DNA of 52,946 bases from Candidatus Cloacimonetes bacterium HGW-Cloacimonetes-1 (GTDB taxonomy: Bacteria; Cloacimonadota; Cloacimonadia; Cloacimonadales; Cloacimonadaceae), in the NCBI GenBank assembly GCA_002841975.1, contig PHBQ01000007.1:1-52946 (forward strand), in the 5' to 3' direction. A program made the position numbers and the translations under genes. Below are positions 1-52,946 of the stretch, in pieces (position 1 is the first letter of the stretch; every line of letters starts with the position of its first letter). The notes under the pieces are model-generated. The model saw nothing but the letters and a program-made list of their open reading frames with translations, was not told where the DNA came from and ran no database searches.

Positions 1-25
1 CACGAGGGGAGCACCCGGGATTGGA
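1..25 (-). repeat. Edge-truncated copy of dispersed 11-bp-unit GTG repeat
   Basis: Read on the minus strand, the first bases contain the unit GTGCTCCCCTC (positions 14 to 4) followed by GTG at the window edge. This is the same unit type and register as the full copies near 22571, 37731 and 46310. Only about two units are visible because the window starts inside the element. It lies upstream of the pyrimidine operon, so it is intergenic like the other copies. Confidence 0.55.
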
Positions 26-116
26 AAGAGGAAATTACTTGACCAAAACACCCAGCTGATTTTTATGACCAAAGTTAACCTTTAATCTTACCCAGAGAGG
101 TAGAAAGGAGAAGAAA

Positions 117-1052
117 ATGGATACACCTCAATTTTTAGGACGCAACGTCTTTGACCTCGATGATTATTCTGCTGAAGAGATTATGTATATTCTGGAAGCA
201 GCCAAAGGAATGAAAGAAATCAACCTGCGTGAATACAAGAAAATTCCCACTTTGCGCGGTAAAACTATTTGCACTTTGTTCGTCGAAAATAGCACACGTA
301 CCCGAATGTCGTTTGAACTGGCAGCCAATCGCCTCAGTGCCGACGTAGTTAGTTTCCAGGCAGAAGTATCAGCTCTCCAAAAAGGAGAAAGCTTGCAGGA
401 CACAGTCTATACTCTGGACGCAATGGGGATAGATTTGTATTGTATTCGCCACAGTAGTCCCGGGAGTCCTCAACTCGTCCACAAGCATTCCGGGAAACCC
501 GTGATCAACGGGGGAGATGGCCGACATGCTCATCCCACTCAAGCCCTATTGGACATTTTCTCAATCTGGGAAAAGTTGGGTGATATCCGCGGTCTCAAGA
601 TCACCATCGTGGGTGACATCCTCAATAGCCGGGTAGTACGTTCAAACCTGATCGGGATGAAGAAACTGGGTGCCGAAGTAACAGTCTGTGGCCCTCGTAC
701 TTTGATGCCTTCCTTCATGGAAGAAATCTATGGATGTAAGGTAGAATACGATCTGCAAACAGCGCTCAAGGATGCCGACGTCGTGATGGGACTCCGGATG
801 CAGCTGGAACGACAGACCGAAGGCTTGTTCCCCAGTTTGGAAGAATACACAAAGCACTATGTGCTCTCCAAAGAAACCATCAGGTATGCCAAAAAAGATG
901 CCCTGATTATGCATCCGGGACCGATGAATCGGGGTATTGAAATCCTGCCGGAAATTGCAGATGGCGGGCAGAGCATCATCGTCGAGCAGGTGGCGAATGG
1001 AGTCGCAGTGCGGATGGCTTTGATGTTCTTAATTCTTGGTGGAAAGGCGTAA
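117..1052 (+). CDS. pyrB: Aspartate carbamoyltransferase, catalytic subunit
   Basis: This 311-residue cytosolic enzyme condenses carbamoyl phosphate with L-aspartate to N-carbamoyl-aspartate, the committed step of pyrimidine synthesis. The carbamoyl-phosphate loop STRTR is at residues 59-63, KGES at 89-92 supplies the loop from the neighbouring subunit, HPTQ is near 139-142, and HPGPMNRG is at 266-273. The length matches the catalytic chain of the family. No regulatory pyrI gene follows, so the enzyme is probably a simple trimer without the E. coli-type regulatory subunit, or pyrI lies elsewhere. The start has a strong AAAGGAG site 6 bases upstream. It is the first gene of a pyrB-pyrC-pyrK-pyrD run; pyrC starts 10 bases after its stop. 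I saw no obvious PyrR attenuator in the 116 bases upstream. Confidence 0.95.
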   Translation: MDTPQFLGRNVFDLDDYSAEEIMYILEAAKGMKEINLREYKKIPTLRGKTICTLFVENSTRTRMSFELAANRLSADVVSFQAEVSALQKGESLQDTVYTLDAMGIDLYCIRHSSPGSPQLVHKHSGKPVINGGDGRHAHPTQALLDIFSIWEKLGDIRGLKITIVGDILNSRVVRSNLIGMKKLGAEVTVCGPRTLMPSFMEEIYGCKVEYDLQTALKDADVVMGLRMQLERQTEGLFPSLEEYTKHYVLSKETIRYAKKDALIMHPGPMNRGIEILPEIADGGQSIIVEQVANGVAVRMALMFLILGGKA

Positions 1053-1062
1053 GGAGGAACAA

Positions 1063-2334
1063 ATGAAGACACTTATTAAAAACGGAACCGTATATATAGA
1101 TGGTGCTTTTTGCGCTCGGGATATCTTGATAGAAGACGAGATCATATCACAGGTCTCAGATTCGATTGAAGCTATTGCAGATGTCACTGTCGATGCAAGC
1201 GGAAAGCATATATTCCCGGGTTTTGTGGATCTCCACGCCCATCTTCGCGATCCCGGACAGACTTATAAAGAGGATATTGTCACGGGTACCCGAGCTGCTG
1301 CCAAAGGTGGATTCACCACTGTCTGTGCCATGCCCAATACCGAGCCGGTGATCGATAATATTGCAGCGGTGGAATACATCCAGCGCCGTGCCAAGGACTT
1401 GGGCTTTTGCAAAGTACGAGTGATTGGTGCCATCACAAAACAATCTGAAGGCAAAGAAATCTCGGAAATGGCTACTATGAAAAGTGGCGGCATCATTGGA
1501 GTCAGTGACGACGGTAAATGCGTGCAAAATGCCAGATTGATGCTGAATTGCATGAAGTATGCAGTGAACTACGACCTGCCTGTCATCATCCATGCGGAAG
1601 ATTACAATTTAGCGGGAAAGGGGCAGATTCATGCCGGTAGGATCGCATCCAAGACAGGGCTCAGCGGCATTCCGGCGATTGCCGAGGAAGTGATAATCGC
1701 TCGGGATATTATGCTGGCAGAGAGTACCAAAGCAAGGTTGCATGTGGCACATGTCTCTACTGCCAAATCGCTCGAACTGATTCGGGATGCCCAAAACAGA
1801 GGGATTCAGGTAACCTGTGAAGTCACTCCACATCATCTGCTACTCAATGAAGAAGCCACTCAGACCTTTGATCCCAATACCAAAATGAAGCCACCCCTTC
1901 GCTCCGAACAGGACAGGTTGGCATTGGTGGAAGGATTGAAAAGCGGATTGATCAGTTGTATAGCTACGGATCACGCTCCTCATGCAGACTATGAAAAGGA
2001 ACGGGAGTTTGATCATGCACCGTTTGGCATTATCGGTTTCGAAACAGCTTTTGCTGTACTCTATCACCATCTGGTGAGAGCCGGACTCATCAGTCTGGAA
2101 CGCCTTATCGAAGCTATGGCAATCGCTCCTGCAAACATAATGAAGCTCTATCAACCGGGCATTATTGAAGGTAATAAGGCTGACCTGGTGATTGCAGACT
2201 TGGATGCCAAGATTTTGGTGAATGTCGATACCTTGCTATCAAAGAGCAAAAACACTCCCTGGTTAAATCAAGTATTTATGGGGAAGATTGTTACCACTTA
2301 TTGCGATGGAGACGTTACCTGGAAAGCAGATTGA
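1063..2334 (+). CDS. pyrC: Dihydroorotase (type I)
   Basis: The enzyme cyclises N-carbamoyl-aspartate to dihydroorotate, the third step of de novo pyrimidine synthesis. It is a metal-dependent amidohydrolase. The zinc-binding HxH pair is at residues 58 and 60 (DLHAHLRDPG), followed by MPNT at 90-93, the HAED and HVAHVST histidine motifs, CEVTPHH, and the catalytic ATDHAPH motif. The 423-residue length fits the type I (PyrC/AllB-like) class. The frame is open back to a TTG at 1036, but the ATG at 1063 is preceded by AAGGAGG at 6-base spacing and gives the normal N-terminus, so I place the start there. The SD lies directly on the pyrB stop, which suggests coupled translation. The context supports dihydroorotase over allantoinase or hydantoinase. 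Confidence 0.94.
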   Translation: MKTLIKNGTVYIDGAFCARDILIEDEIISQVSDSIEAIADVTVDASGKHIFPGFVDLHAHLRDPGQTYKEDIVTGTRAAAKGGFTTVCAMPNTEPVIDNIAAVEYIQRRAKDLGFCKVRVIGAITKQSEGKEISEMATMKSGGIIGVSDDGKCVQNARLMLNCMKYAVNYDLPVIIHAEDYNLAGKGQIHAGRIASKTGLSGIPAIAEEVIIARDIMLAESTKARLHVAHVSTAKSLELIRDAQNRGIQVTCEVTPHHLLLNEEATQTFDPNTKMKPPLRSEQDRLALVEGLKSGLISCIATDHAPHADYEKEREFDHAPFGIIGFETAFAVLYHHLVRAGLISLERLIEAMAIAPANIMKLYQPGIIEGNKADLVIADLDAKILVNVDTLLSKSKNTPWLNQVFMGKIVTTYCDGDVTWKAD

Positions 2335-2409
2335 AACTCATGTCTTAGACTCGAGATTGTTTAGGAGACTGAAGTATTACTACGTGGGCTCTGTAGGTAG
2401 AGAGAGAAA

Positions 2410-3162
2410 ATGGAAAACCGGATATTACGCGTCGAAAAAGCAGAATGGCTCAATGATGATTATTTTATACTGTGGATCAAGGATGAACAATTGGCAGCTA
2501 CAACCCAAGCCGGACAATTCTATGAACTCCGCAAATATAGCAGCGATCCCCATAGGCTACGCAAACCGATCAGTGTTTACAACGTAGAAAAGAACTTCAT
2601 TGGTTTCTTTATCAAAAAATTGGGTAGGGGCACCACCGAACTGGCTACGATGAAAAAAGGCGATGAACTGGATCTGGTAGGGCCCTTGGGCAACGGATTC
2701 CCCTTGGTGGAGTCTCAAAAAATAGCCTTGGTCAGCGGAGGAATCGGGTATCCTCCTTTGTGGTACTTACGGCGTAAACTGGCCGGGAAAAATGATGTGT
2801 ATTGGCTACACGGTGGCAATAGCAAAGCCGATGTCTTTCCCTGTGACGAGATCTGGAGCATGGATGGATCTATCGGCAATCAAGGATACGTGACACAGGG
2901 ATTGGAAACCTTGCTCAAATTTGGTGGGTTTGATCTGATCTATGCTTGTGGTCCGGAACCAATGCTGATACAGGTGGCAAAAGTCGCTGCTGAATACGGG
3001 GTCAAACTCTATGTCTCCATGGAAGCCTATATGGCATGCGGGATCGGGGTCTGCCACGGATGCGTGGTACCTACAGGTACTCCGGAGCATATTGTATACA
3101 AGACAGTTTGTAAAGAGGGTGCCATCTTTGATGCCACGGAGATCTGCTGGAGTGCATTATGA
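2410..3162 (+). CDS. pyrK: Dihydroorotate dehydrogenase B, electron transfer subunit
   Basis: This 250-residue FAD and 2Fe-2S protein passes electrons from dihydroorotate oxidation (PyrD) to NAD+. A ferredoxin-reductase-like FAD domain has RKPISVYN at 51-58 and GPLGNGF at 91-97. The NAD site contains GGIGYPP at 110-116. Four cysteines at 210, 215, 218 and 234 (CGIGVCHGC then VC) form the C-terminal 2Fe-2S site typical of PyrK. It follows pyrC by 75 bases and overlaps pyrD by 4 bases (ATGA), which matches a heterotetrameric PyrK2-PyrD2 complex. A weak GAGAGA site precedes the ATG. The NAD-linked type suits an anaerobe, since it needs no oxygen or quinone. Confidence 0.92.
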   Translation: MENRILRVEKAEWLNDDYFILWIKDEQLAATTQAGQFYELRKYSSDPHRLRKPISVYNVEKNFIGFFIKKLGRGTTELATMKKGDELDLVGPLGNGFPLVESQKIALVSGGIGYPPLWYLRRKLAGKNDVYWLHGGNSKADVFPCDEIWSMDGSIGNQGYVTQGLETLLKFGGFDLIYACGPEPMLIQVAKVAAEYGVKLYVSMEAYMACGIGVCHGCVVPTGTPEHIVYKTVCKEGAIFDATEICWSAL

Positions 3163-4064
3163 ACAGGTTACAAACCTCACTGGGTACATTAACTATGCAA
3201 AATCCGGTAACAGTAGCATCCGGGACCTATGGTGCCGAATTTGGAGCATTTTACGATTTGAATTGTTTAGGTGCCTATGTCACAAAGACTATCACTCGTT
3301 ACCCCAAGCAAGGAAATCCACCTCCTCGGCTTTATGAGACAGAAGCGGGACTGCTGAACTCGATTGGACTCCAGAATCCCGGCTTGGATATATTTCTGAG
3401 TAATACTCTGCCGGAGCTCTCTGCCGTGTGCAGTGCACCCATAATTGTGAGTTTTTCAGGATCTACAATCGATGAATTTGCCGAGATGCTAGATATTATG
3501 GAGCAGGAACCCCGGATATCCGGATATGAAGTCAATATCTCCTGCCCCAATGTGGAAAAGGAAGGGATTGCCTTTGGCGTCGATCCCGATACAGTTCACT
3601 CGTTGACATCCAGATTGGCGGCACTAACCTCCAAAGAACTAATCATCAAGCTGTCTCCCAATGTCACCGATGTTGTCTCCATTGCCAGAGCTGCTGCCAC
3701 CGGTGGTGCTACTTCCATAGCTCTGATCAATACGCTTTTGGGGATGGCGATAGACTGGAAAACCGGAAAATCGCGGATCAAAAGAGGTGTTTCCGGGTAT
3801 AGCGGACTTGCGATCAAACCTGTAGCCCTCGCTGCCACATACAAAGTGGCATCTGCGCTCCGGATCCCGGTCTTGGCAATGGGAGGGATTTACGACTGGA
3901 AGGATGCCCTGGAGTTCTTTTATGCCGGAGCTTCTGCTGTTGCGATCGGAACTGCGAATTTTGCCAATCCTCATGCCGTTCCGGAGCTTATCGCTGGCTT
4001 GGATAGCTATTTACAGGAGCGGGATGTCTCACTCTCTGATATCATTGGGACAGTTCAGTTTTAA
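3159..4064 (+). CDS. pyrD: Dihydroorotate dehydrogenase B, catalytic subunit
   Basis: This FMN TIM-barrel enzyme oxidises dihydroorotate to orotate. The catalytic base is a cysteine (C129 in NISCPN), which marks the class 1 enzymes; the membrane-bound class 2 enzymes use serine. NSIGLQNPG at 67-75 and the phosphate-binding MGGI near 241 complete the active site. The length of 301 residues is normal. With PyrK immediately upstream and overlapping, class 1B is the best call. It is the last gene of the visible pyr operon; pyrE, pyrF and carAB are not in the window. Confidence 0.94.
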   Translation: MNRLQTSLGTLTMQNPVTVASGTYGAEFGAFYDLNCLGAYVTKTITRYPKQGNPPPRLYETEAGLLNSIGLQNPGLDIFLSNTLPELSAVCSAPIIVSFSGSTIDEFAEMLDIMEQEPRISGYEVNISCPNVEKEGIAFGVDPDTVHSLTSRLAALTSKELIIKLSPNVTDVVSIARAAATGGATSIALINTLLGMAIDWKTGKSRIKRGVSGYSGLAIKPVALAATYKVASALRIPVLAMGGIYDWKDALEFFYAGASAVAIGTANFANPHAVPELIAGLDSYLQERDVSLSDIIGTVQF

Positions 4065-4165
4065 ATAATTGATGTCGCTGAAAGAGGGGAGAGTCTCCGT
4101 AGATTTATTTACTGCAGGATGCCAATCATACGTGTCCTTTGTTTTGGACGTACCATCATCGGGTT

Positions 4166-4182
4166 GTAGGGCGGAGCCCTAC
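4166..4182. repeat. Hairpin, 7-bp stem
   Basis: GTAGGGC at 4166-4172 pairs perfectly with GCCCTAC at 4176-4182 around a GGA loop. No T-run follows on either strand, so it is unlikely to be a classical terminator. It may be the remnant of a small dispersed palindrome. Confidence 0.5.
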
Positions 4183-4280
4183 TCCTTGAGGGATGGTGGG
4201 CGGGATTCGATCGAAAAAAATCCAATTCACAGATATTAATTACGGGTGACAATCTTGCCGATACTCTAGATTCCTGAGCC

Positions 4281-4312
4281 AAAAAAATCCCGACCTCTGC
4301 AGATCGGGATTT
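4281..4312 (-). terminator. Rho-independent terminator of the carbamate kinase transcript
   Basis: AAATCCCGA at 4285-4293 pairs with TCGGGATTT at 4304-4312. On the minus strand the stem is followed by a run of seven T (4287-4281), so it terminates leftward transcription coming from arcC, whose stop is 22 bases away. The rightward side has a weaker T tract (TTTAGATAGTTTT) and may also act on the pyr operon. Confidence 0.8.
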
Positions 4313-4333
4313 AGATAGTTTTACAATTCTGAA

Positions 4334-5281
4334 TTAACGGACGATACGTGTACCGGTCTTGCCTTCAAAAGCATCTACAATACAATCGATGGAAGTGATC
4401 AGCACTTCGTTGCCACCACGCTCGATAAAGTCGATAGCTGCCAGGATCTTTGGTCCCATGCTGCCGGCAGGAAATTGCTTGTCGTTGTAGTGTTTGCGTG
4501 CATCTGCAACGGTCAAGACATCCAAATCCTGCTGTTCGGGTTTACCGTAATTGATCGAAACCTTTTCAACACCGGTGAGGATCACATATAAATCCGCTTC
4601 AATGTTCAAAGCTAAGAGGCCAGATGCAAAATCTTTATCGATCACTGCATCTACACCTTCATAGGTGCCATCTTCCTGGACGTAGACAGGTATTCCACCA
4701 CCGCCCACAGCGATCACGATCTCACCATTTTCGATCAGTTCACGGATGGTTTTACCGGCCACAATCTTCTGTGGAATCGGTGAGGGGACGACCCTGCGAT
4801 AGCCCTTACCAGCATCTTCTTTGAGAGTCCAGCCCAGAGTCTGCTGCAGTTCATCAGCTTGCTCATAAGTATAATAAGTGCTTCCTACAAACTTGGTAGG
4901 ATTCAGCATGCTGGGATCATTTTTATCCACGACTACCTGGGATACAATGGTGATCACCTGTTTGTCGATGTTCATCAGATGCAGGCGGTTCTGAAGGCTC
5001 TGTTCGATCATGTAGCCCATGCTTCCTTCGGTGGCAGCATTGAGGATACCGAGTGGTAAGGGAGCGAGTCCTTCTTTTTCTCCTGCTTCCTGTTGACGGA
5101 GGAGATTGCCCACTTGGGGGCCATTTCCGTGGGTAATCGCCAGTTTGTAACCGCGACTGATCAATTCTACGATGCCGCCCAGAGAATCACGGGTATTGGC
5201 AAACTGTTCTGAGACAGTGCCTTTCTGTCCGGCTTTGATTATAGCATTTCCGCCTAAGGCGAGAACAGCAGTCTTTTTCAT
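4334..5281 (-). CDS. arcC: Carbamate kinase
   Basis: The enzyme interconverts carbamoyl phosphate plus ADP with carbamate plus ATP, usually to gain ATP from carbamoyl phosphate made in arginine, agmatine or purine degradation. It is a 315-residue amino-acid-kinase-fold protein with LALGGNAI at 7-14, HGNGPQVG at 51-58 and the AVGGGGIPV segment, all standard for the family. The frame extends to a TTG at 5296, but the ATG at 5281 has GAGGAAG spaced correctly and starts the usual MKKTAVLALGGN end. No arcA, arcB or other carbamoyltransferase apart from PyrB is in the window. It lies downstream of the cpgS-like gene on the same strand with a hairpin between them, so its carbamoyl-phosphate source is unclear. 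An anabolic role feeding PyrB is possible but unproven. Confidence 0.93.
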   Translation of the reverse strand: MKKTAVLALGGNAIIKAGQKGTVSEQFANTRDSLGGIVELISRGYKLAITHGNGPQVGNLLRQQEAGEKEGLAPLPLGILNAATEGSMGYMIEQSLQNRLHLMNIDKQVITIVSQVVVDKNDPSMLNPTKFVGSTYYTYEQADELQQTLGWTLKEDAGKGYRRVVPSPIPQKIVAGKTIRELIENGEIVIAVGGGGIPVYVQEDGTYEGVDAVIDKDFASGLLALNIEADLYVILTGVEKVSINYGKPEQQDLDVLTVADARKHYNDKQFPAGSMGPKILAAIDFIERGGNEVLITSIDCIVDAFEGKTGTRIVR

Positions 5282-5302
5282 AATCTTCCTCTTCAATGTA
5301 TA

Positions 5303-5328
5303 ATGGGCAGACTGTGAGGTCTGCCCAT
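5303..5328. repeat. Intercistronic hairpin between cpgS-like gene and arcC
   Basis: ATGGGCAGAC at 5303-5312 and GTCTGCCCAT at 5319-5328 form a perfect 10-bp stem with a 6-base loop. On the minus strand no T-run follows, and the arcC SD begins about ten bases later. It could set mRNA stability or the arcC/upstream ratio, or be a leaky terminator. Confidence 0.65.
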
Positions 5329-5350
5329 ATGATACTTTATGCTTACTTAT

Positions 5351-6664
5351 TTAGAATGATTTTAATACGTCAGCAATTGTAGGTCTGCCAATTTCTTGAA
5401 GTTCGTACTGAACTTGGCAAGCAGGCTTGTTGATTTTGATGATGCGACGAAGGTCGATTGGGGTAGCTATCACGACAGCGTCACATTCGACGTTGTTGAT
5501 AGTAGTTTCCATGTCTTTGATCTGCTGTGCGCTGTAACCCATAGCAGGAAGCAGGATACCGATTTCAGGGTAGTTGTCAAAGGTCTCTTTCATTTCGCCG
5601 ATTGCCCATTCACGAGGATCGACAAGGTCTTCACAACCGTACTTTTCAGCAGCAATGACGCCAGCGCCGTAGGTCATCTCACCATGAGTGAGGGTAGGAC
5701 CGTCTTCGACGACGAGCACGTTCTTGCCGGTGATCATTTCAGGATGATCGACAAAGAGAGGTGAAGCAGCTTCGATGATCTGGGCATTCTTGTTGATCAT
5801 ACGGACGTTGTTGCGAACTTCCTGGATGTCTTCAAGGTCTGCACTATCAATCTTGTTGATGACTACTACATCAGCAAGGTGAAGGTTGGTTTCGCCGGGG
5901 TAGTAAGAAATCTCATCACCGGGGCGATGTGGATCTACTACGACGATATTGATCTGCTTGTCGGAGCAATAGAAAGGTGTATCATTGTTTCCACCGTCCC
6001 AAATAATGACGTCAGCTTCTTTCTCTGCTTCGCGAACGATGGCTTCATAGTCCACGCCTGCATAGATAACGCTGCCCATCATGATATGTGGCTCGTATTC
6101 TTCCATTTCTTCGACTGTGCAGTTGTGCTTTTCGAGGTCAGCCAGTTCTGCAAAACGCTGTACTTTCTGAGCTACAAGATTGCCATAAGGCATTGGATGG
6201 CGGATTGAAACCACTTTCAAGTTTTTGGCTTTGAGGGCTTTGATGACCGCACGTGTGGTCTGAGATTTGCCACAACCGGTTCTGGCTGCACATACTGTGA
6301 CCAGAGGTTTGGTGGTTTTGACCATGGTATTTTTGGTTCCCATCATCATGAAATCTGCGCCGGCGGCATTGACCATGGCGCCTTTGTTCATTACGACTTC
6401 GTGAGGTTGGTCACTATATGCAAACACGACTAAGTCGATGTTGTTTTCTTTGATCAAAGTTACGACTTCGGATTCAGGATGAATCGCGATTCCGTTGGGA
6501 TAAAGCTTACCGGCAAGTTCGGCAGGATATTTCTTGTCGTCGATTCCGGGGATCTGAGTGGCGGTGAAGGCGATTACGTCATAGCTGTCGTTATCACGGA
6601 AAAAGACGTTAAAATTGTGAAAGTCTCTTCCGGCGGCGCCCATGATGATTACTCTTCTTTTCAT
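5351..6664 (-). CDS. Cyclic 2,3-diphosphoglycerate synthetase-like P-loop GTPase (COG2403 type)
   Basis: This is a 437-residue cytosolic protein. Residues 1-115 form a Rossmann-like domain (RVIIMGAAGRDFHNFNVFF at 4-22). A P-loop NTPase domain follows with ARTGCGKS at 127-134, an IWDGGNND acidic segment and an NKID guanine-specificity-like motif. This arrangement matches archaeal cyclic 2,3-diphosphoglycerate synthetase and its uncharacterised bacterial relatives. The archaeal enzyme makes an osmolyte and thermoprotectant from 2,3-diphosphoglycerate; that activity cannot be assumed here. The frame is open to 6703, but the ATG at 6664 has AAGGAG 6 bases upstream. arcC is the next gene downstream, which suggests the true role involves carbamoyl phosphate or a linked pathway. 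Confidence 0.75.
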   Translation of the reverse strand: MKRRVIIMGAAGRDFHNFNVFFRDNDSYDVIAFTATQIPGIDDKKYPAELAGKLYPNGIAIHPESEVVTLIKENNIDLVVFAYSDQPHEVVMNKGAMVNAAGADFMMMGTKNTMVKTTKPLVTVCAARTGCGKSQTTRAVIKALKAKNLKVVSIRHPMPYGNLVAQKVQRFAELADLEKHNCTVEEMEEYEPHIMMGSVIYAGVDYEAIVREAEKEADVIIWDGGNNDTPFYCSDKQINIVVVDPHRPGDEISYYPGETNLHLADVVVINKIDSADLEDIQEVRNNVRMINKNAQIIEAASPLFVDHPEMITGKNVLVVEDGPTLTHGEMTYGAGVIAAEKYGCEDLVDPREWAIGEMKETFDNYPEIGILLPAMGYSAQQIKDMETTINNVECDAVVIATPIDLRRIIKINKPACQVQYELQEIGRPTIADVLKSF

Positions 6665-6776
6665 TTGATACTCCTTATAGTACTTTTGTTTAGCTAAAGG
6701 CAAACTTAAAGATAGGCTTTATAAGTCAAGTGAAATATTCTATGTGATGAAAATAAGAGAGGTTAGGGGATTTTTG

Positions 6777-8270
6777 TTATCCGCGATTGTAACGTTTGTT
6801 CAAGCTACTCCACTGCTGTATTGCAGGTGCTGCGTAATCCGTATCCTGCATTCTCCACTCCCAATTACCCAAGGCTGTGCCGGGAATGTTGCAGCGGGCA
6901 TCATCGTCCAAAGCCAAAATATCCTGAAAGGGAATGATGGCTATTTTGCAGGGCGATGCGTATGCACTTTCGATCAGCAGTAATGAGATATTATGTTCTG
7001 TGAGTTCCTCAGCCTGCTGTATCAGTTTGTGCTTCCGGAAATAATCCATCAGATTGCGAATAGCATCGGGCTTGTTTTCCAAGAGCTCACAATACCAGCC
7101 GCGAGTCGTTTGATTGTCGTGGGTGCCTGTATAAATCAGCTTGTTGTGTGGGAAGTACTCGGTTTCAGGGATTTGATCGTCATAGCAAAACTGCAGGATA
7201 ATCATCCCCGGGAATCCAAAGCTATCACGCACCTGGCATACTTTATCGCTCAAAATGCCCAAATCCTCGGCGATAAAGACATCTTTGCCATACTTAGCGC
7301 AGAGAACGTCAAAGAGTTCAGCTCCCGGTCCGTCGATCCAAGCGCCGTCGATTGCCGTTAGTTCCGTTGCCGGGATTTGCCAGTAATTTACATATCCGAT
7401 AAAGTGGTCGAGCCGTAACAGATCAAAATCCTGCATAGTTTTGCCTATGCGGTGTACAAACCACTCGTAGTTGTGCTCTCGCATTTTGTCCCAGAGGTAG
7501 ATAGGGTTTCCCCACAGCTGCCCTTCGTCACTGAATGCATCAGGTGGAACCCCTGCGACCATGATCCGTTCTCCCTGCTCGGTGAGTGAGAAATACTCTT
7601 GATTTGCCCACACATCGGCACTTTCAGAAGCCACATAAAGCGGAATGTCTCCGATCAGGGTGATACTCAGTTCCTTCAGATACGCTCTCAGATCCGTTAT
7701 TTGGGATTCAAAAATCTCTTGTAACACTGCTGTGCGTAGCATCGTAAACCGATGAGAACTCAAGAGCTTCTGGTAGAGTTCCTCATTGTAATGATGGTGC
7801 TTTTCTTCCCATGTGTACCACGCACTATTTCCATAAATGTGCTGGAGGGTCAGAAATGCCATCACGGGCTTTACATCTTCACTATGCTGGTCGATATATG
7901 GCAGAATATCATGGTGTTTGAGGTAGTTTAACACAGCTATATCAAACATGGCATCTTTACTTTGATACACTTGGGCATAGTCTATATTGCCATACGAGGG
8001 AAGTGCCGCTTTGGCGAGATCATGAGTAGAAATCAAGCCTTTTTGTAATAACAGCTCCGGACTGATCAGATATGGATTTCCCAATAGTGAAGACAAGGGA
8101 TTGTAAGGGGAATTGCCATAGCCGCAATACGAAACCGGCAGGATCTGCCAATACGCCTGATCATGAGTAGCCAGAAAGTCTGCAAACCGGTAGGCAGCAG
8201 GTCCCAGATCGCCAATTCCATAGGGGGTATAGAGCGCTGAGATGGGAAGCAGGACGCCTTTATTTTCCAT
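6777..8270 (-). CDS. malQ: 4-alpha-glucanotransferase (amylomaltase, GH77)
   Basis: The enzyme transfers alpha-1,4-glucan segments between maltooligosaccharides or to glucose in glycogen and maltodextrin metabolism. It is a 497-residue single-domain GH77 barrel, the usual length. The N-terminus has GVLLPISAL and YGIGDLG; catalytic regions are visible as RLDHFIGY (nucleophile Asp), AEDLG (acid/base Glu) and GTHDNQTTRGW (stabilising Asp). The start overlaps the holA stop by 11 bases, so translation is probably coupled. It is last in a minus-strand run from the membrane protein at 12284; the link with holA is positional rather than functional. Confidence 0.92.
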   Translation of the reverse strand: MENKGVLLPISALYTPYGIGDLGPAAYRFADFLATHDQAYWQILPVSYCGYGNSPYNPLSSLLGNPYLISPELLLQKGLISTHDLAKAALPSYGNIDYAQVYQSKDAMFDIAVLNYLKHHDILPYIDQHSEDVKPVMAFLTLQHIYGNSAWYTWEEKHHHYNEELYQKLLSSHRFTMLRTAVLQEIFESQITDLRAYLKELSITLIGDIPLYVASESADVWANQEYFSLTEQGERIMVAGVPPDAFSDEGQLWGNPIYLWDKMREHNYEWFVHRIGKTMQDFDLLRLDHFIGYVNYWQIPATELTAIDGAWIDGPGAELFDVLCAKYGKDVFIAEDLGILSDKVCQVRDSFGFPGMIILQFCYDDQIPETEYFPHNKLIYTGTHDNQTTRGWYCELLENKPDAIRNLMDYFRKHKLIQQAEELTEHNISLLLIESAYASPCKIAIIPFQDILALDDDARCNIPGTALGNWEWRMQDTDYAAPAIQQWSSLNKRYNRG

Positions 8271-9273
8271 TGGCCTTAAAGATATCTAAAACACATGTCA
8301 TTAACAACAATTCCGGTGTGGCTACAGTCAGCTTCATTTTGGCATCGGTTTCATACAGTATGCGGAAAATATCTCCGATCTTGTTGGCTTTATAGCGTTT
8401 GGCAAATTCCACGTATTCTTTTCTGTAGCTAAAAAAGAGTTCATTCAAGTGCTTGGACAGTATTTCAGATTCCGAGATGTGGTTTTTCATCAGCAGCTGA
8501 ATCTTCCAGATCGCCATATAAAACCTTTGCAACTGTCCCGATATCGCCAAAGGTTCCCAGTCGTTTGCGAGCAAGCCATTGATCAGAGTAATGGTCTGCT
8601 TTGAATTCAGACTTCCCAAGGCTCGATACAAATCCGCCATAGCTCCGCCCCTGGATGTACCCAGACTGCGGATCACGTCGTCTTCGCTGATCGAAGATCG
8701 TGCATCCACCAAGAGATACAGTTTCTGCAGTTCGTTATCGATGGTGCTATAGTCCAGCTCAATGCGTGAGAGAAAGATGTCTTTGGCTTTGGGATGCATA
8801 GATTTTGCAGCATATGCCAGCTCGGTATCAAGCCAGGCACGGATGTCACCGCTATGCCGGGGTGGATCGCAGGCAATAGATACGGATTGTTCTTTGATCT
8901 TTTTCCAAGCATTCATCCTGGCATCGATCTTCTGGGTAATAATGATCAATACTTGGGAATCAGATGGCTCATTAAAGTAATCTGATAGTATATCCAGCGC
9001 ATTCTTCTTGAGTTTTTCCGCATTCTTGATCACGATGACTTTCGATTGGGAAAATACAGAATAGACGTCTAATTGCTCGCTCAATTCATGGGGAGTAAGC
9101 TCGTCACTATAGAGGATACTGAGGTCCGAACCGCTCTGACTGAGCAGTTTCTCGCGGATTCTCCGCTGGATCTTTTCTCCCAGATAGGAATCCGTTCCTA
9201 CCAACAAATACGACCTATGTTCAGAGTATCTGAACTTGGCAGTATTGAATTCCTGGTAACTAAAACTCTGCAT
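8260..9273 (-). CDS. holA: DNA polymerase III, delta subunit
   Basis: The delta subunit opens the sliding clamp in the replicative clamp-loader complex. The 337 residues follow the family plan: an N-terminal AAA+-like domain without a working P-loop (YLLVGTDSYLGEKIQ near 22-37), the VIVIKNAEKL segment, an SDIRAWL-like lid region (GDIRAWLDTEL), and a helical C-terminal collar domain. Overall similarity in this family is low, so the order of motifs and the length carry the call. It begins 1 base after the uppP stop and overlaps malQ by 11 bases. Confidence 0.85.
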   Translation of the reverse strand: MQSFSYQEFNTAKFRYSEHRSYLLVGTDSYLGEKIQRRIREKLLSQSGSDLSILYSDELTPHELSEQLDVYSVFSQSKVIVIKNAEKLKKNALDILSDYFNEPSDSQVLIIITQKIDARMNAWKKIKEQSVSIACDPPRHSGDIRAWLDTELAYAAKSMHPKAKDIFLSRIELDYSTIDNELQKLYLLVDARSSISEDDVIRSLGTSRGGAMADLYRALGSLNSKQTITLINGLLANDWEPLAISGQLQRFYMAIWKIQLLMKNHISESEILSKHLNELFFSYRKEYVEFAKRYKANKIGDIFRILYETDAKMKLTVATPELLLMTCVLDIFKANGK

Positions 9274-9274
9274 A

Positions 9275-10087
9275 TCAATAGATGATCAGTGAGACGATGG
9301 CGATCAACGACACTACCCACACATAATATGCAAAGTACTTCAGTTTACTCTGTTGAATCAAGCGGATAAGCAGTGAAATCACCATATAGCCGGAGATAAA
9401 TGCCGCCAGAAAACCTGCAATGTACAAGTATAACTGCTGATGGTTCAAAGAGCTGAGATCCTTGATCACAGAGATATTGGCTCCCAAAATAGCAGGAATT
9501 GATAACAGGAACGAAAACTGAGCTGCGTCCTTACGCTTGATGCCACTCATCACGGACAGCGATATAGTAGTCCCGGAGCGGGAGATCCCGGGAATTATGG
9601 CAATGCCTTGACCTAAACCGATCAAGATACTGCGCATGGGACCCATCGACATGGCAGGTACTCCCCGGTCTTTGATGAAATCGGAACTAAAGATGATCAG
9701 ACCTGTCACAGACAGCATGATAGCCACCAGCAACGGCTTGGTAAACATCGATTCCAGAAAGTCTGAAAACAGCATGTAAAATATACCGGTAACGAGGGTT
9801 GATATCCCCAGATAGAGTACTAAAAACCGATTGTGCAGATGGGTTTGGTGATCCATGTTGTTGCTCCAATGAAACATGGAGATTACCATATCCCACAGCA
9901 TCTTGCGAAAATAAACCACTACCGCAATCAAGGTCCCCATGTGCAAGAAGATCTCAAACACATTGTCGCTACTCTCTCCTAAGCCCAAAAAGTATTGTGA
10001 CAATACCAAATGACCGGAACTGCTGACCGGCAGGAATTCTGTGAGTCCCTGAATAATACCTAAGAAAATGGCACTGAGTACATTCAT
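9275..10087 (-). CDS. uppP: Undecaprenyl-diphosphatase
   Basis: This integral inner-membrane enzyme removes a phosphate from undecaprenyl diphosphate, recycling the lipid carrier for peptidoglycan and surface polysaccharides; overexpression confers bacitracin resistance in other species. It has 270 residues and about eight hydrophobic segments. The family signatures are present: EFLPVSSSGHLVL starting at E17, and PGISRSGTTISLS. The gene sits between the polysaccharide deacetylase (30-base gap) and holA (1-base gap), so an envelope-related transcript is plausible. Confidence 0.94.
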   Translation of the reverse strand: MNVLSAIFLGIIQGLTEFLPVSSSGHLVLSQYFLGLGESSDNVFEIFLHMGTLIAVVVYFRKMLWDMVISMFHWSNNMDHQTHLHNRFLVLYLGISTLVTGIFYMLFSDFLESMFTKPLLVAIMLSVTGLIIFSSDFIKDRGVPAMSMGPMRSILIGLGQGIAIIPGISRSGTTISLSVMSGIKRKDAAQFSFLLSIPAILGANISVIKDLSSLNHQQLYLYIAGFLAAFISGYMVISLLIRLIQQSKLKYFAYYVWVVSLIAIVSLIIY

Positions 10088-10117
10088 ATATTACCTCAAA
10101 TCTACTGCTAAAGGATG

Positions 10118-11422
10118 CTAATTAATAGATGGAACATTGTAGTTTCCGAGTGCAGAAAGCGGGACAAGTTTAAAACCCGCAGCTTTGGCTCGTACGATAA
10201 ACTTTTGCAAATATGCCAGGTGTTCAGCGGAGTGGCAATGCATGATAGCCACAATCTGTGAACGGCGGGATGCCATCTCAAGACATTGCTGCAACTTGGC
10301 ATCCATGGTTGCGTCTTTCAAATTGGGAGTGTCCAAAAATATATCGTTTCGAAAAGCCGTAATATGTGACTTTTGGGCGACGTTATAGGCGATCGAGACG
10401 TTTGAAGTCTTACTGTCCAGAAAATACAGCTTGTTCTTTTTGAGGGATATCATCACAGCCTGCATGATGCCTTCATCGGTGGTAGCCAAGCTCCCCATAT
10501 GGTTATTTATCCCTTTGCATAAGTACATATCCTCGATAAATTTCTCCATCTGGTTGTCTATCTCATGCTCTTTCATGGTGACCAGGATCGGGTCTTTTCC
10601 GGGGTTCACATTTGGGTAATTCAGAGGCTCCATCGGTACATGGATCAAAGTCTCACGTCCCATATTATGAGCCATTTGCATGGTTTCGATACTGTTCTTT
10701 TCATTGGGGAAGATTGCAAAATTCACAGCGGGATCAACATTCATAAAGCCGTCTAACAGCTTTCCGTCGATGTAGCCAAAGTCATCTATCACGATCGCCA
10801 TAACCTTGTCCGGCACCTTATTGGTGTACGCCTTGGAATCGTAAAAGAGTTCCACCACGTATTTTTTGGGGTTCTTGTCTTGTTCAAAGGTGAGGGTCTG
10901 GCGATTTTCTTTTTCGATACCGCTTACCATCCTACCTTTTAGTTTCTCAACCTCACCCTTGATGATGATGTTTGCAAAAGTGAGATCGAGGGACCGCCGG
11001 TTAAGAGGGATATTGTAAGTAATCTGTTTATCTCTTTCCTTGCGGCGATAAGATTCTTCGGGAATCCCCAGTTTCTTGATAGCAGAAGTGATGGCATCAT
11101 CCAGACCTGCTACAGATTCCGCAACCGGAGCAGCCTTTACAGACTCAGTAGTTTTGGGGGCGTCACCCTTTTTGGCAATGGTAGATTTAGCTGCGGACTT
11201 TTCTTTAGTCTTGGTTTTGGGTGTGGTATTCGGAACACGATCCTGATCTTTATCTGCAAATTCTGTGACATCTCGTTCAGAGCGGTTTTGGGGGGCGGTA
11301 GAAAGCCAATAAACCAGCCCTACACACACGATTCCGATCAGGAGATAAATCCCGATTGGTCTTTTTTTGCCCTTTTTGGATTTAGTCTTTTTCCGGGGAG
11401 CTTTTTTCATGACTTTAGGCAT
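10118..11422 (-). CDS. Divergent polysaccharide deacetylase (YibQ/DUF610 family), membrane-anchored
   Basis: A 434-residue protein. A Lys/Arg-rich tail (residues 1-21) and one transmembrane segment (about 22-40) put the rest in the periplasm. Residues 45-110 are a low-complexity linker rich in Lys, Thr and Ala. The C-terminal half is a NodB-like divergent deacetylase domain with VIDDFGY, NFAIFPNE, HVPMEPLNYP and ILHCH-like (IMHCHSAEHL) motifs. This family resembles carbohydrate esterase 4 but its substrate is unknown; peptidoglycan or exopolysaccharide is likely. The frame opens at 11443; I prefer ATG 11422 because GGGGAG lies 5 bases before it. It overlaps the upstream membrane-protein gene by 8 bases. 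Confidence 0.8.
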   Translation of the reverse strand: MPKVMKKAPRKKTKSKKGKKRPIGIYLLIGIVCVGLVYWLSTAPQNRSERDVTEFADKDQDRVPNTTPKTKTKEKSAAKSTIAKKGDAPKTTESVKAAPVAESVAGLDDAITSAIKKLGIPEESYRRKERDKQITYNIPLNRRSLDLTFANIIIKGEVEKLKGRMVSGIEKENRQTLTFEQDKNPKKYVVELFYDSKAYTNKVPDKVMAIVIDDFGYIDGKLLDGFMNVDPAVNFAIFPNEKNSIETMQMAHNMGRETLIHVPMEPLNYPNVNPGKDPILVTMKEHEIDNQMEKFIEDMYLCKGINNHMGSLATTDEGIMQAVMISLKKNKLYFLDSKTSNVSIAYNVAQKSHITAFRNDIFLDTPNLKDATMDAKLQQCLEMASRRSQIVAIMHCHSAEHLAYLQKFIVRAKAAGFKLVPLSALGNYNVPSIN

Positions 11423-12284
11423 TTGCTCTCCCCAAGTTTGCATCTTCCAGTGGGTGCAAACGCTTCATCAGTGTCGCCAATAGATTCATGATCGGAGCGA
11501 AAAGTAGATTTGCCACGATAAAAGCCATCAGGATCACACAGACATTGGAGATATGTCCAAATGAAGATGACACGGGGATCACGGAAAACTTCAGGGACAC
11601 ATTTGTCGCTACAAATAGTAACTCGATCGCAGGGGCTATCAATTGGATAATCAAAATCCTATAGAGATATACGGAGAAGCTCATCACGATTATCATGCTG
11701 AGGGTATAACGGATAAACGCGACTTTGTTGCGTCTCATATACACTTCCAGATACGCCTTCGCCCGATTGGGTTGATATCCCCGTTTGAGGAAATGACTAA
11801 GCCAGAGATTCATGGTGTATTGATAAAAAACCATAAATACACACAGCACATGAACTGCCACGGCATATGTATTTCGGGTCACCATTTGGACACTGTAAAA
11901 GTAACGGAGAAAAGATGATAACACATACCCGATCATGAAAGCCATCAAGACGATAAATATCACTTTGTGGATCCCAAAGACAAATTCATACATCAGATCT
12001 CTGCGGACTTTGGGGCTGATCGAAAGCTCCGGCTTGATGTAAAAAGTATATTGTTTTCCGATCGCAAAGAGGACGACAAACATGGTCGCAACAAAGATCA
12101 CCAGGGGGAAAAACTGAATTTGCAGGGTCAATATTCCAGACACCCAGCGCGCCACACTGAACCCATCTAAGAGATAAAACAGGGTGGTGGGAATCAAGAA
12201 GATCTGTAGACCGTTCCATTCTCCGCAGCAGGATTTCAAAAACTCGTTTATAATTTTTTCGATTATTTTCATTACTTCTACCAT
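11415..12284 (-). CDS. Polytopic membrane protein of unknown function
   Basis: I do not recognise the family. The 289 residues show about six hydrophobic segments at roughly 26-42, 55-76, 105-128, 140-160, 190-215 and 245-270, with a positively charged loop at 168-190 (KRGYQPNRAKAYLEVYMRR). The layout resembles the YIP1/DUF975-like groups, but this is only an impression. Its end overlaps the polysaccharide deacetylase start, pointing to a shared envelope role. The start is uncertain: ATG at 12284 has no clear SD, while ATG at 12272 has a weak GTAGAAG. It faces the spacer with the 12476 palindrome. Confidence 0.7.
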   Translation of the reverse strand: MVEVMKIIEKIINEFLKSCCGEWNGLQIFLIPTTLFYLLDGFSVARWVSGILTLQIQFFPLVIFVATMFVVLFAIGKQYTFYIKPELSISPKVRRDLMYEFVFGIHKVIFIVLMAFMIGYVLSSFLRYFYSVQMVTRNTYAVAVHVLCVFMVFYQYTMNLWLSHFLKRGYQPNRAKAYLEVYMRRNKVAFIRYTLSMIIVMSFSVYLYRILIIQLIAPAIELLFVATNVSLKFSVIPVSSSFGHISNVCVILMAFIVANLLFAPIMNLLATLMKRLHPLEDANLGRANA

Positions 12285-13058
12285 AGTATTTATAGATTTT
12301 CATAATGACCGTACTCCGATATTTGTCAATAGGAATTATCCCCGGATTCTTGCAAGTAAGGCGAAATCTGATGTTGGAGTACAGAACCGGTACTCTGTTT
12401 CCGGCTTACTGAGCAGCTTGCGCACGAGTCAGTCCCATGAAAGGGCAGTATTTTTCCTCTTTAGCAACACGGTTGCAATACGGAGCCAATACGGACTAAG
12501 TCCGTATTGGCTCCGTATTGAGTCCGTATTGCTAGTAAGGGCAAAAAATGGAGGTAAAACTGATGTTTCCTGAAATTGGTTGACACTGAATGTGAGGAGA
12601 ATCATGAAAGATCATGTAAGGAAAGTAGTTAGCAATACTTCGATACTCATACAATCACATCATTGTACTTCTCTTTACTGTTTTAAGTGATCTTGACGGT
12701 GTACTTTTAAAGGCACTCTCCCAATTGGTGTAAAGTAGTTCGATGAAATTGGATTCCCCCTAGTACTGATAGCCAGGGTAAAGCCCACACATAATGCCTT
12801 TGTTGGGAGTGTTGTCAGAAAATGAGGAAGGAATATCTTGACAGATATATATTCTGCAATTTATTTGAAGTTAATGAATTAATGGCGAAGACGGCTGTTA
12901 ACTGCGATGATGAACGATTTCACAGCTAACTGAGATATATGGTACTATACGAGTTTATCGATGCCTACAACTTCAAAACAAATTGTCCATTACGAAGTAG
13001 TGGTTAAGAGAGTTAGGTGCGGTAAACAAAGGGTACGATTTATCTAACAGGAGGAAAA
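12285..13058. other. Long divergent spacer without a recognisable gene
   Basis: This stretch of 774 bases lies between divergently oriented genes. It contains the 11-bp-unit palindrome at 12476-12531. A 28-codon open frame at 12604-12690 follows a good GAGGAG site but has no recognisable content. The rest (12700-13040) is AT-rich with frequent stops in all frames and may be decayed sequence or regulatory DNA for the LVIVD gene. I see no tRNA or known riboswitch. Confidence 0.6.
12476..12531. repeat. Large perfect palindrome built from 11-bp units
   Basis: The arm at 12476-12497 is perfectly complementary to the arm at 12499-12520 (22 bp, single central A). Each arm consists of two 11-bp units, CAATACGGAGC and CAATACGGACT, whose complements are GCTCCGTATTG and AGTCCGTATTG. 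A fifth unit, AGTCCGTATTG, follows directly at 12521-12531. It could extrude as a cruciform or form a very stable RNA hairpin. No T-run follows, which argues against a simple terminator. Confidence 0.9.
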
Positions 13059-15194
13059 ATGCAAAGGACAATACTTTTCATGCTTTTAGTGCTTTTAGGA
13101 TTGCCATTATTTGGGGTGATGCAAAGGGTAGGTTTTTGTGCTGATCCTGATTCGATTTCTTCGGTTGAAATCGTGGGAGATTTAGCTTATGTAACGTATG
13201 AATCATTTTCCTCCGCCGGCTCCGGTATGCAAATTATAAACGTCTCGGAACCCCAAAACCCACAGTTACTTGGCTCTTATATCTTGCCCGGCTCAAGTGG
13301 ATTTAACTCGTTATTCTTAAATGGGAATACTGCTTATGTGAGTACAGATGGAGCAATGCTAATTATTGATGTAACTAATCCTTATGGTCTCCAATTACTT
13401 GGCTCTTATCCGATAACTAGTTACACGGGATCAATAGCAGTTGTCGGTAATGTAGCTTATCTGGCCGATGGCGATGGTGGACTGCAAATAGTTGACGTAT
13501 CCAATCCTCAAAGCCCCCAATTTCTCGGTTTTTATGATACGCCCAGCTACTCATGGTCTGTCCAGATTGCAGGAAACATTGCCTATCTGACGGATAGGGA
13601 TTCAGGCCTGTATATCATAGACGTCTCAAGCCCTCAAAATCCTTCACTAATCGGCACTTATGGTGGACTTCCCGGCTATGTTTCTTCGGTCACTATAGAA
13701 GGGGGAAGAGCATACTTAGCAGGTGGATTTAGCACTCAGATCCTGGATATCTCAATTCCACAGAACCCGGTTTTAATCGGTTCCCTACCTATTGCAACGT
13801 ATGGAATTGATGTCGTAGGGAATATCGTCTATACCACAGGGGACGCTTTAACTGCTTTTAGTGTTTCAAATCCCCAAAACCCTATATTGCTGGGGAGTTT
13901 CGAAAGTTATTCGGATTATGCACGTAATGTTAAGGTTTCAGATAGCATTGCCTATGTGGCAGACGGGATATATGGTTTGCAGTTTATTGATGTTTCCGAA
14001 CCCAATAATGATCAGCTGTTAGGCCATTATAGCACATCCAATGCCCCAATGTACATTACTGGAGTGGGTAATACAGTTTATCTGGCAACCGGAGAATCCG
14101 GTTTGCAGATAGTTGACGTAACAAATCCCCACAATCCTCAGTTATTAAGCACTTATAATACAATGTATGATGCGACATCAGTTAAAATAGTCGATAACAT
14201 AGCTTATGTTGGTGAGAATCATGTAGTTCAGTTGGTCGATATTTCAAATCCTCATAGCCCAAGCTATATAAATACGTGCTGGTCCGGCACTGTATTGTCA
14301 ATAGATGTTTCAGGTAACGTCATTTATGTAGCAGTTGGAGAGGATGGGGTGCAGACATTCAGCGTTACCGAGACTTATAGCCTGATAACCTCCGGCTTGT
14401 GGGATTCTCCCGGAACAGCAATGTCTTTAGTAGCAAATGCCGATAAAGTGTACGTGGCAGATGGGTGTTTCGGGTTACAGATTGTTAGCACTTCCAATCC
14501 TGATTTGCTGCAGATTCTGGGAACCTACGATACTCCAGGTTTCGCCTCATGTATTGCATTAGTGGGAAATGCAGTGTATGTGGCTGATGGGTATAGCGGC
14601 GTACAGGTCATCGATGTTTCAAATCCTGCTGCTCCTACCTTATCCACAACCTTAATGCCTCGTCTCACTAGCAATATATTCTATTGTTACGCGGCCAATA
14701 ATCGACTATTCCTCTCAGATATAGACTGGAGAGAAATCTCTGTATATGATATCAGCAACCCTCTGCTACCGGTACTAATTAGCAACTATGCCTGGAATTT
14801 ACCTACCTGGGGCTTATGGGTTGGGAATGATGCTGTCTATACAATGAACGGAACGAGTGGACTGAATATCATTAGCTTAAGCGGTTTACCGGCGGACGAT
14901 AACGATGTTTTGCCTCATCCAACATTATCTCTCTCAAACTATCCGAATCCCTTTGAATTGAATACTACAATAAAGTATAACCTTTCTCGGGAGTCAACCG
15001 TAAGTCTAAAGATTTACAATACCCGTGGACAGCTCGTCCGCAACCTGGCAGATGAACGCAAAGCGTCTGGTACTCAAGCAATAACCTGGGATGGAAAAGA
15101 CAATATGGGACGAAAAGTTGCTGCCGGCGTATATCTTATGCATTTGAAATCAGAGGATAGGCAGGAATCCAAAAAGCTGATGTTGATGAAATAG
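13059..15194 (+). CDS. Secreted LVIVD-repeat protein with C-terminal sorting domain
   Basis: A 711-residue exported protein. Residues 1-28 form a signal peptide (hydrophobic 5-20, then CADPD). Residues about 30-610 contain roughly a dozen repeats of about 42 residues with the core G(N)xAYxAxGxxGLQIIDVSNPxxPxLLG, the LVIVD pattern, predicted to fold as a beta-propeller-like surface domain. The last 90 residues (622-711) are a FlgD/Por-secretion-like beta domain: SNYPNPFELNTTI, then IYNTRGQLVR, WDGKDNMGRKVAAGVY and a basic C-terminus. Such tails direct proteins to type IX-like secretion or surface anchoring in the Bacteroidetes group. AGGAGG precedes the ATG. A paralogue lies 350 bases downstream. 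The function is probably adhesion or binding at the cell surface, but the ligand is unknown. Confidence 0.88.
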   Translation: MQRTILFMLLVLLGLPLFGVMQRVGFCADPDSISSVEIVGDLAYVTYESFSSAGSGMQIINVSEPQNPQLLGSYILPGSSGFNSLFLNGNTAYVSTDGAMLIIDVTNPYGLQLLGSYPITSYTGSIAVVGNVAYLADGDGGLQIVDVSNPQSPQFLGFYDTPSYSWSVQIAGNIAYLTDRDSGLYIIDVSSPQNPSLIGTYGGLPGYVSSVTIEGGRAYLAGGFSTQILDISIPQNPVLIGSLPIATYGIDVVGNIVYTTGDALTAFSVSNPQNPILLGSFESYSDYARNVKVSDSIAYVADGIYGLQFIDVSEPNNDQLLGHYSTSNAPMYITGVGNTVYLATGESGLQIVDVTNPHNPQLLSTYNTMYDATSVKIVDNIAYVGENHVVQLVDISNPHSPSYINTCWSGTVLSIDVSGNVIYVAVGEDGVQTFSVTETYSLITSGLWDSPGTAMSLVANADKVYVADGCFGLQIVSTSNPDLLQILGTYDTPGFASCIALVGNAVYVADGYSGVQVIDVSNPAAPTLSTTLMPRLTSNIFYCYAANNRLFLSDIDWREISVYDISNPLLPVLISNYAWNLPTWGLWVGNDAVYTMNGTSGLNIISLSGLPADDNDVLPHPTLSLSNYPNPFELNTTIKYNLSRESTVSLKIYNTRGQLVRNLADERKASGTQAITWDGKDNMGRKVAAGVYLMHLKSEDRQESKKLMLMK

Positions 15195-15546
15195 AAAAGT
15201 AAATCTGAATTATTGCTAATGTATAATGCCACAGGTCCGCCATTCTCGTGCAGTGCCAATACTGAAGTCTTGCCCATAACAATGAAAAATGCAGGATATA
15301 ACAACGCAGGTGAATTGTCTTACATCAAGCATATCTATAGATACCAGAACTCCCATGATACTAATCTCAGAGCCGGTCAGAGTTCTAAATGATACTATAG
15401 TCGCTATCCTGGAAGAGAACTCTGGTGTATCTACTTGACAGGTGAAGAAGGGACTTGCATCCGGGGAGCGGTGATAGTTATTTTGACTTGACTGTTATTC
15501 AACAATAAATTAATGTGTTTTAATAAAGTGATAAGTAGGAGGAATT
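15195..15546. other. Spacer between the two LVIVD genes
   Basis: In these 352 bases I recognise no gene or terminator. A frame from about 15227 to 15390 is open for some 55 codons without a start or SD and could be a decayed remnant. A candidate promoter for the downstream gene is at 15483-15511. Confidence 0.5.
15483..15511 (+). promoter_or_regulatory. Candidate sigma-70-type promoter of the second LVIVD gene
   Basis: TTGACT (15483-15488) is followed after 17 bases by TAAATT (15506-15511). The predicted transcript start would lie about 30 bases before the ATG at 15547. Matches are 5 of 6 and 4 of 6 to the classical consensus. Confidence 0.4.
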
Positions 15547-16050
15547 ATGAAAAGATGTTTTTGGTTTGTTGTTATACTAATGTATCTACTGCCGGTATAT
15601 GCATTTTATCAAATTGAGGGAGTAGTTAAGGATATTTCTGCTCATTCGGTGTCAGTGTTTGGGAATTATGCGTTTTTAGGAACCAGTACGCAGCTCAAGG
15701 TAGTAGATATATCGAACCCCTCCAATCCCCAACTTTTAAATACTGCGAACAATCTATATCAGGGTCGAACTGTTGTCCAAGACTCTCTGGCTTACATAGC
15801 TTCTTATTATCAGAGCATCAAGATAGTAAATGTCACAGATCCATTTCAACCTGTTCTGGTGGCACAAGTAGATTCTCTGGGACAGTTTTCTAAATTTGCT
15901 GTATCAGATCATTTCTTATATATTTACTCGTCGGATTTGACGATGCGAATCATTGATATTTCAGACATGTCAAACCCGCAATCCGCCGGTTCATGCCAAT
16001 TGCTGAGACTTCCCTCAGTGATCACAATTGCCGATGGACTAATGTCTTAA
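15547..16050 (+). CDS. LVIVD-repeat secreted protein, 5' part of a frameshifted gene
   Basis: This frame encodes 167 residues with a signal peptide (KRCFWFVVILMYLLPVYAF) and about three LVIVD repeats (LKVVDISNPSNPQLLN, IKIVNVTDPFQPVLV, MRIIDISDMSNPQSAG). It reads into a premature TAA at 16048 in the middle of a repeat. The continuation of the same repeat appears in another frame from about 16038 (SSIQIIDVSDPYVPIV). Restoring one base near 16036-16040 joins the two parts into about 712 residues, nearly the 711 of the paralogue upstream. TAGGAGGAAT gives a strong SD. The gene is either a true pseudogene, a phase-variable gene, or carries a sequencing or assembly error. Confidence 0.8.
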   Translation: MKRCFWFVVILMYLLPVYAFYQIEGVVKDISAHSVSVFGNYAFLGTSTQLKVVDISNPSNPQLLNTANNLYQGRTVVQDSLAYIASYYQSIKIVNVTDPFQPVLVAQVDSLGQFSKFAVSDHFLYIYSSDLTMRIIDISDMSNPQSAGSCQLLRLPSVITIADGLMS

Positions 16051-17684
16051 GTGGCGGTTCTGATAATAGCTCCAGCATTCAAATCATTGACGTATCAGAC
16101 CCTTACGTCCCTATAGTGAGATACACATATTATACCTCCCGGCTGGCAACAGGGATAACTGTTGATGGAAATATCGCCTATATTGCCGGAGGTTATATAG
16201 GTATGCTGATATGGGATATTTCAAATCCCGGCCAACCTGTACAATTAGGAATTTTCAATCCGGGAAGAGCTGTTTTTGATATTGATATTCAGGGAGATAT
16301 TGCCTGTTTAGCAAATGAGTTCAAAGGCATTATGCTCGTAGATGTTTCAAATCCTCAAAGCCCTCAAATTATTGAAACTTGTGATACACCTGATGTTGCA
16401 CGTTACATTGTTTACCGGGAAAACCGGGTATATGTTGCTGCATATCAGGGGTTTTGTATTGTTGATGTATCTGACCCTCTCCCAACTCCAAGTATTATCG
16501 GTTCATACTATGTTCAAAATGATGAATATTCGTCATTGGCAATTCAGAATAACGATTTATATGTAGTTAATTCATGGGACGGATTGAAAATACTGGATGT
16601 TTCCATTCCCTATTTTCCAGAGCTCCAAGCTGATTATTCTGCTATGGATGCTAAATGTGTTCAGGTAATCAACGACAAAGCATACCTTTTAAGTGCATTT
16701 GGCAGTTATGATATTATTGATGTATCGAACCCGGATAATCCCCAGGCATTAGGCTCATATTCGGATCTAAGCTATCCGGTGACTGCAACAGTGGTGGGGA
16801 ACTCAGCTTTTATTCTTGATCAAGATGAAGGGCTGATGATTCTGAATATTACAGATGCTTCAAATCCTACTTTACAGGGCACTTATTCGGATATAAATCT
16901 TCCATATGCACTTGCAATCAGAGGGAATTATGCATATATCATAAATCGTTCACCGGCTTTTCCCACGGTTCGTATCGTTAATGTTTCCAATCATGCTTCA
17001 CCTCAATATGCCGGAGAGCAGTATATGCCTTATGAGCCAAACTCAATTGCCATCTATGGAAGCTATGCATATATAGTCTCCGGTTCCGAAGGATTGCAAG
17101 TGTATCAAATCGTTAACTCTACGACATTGACACTCCTGAGTAGTTTTATGCCACGTCCAACCAGTAATCTCGTGTTATGTTATGTAAATGGGGCGCGTTT
17201 ATATGTCTCAGACGATAACTGGAATGTAATTGATGTCTTTGACCTCAGCAACCCGTCCCAGCCAAGCTTAGTCAACAGTTATAAGTCGAACTATGTCACG
17301 GCTGATATGAAGGTAAGTAACAATCTGCTTTATGCTGCAAATGAGTATTCCGGTATGCACATTTTTGACCTGAGTATTGTTGGGAATACTCAATCACTAT
17401 CTGAAACCCCGTTACTTTCATTATCCAATTACCCCAATCCTTTCAATCCCAGTACCACAATCAGCTTTGAGGTACCTGTGCGGTCTGAAGTAAAACTGAG
17501 TATCTATAATATCAAAGGTCAGCTTGTCCGTTGCCTGGCGAAGGATATCTTCTCCCCCGGTAAACACAGTGTGGTTTGGGATGGAACTGATTCCAAGGGA
17601 ATTAGTGTTGGGAGTGGTGTATATTGTTATCGGTTCCACAATGGGAAGGACGTCATCACCAAACGGATGACTTTGCTGAAATAG
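15993..17684 (+). CDS. LVIVD-repeat secreted protein, 3' part of a frameshifted gene with sorting domain
   Basis: This frame carries the remainder of the gene begun at 15547. It contains about ten more LVIVD repeats (for example MLVDVSNPQSPQIIET and YDIIDVSNPDNPQALG) and a 90-residue C-terminal sorting domain with SLSNYPNPFNPSTTISFEV, IYNIKGQLVR, WDGTDSKGISVGSGVY and a basic end. The ATG at 15993 lies inside the 5' frame, has no SD, and the first 20 residues do not match the repeat, so it is not a real initiation site; homologous sequence starts near 16038. As a separate product it would lack a signal peptide and could not be exported. The intact C-terminal domain suggests the frameshift is recent or artefactual. 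Confidence 0.75.
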   Translation: MPIAETSLSDHNCRWTNVLSGGSDNSSSIQIIDVSDPYVPIVRYTYYTSRLATGITVDGNIAYIAGGYIGMLIWDISNPGQPVQLGIFNPGRAVFDIDIQGDIACLANEFKGIMLVDVSNPQSPQIIETCDTPDVARYIVYRENRVYVAAYQGFCIVDVSDPLPTPSIIGSYYVQNDEYSSLAIQNNDLYVVNSWDGLKILDVSIPYFPELQADYSAMDAKCVQVINDKAYLLSAFGSYDIIDVSNPDNPQALGSYSDLSYPVTATVVGNSAFILDQDEGLMILNITDASNPTLQGTYSDINLPYALAIRGNYAYIINRSPAFPTVRIVNVSNHASPQYAGEQYMPYEPNSIAIYGSYAYIVSGSEGLQVYQIVNSTTLTLLSSFMPRPTSNLVLCYVNGARLYVSDDNWNVIDVFDLSNPSQPSLVNSYKSNYVTADMKVSNNLLYAANEYSGMHIFDLSIVGNTQSLSETPLLSLSNYPNPFNPSTTISFEVPVRSEVKLSIYNIKGQLVRCLAKDIFSPGKHSVVWDGTDSKGISVGSGVYCYRFHNGKDVITKRMTLLK

Positions 17685-17839
17685 TAGATCAAATACAGCC
17701 CTAGAGACTGAAAACTGTTTTGCTGAGACTGTATTGAACCGACGGTTGTAATATTGATTGACCAAAATGAGAGCCTATGTCAGTATGCAACGCACGTGAA
17801 AACCGATTCACTATGGATAGTGGATTCGAGGAGGAAGCG

Positions 17840-19270
17840 ATGAGTTATAGAGATCATAAGACAAAGATTGTATGTACGATAGGACCTGCCACAGATACTG
17901 TGGAGATGATGCAGAATTTGATCACAGCCGGGATGGATATCGCCCGACTGAACTATTCTCATGGCGATTTTGAATACCATGCGGGTGTCATCCGCAAGCT
18001 GCGTCAAGCTGCCGAGAAAGTGGGCAGAAGCATCGTGATCATGGCGGATCTACCCGGTCCTAAAATACGTCTGGGGGATCTGCTGGCAGATTCGTATGTT
18101 CTGGAAGCCGGGGAGAGCTTGATTTTATCTTCTCTGGACTTCGTAGGCGATCAAAGTCGCATGTCTGTCACGCTCCCCACTTTGCCAATGGCGGTGAAAC
18201 CGGGTGATGTTATCTTCCTCAATGATGGCATTATTCAGGTGCAGGTGCAAAGCACTACGGAAACAGAGATAAATTGCAAAATAATGGTAGGCGGAGAGAT
18301 AAGGGCTCATAAAGGGCTCAATATCCCGGAAGTAAATTTGGGAGTTCACGCTTTCACACCGTGGGATCACGAGTGTCTAAAATCTGCTTTGGAAAATGGT
18401 GTTGATGCCGTGAGCCAGTCCTTTGTTGATGATGCTCAGGATATCGTCGAGGTTCGCCATGCAGTGAGAGAATTGGGTCATAAGACTTTCATTATTGCCA
18501 AAATAGAGCGTGCTGCGGCAGTGTCCAGACTCGAAGAGATATTGGCAGAGGCAGATGGGATCATGATAGCCCGTGGAGATTTGGGGGTGGAAATCCCGAT
18601 TGATCGGCTGGCATTGGTTCAAAAACAGATAATATCCCTGGCAAATTTGCACGGGAAACCAGTGATCACAGCAACCCAAATGTTAGAGTCAATGGTAAAT
18701 AATCCCCGTCCAACCAGAGCAGAAGCCACAGACGTGGCAAATGCCGTGCTAGATGGTACGGATTGCATCATGCTGTCGGAGGAATCTGCGATTGGCAAAT
18801 ATCCCATAGAAGCCGTCAAAATGCTCAGCAAAATCTCGGCAACCACGGAACCCTCGATCAATGTGATCAATCAACAGACCAGGATTTCCGATTTCTATAG
18901 ACTTGATGCTGCTCATATCACAGATATTGTATCGCACAATGTGTTTCAAACGACCCAGTATCTCCATCCGGCTCTATTAGTCGCTCATACCGTGACAGGC
19001 CACATTGCCAGAATGATTTCGCGGTTCAAATTGCCGATCTGGATCATTGCCGCCTGTAGTGACCCTGCAGTTTGCCAGAGCTTACAATTCTCATGGGGTT
19101 TACGCCCCGTTTGTATTGCCGGGCTTCCGGAGGATTGGGAGAATTTTATGCAGCAATATCTAGATAGAAGTGCTACCGATGCCAGATTTGCTATATTGGT
19201 GGACGTGCCTTCTGCAGATCAAAAGCAAAAAAATCATCGCCTGGAGATTATCGACATATCCGGTTGGTAA
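17840..19270 (+). CDS. pyk: Pyruvate kinase
   Basis: The enzyme converts phosphoenolpyruvate and ADP to pyruvate and ATP, the last step of glycolysis. The 476 residues carry KIVCTIGPA near the N-terminus, the RLNYSHG segment, KIERAAAV (catalytic Lys), the metal-binding IMIARGDLGVEIP signature, TATQMLESM and the C-terminal allosteric domain. The frame is open to 17777, but the ATG at 17840 follows GAGGAGG at 5-base spacing and gives the canonical MSYRDHKTKI start. LNYSHG in place of the usual LNFSHG is a conservative change. It is flanked by the LVIVD locus and the MutL-like gene with spacers, so it is probably monocistronic. Confidence 0.95.
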   Translation: MSYRDHKTKIVCTIGPATDTVEMMQNLITAGMDIARLNYSHGDFEYHAGVIRKLRQAAEKVGRSIVIMADLPGPKIRLGDLLADSYVLEAGESLILSSLDFVGDQSRMSVTLPTLPMAVKPGDVIFLNDGIIQVQVQSTTETEINCKIMVGGEIRAHKGLNIPEVNLGVHAFTPWDHECLKSALENGVDAVSQSFVDDAQDIVEVRHAVRELGHKTFIIAKIERAAAVSRLEEILAEADGIMIARGDLGVEIPIDRLALVQKQIISLANLHGKPVITATQMLESMVNNPRPTRAEATDVANAVLDGTDCIMLSEESAIGKYPIEAVKMLSKISATTEPSINVINQQTRISDFYRLDAAHITDIVSHNVFQTTQYLHPALLVAHTVTGHIARMISRFKLPIWIIAACSDPAVCQSLQFSWGLRPVCIAGLPEDWENFMQQYLDRSATDARFAILVDVPSADQKQKNHRLEIIDISGW

Positions 19271-19487
19271 AACAATCCATCTTCACTAGCAATATCGAAC
19301 AGTCTCGCAGATTCTGGTGTGCCATCACTGGTTCTTGATTCACCTTGATTTGGAGTCTCTAGATCGTCATAACTATATAGAATATCTATAGTTCTATTTC
19401 CGCCGCCTCTACCGATATTAATATATAATAAACTTGACATAATATTCAAAGCATTGGAAATGAGCTTATAGCGATATGGAGGTCATT

Positions 19488-22394
19488 ATGACGAAGCTTG
19501 GCATGATTTGCATAACTGATGTGGGCAGTACCACTACCAAGGCAATCTTGATTGATAACATTGATGGTAAGGATGAGGTTGTAGCAATTGCACAAGCTCC
19601 CACAACTGTCGAATACCCGTTGATGGACGTGCGCTATGGCGTATTTGAAGCAATCACACAATTGGAAGCTTTATCCGGCCGCAAGATTCTACAAGAAGGC
19701 TGTACGGCCTTGGATCTCCGCTTTGGGGACAATTCCCGCTATTTGACCACCAGCAGCGCTGGAGGCGGATTACAAATATTGGTAATAGGGCTCACTTTGA
19801 ATGACTCTGCCAGTTCTGCCCGGCGTGCTTCACTGGGTGCGGGTGGTGTGATCCTGGAGACTTTTGCCATCGACGACAAGCGTCAGACCGTGGATCAGAT
19901 GCTGGCAATGAGGACATTGCATCCGGATATGATCCTGCTTTCGGGTGGGGTAGATCATGGTGCCATTACCGGAGTGTTGCGCCTGGCAGAGATCGTCCGC
20001 ATCGCCAATCCACAGCCCAAATACCGCAGTGAAGAGAAACTACCCATGCTCTATGCCGGAAACTGCGAAGCCGCAGATCTCATCAAACGGCTGATCTCGG
20101 ATAGATTTGACCTGCACCTTCTACCCAACCTACGGCCAACTATGATCGAGGAAAACTTTGGTCCTACCCAGGAAAAGATTCGCACTCTCTTCATGGAAAA
20201 TGTGATGGAGCATGCACCCGGCTACAAAGCACTCAAACAGGTGACCAGTCACGACATTATCCCGACCCCGCTGGGAGTGCTGAATAGCATGCATGAGATT
20301 TCTAAAAGAAGCAACGAAAACGTATTCTTAGTCGATATCGGGGGAGCTACAACGGATGTATTCTCTTTTATCAAGGGAACATATCAACGCTCTGTCAGTG
20401 CCAATCTGGGGATGAGCTATTCCGCCCTGAATGTGTTGGCAGAGGCAGGCGTCTCCGCCATCATGAACTGGTTACCGGAAACTATCTCGGAGAACGAGCT
20501 GCGGAATCACATTGGCAATAAAACGATCAATCCCACCAATACTCCAAGCAGGGATGTGGAGTTTATGATCGAGCATGCTCTGGCACGTGAAGCCATACGG
20601 CTCGCCTTTGAGCAGCACCAACAGATGCATTTTGAGGCAAATAAAGTCGGCTTTTTAGACAAGATGAAGAATGATGTGCGCGACAAGTTTGATGTCCAGT
20701 TCAATTTTGAGCATGCCGATGACATCTATAAATTTCGGATGAGCGATGTCGATGTGATTATTGGAGCCGGTGGGATCTTCTCGCATTGCCAGAATACACG
20801 CCAAATGATGATGGTTCTGATTGATGCCATTCAACCCAAGGGGATCACGGAAATCTGCCGTGACAAGAGCTTTATCTCACCTCATATGGGGATTTTGAGT
20901 GAAGTCGAGCCCCAAATGGCTCAAGACATTTTGGTGAATGACTGTATAGAGCCTTTGGCCTTGCACATTGCGCCGGTCTATCAAAAAGGCAAAAAGCCCA
21001 TGGCTATCATGCACATCGATATCATAGATGGAGCAAACGAGATCCATGAAGAAATCCTGAGCCGTTCGTTTCACTACTATCCCGCTACCGACACGATGCG
21101 CAAGATAAAGATCAAAACACATAAGTCTGTGTATTTCAAGGACGATTTGACGGAATATGAAGTTGAATCGATGCTGCCGATAATTATCGACTCCAGGGAA
21201 CACTACCAAGACAAATTGACAGAGGTCTTTGCCATGATGGGACTCTATGACGATTTGCATGACCTGGGTGTAGTGCAAGTAAAAGATGCCATTCCTGAAC
21301 CGATTCGGACACACACGCGTAAGATTGAGCTACCCTATAACGGGGAAACACTTTTTGTCGTGAAGGACAGAGTTCAGCCAGACCAGGTGGTAGCTCTCAA
21401 TCGCTTTGCACCACCCCGACTCTTCGTGGTAAATACTACTGCAAATGTTCCGGGCTTTGACGAGCAATTAGTGCGCGCTTGCCTTACCGTGAACCCCGGA
21501 GATATGGTTGATTTTGATCAAATCCTGCTGGATCTGCGGCATCATCTGCCGGAGGGGCACAAAGCTCACAAATATGTATTCTATAGTCCTGTGCGTGGGA
21601 AAGTGGAATTCATCGACTACAGTGTAGGTTTGGTGATCATCTCCGAAGTTCAGGACTATGCCAGCAAGCCAGAGGTGGTAGATATCGCCGGCGCATTGGG
21701 GATCAAACCAAAGCAGATCGGTTATTATCTGAAAAAGAACTTGGGAGATTTCGTGTATCGCCACGATTTATTAGCAAACCGCATTCAGTCCGGAGACGAC
21801 TTGAACAGTTTGAGAACCGTAAGAGCACCTAATACCGGAAAAATTGTCGCCGTCGACCATGTGAAAGGCACAGTTACTATCCACTTTGACGATAATCCAT
21901 TCAATTACTATGCCCACGTAGATGGCATTGTCACTGCTTGTGAGCCGGGCAAATCTCTGACTATCAGTTATGAAGGTTCCCGAATCGAAGGCACATTAGG
22001 TGTGGGAGAGCAAAAAGATGGGATATTAGAAGTGGCAAATTCCACAGATGAACTCCAGATGCTGAATCTGCCGGAAAAGATATTGTGCTGTACTTACAAA
22101 CTGAGTGCCATGGATATCCAGATCCTCCGGAAATCACAAATCCGGGCATTAATAGTGCCTGCGATGGAGCAAAGTGATTTGGTCGAGATTTTGGGCAAAG
22201 AACTTGGCGTAATCAATACCGGCAATGAAAAGCTGGTGTTCCCGATAGTGGTATTACATGGTTTTGGCAATATCACTATGCAAGCTGCTGCCCTCTCTTT
22301 CCTCACCGCTGCAAAAGGGAAGAAAGTCTTCGTCGATCCGCACACCAGGATCCGAGCGGGAGTAGTGCGACCATCCATCACAGTATTGAACTAA
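19488..22394 (+). CDS. MutL/GlmL-like ASKHA ATPase with a long C-terminal extension
   Basis: A 968-residue protein. The N-terminal half is an ASKHA-fold ATPase of the MutL/GlmL group: phosphate-1 motif ITDVGSTTTKAI (9-20), SSAGGGL near 90, and phosphate-2 motif VDIGGATTDVF around 282-292. GlmL proteins accompany adenosylcobalamin mutases such as glutamate mutase and are thought to reactivate or chaperone them. Family members are usually about 450-480 residues; this one is twice that. The extension holds two similar beta-rich segments (SPVRGKVEFIDYSVG near 699; APNTGKIVAVDHVKG near 779) and a distinct end. ATG 19488 is preceded by GGAGGT; an ATG at 19476 overlaps that SD and is rejected. No mutase gene lies in the window. 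A strong terminator follows. Confidence 0.8.
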   Translation: MTKLGMICITDVGSTTTKAILIDNIDGKDEVVAIAQAPTTVEYPLMDVRYGVFEAITQLEALSGRKILQEGCTALDLRFGDNSRYLTTSSAGGGLQILVIGLTLNDSASSARRASLGAGGVILETFAIDDKRQTVDQMLAMRTLHPDMILLSGGVDHGAITGVLRLAEIVRIANPQPKYRSEEKLPMLYAGNCEAADLIKRLISDRFDLHLLPNLRPTMIEENFGPTQEKIRTLFMENVMEHAPGYKALKQVTSHDIIPTPLGVLNSMHEISKRSNENVFLVDIGGATTDVFSFIKGTYQRSVSANLGMSYSALNVLAEAGVSAIMNWLPETISENELRNHIGNKTINPTNTPSRDVEFMIEHALAREAIRLAFEQHQQMHFEANKVGFLDKMKNDVRDKFDVQFNFEHADDIYKFRMSDVDVIIGAGGIFSHCQNTRQMMMVLIDAIQPKGITEICRDKSFISPHMGILSEVEPQMAQDILVNDCIEPLALHIAPVYQKGKKPMAIMHIDIIDGANEIHEEILSRSFHYYPATDTMRKIKIKTHKSVYFKDDLTEYEVESMLPIIIDSREHYQDKLTEVFAMMGLYDDLHDLGVVQVKDAIPEPIRTHTRKIELPYNGETLFVVKDRVQPDQVVALNRFAPPRLFVVNTTANVPGFDEQLVRACLTVNPGDMVDFDQILLDLRHHLPEGHKAHKYVFYSPVRGKVEFIDYSVGLVIISEVQDYASKPEVVDIAGALGIKPKQIGYYLKKNLGDFVYRHDLLANRIQSGDDLNSLRTVRAPNTGKIVAVDHVKGTVTIHFDDNPFNYYAHVDGIVTACEPGKSLTISYEGSRIEGTLGVGEQKDGILEVANSTDELQMLNLPEKILCCTYKLSAMDIQILRKSQIRALIVPAMEQSDLVEILGKELGVINTGNEKLVFPIVVLHGFGNITMQAAALSFLTAAKGKKVFVDPHTRIRAGVVRPSITVLN

Positions 22395-22414
22395 AAGTCA
22401 TCTAAATCTTGTAT

Positions 22415-22465
22415 AGACCATTGTACTTCAAGGCTATTAGCTGAAGTGCAATGGTCTCTTTTTTG
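22415..22465 (+). terminator. Rho-independent terminator after the MutL-like gene
   Basis: A 16-base stem (22415-22430 with 22442-22457) pairs completely apart from one G-T and has an 11-base loop. It is followed by CTTTTTTG. It lies 20 bases after the stop codon. Confidence 0.88.
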
Positions 22466-22480
22466 AGTCAGTCAATACGT

Positions 22481-22505
22481 AGCCGGAGGATGCTGATCCT
22501 CCGCA
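22481..22505. repeat. CGGAGGAT hairpin, copy 1 of a small palindrome family
   Basis: CGGAGGAT (22484-22491), loop GCTG, ATCCTCCG (22496-22503). The surrounding bases (TAGC before, CA after) match the copy at 37840-37859, where one stem base pair is swapped from G-C to C-G with both sides changed. Confidence 0.7.
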
Positions 22506-22559
22506 AAAACTCGCCCTCACCCCAACCCTCTCCCAGAACTGGAGAGGGAGCATCCTTGC

Positions 22560-22625
22560 TCGTCTCCGAGGTGATCCCCTCGTGACTCCCTCGTGAAGCC
22601 CGGGTGGGAGCCTGGGAAGTGCCAG
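22560..22625 (+). repeat. Dispersed 11-bp-unit GTG repeat, copy A
   Basis: The units are GTGATCCCCTC (22571), GTGACTCCCTC (22582), GTGAAGCCCGG (22593), GTGGGAGCCTG (22604) and GGAAGTGCCAG (22615), each exactly 11 bases. They are preceded by TCGTCTCCGAG. Unit order and divergence are shared with the copy at 37720-37785, so the block moves or is conserved as a whole. It encodes no plausible protein. Confidence 0.8.
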
Positions 22626-22763
22626 GGTTCCATGACTCCAGTACACCGCATTTCAGCAACATAGTCATGGTGGACCCATCAGAAATCCGGAGTATATTCC
22701 AAATCAAAAGAATTGACATATTTTAGCCAAATTCGAAGTTAGCCTACAGAGGATAATACAATA

Positions 22764-25700
22764 ATGGATAGATTGATAGAATATAAGCAAATCCTGATGA
22801 AATACAGGCTGAAAATCAATGCGAAAATTACTTTGAAAGCTTTGATTCTGAGCTTGATGCTATTCATTATGGGCTTGCACGTCTATTTTTTGCTGTGGCT
22901 CAATATAGATATCCATTCGCGGACCCTGGTCATGCTCAATATTGCCGTAAGAGTATGCCTCGCTTTGACTATTCTCTATTTGCTACTCGTGGCATCAAAG
23001 CAGTTTCTCTCCAATCTCAAAACTGCACGCTGGTTAGATCTCCAATCACCGGACAAGGATGATATTTACCAAAATGTGCTGCAGTTATCCGAGCAGAATG
23101 CCAATCCGGAAATCGTTGATATCCTGTCGGAACAGGCTTTGAACCGGATAGTCGTAAATAAATATGTGGTTCCACCCATGTTCAATAAAATGCACGTCTT
23201 TGGAATTCTCTTCCTGATCCTGGGTACGCTTTTAGTTTGGGGCTGGAATCCTGACGAATTTGGAAGTGCTTTCCGGCAATTCTATAGCAATCGCCCCGAG
23301 CAGATTAACTATAAAACGAGTATTGAACTGAGCCCAGGGAATAGCATTGTCGGCAAAAATCAGCAGGTGACAATCCAAGTCATCAATCCCGAACGCCGCC
23401 TTGCTCATAAATTGTATTACCGAACCGATAAAGTGTGGCGGGAATTGGCTTTGACTGATAATAGCTATATTTTTAGTTCCCTGGACAACTCCATCGAGTA
23501 TTATGTCTCCAATGCGGTGGCAAAATCTGCAGTTTACAAGATCGAAGTATTGGACGAGCCCTATGTCAAAAAATGGCGTGTAGAATACACCTATCCTTTA
23601 TATACACGGCTCAAGCCCGAACTGGATACCCTGAGTTATGGCAATATTGAGGCGTATAAGTTTAGTATGGTCAAGCTCTTTATTGAGACCAATATAACAC
23701 TGCAGAAAGCAACTCTCAACAAAGCAGATGGCTCCACATTGGCACTGCAAAAGATAGATAGATTCAATTATGTCACACAGTTCCAGGTATTGAAGTCTGA
23801 TACCTGGTATTTGGAACTGGTGGATCAATTGAATCGCGTTTCAAAACCCGAAGAAAAGAGCACTACTATCATCCCGGATAATCCTCCCGAGATCAGTATC
23901 GATTACCCCGGTCTCGATGTAATGCTGAACCAAAACTTGCTTTTACCGCTGGTGATCAATGCCGATGATGACTTTGGACTGAAAAACTGCTCACTCTTGT
24001 ACCAAATCAACGATCAGGCAGAGCAGTCAATGCTGCTGCAAAGCGTGATCGTGAATAAACTCTTCCAATTGGAATATCTGTGGAACATGAAAGAGATGGG
24101 GCTATTTCCCGGTGATGTAGTGACTTATAAAGCCGAAATTTACGACAATTCTCCCGACAATCAACGGGGTGTCAGCTCGAGTTTCCGTGCCCGCTTTCCA
24201 TCGATCGAAGAAATCTATAAAGAACTGGAGCGGGAAGAGAACAGCAAAAAAGAGGAATTGGTAACTGCCCTGGACAAGTCGAAGCAAATGCAAAAGGATT
24301 TTGAAGAAAAGCGTCGTGAGTTACTGAAGAAAGAAAAACCTAACTGGGAAGATAAAAAACAGCTGGAAGACGCTCTGAAGACCCAGGAAAAGCTCTCCGA
24401 GCAGGTGGATCAAATAGCAGAAAACTATCAGCAATTGATCGACAAGATGCAGAAAAACGAGACCCTTTCCCCGGAAACCTTGGAAAAGATGATGAAAATC
24501 CAGGAACTGATGCAAGAGATTTCCAATGACGAACTACGTAAAGCCATGGAAAAATTTGAGGATGCGCTGAAAAGCGTAACTCCGGAAGCCCTCAAGAAGG
24601 CAATGGAAGATTTCAAATTCTCGATGCAGGACTTTGCCAAAAAGATAGAGCAGACTTTGGATCTTTTGGAGAGCATCAAGAAAGAGCAAGCCGTCCAAAA
24701 GGCACTCCAGATATCGGAAGAAATGGAGAAGATGCAAAAAGCTCTCCACGACAAAACCGGTGATAACAAGCAAGATAGCGAAAAATTGGCAAAGGAACAG
24801 CAAGCCATCAACGATAAATATGAGAACCTCAAAAAGGAATTGGACAAAATAGACAAAATGCTGGAAAGTCCTAAGGATGACAAAGCGAAACAACAGCTCA
24901 AAGACCTGCAAAAAGAGATGCAAAAAAGCGGTATTGAACAAAATATGAAGAAAAGCCAATCCTCACTGCAACAGAAGGATAAACAAGGATCAAAGCAAGA
25001 ACAAGAGCAGGCAATGGACAAGATGCGTACCTTCACCAAAAAACTGTCAGAGATGAAGAGTTCGATGGCTTCCGGAAGTCAACAAGGAGTTACAAAAGCT
25101 CTGCAGGCAGCGATTCGGGAATTGTTGATATTCTCCAAAAATCACGAGGAGACCGCATCCCGCTACTCTCAAAATCCCTATCCCATCCTCTCCGATCTGA
25201 TTTCCAACTATGAAGGTATCCAGATCACTTTGAACAAACTGTATGCCATCCCGCAAGTGATGATGTTTATCCCGCCCAAGTTTGTGATGGATCTGAGCAC
25301 TACTTTTCAGAACTATCGTGATCTCTTTGTGAATATCAGCGATACTCAGTACTACAAAATCCCGGAGAATCTCACTAATATCCAGAAGGGAATAAACTTG
25401 ATGGTGTATGACTTGATGCAAGCCATGCAAAATCAATCTTCCGGCAGTGGCAGCGGCAGTGGAATGCAATCCATGATGCAAATGCTGGAACAGATGGGGC
25501 AGGAGCAAATGGCGATGAATATGCTGACAGAGCAGATGTTGCAACAGATGCAAGGACAGGGTGGAAAATCAAACCCCGCCATGCAGCAACAAATCCAAAA
25601 GCTGGCAAACGATCAGCAGCGGTTAGCAGATAACCTGAAACGCGCCTTGCAAAACAATCCCGAAGCTCAGAAACAGGGGAATGCTGTGCAGCAGATCATC

Positions 25701-26009
25701 GATGAAGCTGAAGCTATTTCCAGGCAAATGCGAACTTCAAACATTACTCAGGATCTCTTGAACCGTCAGGAACGGATTTTGTCCCGCTTGTTAGATGCCC
25801 AGAAGTCTTTGAATAAAAGAGATATGTCTCAGAAACGCAAAGGCGAGACTGCAGAGCTGATGGACTGGGGCAAGAACCCAAATTCCATAGACTATGATAC
25901 GCTGCGAAAGAATGCCCTCTTGGATGAGACCTATCGCAGCTTCCCCAAGGAGTATCAACAAGTGATTATTCAATATCTCAAAAAACTGAATGAGAGCCAG
26001 AATAAATGA
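22764..26009 (+). CDS. DUF4175-type membrane-anchored coiled-coil protein
   Basis: A 1081-residue protein with three transmembrane segments near the N-terminus (about 24-46, 57-78, 144-162). Residues about 170-480 are extracytoplasmic beta-rich domains (SPGNSIVGKNQQVTIQVINP; a DNPPEISIDYPG start of another domain). About 480-790 is a highly charged helical coiled coil rich in Glu, Lys and Gln (EREENSKKEELVTALDKSKQ). The end is Gln/Met-rich with a GSGSGSG linker near 895. This layout matches the DUF4175 family of Bacteroidetes-like genomes, whose function is unknown; an envelope-scaffold role is an inference. It opens a six-gene run and overlaps the TPR gene by 4 bases. The low-complexity helix produces long spurious open frames on the other strand. 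Confidence 0.75.
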   Translation: MDRLIEYKQILMKYRLKINAKITLKALILSLMLFIMGLHVYFLLWLNIDIHSRTLVMLNIAVRVCLALTILYLLLVASKQFLSNLKTARWLDLQSPDKDDIYQNVLQLSEQNANPEIVDILSEQALNRIVVNKYVVPPMFNKMHVFGILFLILGTLLVWGWNPDEFGSAFRQFYSNRPEQINYKTSIELSPGNSIVGKNQQVTIQVINPERRLAHKLYYRTDKVWRELALTDNSYIFSSLDNSIEYYVSNAVAKSAVYKIEVLDEPYVKKWRVEYTYPLYTRLKPELDTLSYGNIEAYKFSMVKLFIETNITLQKATLNKADGSTLALQKIDRFNYVTQFQVLKSDTWYLELVDQLNRVSKPEEKSTTIIPDNPPEISIDYPGLDVMLNQNLLLPLVINADDDFGLKNCSLLYQINDQAEQSMLLQSVIVNKLFQLEYLWNMKEMGLFPGDVVTYKAEIYDNSPDNQRGVSSSFRARFPSIEEIYKELEREENSKKEELVTALDKSKQMQKDFEEKRRELLKKEKPNWEDKKQLEDALKTQEKLSEQVDQIAENYQQLIDKMQKNETLSPETLEKMMKIQELMQEISNDELRKAMEKFEDALKSVTPEALKKAMEDFKFSMQDFAKKIEQTLDLLESIKKEQAVQKALQISEEMEKMQKALHDKTGDNKQDSEKLAKEQQAINDKYENLKKELDKIDKMLESPKDDKAKQQLKDLQKEMQKSGIEQNMKKSQSSLQQKDKQGSKQEQEQAMDKMRTFTKKLSEMKSSMASGSQQGVTKALQAAIRELLIFSKNHEETASRYSQNPYPILSDLISNYEGIQITLNKLYAIPQVMMFIPPKFVMDLSTTFQNYRDLFVNISDTQYYKIPENLTNIQKGINLMVYDLMQAMQNQSSGSGSGSGMQSMMQMLEQMGQEQMAMNMLTEQMLQQMQGQGGKSNPAMQQQIQKLANDQQRLADNLKRALQNNPEAQKQGNAVQQIIDEAEAISRQMRTSNITQDLLNRQERILSRLLDAQKSLNKRDMSQKRKGETAELMDWGKNPNSIDYDTLRKNALLDETYRSFPKEYQQVIIQYLKKLNESQNK

Positions 26010-27736
26010 TGATTAAACGCCTAACTCTGATAGCGATCTGCATAATGCTCTCAACAGGGTTTGTTTTTGCCCAGTTTAACGAGCGTGAGATCATGAGTCA
26101 ACAGGCAGCCCAGATGCTGTCTTTCCGTCAATACAGTGAGGCAGAACAGCTCTTTAAACAGCTCCTCAGCAAATACCCGGATGACCTGAATAGCGTGCTG
26201 CAGTTGATCCAGATTTATATTCAAACCTCCCAAGTCTCCAAAGCCGATGAAATATTGGAAAAATACAGGCCGAATATCAATCCCGATATCTATAGCGAAC
26301 AGCGCATCTATATCTATATCTTGCAGGGTGAACAAAGCAAGGCTATGCAACTGGCCAAATCCTATCTGAATCAAGTGAATCACGACCAAAACAAGTATCG
26401 CCAGATTGCCTCATACTTCAGCAGTAGAGGCTTTTATGAACAGGAATTGGAACTGTATCAAAACGCGCGTACTCACTATAAAGATAACGATTTGTTTGGT
26501 ATCGAGATTGCCAATACGGCGATGAACTATCGTCTCTATCAGCGTGCTATCACAGAGTATCTGCGCTATTTGGAGCAGAATGCACAGAATAGTTATTATG
26601 TCTCCAATCAATGCCGCTTGATTCTGAAAGAAGATTCCACTATGGTGGATGTGATAGCAAGTTACTCCCAGAAATCGCAGAATCCTGCTATCCGGGAACT
26701 TTATGCATCCTCACTGGCAAGCTTGAAACGGAATCGGGAAGCCCTGGAAATTTACAAAACTCTGCCCATTGACAAGTTTCAGAGGTTTGCCGACGAACAG
26801 TTTGCCGCCTTCAATGATTGGGTAGCATTTAGCGCTTACGAGCAATTGCTTTTGCTCTACACAGATATAATCCAGAAAAACATCCTTACCTACCGCATGG
26901 CGCTGATCCGCTATCGCAACAATCTACTACCTGAAACCAGGCTGTTACTCCAGCAGATCATCGATGATCCCCAAATTCAGGAACGCAACCTTAGAAACCG
27001 TTCCACGGTGAATGTCGATGCTCGCAAGTTGATGGCAAATCTGGCTTTGACTACGGATGATGTGGCCTCTGCTGTACAATGGCTAAATCAGGCAAAGACC
27101 TTTGCCCGTATCCAAAGTGAAAGCACGGCGATAGATATCGAGTTATCTCGCTTGCAGCTGATGCAAGAGAATTATACTGCTGCAGCCGCGATCTTGAATG
27201 GCATATCTGATCCAGCTTTGCTGCCTACCCGAGATTACTATATCTTCCTGAGTGCTTTGATGCAAAATCAGGTAGAAGCAGCGGATTCATTGATGAACAA
27301 CTATATCATCCAATATCCGGCTTCACCGTTTGTAAACGACTCGATCTATTTGATGATGCTGAACTATGACCTCCAGGATAATGAACGAGTGCTATTCTTT
27401 CAGGCGTTTCGAAAGCGGCAGCTTCAGCAGGTGGAGTCTATCGATATACTTCTGCAGTTGTTTGCCGTGAAAGCCGATGAAGAGCTGCGGATCATGGCTG
27501 CCGAATGGGCTATTACCATGGCGCAACCGCAAAAAGCACTGGATATCCTGAGCTATGTGTGGACAGACGAGCTCATCAAGGACTACGCAGAGGTGCTCAA
27601 ACTCAAGCTGAGCAAAGATGTGGAATATGAACAGCGTCTGGCACGGGAGTTTCTCAAACAAAATCCCAATAGTATTTTCTCTCCCAATTTCAGGCAGTTG
27701 TTAAATCGCTCGTCAAGCGCTAAACCGAATTTGTAA
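26006..27736 (+). CDS. Exported TPR-repeat protein
   Basis: This 576-residue protein has a signal peptide cleaved near FVFA-QF (residue 22). The rest is helical, with tetratricopeptide-like pairs from about 30 onward (AAQMLSFRQYSEAEQLFKQL, LSKYPDDLNSVLQLIQIYIQ, YRPNINPDIYSEQRIYIYIL). It is periplasmic or outer-membrane facing and likely a protein-interaction scaffold. It starts within the end of the DUF4175 gene (ATGATG overlap), so the two are translated together and may form one complex. guaB follows after 25 bases, an unrelated housekeeping neighbour. Confidence 0.78.
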   Translation: MMIKRLTLIAICIMLSTGFVFAQFNEREIMSQQAAQMLSFRQYSEAEQLFKQLLSKYPDDLNSVLQLIQIYIQTSQVSKADEILEKYRPNINPDIYSEQRIYIYILQGEQSKAMQLAKSYLNQVNHDQNKYRQIASYFSSRGFYEQELELYQNARTHYKDNDLFGIEIANTAMNYRLYQRAITEYLRYLEQNAQNSYYVSNQCRLILKEDSTMVDVIASYSQKSQNPAIRELYASSLASLKRNREALEIYKTLPIDKFQRFADEQFAAFNDWVAFSAYEQLLLLYTDIIQKNILTYRMALIRYRNNLLPETRLLLQQIIDDPQIQERNLRNRSTVNVDARKLMANLALTTDDVASAVQWLNQAKTFARIQSESTAIDIELSRLQLMQENYTAAAAILNGISDPALLPTRDYYIFLSALMQNQVEAADSLMNNYIIQYPASPFVNDSIYLMMLNYDLQDNERVLFFQAFRKRQLQQVESIDILLQLFAVKADEELRIMAAEWAITMAQPQKALDILSYVWTDELIKDYAEVLKLKLSKDVEYEQRLAREFLKQNPNSIFSPNFRQLLNRSSSAKPNL

Positions 27737-27746
27737 TATGATATAG

Positions 27747-30120
<2,374 letters not shown>

Positions 30121-30136
30121 ATTAAAGGATAAAAGT

Positions 30137-31120
30137 ATGAAAAAGGTACTACTTGTCGCACTCACATTAATGCTATTGTTTACTTTGTTTTTAGCCTCCT
30201 GCAAGGCAAAGGAAGCTCCCGCCAAGACCTTGGATAAGGTAACTGTCACCTTGGACTGGACGCCCAACACAAACCATACAGGGCTCTATGTGGCTTTGGA
30301 AAACGGCTACTTCAAAGAAGAGGGTCTGGACGTCCAAATTATGCAGCCGGGACAAGGTGTTACAGATCAATTGGTCGCTGCCGGGACATCTCAGTTTGGC
30401 ATCAGCTATCAGGAAAACGTGATCCGAGCTCGTAGCGAGAGCATCCCTCTGGTCTCTATTGCCGCGGTGATTCAGCATAATACATCCGGATTTGCTTCAC
30501 TCAAAAAGGCTAACATCAATGGACCCAAAGATTTTGAAGGTAAGCGCTACGGAAGCTGGGATTCACCCTCCGAGCAGGCTATACTGGGCTCAATCATGAA
30601 GAAGAATGGGGCAGATGTCACCAAGGTGAAGGTAGTCTCCGGTGTTTATGATTTCTTTTCCACGATTGGTAAAGATGCTGATTTTGAATGGATTTACAGC
30701 GGTTGGGATGGCATCGAAGCCCAGCGTCGGGGTATCGAGATAAACTATATTGCTCTCAAGGACCTGGATCCGGTATTTGATTATTATACACCAGTTTTGA
30801 TCACTAACGAGAAGTTGCTGTCCGAAAACCCAGAACTGGTCAAACGGTTCGTCAAAGCTGTTTCCAAAGGCTATGGCTTTTGCATCAGTTCGCCTGACCA
30901 AGCTGCGGCAATCTTATCCAAACATGCACCGGAGCTGAATCCTGAGCTGGTGAAATTGAGCCAGAATTATCTCAGTAAAGAATATCAAGCTGATGCCGAC
31001 CAATGGGGCGTACAAAAAGCCTCAGTCTGGAAAGACTTCTCGGACTGGATGTTTATCAATCGCTTGATTCCACTCAGCATTGAAACCGGTAAAGCCTTTA
31101 GTAACGACTATCTCCCTTGA
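30137..31120 (+). CDS. NMT1/THI5-type ABC transporter substrate-binding lipoprotein
   Basis: A 327-residue periplasmic binding protein anchored by lipid at C22 (lipobox LASC). The mature part begins VTVTLDWTPNTNHTGLYVA, the signature of the THI5/ThiY group that binds pyrimidine thiamine precursors; related proteins bind riboflavin or sulfonates. The domain pattern GLDVQIMQPGQG, GISYQENVIRARSE and the closing helix follow the same family. The ATPase gene follows with a 1-base overlap, but no permease gene is adjacent. Substrate (formyl-aminopyrimidine or HMP, or another small ring compound) is inferred; no TPP riboswitch was seen upstream, where the gap to xerD is only 16 bases. Confidence 0.82.
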   Translation: MKKVLLVALTLMLLFTLFLASCKAKEAPAKTLDKVTVTLDWTPNTNHTGLYVALENGYFKEEGLDVQIMQPGQGVTDQLVAAGTSQFGISYQENVIRARSESIPLVSIAAVIQHNTSGFASLKKANINGPKDFEGKRYGSWDSPSEQAILGSIMKKNGADVTKVKVVSGVYDFFSTIGKDADFEWIYSGWDGIEAQRRGIEINYIALKDLDPVFDYYTPVLITNEKLLSENPELVKRFVKAVSKGYGFCISSPDQAAAILSKHAPELNPELVKLSQNYLSKEYQADADQWGVQKASVWKDFSDWMFINRLIPLSIETGKAFSNDYLP

Positions 31121-31869
31121 TGGCTGCATTACTGAGAACTGAAAATATCTCCAAGGCATTCCTCTTCCAGGGCCGGCTCATGCCGATTTTGGAAGAGGCT
31201 TGCTTTGCAATAGAAAAGGGCGAATTTGTAAGCATCCTGGGTGCCAGTGGCTGCGGGAAGAGCACATTTCTGGAACTCCTCTGCGGGATATCCAAACCCG
31301 ATAAAGGACATATAATTTACCAAAACCAAGAGATCACCGGCAAAAGCGGGATCTTAGGTTACATGCCTCAAGACGATCTGCTGTTTCCTTGGCTCACCGT
31401 TCAGGAAAACGCCATGCTGCCCATCAAAGTCAAAAATGGAAGTGTGAGCCAAGCCATGGACAGATCGCGCGAATTAGCCCGTATTTTGGGGCTTGAGAAG
31501 CATTTGCACCACTACCCTTGGCAATTATCCGGAGGATTGAAACAACGAACTGCTTTTCTGAGGACTTGTATGATGGGTTCGGAGGTTCTGCTCTTAGACG
31601 AGCCTTTTGCAAATTTGGACGCTTTGACCAGGATTTTGTTGCAGGATTGGTTAGCTGAGATTAGCAAGCAGCTTCATTTGACGATTGTACTGGTAACGCA
31701 TGATATTGATGAGGCCATAAAGCTATCCGACAGGATGTATCTAATGACGATAGCTCCGGGAAGATTTGAGACCATCATAGAGAAGAAGCAGTTTAGTGAC
31801 AAAGCAGAGCGAAGACAAGTCAAACAAGACATCCTGGATCACTTGATCCGAGGGATTAAAGAAGTTTAG
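31120..31869 (+). CDS. ABC transporter ATP-binding protein (ThiZ/SsuB-like)
   Basis: A 249-residue ATPase that would power the importer for the lipoprotein encoded just upstream. Walker A GASGCGKST is at 41-49, Q-loop MPQDD follows, then the signature LSGGLKQR, Walker B VLLLDEPFANLD and the switch THDIDEA. The signature reads LSGGLKQR rather than LSGGMRQR, typical of this subfamily. ATG 31120 shares its A with the preceding TGA; a TTG one codon earlier is less likely. The TAG stop overlaps the stop of the convergent prepilin peptidase gene. A membrane permease is missing from the neighbourhood. Confidence 0.85.
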   Translation: MAALLRTENISKAFLFQGRLMPILEEACFAIEKGEFVSILGASGCGKSTFLELLCGISKPDKGHIIYQNQEITGKSGILGYMPQDDLLFPWLTVQENAMLPIKVKNGSVSQAMDRSRELARILGLEKHLHHYPWQLSGGLKQRTAFLRTCMMGSEVLLLDEPFANLDALTRILLQDWLAEISKQLHLTIVLVTHDIDEAIKLSDRMYLMTIAPGRFETIIEKKQFSDKAERRQVKQDILDHLIRGIKEV

Positions 31870-32630
31870 AGCACCTTCAACATCAATTTATCGATCAGAA
31901 CATCACCCACGAATACCCAGATCACTGACGCAAGTACTAAGAATGGCCCGAATGGCATGCCAACGGACTTCTTTCGAATCATCACAGCAAAAAATAAGAT
32001 GCCCAAAAGTGATGCAATCAGGATGATGAAAGGAGCGGACAGAAAGCCAAAACAACATGCAATCCCGGTCATCAACCAAATATCTCCACCACCCATTCCC
32101 TCTTTCTTCTGTATTTTTGCGAATAAATAAGTAATGGCTACGAGGAGAGAGAACACAACTGCCCCAGTGAGCAGAGAATTGATAATACCTACATCAGATT
32201 GGGGAACCAAGCTGCTGCCCAAACCAAAAACAATGAGTGGTATGGACATCACGTGGAGGATCAATTGCTCAAACAAATCGATCAGGAAGATTGGGATCAA
32301 GAAACAGATCAAAACCAGGTATTTGTAGAAAAGGAAGCTCTCTATACCAAACTTAAAAAATAGCAATATAAAGAGTATAGGAGTAATGATCTCGACTATT
32401 AGATGATGCCAATGTATCTTAGCACCACAATACTTGCACTTACCACCTAAAACTACATAGCTCAGCACGGGGATATTCAGCCACCACGGTATCGCCTTGC
32501 CACACTCACTGCAGCGGGACCCGGGATATACGATGGATTGCTTTTTGGGAAGCCTGTCGATAAGCACATTGAAAAAGCTTCCCAAAGAAGCACCTAAAAC
32601 GGCCAGTAGGATGATTATAATTGGTGTCAC
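31866..32630 (-). CDS. Prepilin peptidase (A24 leader peptidase/methyltransferase)
   Basis: This 254-residue inner-membrane aspartic protease cleaves and N-methylates type IV pilin-like or pseudopilin signal peptides. The N-terminal cytosolic methylase-type domain has the four cysteines C40, C43, C65 and C68 (CSEC, CKYC). The peptidase part is polytopic, with the two catalytic aspartates at D117 (FLIDLFEQ) and D182 (MGGGDIWLM, the GxGD motif). The region after the first Asp lacks the common IPD motif, a mild divergence. It is the last gene of a minus-strand run starting at 37622; no pilin or secretion gene is in the window. Confidence 0.88.
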   Translation of the reverse strand: MTPIIIILLAVLGASLGSFFNVLIDRLPKKQSIVYPGSRCSECGKAIPWWLNIPVLSYVVLGGKCKYCGAKIHWHHLIVEIITPILFILLFFKFGIESFLFYKYLVLICFLIPIFLIDLFEQLILHVMSIPLIVFGLGSSLVPQSDVGIINSLLTGAVVFSLLVAITYLFAKIQKKEGMGGGDIWLMTGIACCFGFLSAPFIILIASLLGILFFAVMIRKKSVGMPFGPFLVLASVIWVFVGDVLIDKLMLKVL

Positions 32631-32636
32631 TCAGGT

Positions 32637-33077
32637 TTATCTATCGAACAAAGTACGGTATCGGGAATAGGGGGAATAGCCCTGTTCGTATCTGAATTCG
32701 ACATGGAAGTTGTCACTGGGGCGATACTTGAGTGAAAACTCCGGGATCACTTTACTTTGATTATCTTCATTAAATTCGATGGATTTATTGGTGTTTGCAG
32801 AACCGAAATTGATAAAATTCAGATCTACATTCAATTCCAGTTTAGGATTAAACTGGTATTGGATATGGTTTGTATAACGTGAGAGATAATAGCCATCTCC
32901 GCTACTGGAGGATCCGGCTTCAAAGCCCATACTATGTGATATCTTCATGTTATTGGGATTCAGGATATTCTGTCCCGGGATTTTGTAAGGATTAAAATCC
33001 GGTCTGGGAAACCCGATCTGACCGAACAATGAAAACGATACTATAGCTATGGACAATGTCAATAACAGCTTTCTCAT
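32637..33077 (-). CDS. Small exported protein of unknown function
   Basis: A 146-residue protein with a clear signal peptide (MRKLLLTLSIAIVSFSLFGQ, cleavage after about residue 20). The mature part is rich in aromatic and alternating polar residues (YYLSRYTNHIQYQFNPKLEL, FSLKYRPSDNFHVEFRYEQG), suggesting beta strands like those of a small outer-membrane barrel or its fragment. I recognise no family. The gene begins 51 bases after the aminotransferase stop and ends 6 bases before the prepilin peptidase start, so it shares their transcript. Confidence 0.65.
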   Translation of the reverse strand: MRKLLLTLSIAIVSFSLFGQIGFPRPDFNPYKIPGQNILNPNNMKISHSMGFEAGSSSSGDGYYLSRYTNHIQYQFNPKLELNVDLNFINFGSANTNKSIEFNEDNQSKVIPEFSLKYRPSDNFHVEFRYEQGYSPYSRYRTLFDR

Positions 33078-33128
33078 TTTGAATCTCCTATTTGGGATAT
33101 GGACAGTATAATCGGTTCACGTCTGTTG

Positions 33129-34346
33129 TCAATCAATTTGAGACCGAATCAATTCACCCAAACGACCGATACCTTCTTCTATTTGTTGCATCGAAGAGAA
33201 GGTGAAATTTAGTCTTAAGCAGTTCACTTTCTCTTGTCCAGTGGGGTAGAACTTGCTGCCCGGGATGAATGTTACTTTGTGGTCTTTAGCTTTTACAAAC
33301 AGTTCATCAGCACTCATATTTTCCGGTAACCAGAGCCACACAAAGATGCCACCTTCCGGCTTTGTCCAAGTGACACAGGACGGCATGTTTTTGTCCAATT
33401 CGCTCAGCATCTTGTTCAGGAATGGCTTGTAGAACTCACAGATAGTTTTGATATGCGGAGTCATGAAGCCTTTTTCCAAAAATCTGGTAGCTACTCTTTG
33501 AGTTACGCAATCCGGGGTCACATTGATTTTCTGCTGCCAGGACTCCATTTTGGAGATGACATCGGCGGGTCCTTTGACAAATGCCAAGCGCATACCGGGG
33601 CCCAGGATCTTGGAAAATGATACAATCTCGGTCACGAGATTGCTATTGTTAAAATCCTTTCTGGCAATCGCATACAGCGTAGCAATGGGTTTGTTGAGAA
33701 AACGTAGGCGACTGTAAGGGTTGTCTTCCATGATCGGCAATTGCGATGCTTCACAAAGGGAGATCAAATCCTTGCGGCGTTGCAAGGTCATACTGATTCC
33801 GCTGGGGTTTTGAAAGTCCGGGATAGTATAGAGAAACTTGATGTTTTTGCCGGCTGCACGCAGTTCTGTGATCTTCGATTGGAGCTTTTCGAGATCGATC
33901 CCTTCGCCATTCATATCGATGCCATGAACCTCTGCGCCTATGGCCTCAAAGGTCACCAGAGAGCCCAAGAAGCTGGGAGCTTCGCACAAGATCACGTCTC
34001 CGGGATTGATAAATGTTTTGGCATAATAATAAATGCCATTTGTAGCTCCGACCGTAATCAACATTTCTTCCGGCGTGAGTCCACGGTATCCTTCCCATTT
34101 GATCAGTTCTTCTTTGAGCTGTCTATCACCTTCACTAGCTCCATATTGCAGTACTTCCATGCCCTCTTCAATGATGACGCGGGAATAGAGGTCGCTGAGG
34201 ATATCTTTGGGAAAGGTCGAGGGGGAGGGAAATCCCCCGGCAAACGAGATCAGTCCCGGTATATTACGCGTCGAGGCTACTAATTCCCTGATCAGGGAAG
34301 ACTTCATAGATTGAGTAGGTTGCGAGTATTCTTTTGTATAATCCAT
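33129..34346 (-). CDS. PLP-dependent aminotransferase (class I/II, 2-aminoadipate/LysN-like)
   Basis: A 405-residue fold-type I aminotransferase. The N-terminus (SSLIREL, ISFAGGFPSPSTFP) and the segment YGASEGDRQLKEEL are typical of the MocR-related stand-alone aminotransferases that act on 2-aminoadipate, branched-chain, aromatic or kynurenine substrates. The PLP lysine lies in SFSKILGPGMRLAFV; DFQNPSGISM binds the cofactor pyridine. The substrate cannot be fixed from sequence. ATG 34346 has AAAGGA 6 bases upstream, better than ATG 34352, which abuts the SD. It follows asnS by 10 bases. Confidence 0.85.
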   Translation of the reverse strand: MDYTKEYSQPTQSMKSSLIRELVASTRNIPGLISFAGGFPSPSTFPKDILSDLYSRVIIEEGMEVLQYGASEGDRQLKEELIKWEGYRGLTPEEMLITVGATNGIYYYAKTFINPGDVILCEAPSFLGSLVTFEAIGAEVHGIDMNGEGIDLEKLQSKITELRAAGKNIKFLYTIPDFQNPSGISMTLQRRKDLISLCEASQLPIMEDNPYSRLRFLNKPIATLYAIARKDFNNSNLVTEIVSFSKILGPGMRLAFVKGPADVISKMESWQQKINVTPDCVTQRVATRFLEKGFMTPHIKTICEFYKPFLNKMLSELDKNMPSCVTWTKPEGGIFVWLWLPENMSADELFVKAKDHKVTFIPGSKFYPTGQEKVNCLRLNFTFSSMQQIEEGIGRLGELIRSQID

Positions 34347-34356
34347 TCTCATTCCT

Positions 34357-35652
34357 TTAGGGATATATTCGATAAATCATGCGTGGAAATGGGATTGTCT
34401 CACGAATATGGCGGATTCCGCTCATCCAGGTGATCAATCTCTCAAATCCGATTCCAAATCCACTGTGCGGAACCGAACCGTATTTTCTTAGGTCGAGGAA
34501 CCATTGATATGATTCTATAGGCATCTTCTCATCGATCATGCGTCCCAATAATACATCATGATCGTCTTCACGCTGGGAGCCGCCAATGATCTCTCCAAAT
34601 CCTTCGGGAGCGATCAAATCGTTGCCCAACACCAGTTCCGGATTCTCCGGATCACGTTTCATATAAAATGCTTTGATTTCTTTGGGCCATTTTTCAATAA
34701 AGATGGGGACGTCCGAACCTTCTGTCAGCATAGCTTCATCGGCTGCACCCAGGTCGCCGTTATGCTCGATCTCACTGCCACGAGCACGTAGATAGTCTAC
34801 CGCTTCACGGTGTGTCATCCGTTTAAACGGAGCATCAGCACGACGCAGAGCTTCTATGTCTCGTTCCAGGATGTTGAGTTCGGGTAGGCATTTTTCCAAT
34901 ACTGTACGGATTACATAGCGGATCAGGCCTTCCTGGATCTCCATATTCTCGTCATGCTCGACAAATGCTGCTTCGGCATCCATCATCCAGAACTCGGTCA
35001 AATGCTTGCGTGTCTTCGATCTCTCGGCACGGAACACAGGACCGAAGTCATATACTCTTCCCAGGCTCATGATACCTGTTTCCAGATACAGCTGTCCACT
35101 CTGAGAGAGGTATGCTTTTCCTTCGTCAAAATAATCGAGATCAAATAATGTCGTGGTTCCTTCACAGGCGTTTGGAGTCAGGATAGGCGAGTCAAAACGA
35201 TAGAAGTTGTTATTGTTCAAGTACTCGCAGATAGCATAATAGATGGTATGACGAATCTGCAGGATCGCCCACTGTTTGGAAGAGCGGATCCACAAATGGC
35301 GGTTTGTGAGCAGGAAATCCGGACCATGATCTTTTTTGCTGATCGGGTATTCTTCTGCATACTGCACGACATCGACTTTTGTGATACTCAGTTCGAATGC
35401 GCCTTCAATCTTTTGATGGGTTTTAGGCGTGCCACAGATGATCAGGGAAGATTCCAAAGTCAGCTTTTTGGCTGCTTCAAACATTTCATCACCCAGATCC
35501 GGTTTAAAAGCTACAGATTGCAATTCTCCGGTACCATCCCGAAAGATGATAAAGAGCAATTTTCCGCTGTGCCGGATGTTGCGCACCCAGCCCTTGAGGC
35601 GTACTTCTTGACCTATATACTCTTTGACGTCTTTTACAAATATATCTTTCAT
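34357..35652 (-). CDS. asnS: Asparaginyl-tRNA synthetase
   Basis: This class IIb synthetase charges tRNA-Asn. The 431 residues start with an OB-fold anticodon domain (VRLKGWVRNIRHSGKLLFII), followed by the class II core: motif 2 around FRAERSKTRKHLTEFWMMDAE and motif 3 GFGIGFERLITWMSG. The EFWMMDAE sequence and the ending IRETIPFPR separate it from AspRS, which normally has QLDIE and carries a GAD insertion that is missing here. It stands between a Gfo/Idh gene (17 bases upstream) and an aminotransferase. Confidence 0.92.
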   Translation of the reverse strand: MKDIFVKDVKEYIGQEVRLKGWVRNIRHSGKLLFIIFRDGTGELQSVAFKPDLGDEMFEAAKKLTLESSLIICGTPKTHQKIEGAFELSITKVDVVQYAEEYPISKKDHGPDFLLTNRHLWIRSSKQWAILQIRHTIYYAICEYLNNNNFYRFDSPILTPNACEGTTTLFDLDYFDEGKAYLSQSGQLYLETGIMSLGRVYDFGPVFRAERSKTRKHLTEFWMMDAEAAFVEHDENMEIQEGLIRYVIRTVLEKCLPELNILERDIEALRRADAPFKRMTHREAVDYLRARGSEIEHNGDLGAADEAMLTEGSDVPIFIEKWPKEIKAFYMKRDPENPELVLGNDLIAPEGFGEIIGGSQREDDHDVLLGRMIDEKMPIESYQWFLDLRKYGSVPHSGFGIGFERLITWMSGIRHIRETIPFPRMIYRIYP

Positions 35653-35669
35653 CTTAGCTCCAGTAAAAT

Positions 35670-36659
35670 CTATTTAAATGCTTTGTTTTGCTTTTGGATA
35701 CATGATATGATATCAAGTGCTACTTTCAGTGCTCTGGTGCCGGCAGCACCATCCACAATCGGTTTTTTGTCCTGATTGATGCAATCGACAAAAGATTCCA
35801 ATTCCAGGGTTAATGCATCTTTTGCGGGATCTACGATATCATAATTTTTGATGTCAACCAGTTCTTCCGGCTGGAAGTCCGTGCTGCCCATCATAATCTG
35901 AGGTAGGATTTTCATGATATTTGCAGACTTACGCATCACTGTCACATGCTTTGCCTGAAAGTCCATTGACATATAGCTATCGCGCTGGAAAAAGCGTATT
36001 TTGCGTTCCATCTTCATCGAAACTCTACTGCTGGTGACATTGGCTATGGCACCATTCTCAAATTCGATTCTGGCATTGGCAATATCGATGCTGGGAGTCA
36101 GGATTCCCACACCACTGGCGCGAATCTCACCGACAGGACTATGGATAAAATCCAGGATCAGATCGATATCGTGGATCATCAAGTCCAGCACCACGGGTAC
36201 ATCTGTTCCACGATGGTGGAAACGGGATAAGCGGTGCGACTCTACAAACATGGGGTCGGATATCTCGTTTTCGACCTGGAGGATCACGGGATTAAATCGC
36301 TCGATGTGACCTACTTGGATCTTGAGCTGGTGTGCACTGGCAATCTCCAGCAGTTCTTCGGCTTGCCACAGTTCGGAAGTAATCGGCTTTTCCAAAAACA
36401 CGTGTTTCCCGCTTAAGAGAGCCTGTTTTGCCAGTTCGTAATGGTAAGTAGTGGTTGCAGAAATATCAATGGCATCAACATGATTCAAGAGGGCTTCATA
36501 GCTCTCAAAATACTTCACATTCAGCTTTTCGGCAATTTCGATAGCACGTGCTTCATTCTTGTCATAAATGCCGATAAATTCACATCCATCTATGCTCAGA
36601 AACTTGCGGGCATGATGTTGCCCCAAGTGTCCAACGCCAACTACACCAATCTTAACCAT
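35670..36659 (-). CDS. Gfo/Idh/MocA family NAD(P)-dependent oxidoreductase
   Basis: A 329-residue cytosolic oxidoreductase. The N-terminal Rossmann domain has KIGVVGVGHLGQHHA (3-17) for NAD(P). The FLEKPIT motif contains the conserved EKP lysine and marks the family. The C-terminal alpha/beta domain has HDIDLILDF in the position of the catalytic Asp/His. Sugar or inositol-type substrates are usual; several members work on UDP-sugars in surface polysaccharide synthesis. The neighbours do not specify the substrate. It begins 9 bases after the threonine dehydrogenase stop. Confidence 0.86.
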   Translation of the reverse strand: MVKIGVVGVGHLGQHHARKFLSIDGCEFIGIYDKNEARAIEIAEKLNVKYFESYEALLNHVDAIDISATTTYHYELAKQALLSGKHVFLEKPITSELWQAEELLEIASAHQLKIQVGHIERFNPVILQVENEISDPMFVESHRLSRFHHRGTDVPVVLDLMIHDIDLILDFIHSPVGEIRASGVGILTPSIDIANARIEFENGAIANVTSSRVSMKMERKIRFFQRDSYMSMDFQAKHVTVMRKSANIMKILPQIMMGSTDFQPEELVDIKNYDIVDPAKDALTLELESFVDCINQDKKPIVDGAAGTRALKVALDIISCIQKQNKAFK

Positions 36660-36668
36660 ATCAATATC

Positions 36669-37622
36669 CTATTTTTGAAGTTTAACTGTTAATTTCTCGA
36701 TCATATCAGCAGTCATGGTCTGAAGATCGTATTTTGCTCTCCAAAACCACTCCTTGCGTGCAGCGCTATCATCCATCGAATTGGGCCAGCTATTTGCAAT
36801 AGCTTGCTTGATGGGATCCACATCGTAATCAATCCGGAATTCCGGTATATGCTTACGGATGGCAGTGGCAATCATCTCCGGATCAAAACTCATAGCGGTG
36901 ACATTGAAGCAATTTCTGTGAATCAAGGTGCCGGGATCTGCTTCCATGAGCTGAACGGCTGCATTGAGCGCATCCGGCATATACATCATGTCCAGATATG
37001 TACCGGGACTGAGATTGCACATAAAATTCTTGTTTTTGATCGCTTCGTAATAAATCTCGACCGCGTAATCTGTGGTTCCACCACCGGGCAGAGTGACGTT
37101 TGAAATGATACCGGGATAGCGTAATCCACGGGCATCCACGCCATATTTGAGATAATAGTAGTCTCCCAGCAATTCTGCTGCAACTTTGGAAATACCGTAT
37201 ATCGTAGTCGGTCGCATAACCGTATCTTGAGGAGTGTGGTCGGGGGGTGTAGTAGGGCCAAAGGCACCGATCGAACTGGGAGTAAACACCGCTCCGCGCG
37301 TCTGTCGGGATATCTCCAGAGCATTGAACACGCAATCCATATTGATCTTCCAGGAAAGCTGGGGATTGGCCTCACCTTTGGCAGATAAAACAGCCACCAG
37401 ATTGAAGATGGTGTCAATATTGTATTTTTTGACCAGATCATACATCGCCTTGCCATCCATAGCATCCAGTACTTCAAAAGGACCGGTTTCTTTGAGTTCA
37501 GGCATTACATTATCATGCAGATCCGTTGCCACAACATATTGTGCACCATAGATATTGCGCAGAAAAGGAACCAATTCTGAGCCTATTTGTCCCGCAGCGC
37601 CAATTACCAAAATTTTCTTCAT
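36669..37622 (-). CDS. L-threonine 3-dehydrogenase, SDR (epimerase-like) type
   Basis: A 317-residue extended short-chain dehydrogenase. The NAD site ILVIGAAGQIGSEL is at 4-17; the catalytic Ser/Thr segment is FTPSSIGAFGP, and the YxxxK motif appears as YGISK. The run RGLRYPGIIS and GGGTTDYAVEI are hallmarks of the SDR-type threonine dehydrogenases that turn L-threonine into 2-amino-3-ketobutyrate, unlike the zinc-dependent Tdh. The usual partner (glycine C-acetyltransferase, kbl) is not in the window. It is the first gene of the minus-strand run to 31866. Amino acid fermentation is in keeping with the suggested lineage. Confidence 0.85.
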   Translation of the reverse strand: MKKILVIGAAGQIGSELVPFLRNIYGAQYVVATDLHDNVMPELKETGPFEVLDAMDGKAMYDLVKKYNIDTIFNLVAVLSAKGEANPQLSWKINMDCVFNALEISRQTRGAVFTPSSIGAFGPTTPPDHTPQDTVMRPTTIYGISKVAAELLGDYYYLKYGVDARGLRYPGIISNVTLPGGGTTDYAVEIYYEAIKNKNFMCNLSPGTYLDMMYMPDALNAAVQLMEADPGTLIHRNCFNVTAMSFDPEMIATAIRKHIPEFRIDYDVDPIKQAIANSWPNSMDDSAARKEWFWRAKYDLQTMTADMIEKLTVKLQK

Positions 37623-37719
37623 TGAGACTACTCCATATTCATAATATTATTTTCATAACCCAAATATAGATCCAAACAGAGTTGTCAATGCTTTTATCGT
37701 CTGGCGAGAGTCCCCTTAC

Positions 37720-37785
37720 TCAAATCTCAGGTGATTCCCTTGTGCTTCCCTCGTGAAGCCCTTGTGGGAGCCTGGGAATTGCCAC
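37720..37785 (+). repeat. Dispersed 11-bp-unit GTG repeat, copy B
   Basis: The units are GTGATTCCCTT (37731), GTGCTTCCCTC (37742), GTGAAGCCCTT (37753), GTGGGAGCCTG (37764) and GGAATTGCCAC (37775). The fourth unit is identical to that of copy A and the others differ by one to three bases. The block is preceded by TCAAATCTCAG. Confidence 0.8.
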
Positions 37786-37836
37786 GCAAGTTCCACGCCA
37801 TTATCTGCGATTGCAATATGTAGAGCAGGACGCCAT

Positions 37837-37861
37837 AGCCGGAGCATGCCGATGCTCCGCA
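37837..37861. repeat. CGGAGCAT hairpin, copy 2 of a small palindrome family
   Basis: CGGAGCAT (37840-37847), loop GCCG, ATGCTCCG (37852-37859). Flanks TAGC and CA are shared with copy 1. The paired change G-C to C-G relative to copy 1 preserves the stem. Confidence 0.7.
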
Positions 37862-37996
37862 CCTCGGATGGCAGACCTTTGTGTCAGCCGGATTGCAGAT
37901 CTTCGTATCTGCAGATAGGACGCAGTTCTATGTTTTTCAACCTGGTGTCATCTGTGTAGGGATGAATCATTTGCCACCATTTACACTCAATGACGA

Positions 37997-39331
37997 TCAG
38001 TCAAAAATACTATATAAGTGTTTGATATCCTTCAGTTTGATTACTTTTGTTTTGGCTTTATACTTGGCAAAGGCGGAAATATAGATCTTTTCATATCCGA
38101 GCTTCATGGCTTCATTGACACGGGATTCGAGCTGGGGTACGGGACGAATCTCACCATTGAGACCTACTTCTCCGATAAATATGGAATTTTCGGGCAGTGC
38201 TTGATCTTTGAGGCTGGATAATATCGCTGCTAGGATTGGCAAGTCCAGCCCGGGGTCTATCGTTTTGATGCCGCCGGTGAGGTTTATAAAGACATCGCTG
38301 GAGCGCAGGTAAAGTGCCAGGTTCTTCTCCAAAACTGCCAGCAGCATGGCAAGCCGCTTTTGGTCTAGTCCTACGACCACCCGTTGGGGAGTGCCGTAGT
38401 TGGAAGCAGTAGCTAGGGATTGCACTTCTACCACAAAGGAGCGAGTGCCTTCGAGGACACAACCGATGGCGGTGCCAATCTGTTGGGATTCATGAGTCAT
38501 AAAAATGTTATTGGGATTGGTGACCTGGATCAGGCCGTTACTGGTCATTTCAAAGAGTCCGATCTCGTTTGTCGAGCCAAAGCGGTTTTTCACAGCACGC
38601 AGGATTTTATACTGATTGCGGAGTTCACCTTCAAAATAGAGCACGGTATCGACCATGTGCTCGATGATCTTGGGGCCGGCAACCATGCCTTCCTTGGTGA
38701 CATGACCCACCATAAACATCGGAATGTTCATCTGTTTGGCATTGCGGATCAGACGGTTGCAGCTTTCACGGAGTTGGTTGACGCTGCCGGGAATGGAATC
38801 CAGAGCAGCGAGACTGATCGATTGGATGGAATCGATGATCACGATATCCGGCTTGTTGGTATTGATCATGTCTATGATATGATCCGTGTCGTTGGTGCAG
38901 AGCAACCAGACGTTATTACTCACTATTTTGAGCCGTTCGCTGCGATGTTGGATCTGTTCTACGCTCTCTTCACCGGAGCAATAGAGGACTTTTTTGGAGG
39001 CATCACCCATCCATTGGGAGAGCTGGAGCATCAGAGTGGACTTGCCAATTCCCGGCTCACCGCCTATTAAAACGACCATTCCGGAAACGATACCGCCACC
39101 TAAGACCAGATCAAACTCGGCAATGTTGGTGCATGCCCGGGAAATATCTACTTTTTGGAGGTCAATGATTCTTTCGGGATTGGGGTGAGAGGGGAGAAGC
39201 GTATTCAAACCCTTCTTGGAAGACAGTTTACCGCTATCCTTCAGTGTATCCCAGCTTCCGCAATTGGGGCATTTACCGCTCCATTTGGTAGTTTCGAATC
39301 CGCAGTCACTGCAAAAAAACGATGTTGCCAT
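37997..39331 (-). CDS. radA: DNA repair protein RadA
   Basis: This RecA-like ATPase and branch-migration helicase acts in recombinational repair. The 444 residues have a C4 zinc finger (C7, C10, C21, C24: CSDC, CPNC), Walker A GGEPGIGKSTL, a Walker B hydrophobic strand ending IVIDSIQ, the RadA-specific KNRFGSTNEIG motif, and a Lon-like C-terminal domain (INLTGGIKTIDPGLDLPI). All parts are in the usual order. ATG 39331 has AGGAG 7 bases upstream; the ATG at 39337 sits too close to that SD. Confidence 0.94.
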   Translation of the reverse strand: MATSFFCSDCGFETTKWSGKCPNCGSWDTLKDSGKLSSKKGLNTLLPSHPNPERIIDLQKVDISRACTNIAEFDLVLGGGIVSGMVVLIGGEPGIGKSTLMLQLSQWMGDASKKVLYCSGEESVEQIQHRSERLKIVSNNVWLLCTNDTDHIIDMINTNKPDIVIIDSIQSISLAALDSIPGSVNQLRESCNRLIRNAKQMNIPMFMVGHVTKEGMVAGPKIIEHMVDTVLYFEGELRNQYKILRAVKNRFGSTNEIGLFEMTSNGLIQVTNPNNIFMTHESQQIGTAIGCVLEGTRSFVVEVQSLATASNYGTPQRVVVGLDQKRLAMLLAVLEKNLALYLRSSDVFINLTGGIKTIDPGLDLPILAAILSSLKDQALPENSIFIGEVGLNGEIRPVPQLESRVNEAMKLGYEKIYISAFAKYKAKTKVIKLKDIKHLYSIFD

Positions 39332-39407
39332 GCTCATGCTCCTGTGCTTTTTGGCAATGTTTGGAGATAGCTTAAAACTGGCAAGAACTAATTTGCATAC
39401 AAGATGT

Positions 39408-39477
39408 TTGCCTTCAAGCGATAAAAAAAGATCATTCGTGTTGACAGAAATCGATAAAAAAAGTTTTTGCCTTCAAG
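39408..39477. promoter_or_regulatory. Paired direct repeats, possible MarR operators
   Basis: TTGCCTTCAAG occurs at 39408-39418 and 39467-39477, and CGATAAAAAAAG at 39419-39430 and 39452-39463. The order is A-B, 21 bases, then B-A, and the second A contains the -35 box of the redox operon. This placement is what is expected of a binding site for the MarR protein encoded by the second gene of the operon, but MarR sites are usually inverted repeats, so another factor is possible. Confidence 0.5.
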
Positions 39478-39494
39478 AAGGTTTACACTATAAT
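39467..39494 (+). promoter_or_regulatory. Promoter of the thiol-redox operon
   Basis: TTGCCT (39467-39472) and a perfect TATAAT (39489-39494) are separated by 16 bases. The start codon at 39516 is 22 bases after the -10, leaving a very short leader that contains CGGAGG. A second TTGACA at 39441 has no matching -10. Confidence 0.65.
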
Positions 39495-39515
39495 GTATAA
39501 CGGAGGCCAGAACGC

Positions 39516-39752
39516 ATGGACAAGAAGATTATAGTTTTTAGTACACCTACTTGTTCTTGGTGTGTGAAAGTCAAACAATACATCAAGCAAAAAGGTTATA
39601 CTTACAAAGATGTGGACGTTTCGAAAGATGAGAGGGCGCTTCAGGACATGATCCGGAAAACGGGTCAGCAAGGAGTTCCACAGCTATGGATCAATGGCAA
39701 AGCGGTTGTAGGCTTTGATCGCGCCAAGATTGATCAGTTATTAAATATATAA
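39516..39752 (+). CDS. Glutaredoxin-like protein
   Basis: A 78-residue thioredoxin-fold protein with a redox-active CSWC (C13, C16) in FSTPTCSWCVKVKQYI. GVPQLWINGKAVVGFD holds the cis-proline and the glycine pair of glutaredoxins and NrdH-like proteins. The active site differs from classical CPYC glutaredoxin and CVQC NrdH, so its reductant (glutathione-like thiol or thioredoxin reductase) is unclear. It is the first gene of the operon with marR, osmC and a thioredoxin lipoprotein; marR follows after 18 bases. Confidence 0.85.
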   Translation: MDKKIIVFSTPTCSWCVKVKQYIKQKGYTYKDVDVSKDERALQDMIRKTGQQGVPQLWINGKAVVGFDRAKIDQLLNI

Positions 39753-39770
39753 AACAGAAGGAGACACACA

Positions 39771-40229
39771 ATGTCAAACAACAACGCAGATCGGTTTAGA
39801 GACCTGATCACTCGTTTACAAGTCGTACTTAGTGAGATTGATTACACTCAGAAAGCTTGCTTGCAAGCAGGTAGAATGGAATGCCAATTGCTGAATTATC
39901 TTTATCAAGTCGGCAGACAAGCAAATATGAACGAACTGGCAAAAGTATTGAACGTGTCACATAGCCGGGTCACCAGAATCATGGACAACTTGGTCAATAA
40001 AAGCCTAGTAACTCGTCGTCCTTCCGAAGACGATAGAAGATGCTGGTTTGCTTTGATCACCGACAAAGGCAAAAAGCTGGCAGCTAACAGCCAACAGACT
40101 GTAGTCGATCAGCAAAACAAAATTCTCAGGCACATTCCCGCAAAGGATGTCGAAGGGATCTACAAAGCCTTTGAAAAATACGTCGGCTTATACGAAGAAG
40201 TATTACAAGAAGCGTACGTGGAGATCTAA
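39771..40229 (+). CDS. MarR-family transcriptional regulator
   Basis: A 152-residue winged-helix regulator. The helix-turn-helix and wing are clear: NMNELAKVLNVSHSRVTRIM (52-71), LVNKSLVTRRPSEDDRR (74-90). Three cysteines, C30, C38 and C91, could act as thiol sensors as in OhrR/MosR-type members; C30 and C38 lie in the dimerisation helices. It is co-transcribed with thiol-redox genes, so autoregulation of this operon by oxidants or reactive electrophiles is likely. Its stop touches the osmC start (1-base overlap). Confidence 0.88.
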   Translation: MSNNNADRFRDLITRLQVVLSEIDYTQKACLQAGRMECQLLNYLYQVGRQANMNELAKVLNVSHSRVTRIMDNLVNKSLVTRRPSEDDRRCWFALITDKGKKLAANSQQTVVDQQNKILRHIPAKDVEGIYKAFEKYVGLYEEVLQEAYVEI

Positions 40230-40657
40230 TGTCAAGCAAAGTAACAATGACTTGGGTCAAAGATATGCTCTTTGATGCCAATGTCAATGGCCATCATTTG
40301 TTGATGGACGCAGATCCGGAGTGGGGAGGACAAGATCAAGGTCCTCGCCCCAAACCATTACTACTCGCTGCTCTGAGTGGTTGCACAGGTATGGATGTGG
40401 TCTCGATGTTGGAAAAGATGCATGTCGCAGATTACAGCTTTTCGATGGACCTGGAAGCCGAGCCTACTACAGAGCATCCTATTATATATCATACTATCAC
40501 TGTAAAATATTTGTTCCAGGGTAATGACCTCCCACAGGACAAAATAATCAAAGCGGTTAAACTCTCTTCAGAACGCTATTGTGGAGTAAGTGCCATGTTG
40601 CAGAAATCCTCAAACCTGGTGTTCAAGGTGTTTATCAACGATTTAGAGGTGATGTAA
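40229..40657 (+). CDS. OsmC/Ohr-family thiol peroxidase-like protein
   Basis: A 142-residue protein. The two family cysteines are present: C52 in LLLAALSGCTGMDVV and C118 in SERYCGVSAML. These proteins reduce organic or fatty-acid hydroperoxides in the cytosol, or in the YhfA-like branch have other thiol chemistry; the GCTGMDVVSML form is closer to the OsmC/YhfA branch than to Ohr. The ATG overlaps the marR stop and the stop overlaps the next ATG (TAATG). Confidence 0.87.
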   Translation: MSSKVTMTWVKDMLFDANVNGHHLLMDADPEWGGQDQGPRPKPLLLAALSGCTGMDVVSMLEKMHVADYSFSMDLEAEPTTEHPIIYHTITVKYLFQGNDLPQDKIIKAVKLSSERYCGVSAMLQKSSNLVFKVFINDLEVM

Positions 40658-41160
40658 TGAAATTCATTTACACTATTATTTTGGTGCTATCCGTATTGGT
40701 ATTAGGTTGCACAACGCCTGAAGCCAAGAAACCAGTGGCTGCAGAAGAGATAACTATCGATTCGATTATGTCCGAAGATGTGGCAGGAACTTGGATAGAA
40801 GACTATCAACAAGCGTTGAAACTATCAAAAGAGCAAAACAAACCAATATTGATCAATTTCACAGGTTCAGATTGGTGTGGATGGTGCAAGAAACTTATGG
40901 GTGAAGTATTTACCAAACAAGAGTTTATCGATTACTCTAAAGCAAATCTGATATTACTCAAGATCGACTTTCCCAGCAAGATTCAACAGTCTGCAGATCT
41001 GAAAAAGCAAAACAATCAGTTGCAAGACAAATTCAAAGTTAAGGGATATCCCACTATCGTGCTGCTCGATTCTAAAGAAGTAGAACTGGGACGTACAGGC
41101 TATCAGCCGGGTGGTCCATCCGCTTATATCCAGCATTTGGAATCATTTCTGAAGAAGTAA
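40657..41160 (+). CDS. Thioredoxin-fold lipoprotein
   Basis: A 167-residue protein. The signal peptide ends in a lipobox with C18 (LVLGC), so the protein is anchored in an envelope membrane facing the periplasm. The thioredoxin domain has GSDWCGWCKKL with catalytic C74 and C77 and a cis-Pro in VKGYPTIVLLD. DWCGWC resembles the DsbD-gamma/thioredoxin_7 family. It probably reduces or repairs periplasmic thiols. The start is ATG 40657, overlapping the osmC stop; longer readings would hide the signal peptide. A bidirectional terminator follows. Confidence 0.87.
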   Translation: MKFIYTIILVLSVLVLGCTTPEAKKPVAAEEITIDSIMSEDVAGTWIEDYQQALKLSKEQNKPILINFTGSDWCGWCKKLMGEVFTKQEFIDYSKANLILLKIDFPSKIQQSADLKKQNNQLQDKFKVKGYPTIVLLDSKEVELGRTGYQPGGPSAYIQHLESFLKK

Positions 41161-41182
41161 TTCAGACTTGGTATAAAATCAA

Positions 41183-41213
41183 AAAAGCAGGTACCATCAC
41201 GGTACCTGCTTTT
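41183..41213. terminator. Bidirectional rho-independent terminator
   Basis: AAAAGCAGGTACC (41183-41195) pairs with GGTACCTGCTTTT (41201-41213) around ATCAC. T-runs occur on both strands, so it serves the redox operon and the convergent AOR gene. Confidence 0.92.
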
Positions 41214-41235
41214 CTATTATGGGTAAATCGGGTTT

Positions 41236-43377
41236 CTATAAATAGCGTTTGACTACTTCCAATACTTCCGGTAAGTCCATACCTATACTACTGAGATGTT
41301 CGAGAGTCGGTACACCTTCCGGGGTCCAGCCTTTACGTTTGTAAACAGAATCAACCAATTGCTGATACTGGTTTTCTCTGTATTCACGCAGTGCCTGCAT
41401 CTTTTGGGCAGTGTTCATTCCGGATGGATCGATGCCTACTTTGTCCCGCAGGTGACCATCGTAACGCTCGATTCTGGACAGATATTCTTCTTCGGTCACA
41501 GGACCTACTGCACGATATGGAGGGATGTCGTCAATACGGCGACCTTTGCCCATGCGCATGCAGAAGACCTTTTGGAAATTGTAAACCCTTTCACTTTGTG
41601 AAATCATCAGTTTCTTGTCCATGGGTTTTCCGGTGATAGCTTTGTAGATATCGACGTAGTTCTGGACGTGTTCAGGAACTTTGGCAGGTTCATCGGTACT
41701 GGCATTGTCGTCCGGTTCGATGTCATTCCAGGGAAGTTTGCACAGGCCTTGGAGTCCGAACCAGGTTCTGAACATCGGGAAGTAATGCAAAGCTTCTGCC
41801 TTGTCTTCAAAAGTAGGGATCAAGTTATTGACCATGTCCATGAAGATCAGCCATGCCTCATCATGCTGTGGACCCTTCAGGGCGAGCGTATAGCCACCTT
41901 GCTGGGCAAGAGATTCCTTGGAGAGGTACTGAGAGTATTCCAAGCCTTTGGCTTCCATACCGATGTCGTGCATCAGTTTGGGATCGGCTCCATATAGTTC
42001 TACAAAGAGGGCTTTCATTTTGCGAACGCCCTGTCCGACGATCATGCCAAAGCCTTCTCCCCGGGCCATTTGATGAATCAGTTCGAGCGCTGCATCAGCA
42101 TTGCCCCATGTAAAGTCCAAGCCACCGGTTCTTTCTTTGTTCAAGATGCCATATTCATAGCACTCCATCACAAAAGCTACACTGGTGCCAAAGGAGATGG
42201 TATCGATGCCATAGGTGTCGCAATAGAAGTTTAATTCTACTACATCTTTGGGATCAAAGATACAGATGTTGGAGCCACAGCCAGCAGCAGTTTCATATTC
42301 TGGCCCATCGACGCAGACTTTGTGGCCTTGATAAGGACCGGAGCGTGGCACAAAGTCGTCCACTGCTTTGCAGCAGGAGAGGGAGCAACCAAACCAGCAG
42401 CCGTCCGGCATACCTTGGGTAAAGAGCTTTTTAAACTCCCAAGATGCGAGGCCAATGGCTTCCGGCATTTGACCGTATTTGAAGTTACGAATAGGCAGCA
42501 AATCATAGTCGTTCATGATTTCCATGAGATGGGCAGTACCGATCTCGCGCATGTGGCACTGAGAGCTGTCACCTTTTTCAATCTCTTTGTGCAGCTTGAT
42601 GCCTGTTTGTTGCAAGGTATCCAGATCGACGGCGTTATTGGTGTCGCCTGCTAGACCAGAGTATTTCACTACCATAGCTTTGACTTTCTTGTCACGGAAG
42701 ACGCGACCTGTGCCACCACGACCGGCTTGTTTGAGACGGGCGACTTTGCGGCGTTTGTCCCAAAATGAGAAGTTCAGGCAGCTAATATTTACGTGATCTG
42801 CGGCAGTACCGGATGATACTACGGATACGTTTTGATACTTGTCTTCGCTGTCGGCAAATTCCTGGATCAAGCGTTCGGCGATGATGTGACTATTGATCTC
42901 CTGGTCCGGTGCAGTATAGATACGGACGTATCCTTCGTCACCATCGATATGCACGATGACTTCTTCAGCGGCTTTACCTTGCACTTCGATAGCGTCCCAA
43001 CCGGAGAACTTGCTATAGGGGCCAAAGTGACCACCAACGTTGCAGTCCACCGGAATCCCGGTGAGTGGGGAGATCGTGGTTACGATAGACTTTCCTGATC
43101 CGGGGTAATTTGTATTTCCGCACAGCGGTCCAAAAGAGATGCAGATTTCGTTTTCAGGATCATTCCATTGGGTGCTGTCTTTCACGCCATGCCACATCAG
43201 GTAGAGGTCAAAACCTTTACCTCCCACAAACTTGTCGATCATCATATCCGTAACCGGTTTGGATTTGATTTCATAGGTATCGAGATTGATGTAAAGTGTT
43301 CTGCGGTTATAACCTTTATCTACGGGTTTCAAGTCGTACTTGAACTCCGCAAGCAGTTTTCTTTCTAATTTATTCAT
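41236..43377 (-). CDS. Aldehyde:ferredoxin oxidoreductase family protein (tungsten/molybdenum)
   Basis: A 713-residue cytosolic enzyme expected to bind a bis-pyranopterin tungsten cofactor and one 4Fe-4S cluster. N-terminal motifs MIDKFVGGKGFDLYLM, GPLCGNTNYPGSGK and VDCNVGGHFGPYSKFSGWD match AOR domain 1; AGRGGTGRVFRDKKVKAMVV (218-237) is the pterin-binding signature. Cluster cysteines are C327, C331 and C335 (CWFGCSLSC), with a later one in GLCKLPWND. The first spacing is Cx3C rather than Cx2C of the archaeal enzyme, and the protein is about 100 residues longer, so this is a distinct branch. The substrate (aldehyde, or a carboxylic acid in reverse) is unknown. A polyferredoxin gene lies 2 bases upstream and probably carries its electrons. 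Confidence 0.88.
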   Translation of the reverse strand: MNKLERKLLAEFKYDLKPVDKGYNRRTLYINLDTYEIKSKPVTDMMIDKFVGGKGFDLYLMWHGVKDSTQWNDPENEICISFGPLCGNTNYPGSGKSIVTTISPLTGIPVDCNVGGHFGPYSKFSGWDAIEVQGKAAEEVIVHIDGDEGYVRIYTAPDQEINSHIIAERLIQEFADSEDKYQNVSVVSSGTAADHVNISCLNFSFWDKRRKVARLKQAGRGGTGRVFRDKKVKAMVVKYSGLAGDTNNAVDLDTLQQTGIKLHKEIEKGDSSQCHMREIGTAHLMEIMNDYDLLPIRNFKYGQMPEAIGLASWEFKKLFTQGMPDGCWFGCSLSCCKAVDDFVPRSGPYQGHKVCVDGPEYETAAGCGSNICIFDPKDVVELNFYCDTYGIDTISFGTSVAFVMECYEYGILNKERTGGLDFTWGNADAALELIHQMARGEGFGMIVGQGVRKMKALFVELYGADPKLMHDIGMEAKGLEYSQYLSKESLAQQGGYTLALKGPQHDEAWLIFMDMVNNLIPTFEDKAEALHYFPMFRTWFGLQGLCKLPWNDIEPDDNASTDEPAKVPEHVQNYVDIYKAITGKPMDKKLMISQSERVYNFQKVFCMRMGKGRRIDDIPPYRAVGPVTEEEYLSRIERYDGHLRDKVGIDPSGMNTAQKMQALREYRENQYQQLVDSVYKRKGWTPEGVPTLEHLSSIGMDLPEVLEVVKRYL

Positions 43378-43379
43378 GA

Positions 43380-43766
43380 TTACTCCTTATCTTGAACGAT
43401 TTTGATAGCTCCCGTAGGGCAGGACTTGGTGCAAGCGCCACAAGCGATACACTTGAAGGGAGGGAGGTTCTCTGCATGACGGAAGAAAGATTGGGTGGGG
43501 CAAGCTGCCACACACATATAGCAATGGATGCAAAGGCTTTTATTGACCATCACAACTCCCTGCGGAGTCACACTGAGGGCTTGAGTGGGGCAGACTTTTA
43601 CGCAAGCCTGACACTGATTACAGGCATTTATCTCGATGCCATCGGTATTTTCGGTGATCACTATGCAAGATTTTCCTTCTTGCTTAAAGTACAGATTTGA
43701 GCACACGCTTTCACATGTGTGACATGCAATGCAGAGCTCCGGGAAGGTCTTCAAGTACTTTTTCAT
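43380..43766 (-). CDS. Polyferredoxin with four 4Fe-4S cluster motifs
   Basis: A 128-residue electron carrier. Sixteen cysteines are arranged in four CxxCxxCxxxC groups: 12/15/18/22, 49/52/55/59, 79/82/85/89 and 106/109/112/116; three have the C-P of classical ferredoxins (VCP, ACP, SCP). It resembles the HycB/AorB-type electron-transfer subunits. The gap to the AOR gene is 2 bases, so the two are co-translated and probably form a complex. The leader upstream (43767-43911) holds a GC hairpin at 43868-43882. Confidence 0.9.
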   Translation of the reverse strand: MKKYLKTFPELCIACHTCESVCSNLYFKQEGKSCIVITENTDGIEINACNQCQACVKVCPTQALSVTPQGVVMVNKSLCIHCYMCVAACPTQSFFRHAENLPPFKCIACGACTKSCPTGAIKIVQDKE

Positions 43767-43867
43767 AATCTGCTCCTATGTAATATTTTTCTATGGATTA
43801 CACATAATTATGCTATGCAAAATAGTCAATCGAAAACTAATCGATTTCTGCTCACCACCATTGATGG

Positions 43868-43882
43868 AGGGGGCTTCCCCCT
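43868..43882. repeat. Short GC hairpin
   Basis: AGGGGG (43868-43873), loop CTT, CCCCCT (43877-43882). It lies between the transketolase terminator and the polyferredoxin gene, within a TGGAGG(G)GGCTTCCCCCTACA context. No T-run follows on the minus strand. Confidence 0.5.
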
Positions 43883-43911
43883 ACAACCCAATTGTAACGC
43901 TTTGAAATGAT

Positions 43912-43948
43912 AAAAAAAAGCCTGCACCCCATTCCTAAGGTGCAAGCT
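43912..43948 (-). terminator. Rho-independent terminator of transketolase
   Basis: On the minus strand AGCTTGCACC (43948-43939) pairs with GGTGCAGGCT (43928-43919), with one G-T pair, and is followed by a run of eight or nine T. It lies 29 bases after the stop. Confidence 0.85.
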
Positions 43949-43976
43949 ACTGAATAATGACTTCTATTAAAGTGCT

Positions 43977-45881
43977 CTACTTTTTCTGTGAAATTTCTCT
44001 GAATGATTTTGTCAGTGTTTTGACGTCCAATCCTGCCCATTCATACACATCATCCGATGCACCGGAGAGGGGATATTCTTTCACACCATGCTTGACGAGC
44101 TTACAGTGTAATTCCAATTGAACCAGTTTATCTGCCACAATCGAACCCAAACCACTATTGATATTGTGATCTTCGACGGTATGGATAATGCCGTTATTAG
44201 CAGCGATCTCGATACATTCATCGGTGATAGAGAGCGGACTGGAAATATAGACCAAACGCAGATATATCCCTTCTTGACGGAGGTTATCGACCGCTTTGAT
44301 GGCTCTGCCGATAGGTGTTCCGGTCACGAATATTGTGCCGTCGTTACCCTCGCGGATCACATCGCCTTTGCCATACTCGTAGCAATATTCCAAGCCAAAA
44401 TATGGTTTGGCATGCTCATCACGGATGATGGGCAATTTGGAGCGTCCCATGGCAACTATATAGTTTCCGGGTTGATTTGCCAGCCACCGGATCACGCGAT
44501 CTGTCTGATTGGGATCTGCGGGGCAGATGATATGATAGCCAAAGAGATTGCGGGTGAGCCCGATGTAGTCTATGCTCTGATGGGTTCTTCCATCTTCACC
44601 GACATCGATACCGACATGGGTGACAATAGTCTTGAGGTTTAAATGGTTGATATCGTTGAGTCTTTGCATATTGTAAACTTCTGCTACGCCAAACATGCCA
44701 AAATCCGCCCAAAAGGTTTGAATTCCGCACGCTGATAAAGCGCCGCTCATCACGGCTGCATGATGCTCCATGATACCGGTTTGGATAAAGCGATCAGGAG
44801 ATACTTTGGCAAAATCAGCAGTTTTTACACTGGATGCCAGATCACAATCGACTACAACGATCGGAGTAGGGTTATCCAGATTGAGCTTTGCCAGTTCGGC
44901 AATTGCCGTACCCCAGGCAGAGCGGTTGTCCGTCTCTGTATCATAGACGAGGGGTTTACCTTGAATGAGGTTTGCATGCAGGCTAAAGTCACGATGTATA
45001 GTTTTCGCACTCTTAATCGAGAATTCGTTTCGGAGTTTTTTATACTTTTCCAATTCATAGGGCAGATCGAGTTGTTTGAGAGCATTTGCCAATTGTTCTT
45101 CCGAGAGCGTAGAACCATGGTACTTGGCAAGATTCTCCATGAAATCAACACCTTTACCCATAACTGTATGAGCCATGATCATGGTGGGTATATCGGAAGC
45201 AAGGGCTACGTCCAGAGCTTTACTGATCTCGGCAATATCATGTCCATTGATTTCGATCACTTTCCAGCCATCAGATTCCCAATTGAGCTTGATGTTTTGT
45301 GGCATCACATCAGCGATATTACCGCTGATCTGCAATTGATTGTAGTCTATGATTGCTACCAATTTGTTGAGCTGATACTTTATGGCAAATCTACGTGCTT
45401 CCGTGATCTGTCCCTTTTGCTGTTCACCATCACCCATCAGGACAAAAGTATTGTAGGGGACGTTTTTGATCTTGGACGCCAAGGCCATACCGCAACCGGC
45501 AGAGAGTCCCTGTCCCAGGTTTCCGGTAGTCCATTCCACGCCGGGAACATCGCGTTCGATGTGACCTTCATAGATGCTGCCCAATTTACGAAACTGGGAA
45601 ATAGCATCATTGAGATCAAAGTATCCCATCATTCCCAATGTCGAAAATACGGCGGGAGAGATGTGGCCGTTACTGACTATGACTCGATCGCGATCTGCCA
45701 GATTGGGATCGCGGGGATTGTGGTTCATGCGATGGTAAAGTGCCATCAGAATGTCGATACAAGACATGGAGCCACCGGGATGACCACTATTTGACAAAGT
45801 AGTCATGGTCAGGATGCTGCCCCGTGCTTTACGTGCGGCTGTTTGAATCTTTATGATTGTTTCATTGTCTATACTTTTCAT
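43977..45881 (-). CDS. tkt: Transketolase
   Basis: This thiamine-diphosphate enzyme moves two-carbon units between sugar phosphates in the non-oxidative pentose phosphate pathway. It is a 634-residue full-length single chain. NSGHPGGSMSCIDILMALY (31-49), TTGNLGQGLSAGCGMA, and the TPP motif GDGEQQKGQ are in the first half; DLASSVKTADF, GIMEHHAAVMSGALSA (catalytic Glu) and the C-terminal domain are in the second. Many anaerobes split this enzyme in two; here it is fused. A DXP synthase reading is unlikely because the GHPGG motif and PP-domain residues follow transketolase. Confidence 0.93.
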   Translation of the reverse strand: MKSIDNETIIKIQTAARKARGSILTMTTLSNSGHPGGSMSCIDILMALYHRMNHNPRDPNLADRDRVIVSNGHISPAVFSTLGMMGYFDLNDAISQFRKLGSIYEGHIERDVPGVEWTTGNLGQGLSAGCGMALASKIKNVPYNTFVLMGDGEQQKGQITEARRFAIKYQLNKLVAIIDYNQLQISGNIADVMPQNIKLNWESDGWKVIEINGHDIAEISKALDVALASDIPTMIMAHTVMGKGVDFMENLAKYHGSTLSEEQLANALKQLDLPYELEKYKKLRNEFSIKSAKTIHRDFSLHANLIQGKPLVYDTETDNRSAWGTAIAELAKLNLDNPTPIVVVDCDLASSVKTADFAKVSPDRFIQTGIMEHHAAVMSGALSACGIQTFWADFGMFGVAEVYNMQRLNDINHLNLKTIVTHVGIDVGEDGRTHQSIDYIGLTRNLFGYHIICPADPNQTDRVIRWLANQPGNYIVAMGRSKLPIIRDEHAKPYFGLEYCYEYGKGDVIREGNDGTIFVTGTPIGRAIKAVDNLRQEGIYLRLVYISSPLSITDECIEIAANNGIIHTVEDHNINSGLGSIVADKLVQLELHCKLVKHGVKEYPLSGASDDVYEWAGLDVKTLTKSFREISQKK

Positions 45882-45903
45882 TATGGCGTCTCCAAAATCG
45901 TCT

Positions 45904-45947
45904 ACAAAAAATTTTCCCCTTCACTACGCCGAAGCGAGGTGAAGGGG
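45904..45947 (-). terminator. Rho-independent terminator after tRNA-Ala
   Basis: On the minus strand CCCCTTCACCTCGC closes over a TTCG tetraloop with GCGTAGTGAAGGGG (45947-45916), a stem with one mismatch, followed by AAAATTTTTT. It ends leftward transcription from the tRNA gene 8 bases away. Confidence 0.85.
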
Positions 45948-45954
45948 TATATAA

Positions 45955-46030
45955 TGGTGGAGCATAGCAGGATCGAACTGCTGACCTCATGACTGCCAGT
46001 CATGCGCTCTCCCAGCTGAGCTAATGCCCC
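45955..46030 (-). tRNA. tRNA-Ala (anticodon GGC), CCA encoded
   Basis: On the minus strand the 76 bases fold into a full cloverleaf. The acceptor GGGGCAT pairs with ATGCTCC, then discriminator A and an encoded CCA. The D arm has AGCTCAGCTGGGAGAGC, the anticodon stem CATGA/TCATG holds loop CTGGCAG with anticodon GGC, and the T arm has CAGCAGTTCGATCCTGCTA. GGC reads GCC and GCU alanine codons. A TTGACA box lies 58 bases upstream (46093-46088) without a good -10. Confidence 0.95.
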
Positions 46031-46255
46031 ATGGGGATATTCACACTGTGTAATTTGTATGATCAAATCATCCGGAACCACTATTTTTGTCAAGATCAAA
46101 CTTATCTGAACTGATGCAAATTAGTACGCCAGATGTTTAAAGTAATATTAGATCATTACTTACAGGTCGATACTCAGAGTAGGGAGGACCGCCTTTCGAG
46201 TACCAGCCGGCTCTTTGCCACTTACTATAAACCGGGATACTACCGTAGAGCTTGC

Positions 46256-46320
46256 CTAGCGCTCCCCTTGTCGCCACAAGGGCTTCACCCGGGGTTCACG
46301 AGGGAATCACCTCGGATTGA
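46256..46320 (-). repeat. Dispersed 11-bp-unit GTG repeat, copy C
   Basis: Read on the minus strand: GTGATTCCCTC (46310-46300), GTGAACCCCGG (46299-46289), GTGAAGCCCTT (46288-46278), GTGGCGACAAG (46277-46267), GGGAGCGCTAG (46266-46256), preceded by TCAATCCGAG. The first three units are close to copies A and B; the last two have diverged. Confidence 0.75.
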
Positions 46321-46326
46321 AGTAGG

Positions 46327-46343
46327 GGCGAATTGGGTTCGCC
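46327..46343. repeat. Short hairpin beside copy C
   Basis: GGCGAA (46327-46332), loop TTGGG, TTCGCC (46338-46343). It lies 41 bases from the gltX stop; no T-run follows on the minus strand. Confidence 0.45.
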
Positions 46344-46384
46344 TGGATTATCCGTTGTGTGGCAGTTAGATGCGTTTAAAAAAA

Positions 46385-47815
46385 TTAGCGGATTGCTCTA
46401 CCCAAGCGGAGTATGACTTCAGCGTCACCCAGGATATCAAAAGTGGCGGGCATATCCGGGCCATGAGCTTGACCGATCAAAGCCAGACGCAGCGGAGTGT
46501 AGTAGTTTTTACCTTTAATCTGCAACGCTGCCATTCCGTCGGAGACCAGCTTATGGACTTTGTCCCGATCGAGCGGCAGATTTGCCTGCACGGATTCCAG
46601 GAACCACTTCAAGACGGTTTGAGAAATCTCGTTGTCCAGGATATCCTGATCTGCTGCATCCAGATCTTTGGTGAGGTAAAAAATCTTGCTGTATTCCACA
46701 ATCTCCGGCAGGAGGGTAATACGTTCACGAGCAATATCTATAATCTTGAGTAGTTTAACATGGTCAGACGTATCTATTCCACTGCTTTCAAAATAGGGGT
46801 GACAACGTTCGGCGATCGTATCCAGGGGCAGACTGCGGATATACTGACCGTTCATCCAGTCCAATTTTGTGAGATCGAACACTGCTCCGGATTTGCTGAC
46901 GCGTTCGATGCTAAATTCTTGGCACAGTTCTTCCAGAGTATAGATCTCTCTATCTTCGGAAGCATGCCAACCCAAGAGTGCAATGAAATTGATCAGTGCT
47001 TCCTTGAGGTAGCCCTTTTGGATATAGCTTTCAACGGAGACATCGTTCATGCGTTTGCTGAGTTTACTGCGGTCGGTATTGAGGATTAATGGTAAATGAA
47101 TCCAGATCGGTGCTTCCCAGCCCAAGCACTGATATAGCCAGATGTGTTTGGGGGTGCTGGACAGCCATTCTTCACCGCGGATGACGTGCGATATCTGCAT
47201 AAAATGGTCATCCACAACAGCAGCTAAATGATAGGTAGGGAAGCCATCGGATTTGACTATGACTTGGTCGTCGGATTGGGCAGCATCCATCTCCACGGTT
47301 CCACGAATCAGGTCGTCAAAACGGAATTTGTGTTCATCAGGCATTTTCAGACGGATTACATGAGTCTCGTTGGCTGCCAGTTTGGCAGACACTTCGGCGG
47401 CTGAGAGCTGCAGACAACGTCGATCGTATTTTACGAATTCCTTGCGTTCCTGCTGTCCCAAACGCATGGTGTCAAGTGTCTCGGAGCTACAAAAACAATG
47501 GTAGGCATGTCCACTCTTGAGGAGCAGGTCTGCATGCTGATGATACAGTTCCAGACGTTCTGATTGGACGTAGGGGCCATATTCACCACCGGTGTGAGGT
47601 CCTTCATCGATGATCAAATCTAACTGCGTGAGAGAGGATATCAAGTTTTCCACTGCTCCTTCGACTAGGCGGTTACGATCTGTATCTTCTATTCTAAGGA
47701 CAAATTTGCCATTGTACTTTTTGGCAAAGAGGAAATCATACAAAGCTGTGCGTAATCCACCAATATGCAAATATCCGGTGGGGCTGGGTGCAAATCTGAC
47801 TCTGGTTTCTTTCAT
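46385..47815 (-). CDS. gltX: Glutamyl-tRNA synthetase
   Basis: This class Ic synthetase charges tRNA-Glu (and possibly tRNA-Gln in lineages using the amidotransferase route). It has 476 residues. The HIGH motif reads HIGG within FAPSPTGYLHIGGLRTALY; KMSKS reads KLSKR in NTDRSKLSKRM; the DTDRNR and GFPTYHLA segments are standard. A C-terminal helical anticodon-binding domain follows. GGAG stands 6 bases before the ATG. It comes 21 bases after the hypothetical gene at 47837-48391 and closes the maf-ytcJ-hypothetical-gltX run. Confidence 0.93.
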   Translation of the reverse strand: MKETRVRFAPSPTGYLHIGGLRTALYDFLFAKKYNGKFVLRIEDTDRNRLVEGAVENLISSLTQLDLIIDEGPHTGGEYGPYVQSERLELYHQHADLLLKSGHAYHCFCSSETLDTMRLGQQERKEFVKYDRRCLQLSAAEVSAKLAANETHVIRLKMPDEHKFRFDDLIRGTVEMDAAQSDDQVIVKSDGFPTYHLAAVVDDHFMQISHVIRGEEWLSSTPKHIWLYQCLGWEAPIWIHLPLILNTDRSKLSKRMNDVSVESYIQKGYLKEALINFIALLGWHASEDREIYTLEELCQEFSIERVSKSGAVFDLTKLDWMNGQYIRSLPLDTIAERCHPYFESSGIDTSDHVKLLKIIDIARERITLLPEIVEYSKIFYLTKDLDAADQDILDNEISQTVLKWFLESVQANLPLDRDKVHKLVSDGMAALQIKGKNYYTPLRLALIGQAHGPDMPATFDILGDAEVILRLGRAIR

Positions 47816-47836
47816 TTTATCTCCGTGTATTAAATT

Positions 47837-48391
47837 CTATTTGAGCTCTGCCAGCAGTTTTGGCAGAAAGCTGTGATGTACCAGTCTGTAATGCGGTATA
47901 TAATTATCGTGGTAAATGGATGAGTGACTGGGGATAGATCTATGGTTCAACAATGCATCTATATCATCATTGATATCAATGAAATGGATGCTGTTTGCGT
48001 ATAGTAAAAGGTCAATCACTTTCCAGGTTTTGCCCCATTCATCCCAATCTGTATCAAAGGCTTGACGAGAGCTCATGATATATTGGCAGAGGATTTGAGC
48101 TTCACGTACAGGGGCAATGTCGGGAAGTAAGCTTAGGCTGATTCGGTAAAAAGCGTTACCGCTTCCGATATCTTGAACGAGCGGTGTGAAAGTAGTTTTC
48201 ATGGCACTTCTTTCGTTGATAATGCCTTTGATGATGAGGTCCTCATCGGGGATCATATGCGTAGGTCCATAGAGTGCCTGGAACATCAGTTTGTAGATAT
48301 CTACTTTACTGCAAAGCGGATGCACAGCCAGCTCTGTTTGGATGATACTCAGGAGCGAAGCGGTATCAAACGTTGGTTTCAAAGTTGCCAA
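47837..48391 (-). CDS. Conserved-looking protein of unknown function
   Basis: I do not recognise this protein of about 184 residues. It is cytosolic (no signal or membrane segment) and mostly helical. Recognisable stretches are KVDIYKLMFQALYGPTHMI near the N-terminus and a closing YIPHYRLVHHSFLPKLLAEL. The H and Y/D residues could belong to a small enzyme, but no catalytic motif is certain. The start is uncertain: the frame opens with GTG at 48406 without an SD; TTG at 48391 follows GGGGAG at 7-base spacing and is preferred. Its 5' end overlaps the amidohydrolase 3' end by 26 bases. Confidence 0.65.
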   Translation of the reverse strand: MATLKPTFDTASLLSIIQTELAVHPLCSKVDIYKLMFQALYGPTHMIPDEDLIIKGIINERSAMKTTFTPLVQDIGSGNAFYRISLSLLPDIAPVREAQILCQYIMSSRQAFDTDWDEWGKTWKVIDLLLYANSIHFIDINDDIDALLNHRSIPSHSSIYHDNYIPHYRLVHHSFLPKLLAELK

Positions 48392-49871
48392 AAGCCAGCT
48401 CCCCACGTTTAATCACAGCTTTGATATGAGTATTATCCGATGTACTGAGTATACTCAATTGACTGTCTAATATTGTAAAATCTGCTTGGAATCCCTCTTC
48501 CAGTAATCCCAAGCGCGTTTCATCATGGGAAAGATAGGCAGCATTGGAAGTGTAAATTTGGATTGCTTCTTTGGGGCTGAGGCGTTCAGATTTGTTGTGA
48601 TGGTTCATCGCTGCACACATGCCTTTGATAGCATCGAGTTCCGTGATGTACCAATCCGAACCTCCGGTAACCTTGATATTGTTATTTACAAAGGTTTTGA
48701 GGCGGTTCATGATGAGGCTACGTTCGGCTCCTAAACGAGATGCGTAAAAGCCATGGGTTCCACCCCAATAGTGGTCAAAAGCCGGTTGCATGACAGGTAT
48801 CGCACCGGAAGTTTTGATCTGTAAGACCAAGTCGTTGGGAGTGATTTCACAGTGGATTAGCTGATGACGAATATCCTTGTAGTCCGTTTTTGCTAATTTC
48901 AGATAGGCGTTGTTGATCTGTCGGATGGCACGATCTCCCAGACAATGCACTCCTACTTGCAGGTTATGCTGATGTGCCGTGCGGATAAACTCGTACCAAA
49001 AGTCATCAGTTTTATATAGAGTTCCAAAATTATCTTTGCTATCTTCGTATGCCTGAGTAAGTCCGGCGGTGTGGGAACCTATAGATCCATCTGCCAGGAT
49101 ACAGCCACCGATCCTGGTAGCTCCGGCATCAAGTGCTGCCTCAAGGTTAAAACTCTGGGGATATAGGATATACTCTATGGGGAAGCGTGGCAATCGACTA
49201 TCGATGAAACTGTAGTGGGTGATGCTGTGCTCTGCATCTCCGATCATGGTATGAATCGTGGTGAATCCGCCCTTGAGGGCTATTTGTGCGGCAGTCTGAT
49301 AGGCCTCATAGATCTTTTCCTGTCCACAGTTCCCGTGAAACCAGTGCACAGCATGGTCGTTATCTACTCCCCGGAGGACGCTATCTTGATTTCCGCTTAA
49401 TTGAGCAATATGCTTTCTGGCAAAAGAATTGATGACACAGGAATGCCCGTCAATACGGCGGATCAGGATACACACATCACTGCCGAGCGAGTCGAGTTCC
49501 TCTACTGTGGGGAATCTGGATTCTGCCAATGCGTTCTCATCCAAACGCCAGCAAAAGAGCATCTTGTCTTCTTTGTTTTGTAGCTGCAGCAGTGCTGCTT
49601 GGATCTGTTCGAGGACTTCAGCAATATTCTTGCAATCATAAAGATCAACACCTGCAGAGTATAAACCGCCTTCAAAGCTGTGGGTATGAGTATCGATGAA
49701 TCCCGGATAAACATATTGGCCCTGCATATCCCATATTGTTGCGTCAAGGGGCAGTGTTTCTCCCTCGAGGAATATGTGAGTGATCTTACCGGACTCGATT
49801 AACATGGCTTTTACATTGTTGTCGATACGGTTACGGTAATAGAAACGGGCATTGCAGAGTAGTGTTCTCAT
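48366..49871 (-). CDS. YtcJ-type metal-dependent amidohydrolase
   Basis: A 501-residue amidohydrolase of the amidohydro_3 group. Metal ligands are visible in YPGFIDTHTHSFEGG (HxH); GVHCLGDRAIRQI and a late GGSDWYI Asp complete the site. Typical features of the YtcJ branch are the DLYDCKNIAEVLEQI segment and HSCVINSFA. Substrates of this family are mostly unknown (some act on N-acyl or formamide compounds). It overlaps maf by 4 bases. Confidence 0.82.
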   Translation of the reverse strand: MRTLLCNARFYYRNRIDNNVKAMLIESGKITHIFLEGETLPLDATIWDMQGQYVYPGFIDTHTHSFEGGLYSAGVDLYDCKNIAEVLEQIQAALLQLQNKEDKMLFCWRLDENALAESRFPTVEELDSLGSDVCILIRRIDGHSCVINSFARKHIAQLSGNQDSVLRGVDNDHAVHWFHGNCGQEKIYEAYQTAAQIALKGGFTTIHTMIGDAEHSITHYSFIDSRLPRFPIEYILYPQSFNLEAALDAGATRIGGCILADGSIGSHTAGLTQAYEDSKDNFGTLYKTDDFWYEFIRTAHQHNLQVGVHCLGDRAIRQINNAYLKLAKTDYKDIRHQLIHCEITPNDLVLQIKTSGAIPVMQPAFDHYWGGTHGFYASRLGAERSLIMNRLKTFVNNNIKVTGGSDWYITELDAIKGMCAAMNHHNKSERLSPKEAIQIYTSNAAYLSHDETRLGLLEEGFQADFTILDSQLSILSTSDNTHIKAVIKRGELAFGNFETNV

Positions 49872-50458
49872 GATGATTCTCCAAACATTTCATTGATCAT
49901 ATCATGAAACAAACGAACCGGGAACCCCATCACATTGAAGTAGCAGCCGTTGATCTTTTCGATAAATTGCGAGCCATAGCCTTGCACACCATAGGCACCT
50001 GCTTTGTCAAAGGGTTCTTTGGTATCCAGGTAGTTTTTGATATCGCTCTCGGAAAGCGTGGCAAAAGTGACACTGGTCCGGGCATAATCGACCAGCCTCC
50101 GGTTGTTGTAGATAATACAGATGGCGCTATAGACATTGTGAGTGCGGCCGGAAAGCTGTTGCAGATGTTCTGTGGCTTGTCTGCGAGTGGCAGGTTTGCC
50201 TAAAACTTGGTTGTCTATCGCAACAATCGTATCGGAACCTACAACCAAAGTTGCCGGATCCATGAATTTGGCAATAGCCAGAGCTTTGTTGAGAGCATGT
50301 GCTTTCACTTGGATATATGGCTTCTCCGTAGTGATCGGTTCACTGACGTTGGCGGGGACAATAAGGGCGTTTATACCTAACAATTCAAAGATCTGCTTCC
50401 GTCTGGGAGAGGCAGATGCTAAAACTACTTTTATGTTGTGTAATGTATTATGTATCAT
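49868..50458 (-). CDS. maf: Maf-family nucleoside triphosphate pyrophosphatase
   Basis: This 196-residue enzyme hydrolyses non-canonical or modified nucleoside triphosphates (dTTP/UTP or 7-methyl-GTP class), acting as a house-cleaning enzyme and once named as a septum-formation inhibitor. The motif LASASPRRKQIFELLG begins at about residue 12; VVGSDTIVAIDNQVLGKP holds the catalytic Asp, and DKAGAYGVQG is conserved. The frame opens with TTG 50479; ATG 50458 is favoured by AGGA 8 bases upstream. It is first in the minus-strand run to gltX and diverges from serC. Confidence 0.92.
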   Translation of the reverse strand: MIHNTLHNIKVVLASASPRRKQIFELLGINALIVPANVSEPITTEKPYIQVKAHALNKALAIAKFMDPATLVVGSDTIVAIDNQVLGKPATRRQATEHLQQLSGRTHNVYSAICIIYNNRRLVDYARTSVTFATLSESDIKNYLDTKEPFDKAGAYGVQGYGSQFIEKINGCYFNVMGFPVRLFHDMINEMFGESS

Positions 50459-50597
50459 ATCTTTAATCCTATGTATCAACTACTGGATAAGGGTTGTGGA
50501 GTCAACAATTTTCTCGTAGCTCTAAAAAAAACTTGCCTGAAAGACTATGATGCCAAAAACTTGCGCCATTAAAAAATACTCCATGGAGGATCCCATA

Positions 50598-51683
50598 ATG
50601 GAACGTGTACACAATTTTAACGCCGGTCCTGCCGTGCTTCCCGAAGAAGTTTTGCGCGAAGCCCAAGCAGATTTTTTTAACTACAAAGGCCTTGGCCTTT
50701 CCGTGATGGAAATGAGCCATCGCAGTAAAGAATATCAGGCTATTATCGACGAATCCGTTGCTGTTATCAAACGGGTTTATAATATCAGCGACGAATACGA
50801 AGTCCTTTTCCTACAAGGCGGAGCCAGCATGCAATTCCTGATGGTGCCGATGAACTTTGCTTTTGAAGGTAAAGAAGCAAACTATATCAATACCGGTCAG
50901 TGGTCCAAGAAAGCCATTAGTGAAGCCAAAAAAATCGGAAAGGCTGTGCATGTCGCCGCTTCCTCCGAAGACAGAAACTTCTGTTACATTCCCAAGACTT
51001 GGGAGCTTTCTGCCAATCCTTCCTACCTGCATATCACCAATAACAACACAATATTTGGCACAGAGTGGATGATTGATCCCACTACTCCTGCAGGTGTTCC
51101 GCTCATCGCTGATATGTCGTCCAACTTTATGAGCAAACCGATTGATATCAATAAATACGACATGATCTATGCCGGTGCCCAAAAGAACGTTGGTCCATCC
51201 GGATGCGTAGTCGTGATCGTGAAAAAGAGCTTGCTGGAAAGTGGTCTGACAAACATACCTACCATGCTAGACTATCGTACTCATTCCAAAAACGGTTCCA
51301 TGTACAATACACCACCTACCTTTGCTATCTATATGATCGGCCTGGTAGTAAAATGGATTGAAGACTTTGGTGGATTGGAGAAGATCGCCCTGAATAACCA
51401 AGTCAAAGCTGATTACATTTACAAAGCTTTTGACCAATCACATGGCTTCTACAAAGGTACAGTCGATGTGGAAGACCGTTCTTTGATGAATATCACTTTC
51501 CGCCTTCCCAGTGAAGATCTGGAAGCACTGTTTATCAACGAAGCCAAAAAACTCGGCATGATCGGACTCAAGGGTCACCGTGACGTGGGTGGATGTCGCG
51601 CTTCTACATACAATGCACTGCCACTGCCTTCAGCATTTGCCTTAGCTGAATTCATGCGTGATTTCCAAACCAAACACGCCTAA
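50598..51683 (+). CDS. serC: Phosphoserine aminotransferase
   Basis: This PLP enzyme transfers the amino group from glutamate to 3-phosphohydroxypyruvate to give phosphoserine in serine synthesis. It has 361 residues. FNAGPAVLPEEVL starts the chain at about 6; LQGGASMQF binds the phosphate side; the PLP lysine lies in YAGAQKNVGPSG. HRDVGGCRASTYNALP near the C-terminus contains the substrate-binding His-Arg pair. The frame is open to 50547, but ATG 50598 follows GGAGG and gives the canonical start. Confidence 0.95.
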   Translation: MERVHNFNAGPAVLPEEVLREAQADFFNYKGLGLSVMEMSHRSKEYQAIIDESVAVIKRVYNISDEYEVLFLQGGASMQFLMVPMNFAFEGKEANYINTGQWSKKAISEAKKIGKAVHVAASSEDRNFCYIPKTWELSANPSYLHITNNNTIFGTEWMIDPTTPAGVPLIADMSSNFMSKPIDINKYDMIYAGAQKNVGPSGCVVVIVKKSLLESGLTNIPTMLDYRTHSKNGSMYNTPPTFAIYMIGLVVKWIEDFGGLEKIALNNQVKADYIYKAFDQSHGFYKGTVDVEDRSLMNITFRLPSEDLEALFINEAKKLGMIGLKGHRDVGGCRASTYNALPLPSAFALAEFMRDFQTKHA

Positions 51684-51698
51684 ACATTATTGATTTGC

Positions 51699-51747
51699 AT
51701 CACCCGTTTTAGGAATCGAGTTCTTTTGATATACTGAAACGGGTGAT
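51699..51747 (+). terminator. Possible terminator after serC
   Basis: ATCACCCGTTT (51699-51709) pairs with AAACGGGTGAT (51737-51747); the loop is 27 bases. Only AATTTATT follows, so termination would be weak. Confidence 0.45.
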
Positions 51748-51812
51748 AATTTATTATGGGCCTGTCCGCAGCTGCCGGAGAGGATTGTTACCAACTCTAA
51801 TAAGGGAAAGAT

Positions 51813-52436
51813 ATGTCGATATTAGATTTATTCATGCGTGGCGGACTACTGATGTATGTCCTGTTAGTTATCTCGTTTGTCGTCTTGGCGATTGTCCTGG
51901 AAAAGTATAGATTGCTGAGACGGATAAAAAAACAAATCCAAGCTTTACACGCTGCTTTGAGCGGTGCAACCAGTATTAAGGAAATCAAAAGCGGGATTGA
52001 TTCTGCAGAGGGAGATAATCCCCTGGGACAGATGCTGCGCAAACTGATCAGCTCCGATACAGATGATGTGAGCTTGATCAAGGAAAGCATCGAATCGACT
52101 GCCGTAATGGAGCTTACCAAGCTTGAAAAGGGCATGGGATGGCTTTCCACTTGTGCTGCGATTGCTCCGCTGATCGGGTTTTTGGGAACTGTGATCGGGA
52201 TGGTCAATGTCTTTATGAGTATCCAGACTCAGAGCCAAAGTGGTGTGGATATAACCGTCTTAGCAGGAGGAATCTGGGAAGCATTGTTGACTACTATTGG
52301 TGGATTGATCGTGGGTATTATTGCGATTATTCTCTACAACGACTTAGTTCAGCACCTCGAGAACATTGCAAAGGATCTCCAAGATCACCTGATTCAATAC
52401 TTGATCAGATTCAAATCAATCAAGAGCGGGAACTAA
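51813..52436 (+). CDS. exbB: ExbB/TolQ/MotA-family proton channel protein
   Basis: A 207-residue inner-membrane protein. TM1 is at about 12-29 (LLMYVLLVISFVVLAIVL), then a long cytosolic helical loop, TM2 (CAAIAPLIGFLGTVIGMV, about 113-130) with the family GFLGTVIGM motif, and TM3 (ALLTTIGGLIVGIIAIIL, about 155-173). With ExbD it uses the proton gradient to drive a TonB-type or Tol-type energiser. The last base pairs lie 6 bases before exbD. A TolQ assignment is not excluded because no partner genes are visible to the right. Confidence 0.88.
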   Translation: MSILDLFMRGGLLMYVLLVISFVVLAIVLEKYRLLRRIKKQIQALHAALSGATSIKEIKSGIDSAEGDNPLGQMLRKLISSDTDDVSLIKESIESTAVMELTKLEKGMGWLSTCAAIAPLIGFLGTVIGMVNVFMSIQTQSQSGVDITVLAGGIWEALLTTIGGLIVGIIAIILYNDLVQHLENIAKDLQDHLIQYLIRFKSIKSGN

Positions 52437-52442
52437 AGATCT

Positions 52443-52850
52443 ATGAAGATCGGAATCAAAAGCAAAAAGATAAGCTCCACTCAGTTAATATCCATGACCG
52501 ATGTGATCTTTCTTTTGATCATCTTCCTGCTGATTGCTTCCAATTTTGCATCGCAAACCGGACTTCCTATCAAGCTGCCGGGATCGAATTCATCAGTCCG
52601 GCAGACTCATCAAGTGTTGCATATAATCTATATGGACAACACTCAGATCGACTTGATGGGCAAAATCATCCCTATGGAAGACTTGCATCAGGAACTCATG
52701 GACGCATTTCAATCCAAGGAGCAGGTTGTACGCTTGTCTGCTGATAAAGCTACTCCACTCCAGACAGTAATTACGCTGATGGATACTATACGTGGGGCAG
52801 GATTTGAGAAGATATTTGTTGCCACTGAAGGTCTGGAAAATGCCCAATAA
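52443..52850 (+). CDS. exbD: ExbD/TolR-family energy transducer
   Basis: A 135-residue protein with one transmembrane segment after a short N-terminal tail (ISMTDVIFLLIIFLLIASNF); the Asp in MTDV is the conserved proton-conducting residue. The periplasmic domain ends in VVRLSADKATPLQTVITLMD, typical of ExbD/TolR. It is coupled to exbB and overlaps the next gene by 11 bases. Confidence 0.88.
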   Translation: MKIGIKSKKISSTQLISMTDVIFLLIIFLLIASNFASQTGLPIKLPGSNSSVRQTHQVLHIIYMDNTQIDLMGKIIPMEDLHQELMDAFQSKEQVVRLSADKATPLQTVITLMDTIRGAGFEKIFVATEGLENAQ

Positions 52851-52946
52851 ACTACTGAAAGTGTACTTTGGTAAACTGCTGCATTCCAACTATGCAGTTT
52901 CTGCAGCGTTTCACTTAATACTGATCGGTATCTTTGCCATGATCAT
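52840..52946 (+). CDS. N-terminus of a TonB-like protein, cut by window edge
   Basis: About 35 codons are visible, beginning MPNKLLKVYFGKLLHS followed by a hydrophobic stretch SAAFHLILIGIFAMI, which looks like the short cytosolic tail and single transmembrane helix of TonB/TolA-like proteins. Position after exbB-exbD supports this. The ATG lies inside exbD (11-base overlap). Without the periplasmic domain the call stays tentative. Confidence 0.6.
   Translation, partial: MPNKLLKVYFGKLLHSNYAVSAAFHLILIGIFAMI

Follow-up and report, generated by a model that had tools for sequence, protein, structure and literature searches.

Nine scanned ORFs in the window, the whole stretch of 52,946 nucleotides of HGW-Cloacimonetes-1 contig PHBQ01000007.1 that was analysed, encode ordinary housekeeping or unassigned proteins. 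A gene at 29173-30120 encodes a phage-integrase-family (Xer-like) recombinase, one of only two in the genome. The first-pass annotation had recorded, at 22560-22625 and in blocks at three further places, a dispersed repeat of five consecutive 11-bp units. The repeat is real and all four blocks are present, but the element is larger than first described, as the five units comprise only the left arm and the centre of an imperfect palindrome of ~105 bp. This element, referred to here as a family A array, occupies positions 22558-22664 on the forward strand, where the left units CCGAGGTGATC, CCCTCGTGACT, CCCTCGTGAAG and CCCGGGTGGGA are followed by a degenerate inverted right arm. Further family A arrays lie at 37718-37824 (forward strand), between ORFs 36669-37622 and 37997-39337 (both reverse strand), at 46217-46323 (reverse strand), between a tRNA gene (45958-46030) and ORF 46385-47815 (reverse strand), and at 1-30 (reverse strand), where the contig end cuts the array and leaves only its outer left arm (CCAATCCCGGGTGCTCCCCTCGTG). 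Close to two of the arrays (22480-22505 and 37833-37860) there is another small palindromic repeat, TAGCCGGAGnATGCnGATnCTCCGC, and a hairpin repeat of the form GGGCGAA..TTCGCCCCTAC often adjoins family A arrays at their left end, at 46323-46345 in the window and on other HGW-Cloacimonetes-1 contigs. At 14.6 kb on contig C64 (14523-14700), the hairpin repeat flanks a family A array on both sides.

In an alignment of the 51 family A copies from a 770-kb sample of the HGW-Cloacimonetes-1 genome, three to four direct 11-bp units are followed by a 7-8-bp centre and then by the same units in inverted, more degenerate form, with the consensus CCTTACTCCAATCCGAGGTGATCCCCTCGTGATTCCCTCGTGAAGCCC-TTGTCG(C)GAC-GAGGGAATCGCGAGGGAAGCACCACGC.. 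and the word CTCGTGAttCC. As judged by the number of hits per element, the 2.78-Mb genome includes ~120 copies; scaling from the 770-kb sample gives a higher count, but the sampled contigs were picked for having hits. With no more than one mismatch allowed, CTCGTGANNCCCNNGTG has 234 matches in the genome and a reversed control pattern has 2, and chance similarity is thus excluded. The 11-bp phase had been described as exact, and 44 of 50 copies indeed carry GT at four 11-bp steps in a row, while every one of the 50 has it at no fewer than three. The location of the repeat only in spacers was also essentially right: with simple ORFs used as gene models, 41 copies lie outside ORFs of at least 80 aa, nine overlap ORFs (mostly of 84-150 aa, with one open-ended frame of 413 codons) and one is at a contig end. 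The orientation of the arrays agrees with GC skew in 25 of 51 cases, and hence does not follow replication polarity. The first-pass annotation knew of no named family with this structure, and neither a match in Rfam nor a paper describing the element in the open-licence PubMed Central literature was found. Of the three outcomes that had been named as counting against the repeat, namely the remnant of a gene, a chance similarity and a match to a known element, none was borne out.

Pairwise identity of the family A copies over 112 bp ranges from 58% (1st percentile) to 82% (maximum), with a median of 68%, so no copy is a recent duplicate. Nevertheless, GT is invariant in units 3 and 4 (50 of 50 copies) and almost so in units 1 and 2, and CCC is present in 92-100% of copies in units 2-4, with adjacent positions close to random. 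Apart from the copy at the contig end, no truncated family A copy was found among the hits. Given copies that are diverged yet intact, with near-invariant GT and CCC positions, purifying selection probably acts on individual family A copies. Selection on self-copying could leave the same signature as selection exerted by the host.

A detector independent of the word, which combines lag-11 self-similarity (tandem) with dyad symmetry, identified 42 arrays at lag 11 in the HGW-Cloacimonetes-1 sample and 0, 0, 1 and 0 at lags 9, 10, 12 and 13, respectively. No array was detected in 150 kb of E. coli DNA or in shuffled HGW-Cloacimonetes-1 DNA, and four were detected in 309 kb mostly from other families of the order, two of them on a contig chosen for its hits. 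The word-blind search revealed two further word families, B and C, in HGW-Cloacimonetes-1. The copies of family B (TGTGGCTATGA) are near-identical and are near-perfect palindromes, as are the CTAATGATTCC arrays of genome G025. Family C, with the unit TCCGTATTGnn, is found at ~12 places in the genome, including 12446-12550 of the window, where an array missed by the first-pass annotation consists of two 52-nt arms that are 79% complementary and 1 nt apart, an architecture matching that of family A. The related genomes examined each include several words, and the words found in other genera of the family are CTAGTGATCCC, ATNTGCTYTTG, CATGTGATGCC, CGGGTAGTTCC, CTCGAGATTCC, ATTGCTTACCC, ATTCCCATATC and ATTACGCATGA, among others. 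The array at position 107300 of G025 contig C30 is chimeric, its left and right arms being built of different words.

Similar units were also seen in other settings. Outside Cloacimonadota, three tandem 11-bp GTGATTCCCTC units are present in Pseudoalteromonas piscicida (L139:2480-2504). A phage contig (L161), with terminase, head and tail genes assigned by PHROGs, includes the dyad array (CTGGTGATTCC)4 at 12785-12855, directly upstream of the start of the terminase small subunit gene, a position at which packaging sites are often located. On a viral contig (L297:95-135), two copies of the family B word separate the 3' end of a tRNA from a tyrosine integrase gene, and this pair resembles integrase arm sites. 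Tyrosine integrases, considered as partners of the arrays because of a phage att-like site, were rejected, as there are only two per genome.

The arrays are regularly spaced in four genomes. In HGW-Cloacimonetes-1, none of the 45 gaps between arrays of all words is shorter than 5 kb, against 16 expected, and the mean is 12.7 kb. For family A alone, the smallest of 34 gaps is 6.4 kb and none is below 6 kb (10.7-15.4 expected), which holds when placement is confined to intergenic spacers (0 of 5000 permutations). Arrays of families B and C fall into the gaps left by family A, all 11 lying 6.4 kb or more from any other array where 7.15 were expected to be closer, and the coefficient of variation (CV) of the spacing drops from 0.41 to 0.30 with their inclusion. 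The arrays of the window are thus found at 0 (A), 12.5 (C), 22.6 (A), 37.8 (A) and 46.3 kb (A). The three other genomes were assessed by tests not conditioned on spacers, and under a uniform null 0 of 23 gaps in G025 and 0 of 19 in G009 are shorter than 5 kb, against 8.2 and 4.2 expected, respectively. In HGW-Cloacimonetes-2 (G007), 123 arrays of two words form 109 gaps, only one of which is shorter than 5 kb (34.9 expected), and the smallest gap between arrays of different words is 5.7 kb. The first word leaves whole contigs of G007 empty and the second, found by chance beside a Y1 gene, fills them, a prediction of the spaced-array reading that was confirmed. Words are regionally clustered in G007 (C1 against C2), where the word is the same for 84 of 109 neighbours, against 56 expected; clustering along the chromosome was not evident by eye in G009. 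As arrays of different sequence repel one another, homologous recombination is excluded as the cause.

The spacing in HGW-Cloacimonetes-1 is more regular than simple exclusion with random placement (P 0.006), and its CV of 0.30 falls between that of jammed random filling (0.21) and that of exclusion with exponential gaps (0.43). A sharp lower limit of ~4-6.5 kb is seen in three genomes. The upper limit is less sharp, as gaps for the two mapped words in G007 C2 reach 86 kb. This asymmetry fits an exclusion mechanism no worse than it fits a need for anchors.

Congeners of G009 (~70-80% nucleotide identity) have different words in orthologous spacers in three of eight comparable cases, and the remaining five arrays sit elsewhere. 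Breakpoints between these genomes are frequent, and their spacers are too diverged for empty-site alignment. An association of arrays with orthologous genes (odds ratio 3.3, P 5e-4) was reduced when spacer length was matched (odds ratio 1.8, P 0.19), and conservation of position is therefore not claimed. In three genera (G000 C47, G025 C30 and G007 L080), the DNA polymerase III alpha gene, identified by eye from its N-terminal sequence, has an array upstream of it, with a different word in each genus.

Imperfect palindromes in spacers, near-perfect in family B and some G025 arrays, might represent transcription terminators, structured RNAs or processing hairpins. This explanation is already largely refuted and highly improbable, as RNAalifold found 0 conserved pairs over 62 family-A-type copies from several genomes, folding z-scores for the three full copies of the window are near zero relative to shuffles, Rfam gives no match and the arrays show no bias to convergent or 3' spacers. 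Given no consensus pairing and no excess folding, the family A pattern is read as DNA. At the level of DNA, the arrays could be high-affinity gyrase or supercoil-tip sites, in which the 11-bp phasing would bend DNA at the scale of topological domains. Bacterial chromosomes form domains of ~10 kb, and an 11-bp repeat matches underwound DNA. The gyrase sites BIME-2 and Mu SGS are likewise intergenic, helically phased and ~100-130 bp long, and the E. coli gyrase motif extends over ~130 bp with phased G/C content around an aperiodic centre (PMC6379681). However, the arrays have no 36-bp aperiodic centre, the phase of A/T and G/C about the dyad varies from one word family to the next with no common A/T phase, and family A fixes individual letters rather than composition alone, so a role as gyrase sites is very unlikely. 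REPINs, which are inverted REP doublets moved by RAYT (Y1) transposases with one RAYT per word, provide a less remote but still unlikely precedent. Like these, the arrays are extragenic inverted doublets of ~100 bp with >100 copies and several families per genome, and Y1_Tnp genes, several of RAYT length, are present in all eight genomes tested. About 8 of the 27 Y1 genes have an array no more than 1 kb away, but the density of arrays alone predicts about 4.6, and the link is weak. G029 and G015 each have a single Y1 gene yet several words, family A lacks conserved hairpin pairing, and when the terminal consensus sequences of families A and B and of G007 were read by eye, neither a GTAG nor a CGTC tag was seen. 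Beyond 400 bp, the placement of REPINs in extragenic DNA does not deviate from random (PMC3116915), whereas the arrays are regularly spaced, have 11-bp direct units in each arm and keep a constant architecture despite the turnover of words.

More weight is given to an origin as selfish miniature elements, though it too is doubtful. Here, one transposition machinery would act on shared outer ends with variable interiors and would not insert near residents, so that elements would fill the chromosome as parked cars fill a kerb, through target immunity of the kind known for Mu, Tn7 and Tn3. Ends are shared across words in G025, where CCTTGCT is found near 9 of 26 arrays (0.5 expected), and also in G007. 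Terminal inverted repeats are present in G007 (CTTCCTGCTTGAA..TTCAAAGGGGAAG) and in family B (CTTCCTTACTTAG..CTAAGTAAGGAAG), the near-identical copies of which have spread recently. The word turnover in congeners, the sharp lower spacing limit and the intermediate CV are consistent with this origin. MITEs and the Tn3-derived TIMEs are also short, non-coding, dispersed and bounded by inverted ends, and Tn3-type immunity could yield spacing like that of the arrays. However, the arrays include internal 11-bp units and lack 38-bp Tn3 ends, and the target duplications that the first-pass annotation had proposed to look for are absent at the 41 G007 copies with both ends recognised. No solitary ends and no autonomous parent element were seen, the search for a parent having covered phage-integrase-type genes, which number only two in each of four genomes tested. 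Neutral decay does not explain intact old family A copies with invariant unit positions, and immunity acting at insertion would fail to keep old copies apart after rearrangement, given the frequent breakpoints between congeners.

The intactness of old copies and the regularity beyond simple exclusion favour selection for spaced anchors, and the sharp lower limit and the long gaps in G007 favour target immunity via partly shared ends. Selection for anchors is rated higher, and we give a probability of roughly 0.4 to the reading in which dyad arrays of putative protein sites, spread by a mobile mechanism, anchor the chromosome at regular intervals. A layout and an even spacing that are kept despite change of word suggest a chromosome-wide set of putative protein-binding sites. 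The first-pass annotation had favoured a mobile or protein-binding element with an 11-base step close to one helical turn; this is compatible with all findings and in part supported by them, but it had not anticipated that the element is a dyad, that one genome has several word families, that words turn over between relatives or that the spacing is regular. Under the anchor reading, each element would consist of ~6-8 putative binding sites of 11 bp in a dyad-symmetric arrangement, and a DNA-binding protein, one per word or from a related family, would load side by side on the units. The fixed 11-bp register, opposed arms and letter-specific units point to such loading, as for ParR on parC. The bound proteins would face nearly one side of the helix, and the two opposed arms would give a symmetric nucleoprotein knot. 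Knots every ~6-25 kb may then serve as chromosome-wide anchors, either of loops or supercoil domains or as a distributed centromere-like lattice. A mobile mechanism acting on the partly shared outer ends (CTTCC..GGAAG type) may carry new words from one spacer to another, and arrays too near a resident one would be lost or never established. Families with different words would thereby replace one another with the spacing kept.

For ParR of plasmid R1, two 11-bp repeats are the minimum required, and different plasmid families have different words (PMC9426499). The arrays share this layout of two or more tandem 11-bp direct repeats, cooperatively bound in parC. However, parC is one site beside parMR, whereas the arrays form >100 dyads chromosome-wide that adjoin unrelated genes. 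The matS sites of MatP, SlmA and Noc sites, Chi and DNA uptake sequences are dispersed and have a chromosome-wide role, but are single short motifs with one word per genome. Uptake words change between species.

As far as found, no bacterium has been described in which non-coding elements of unrelated sequence families are regularly spaced over the whole chromosome. The detector based on lag 11 and dyad symmetry is applicable to any genome. A slightly more tentative proposal, extended to the phylum, is that Cloacimonadota may possess a lattice of interchangeable dyad arrays, about one per 10 kb, in which the word is free and geometry and spacing are selected; it would represent a form of distributed anchoring (centromere-like or domain-boundary) or of self-tagging unlike any described in bacteria. 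From the spacing it follows that either chromosome organisation in this hard-to-culture phylum obeys a structural code or transposition immunity is shared across element families, and both implications make testable what sets the ~10-kb organisation of bacterial chromosomes.
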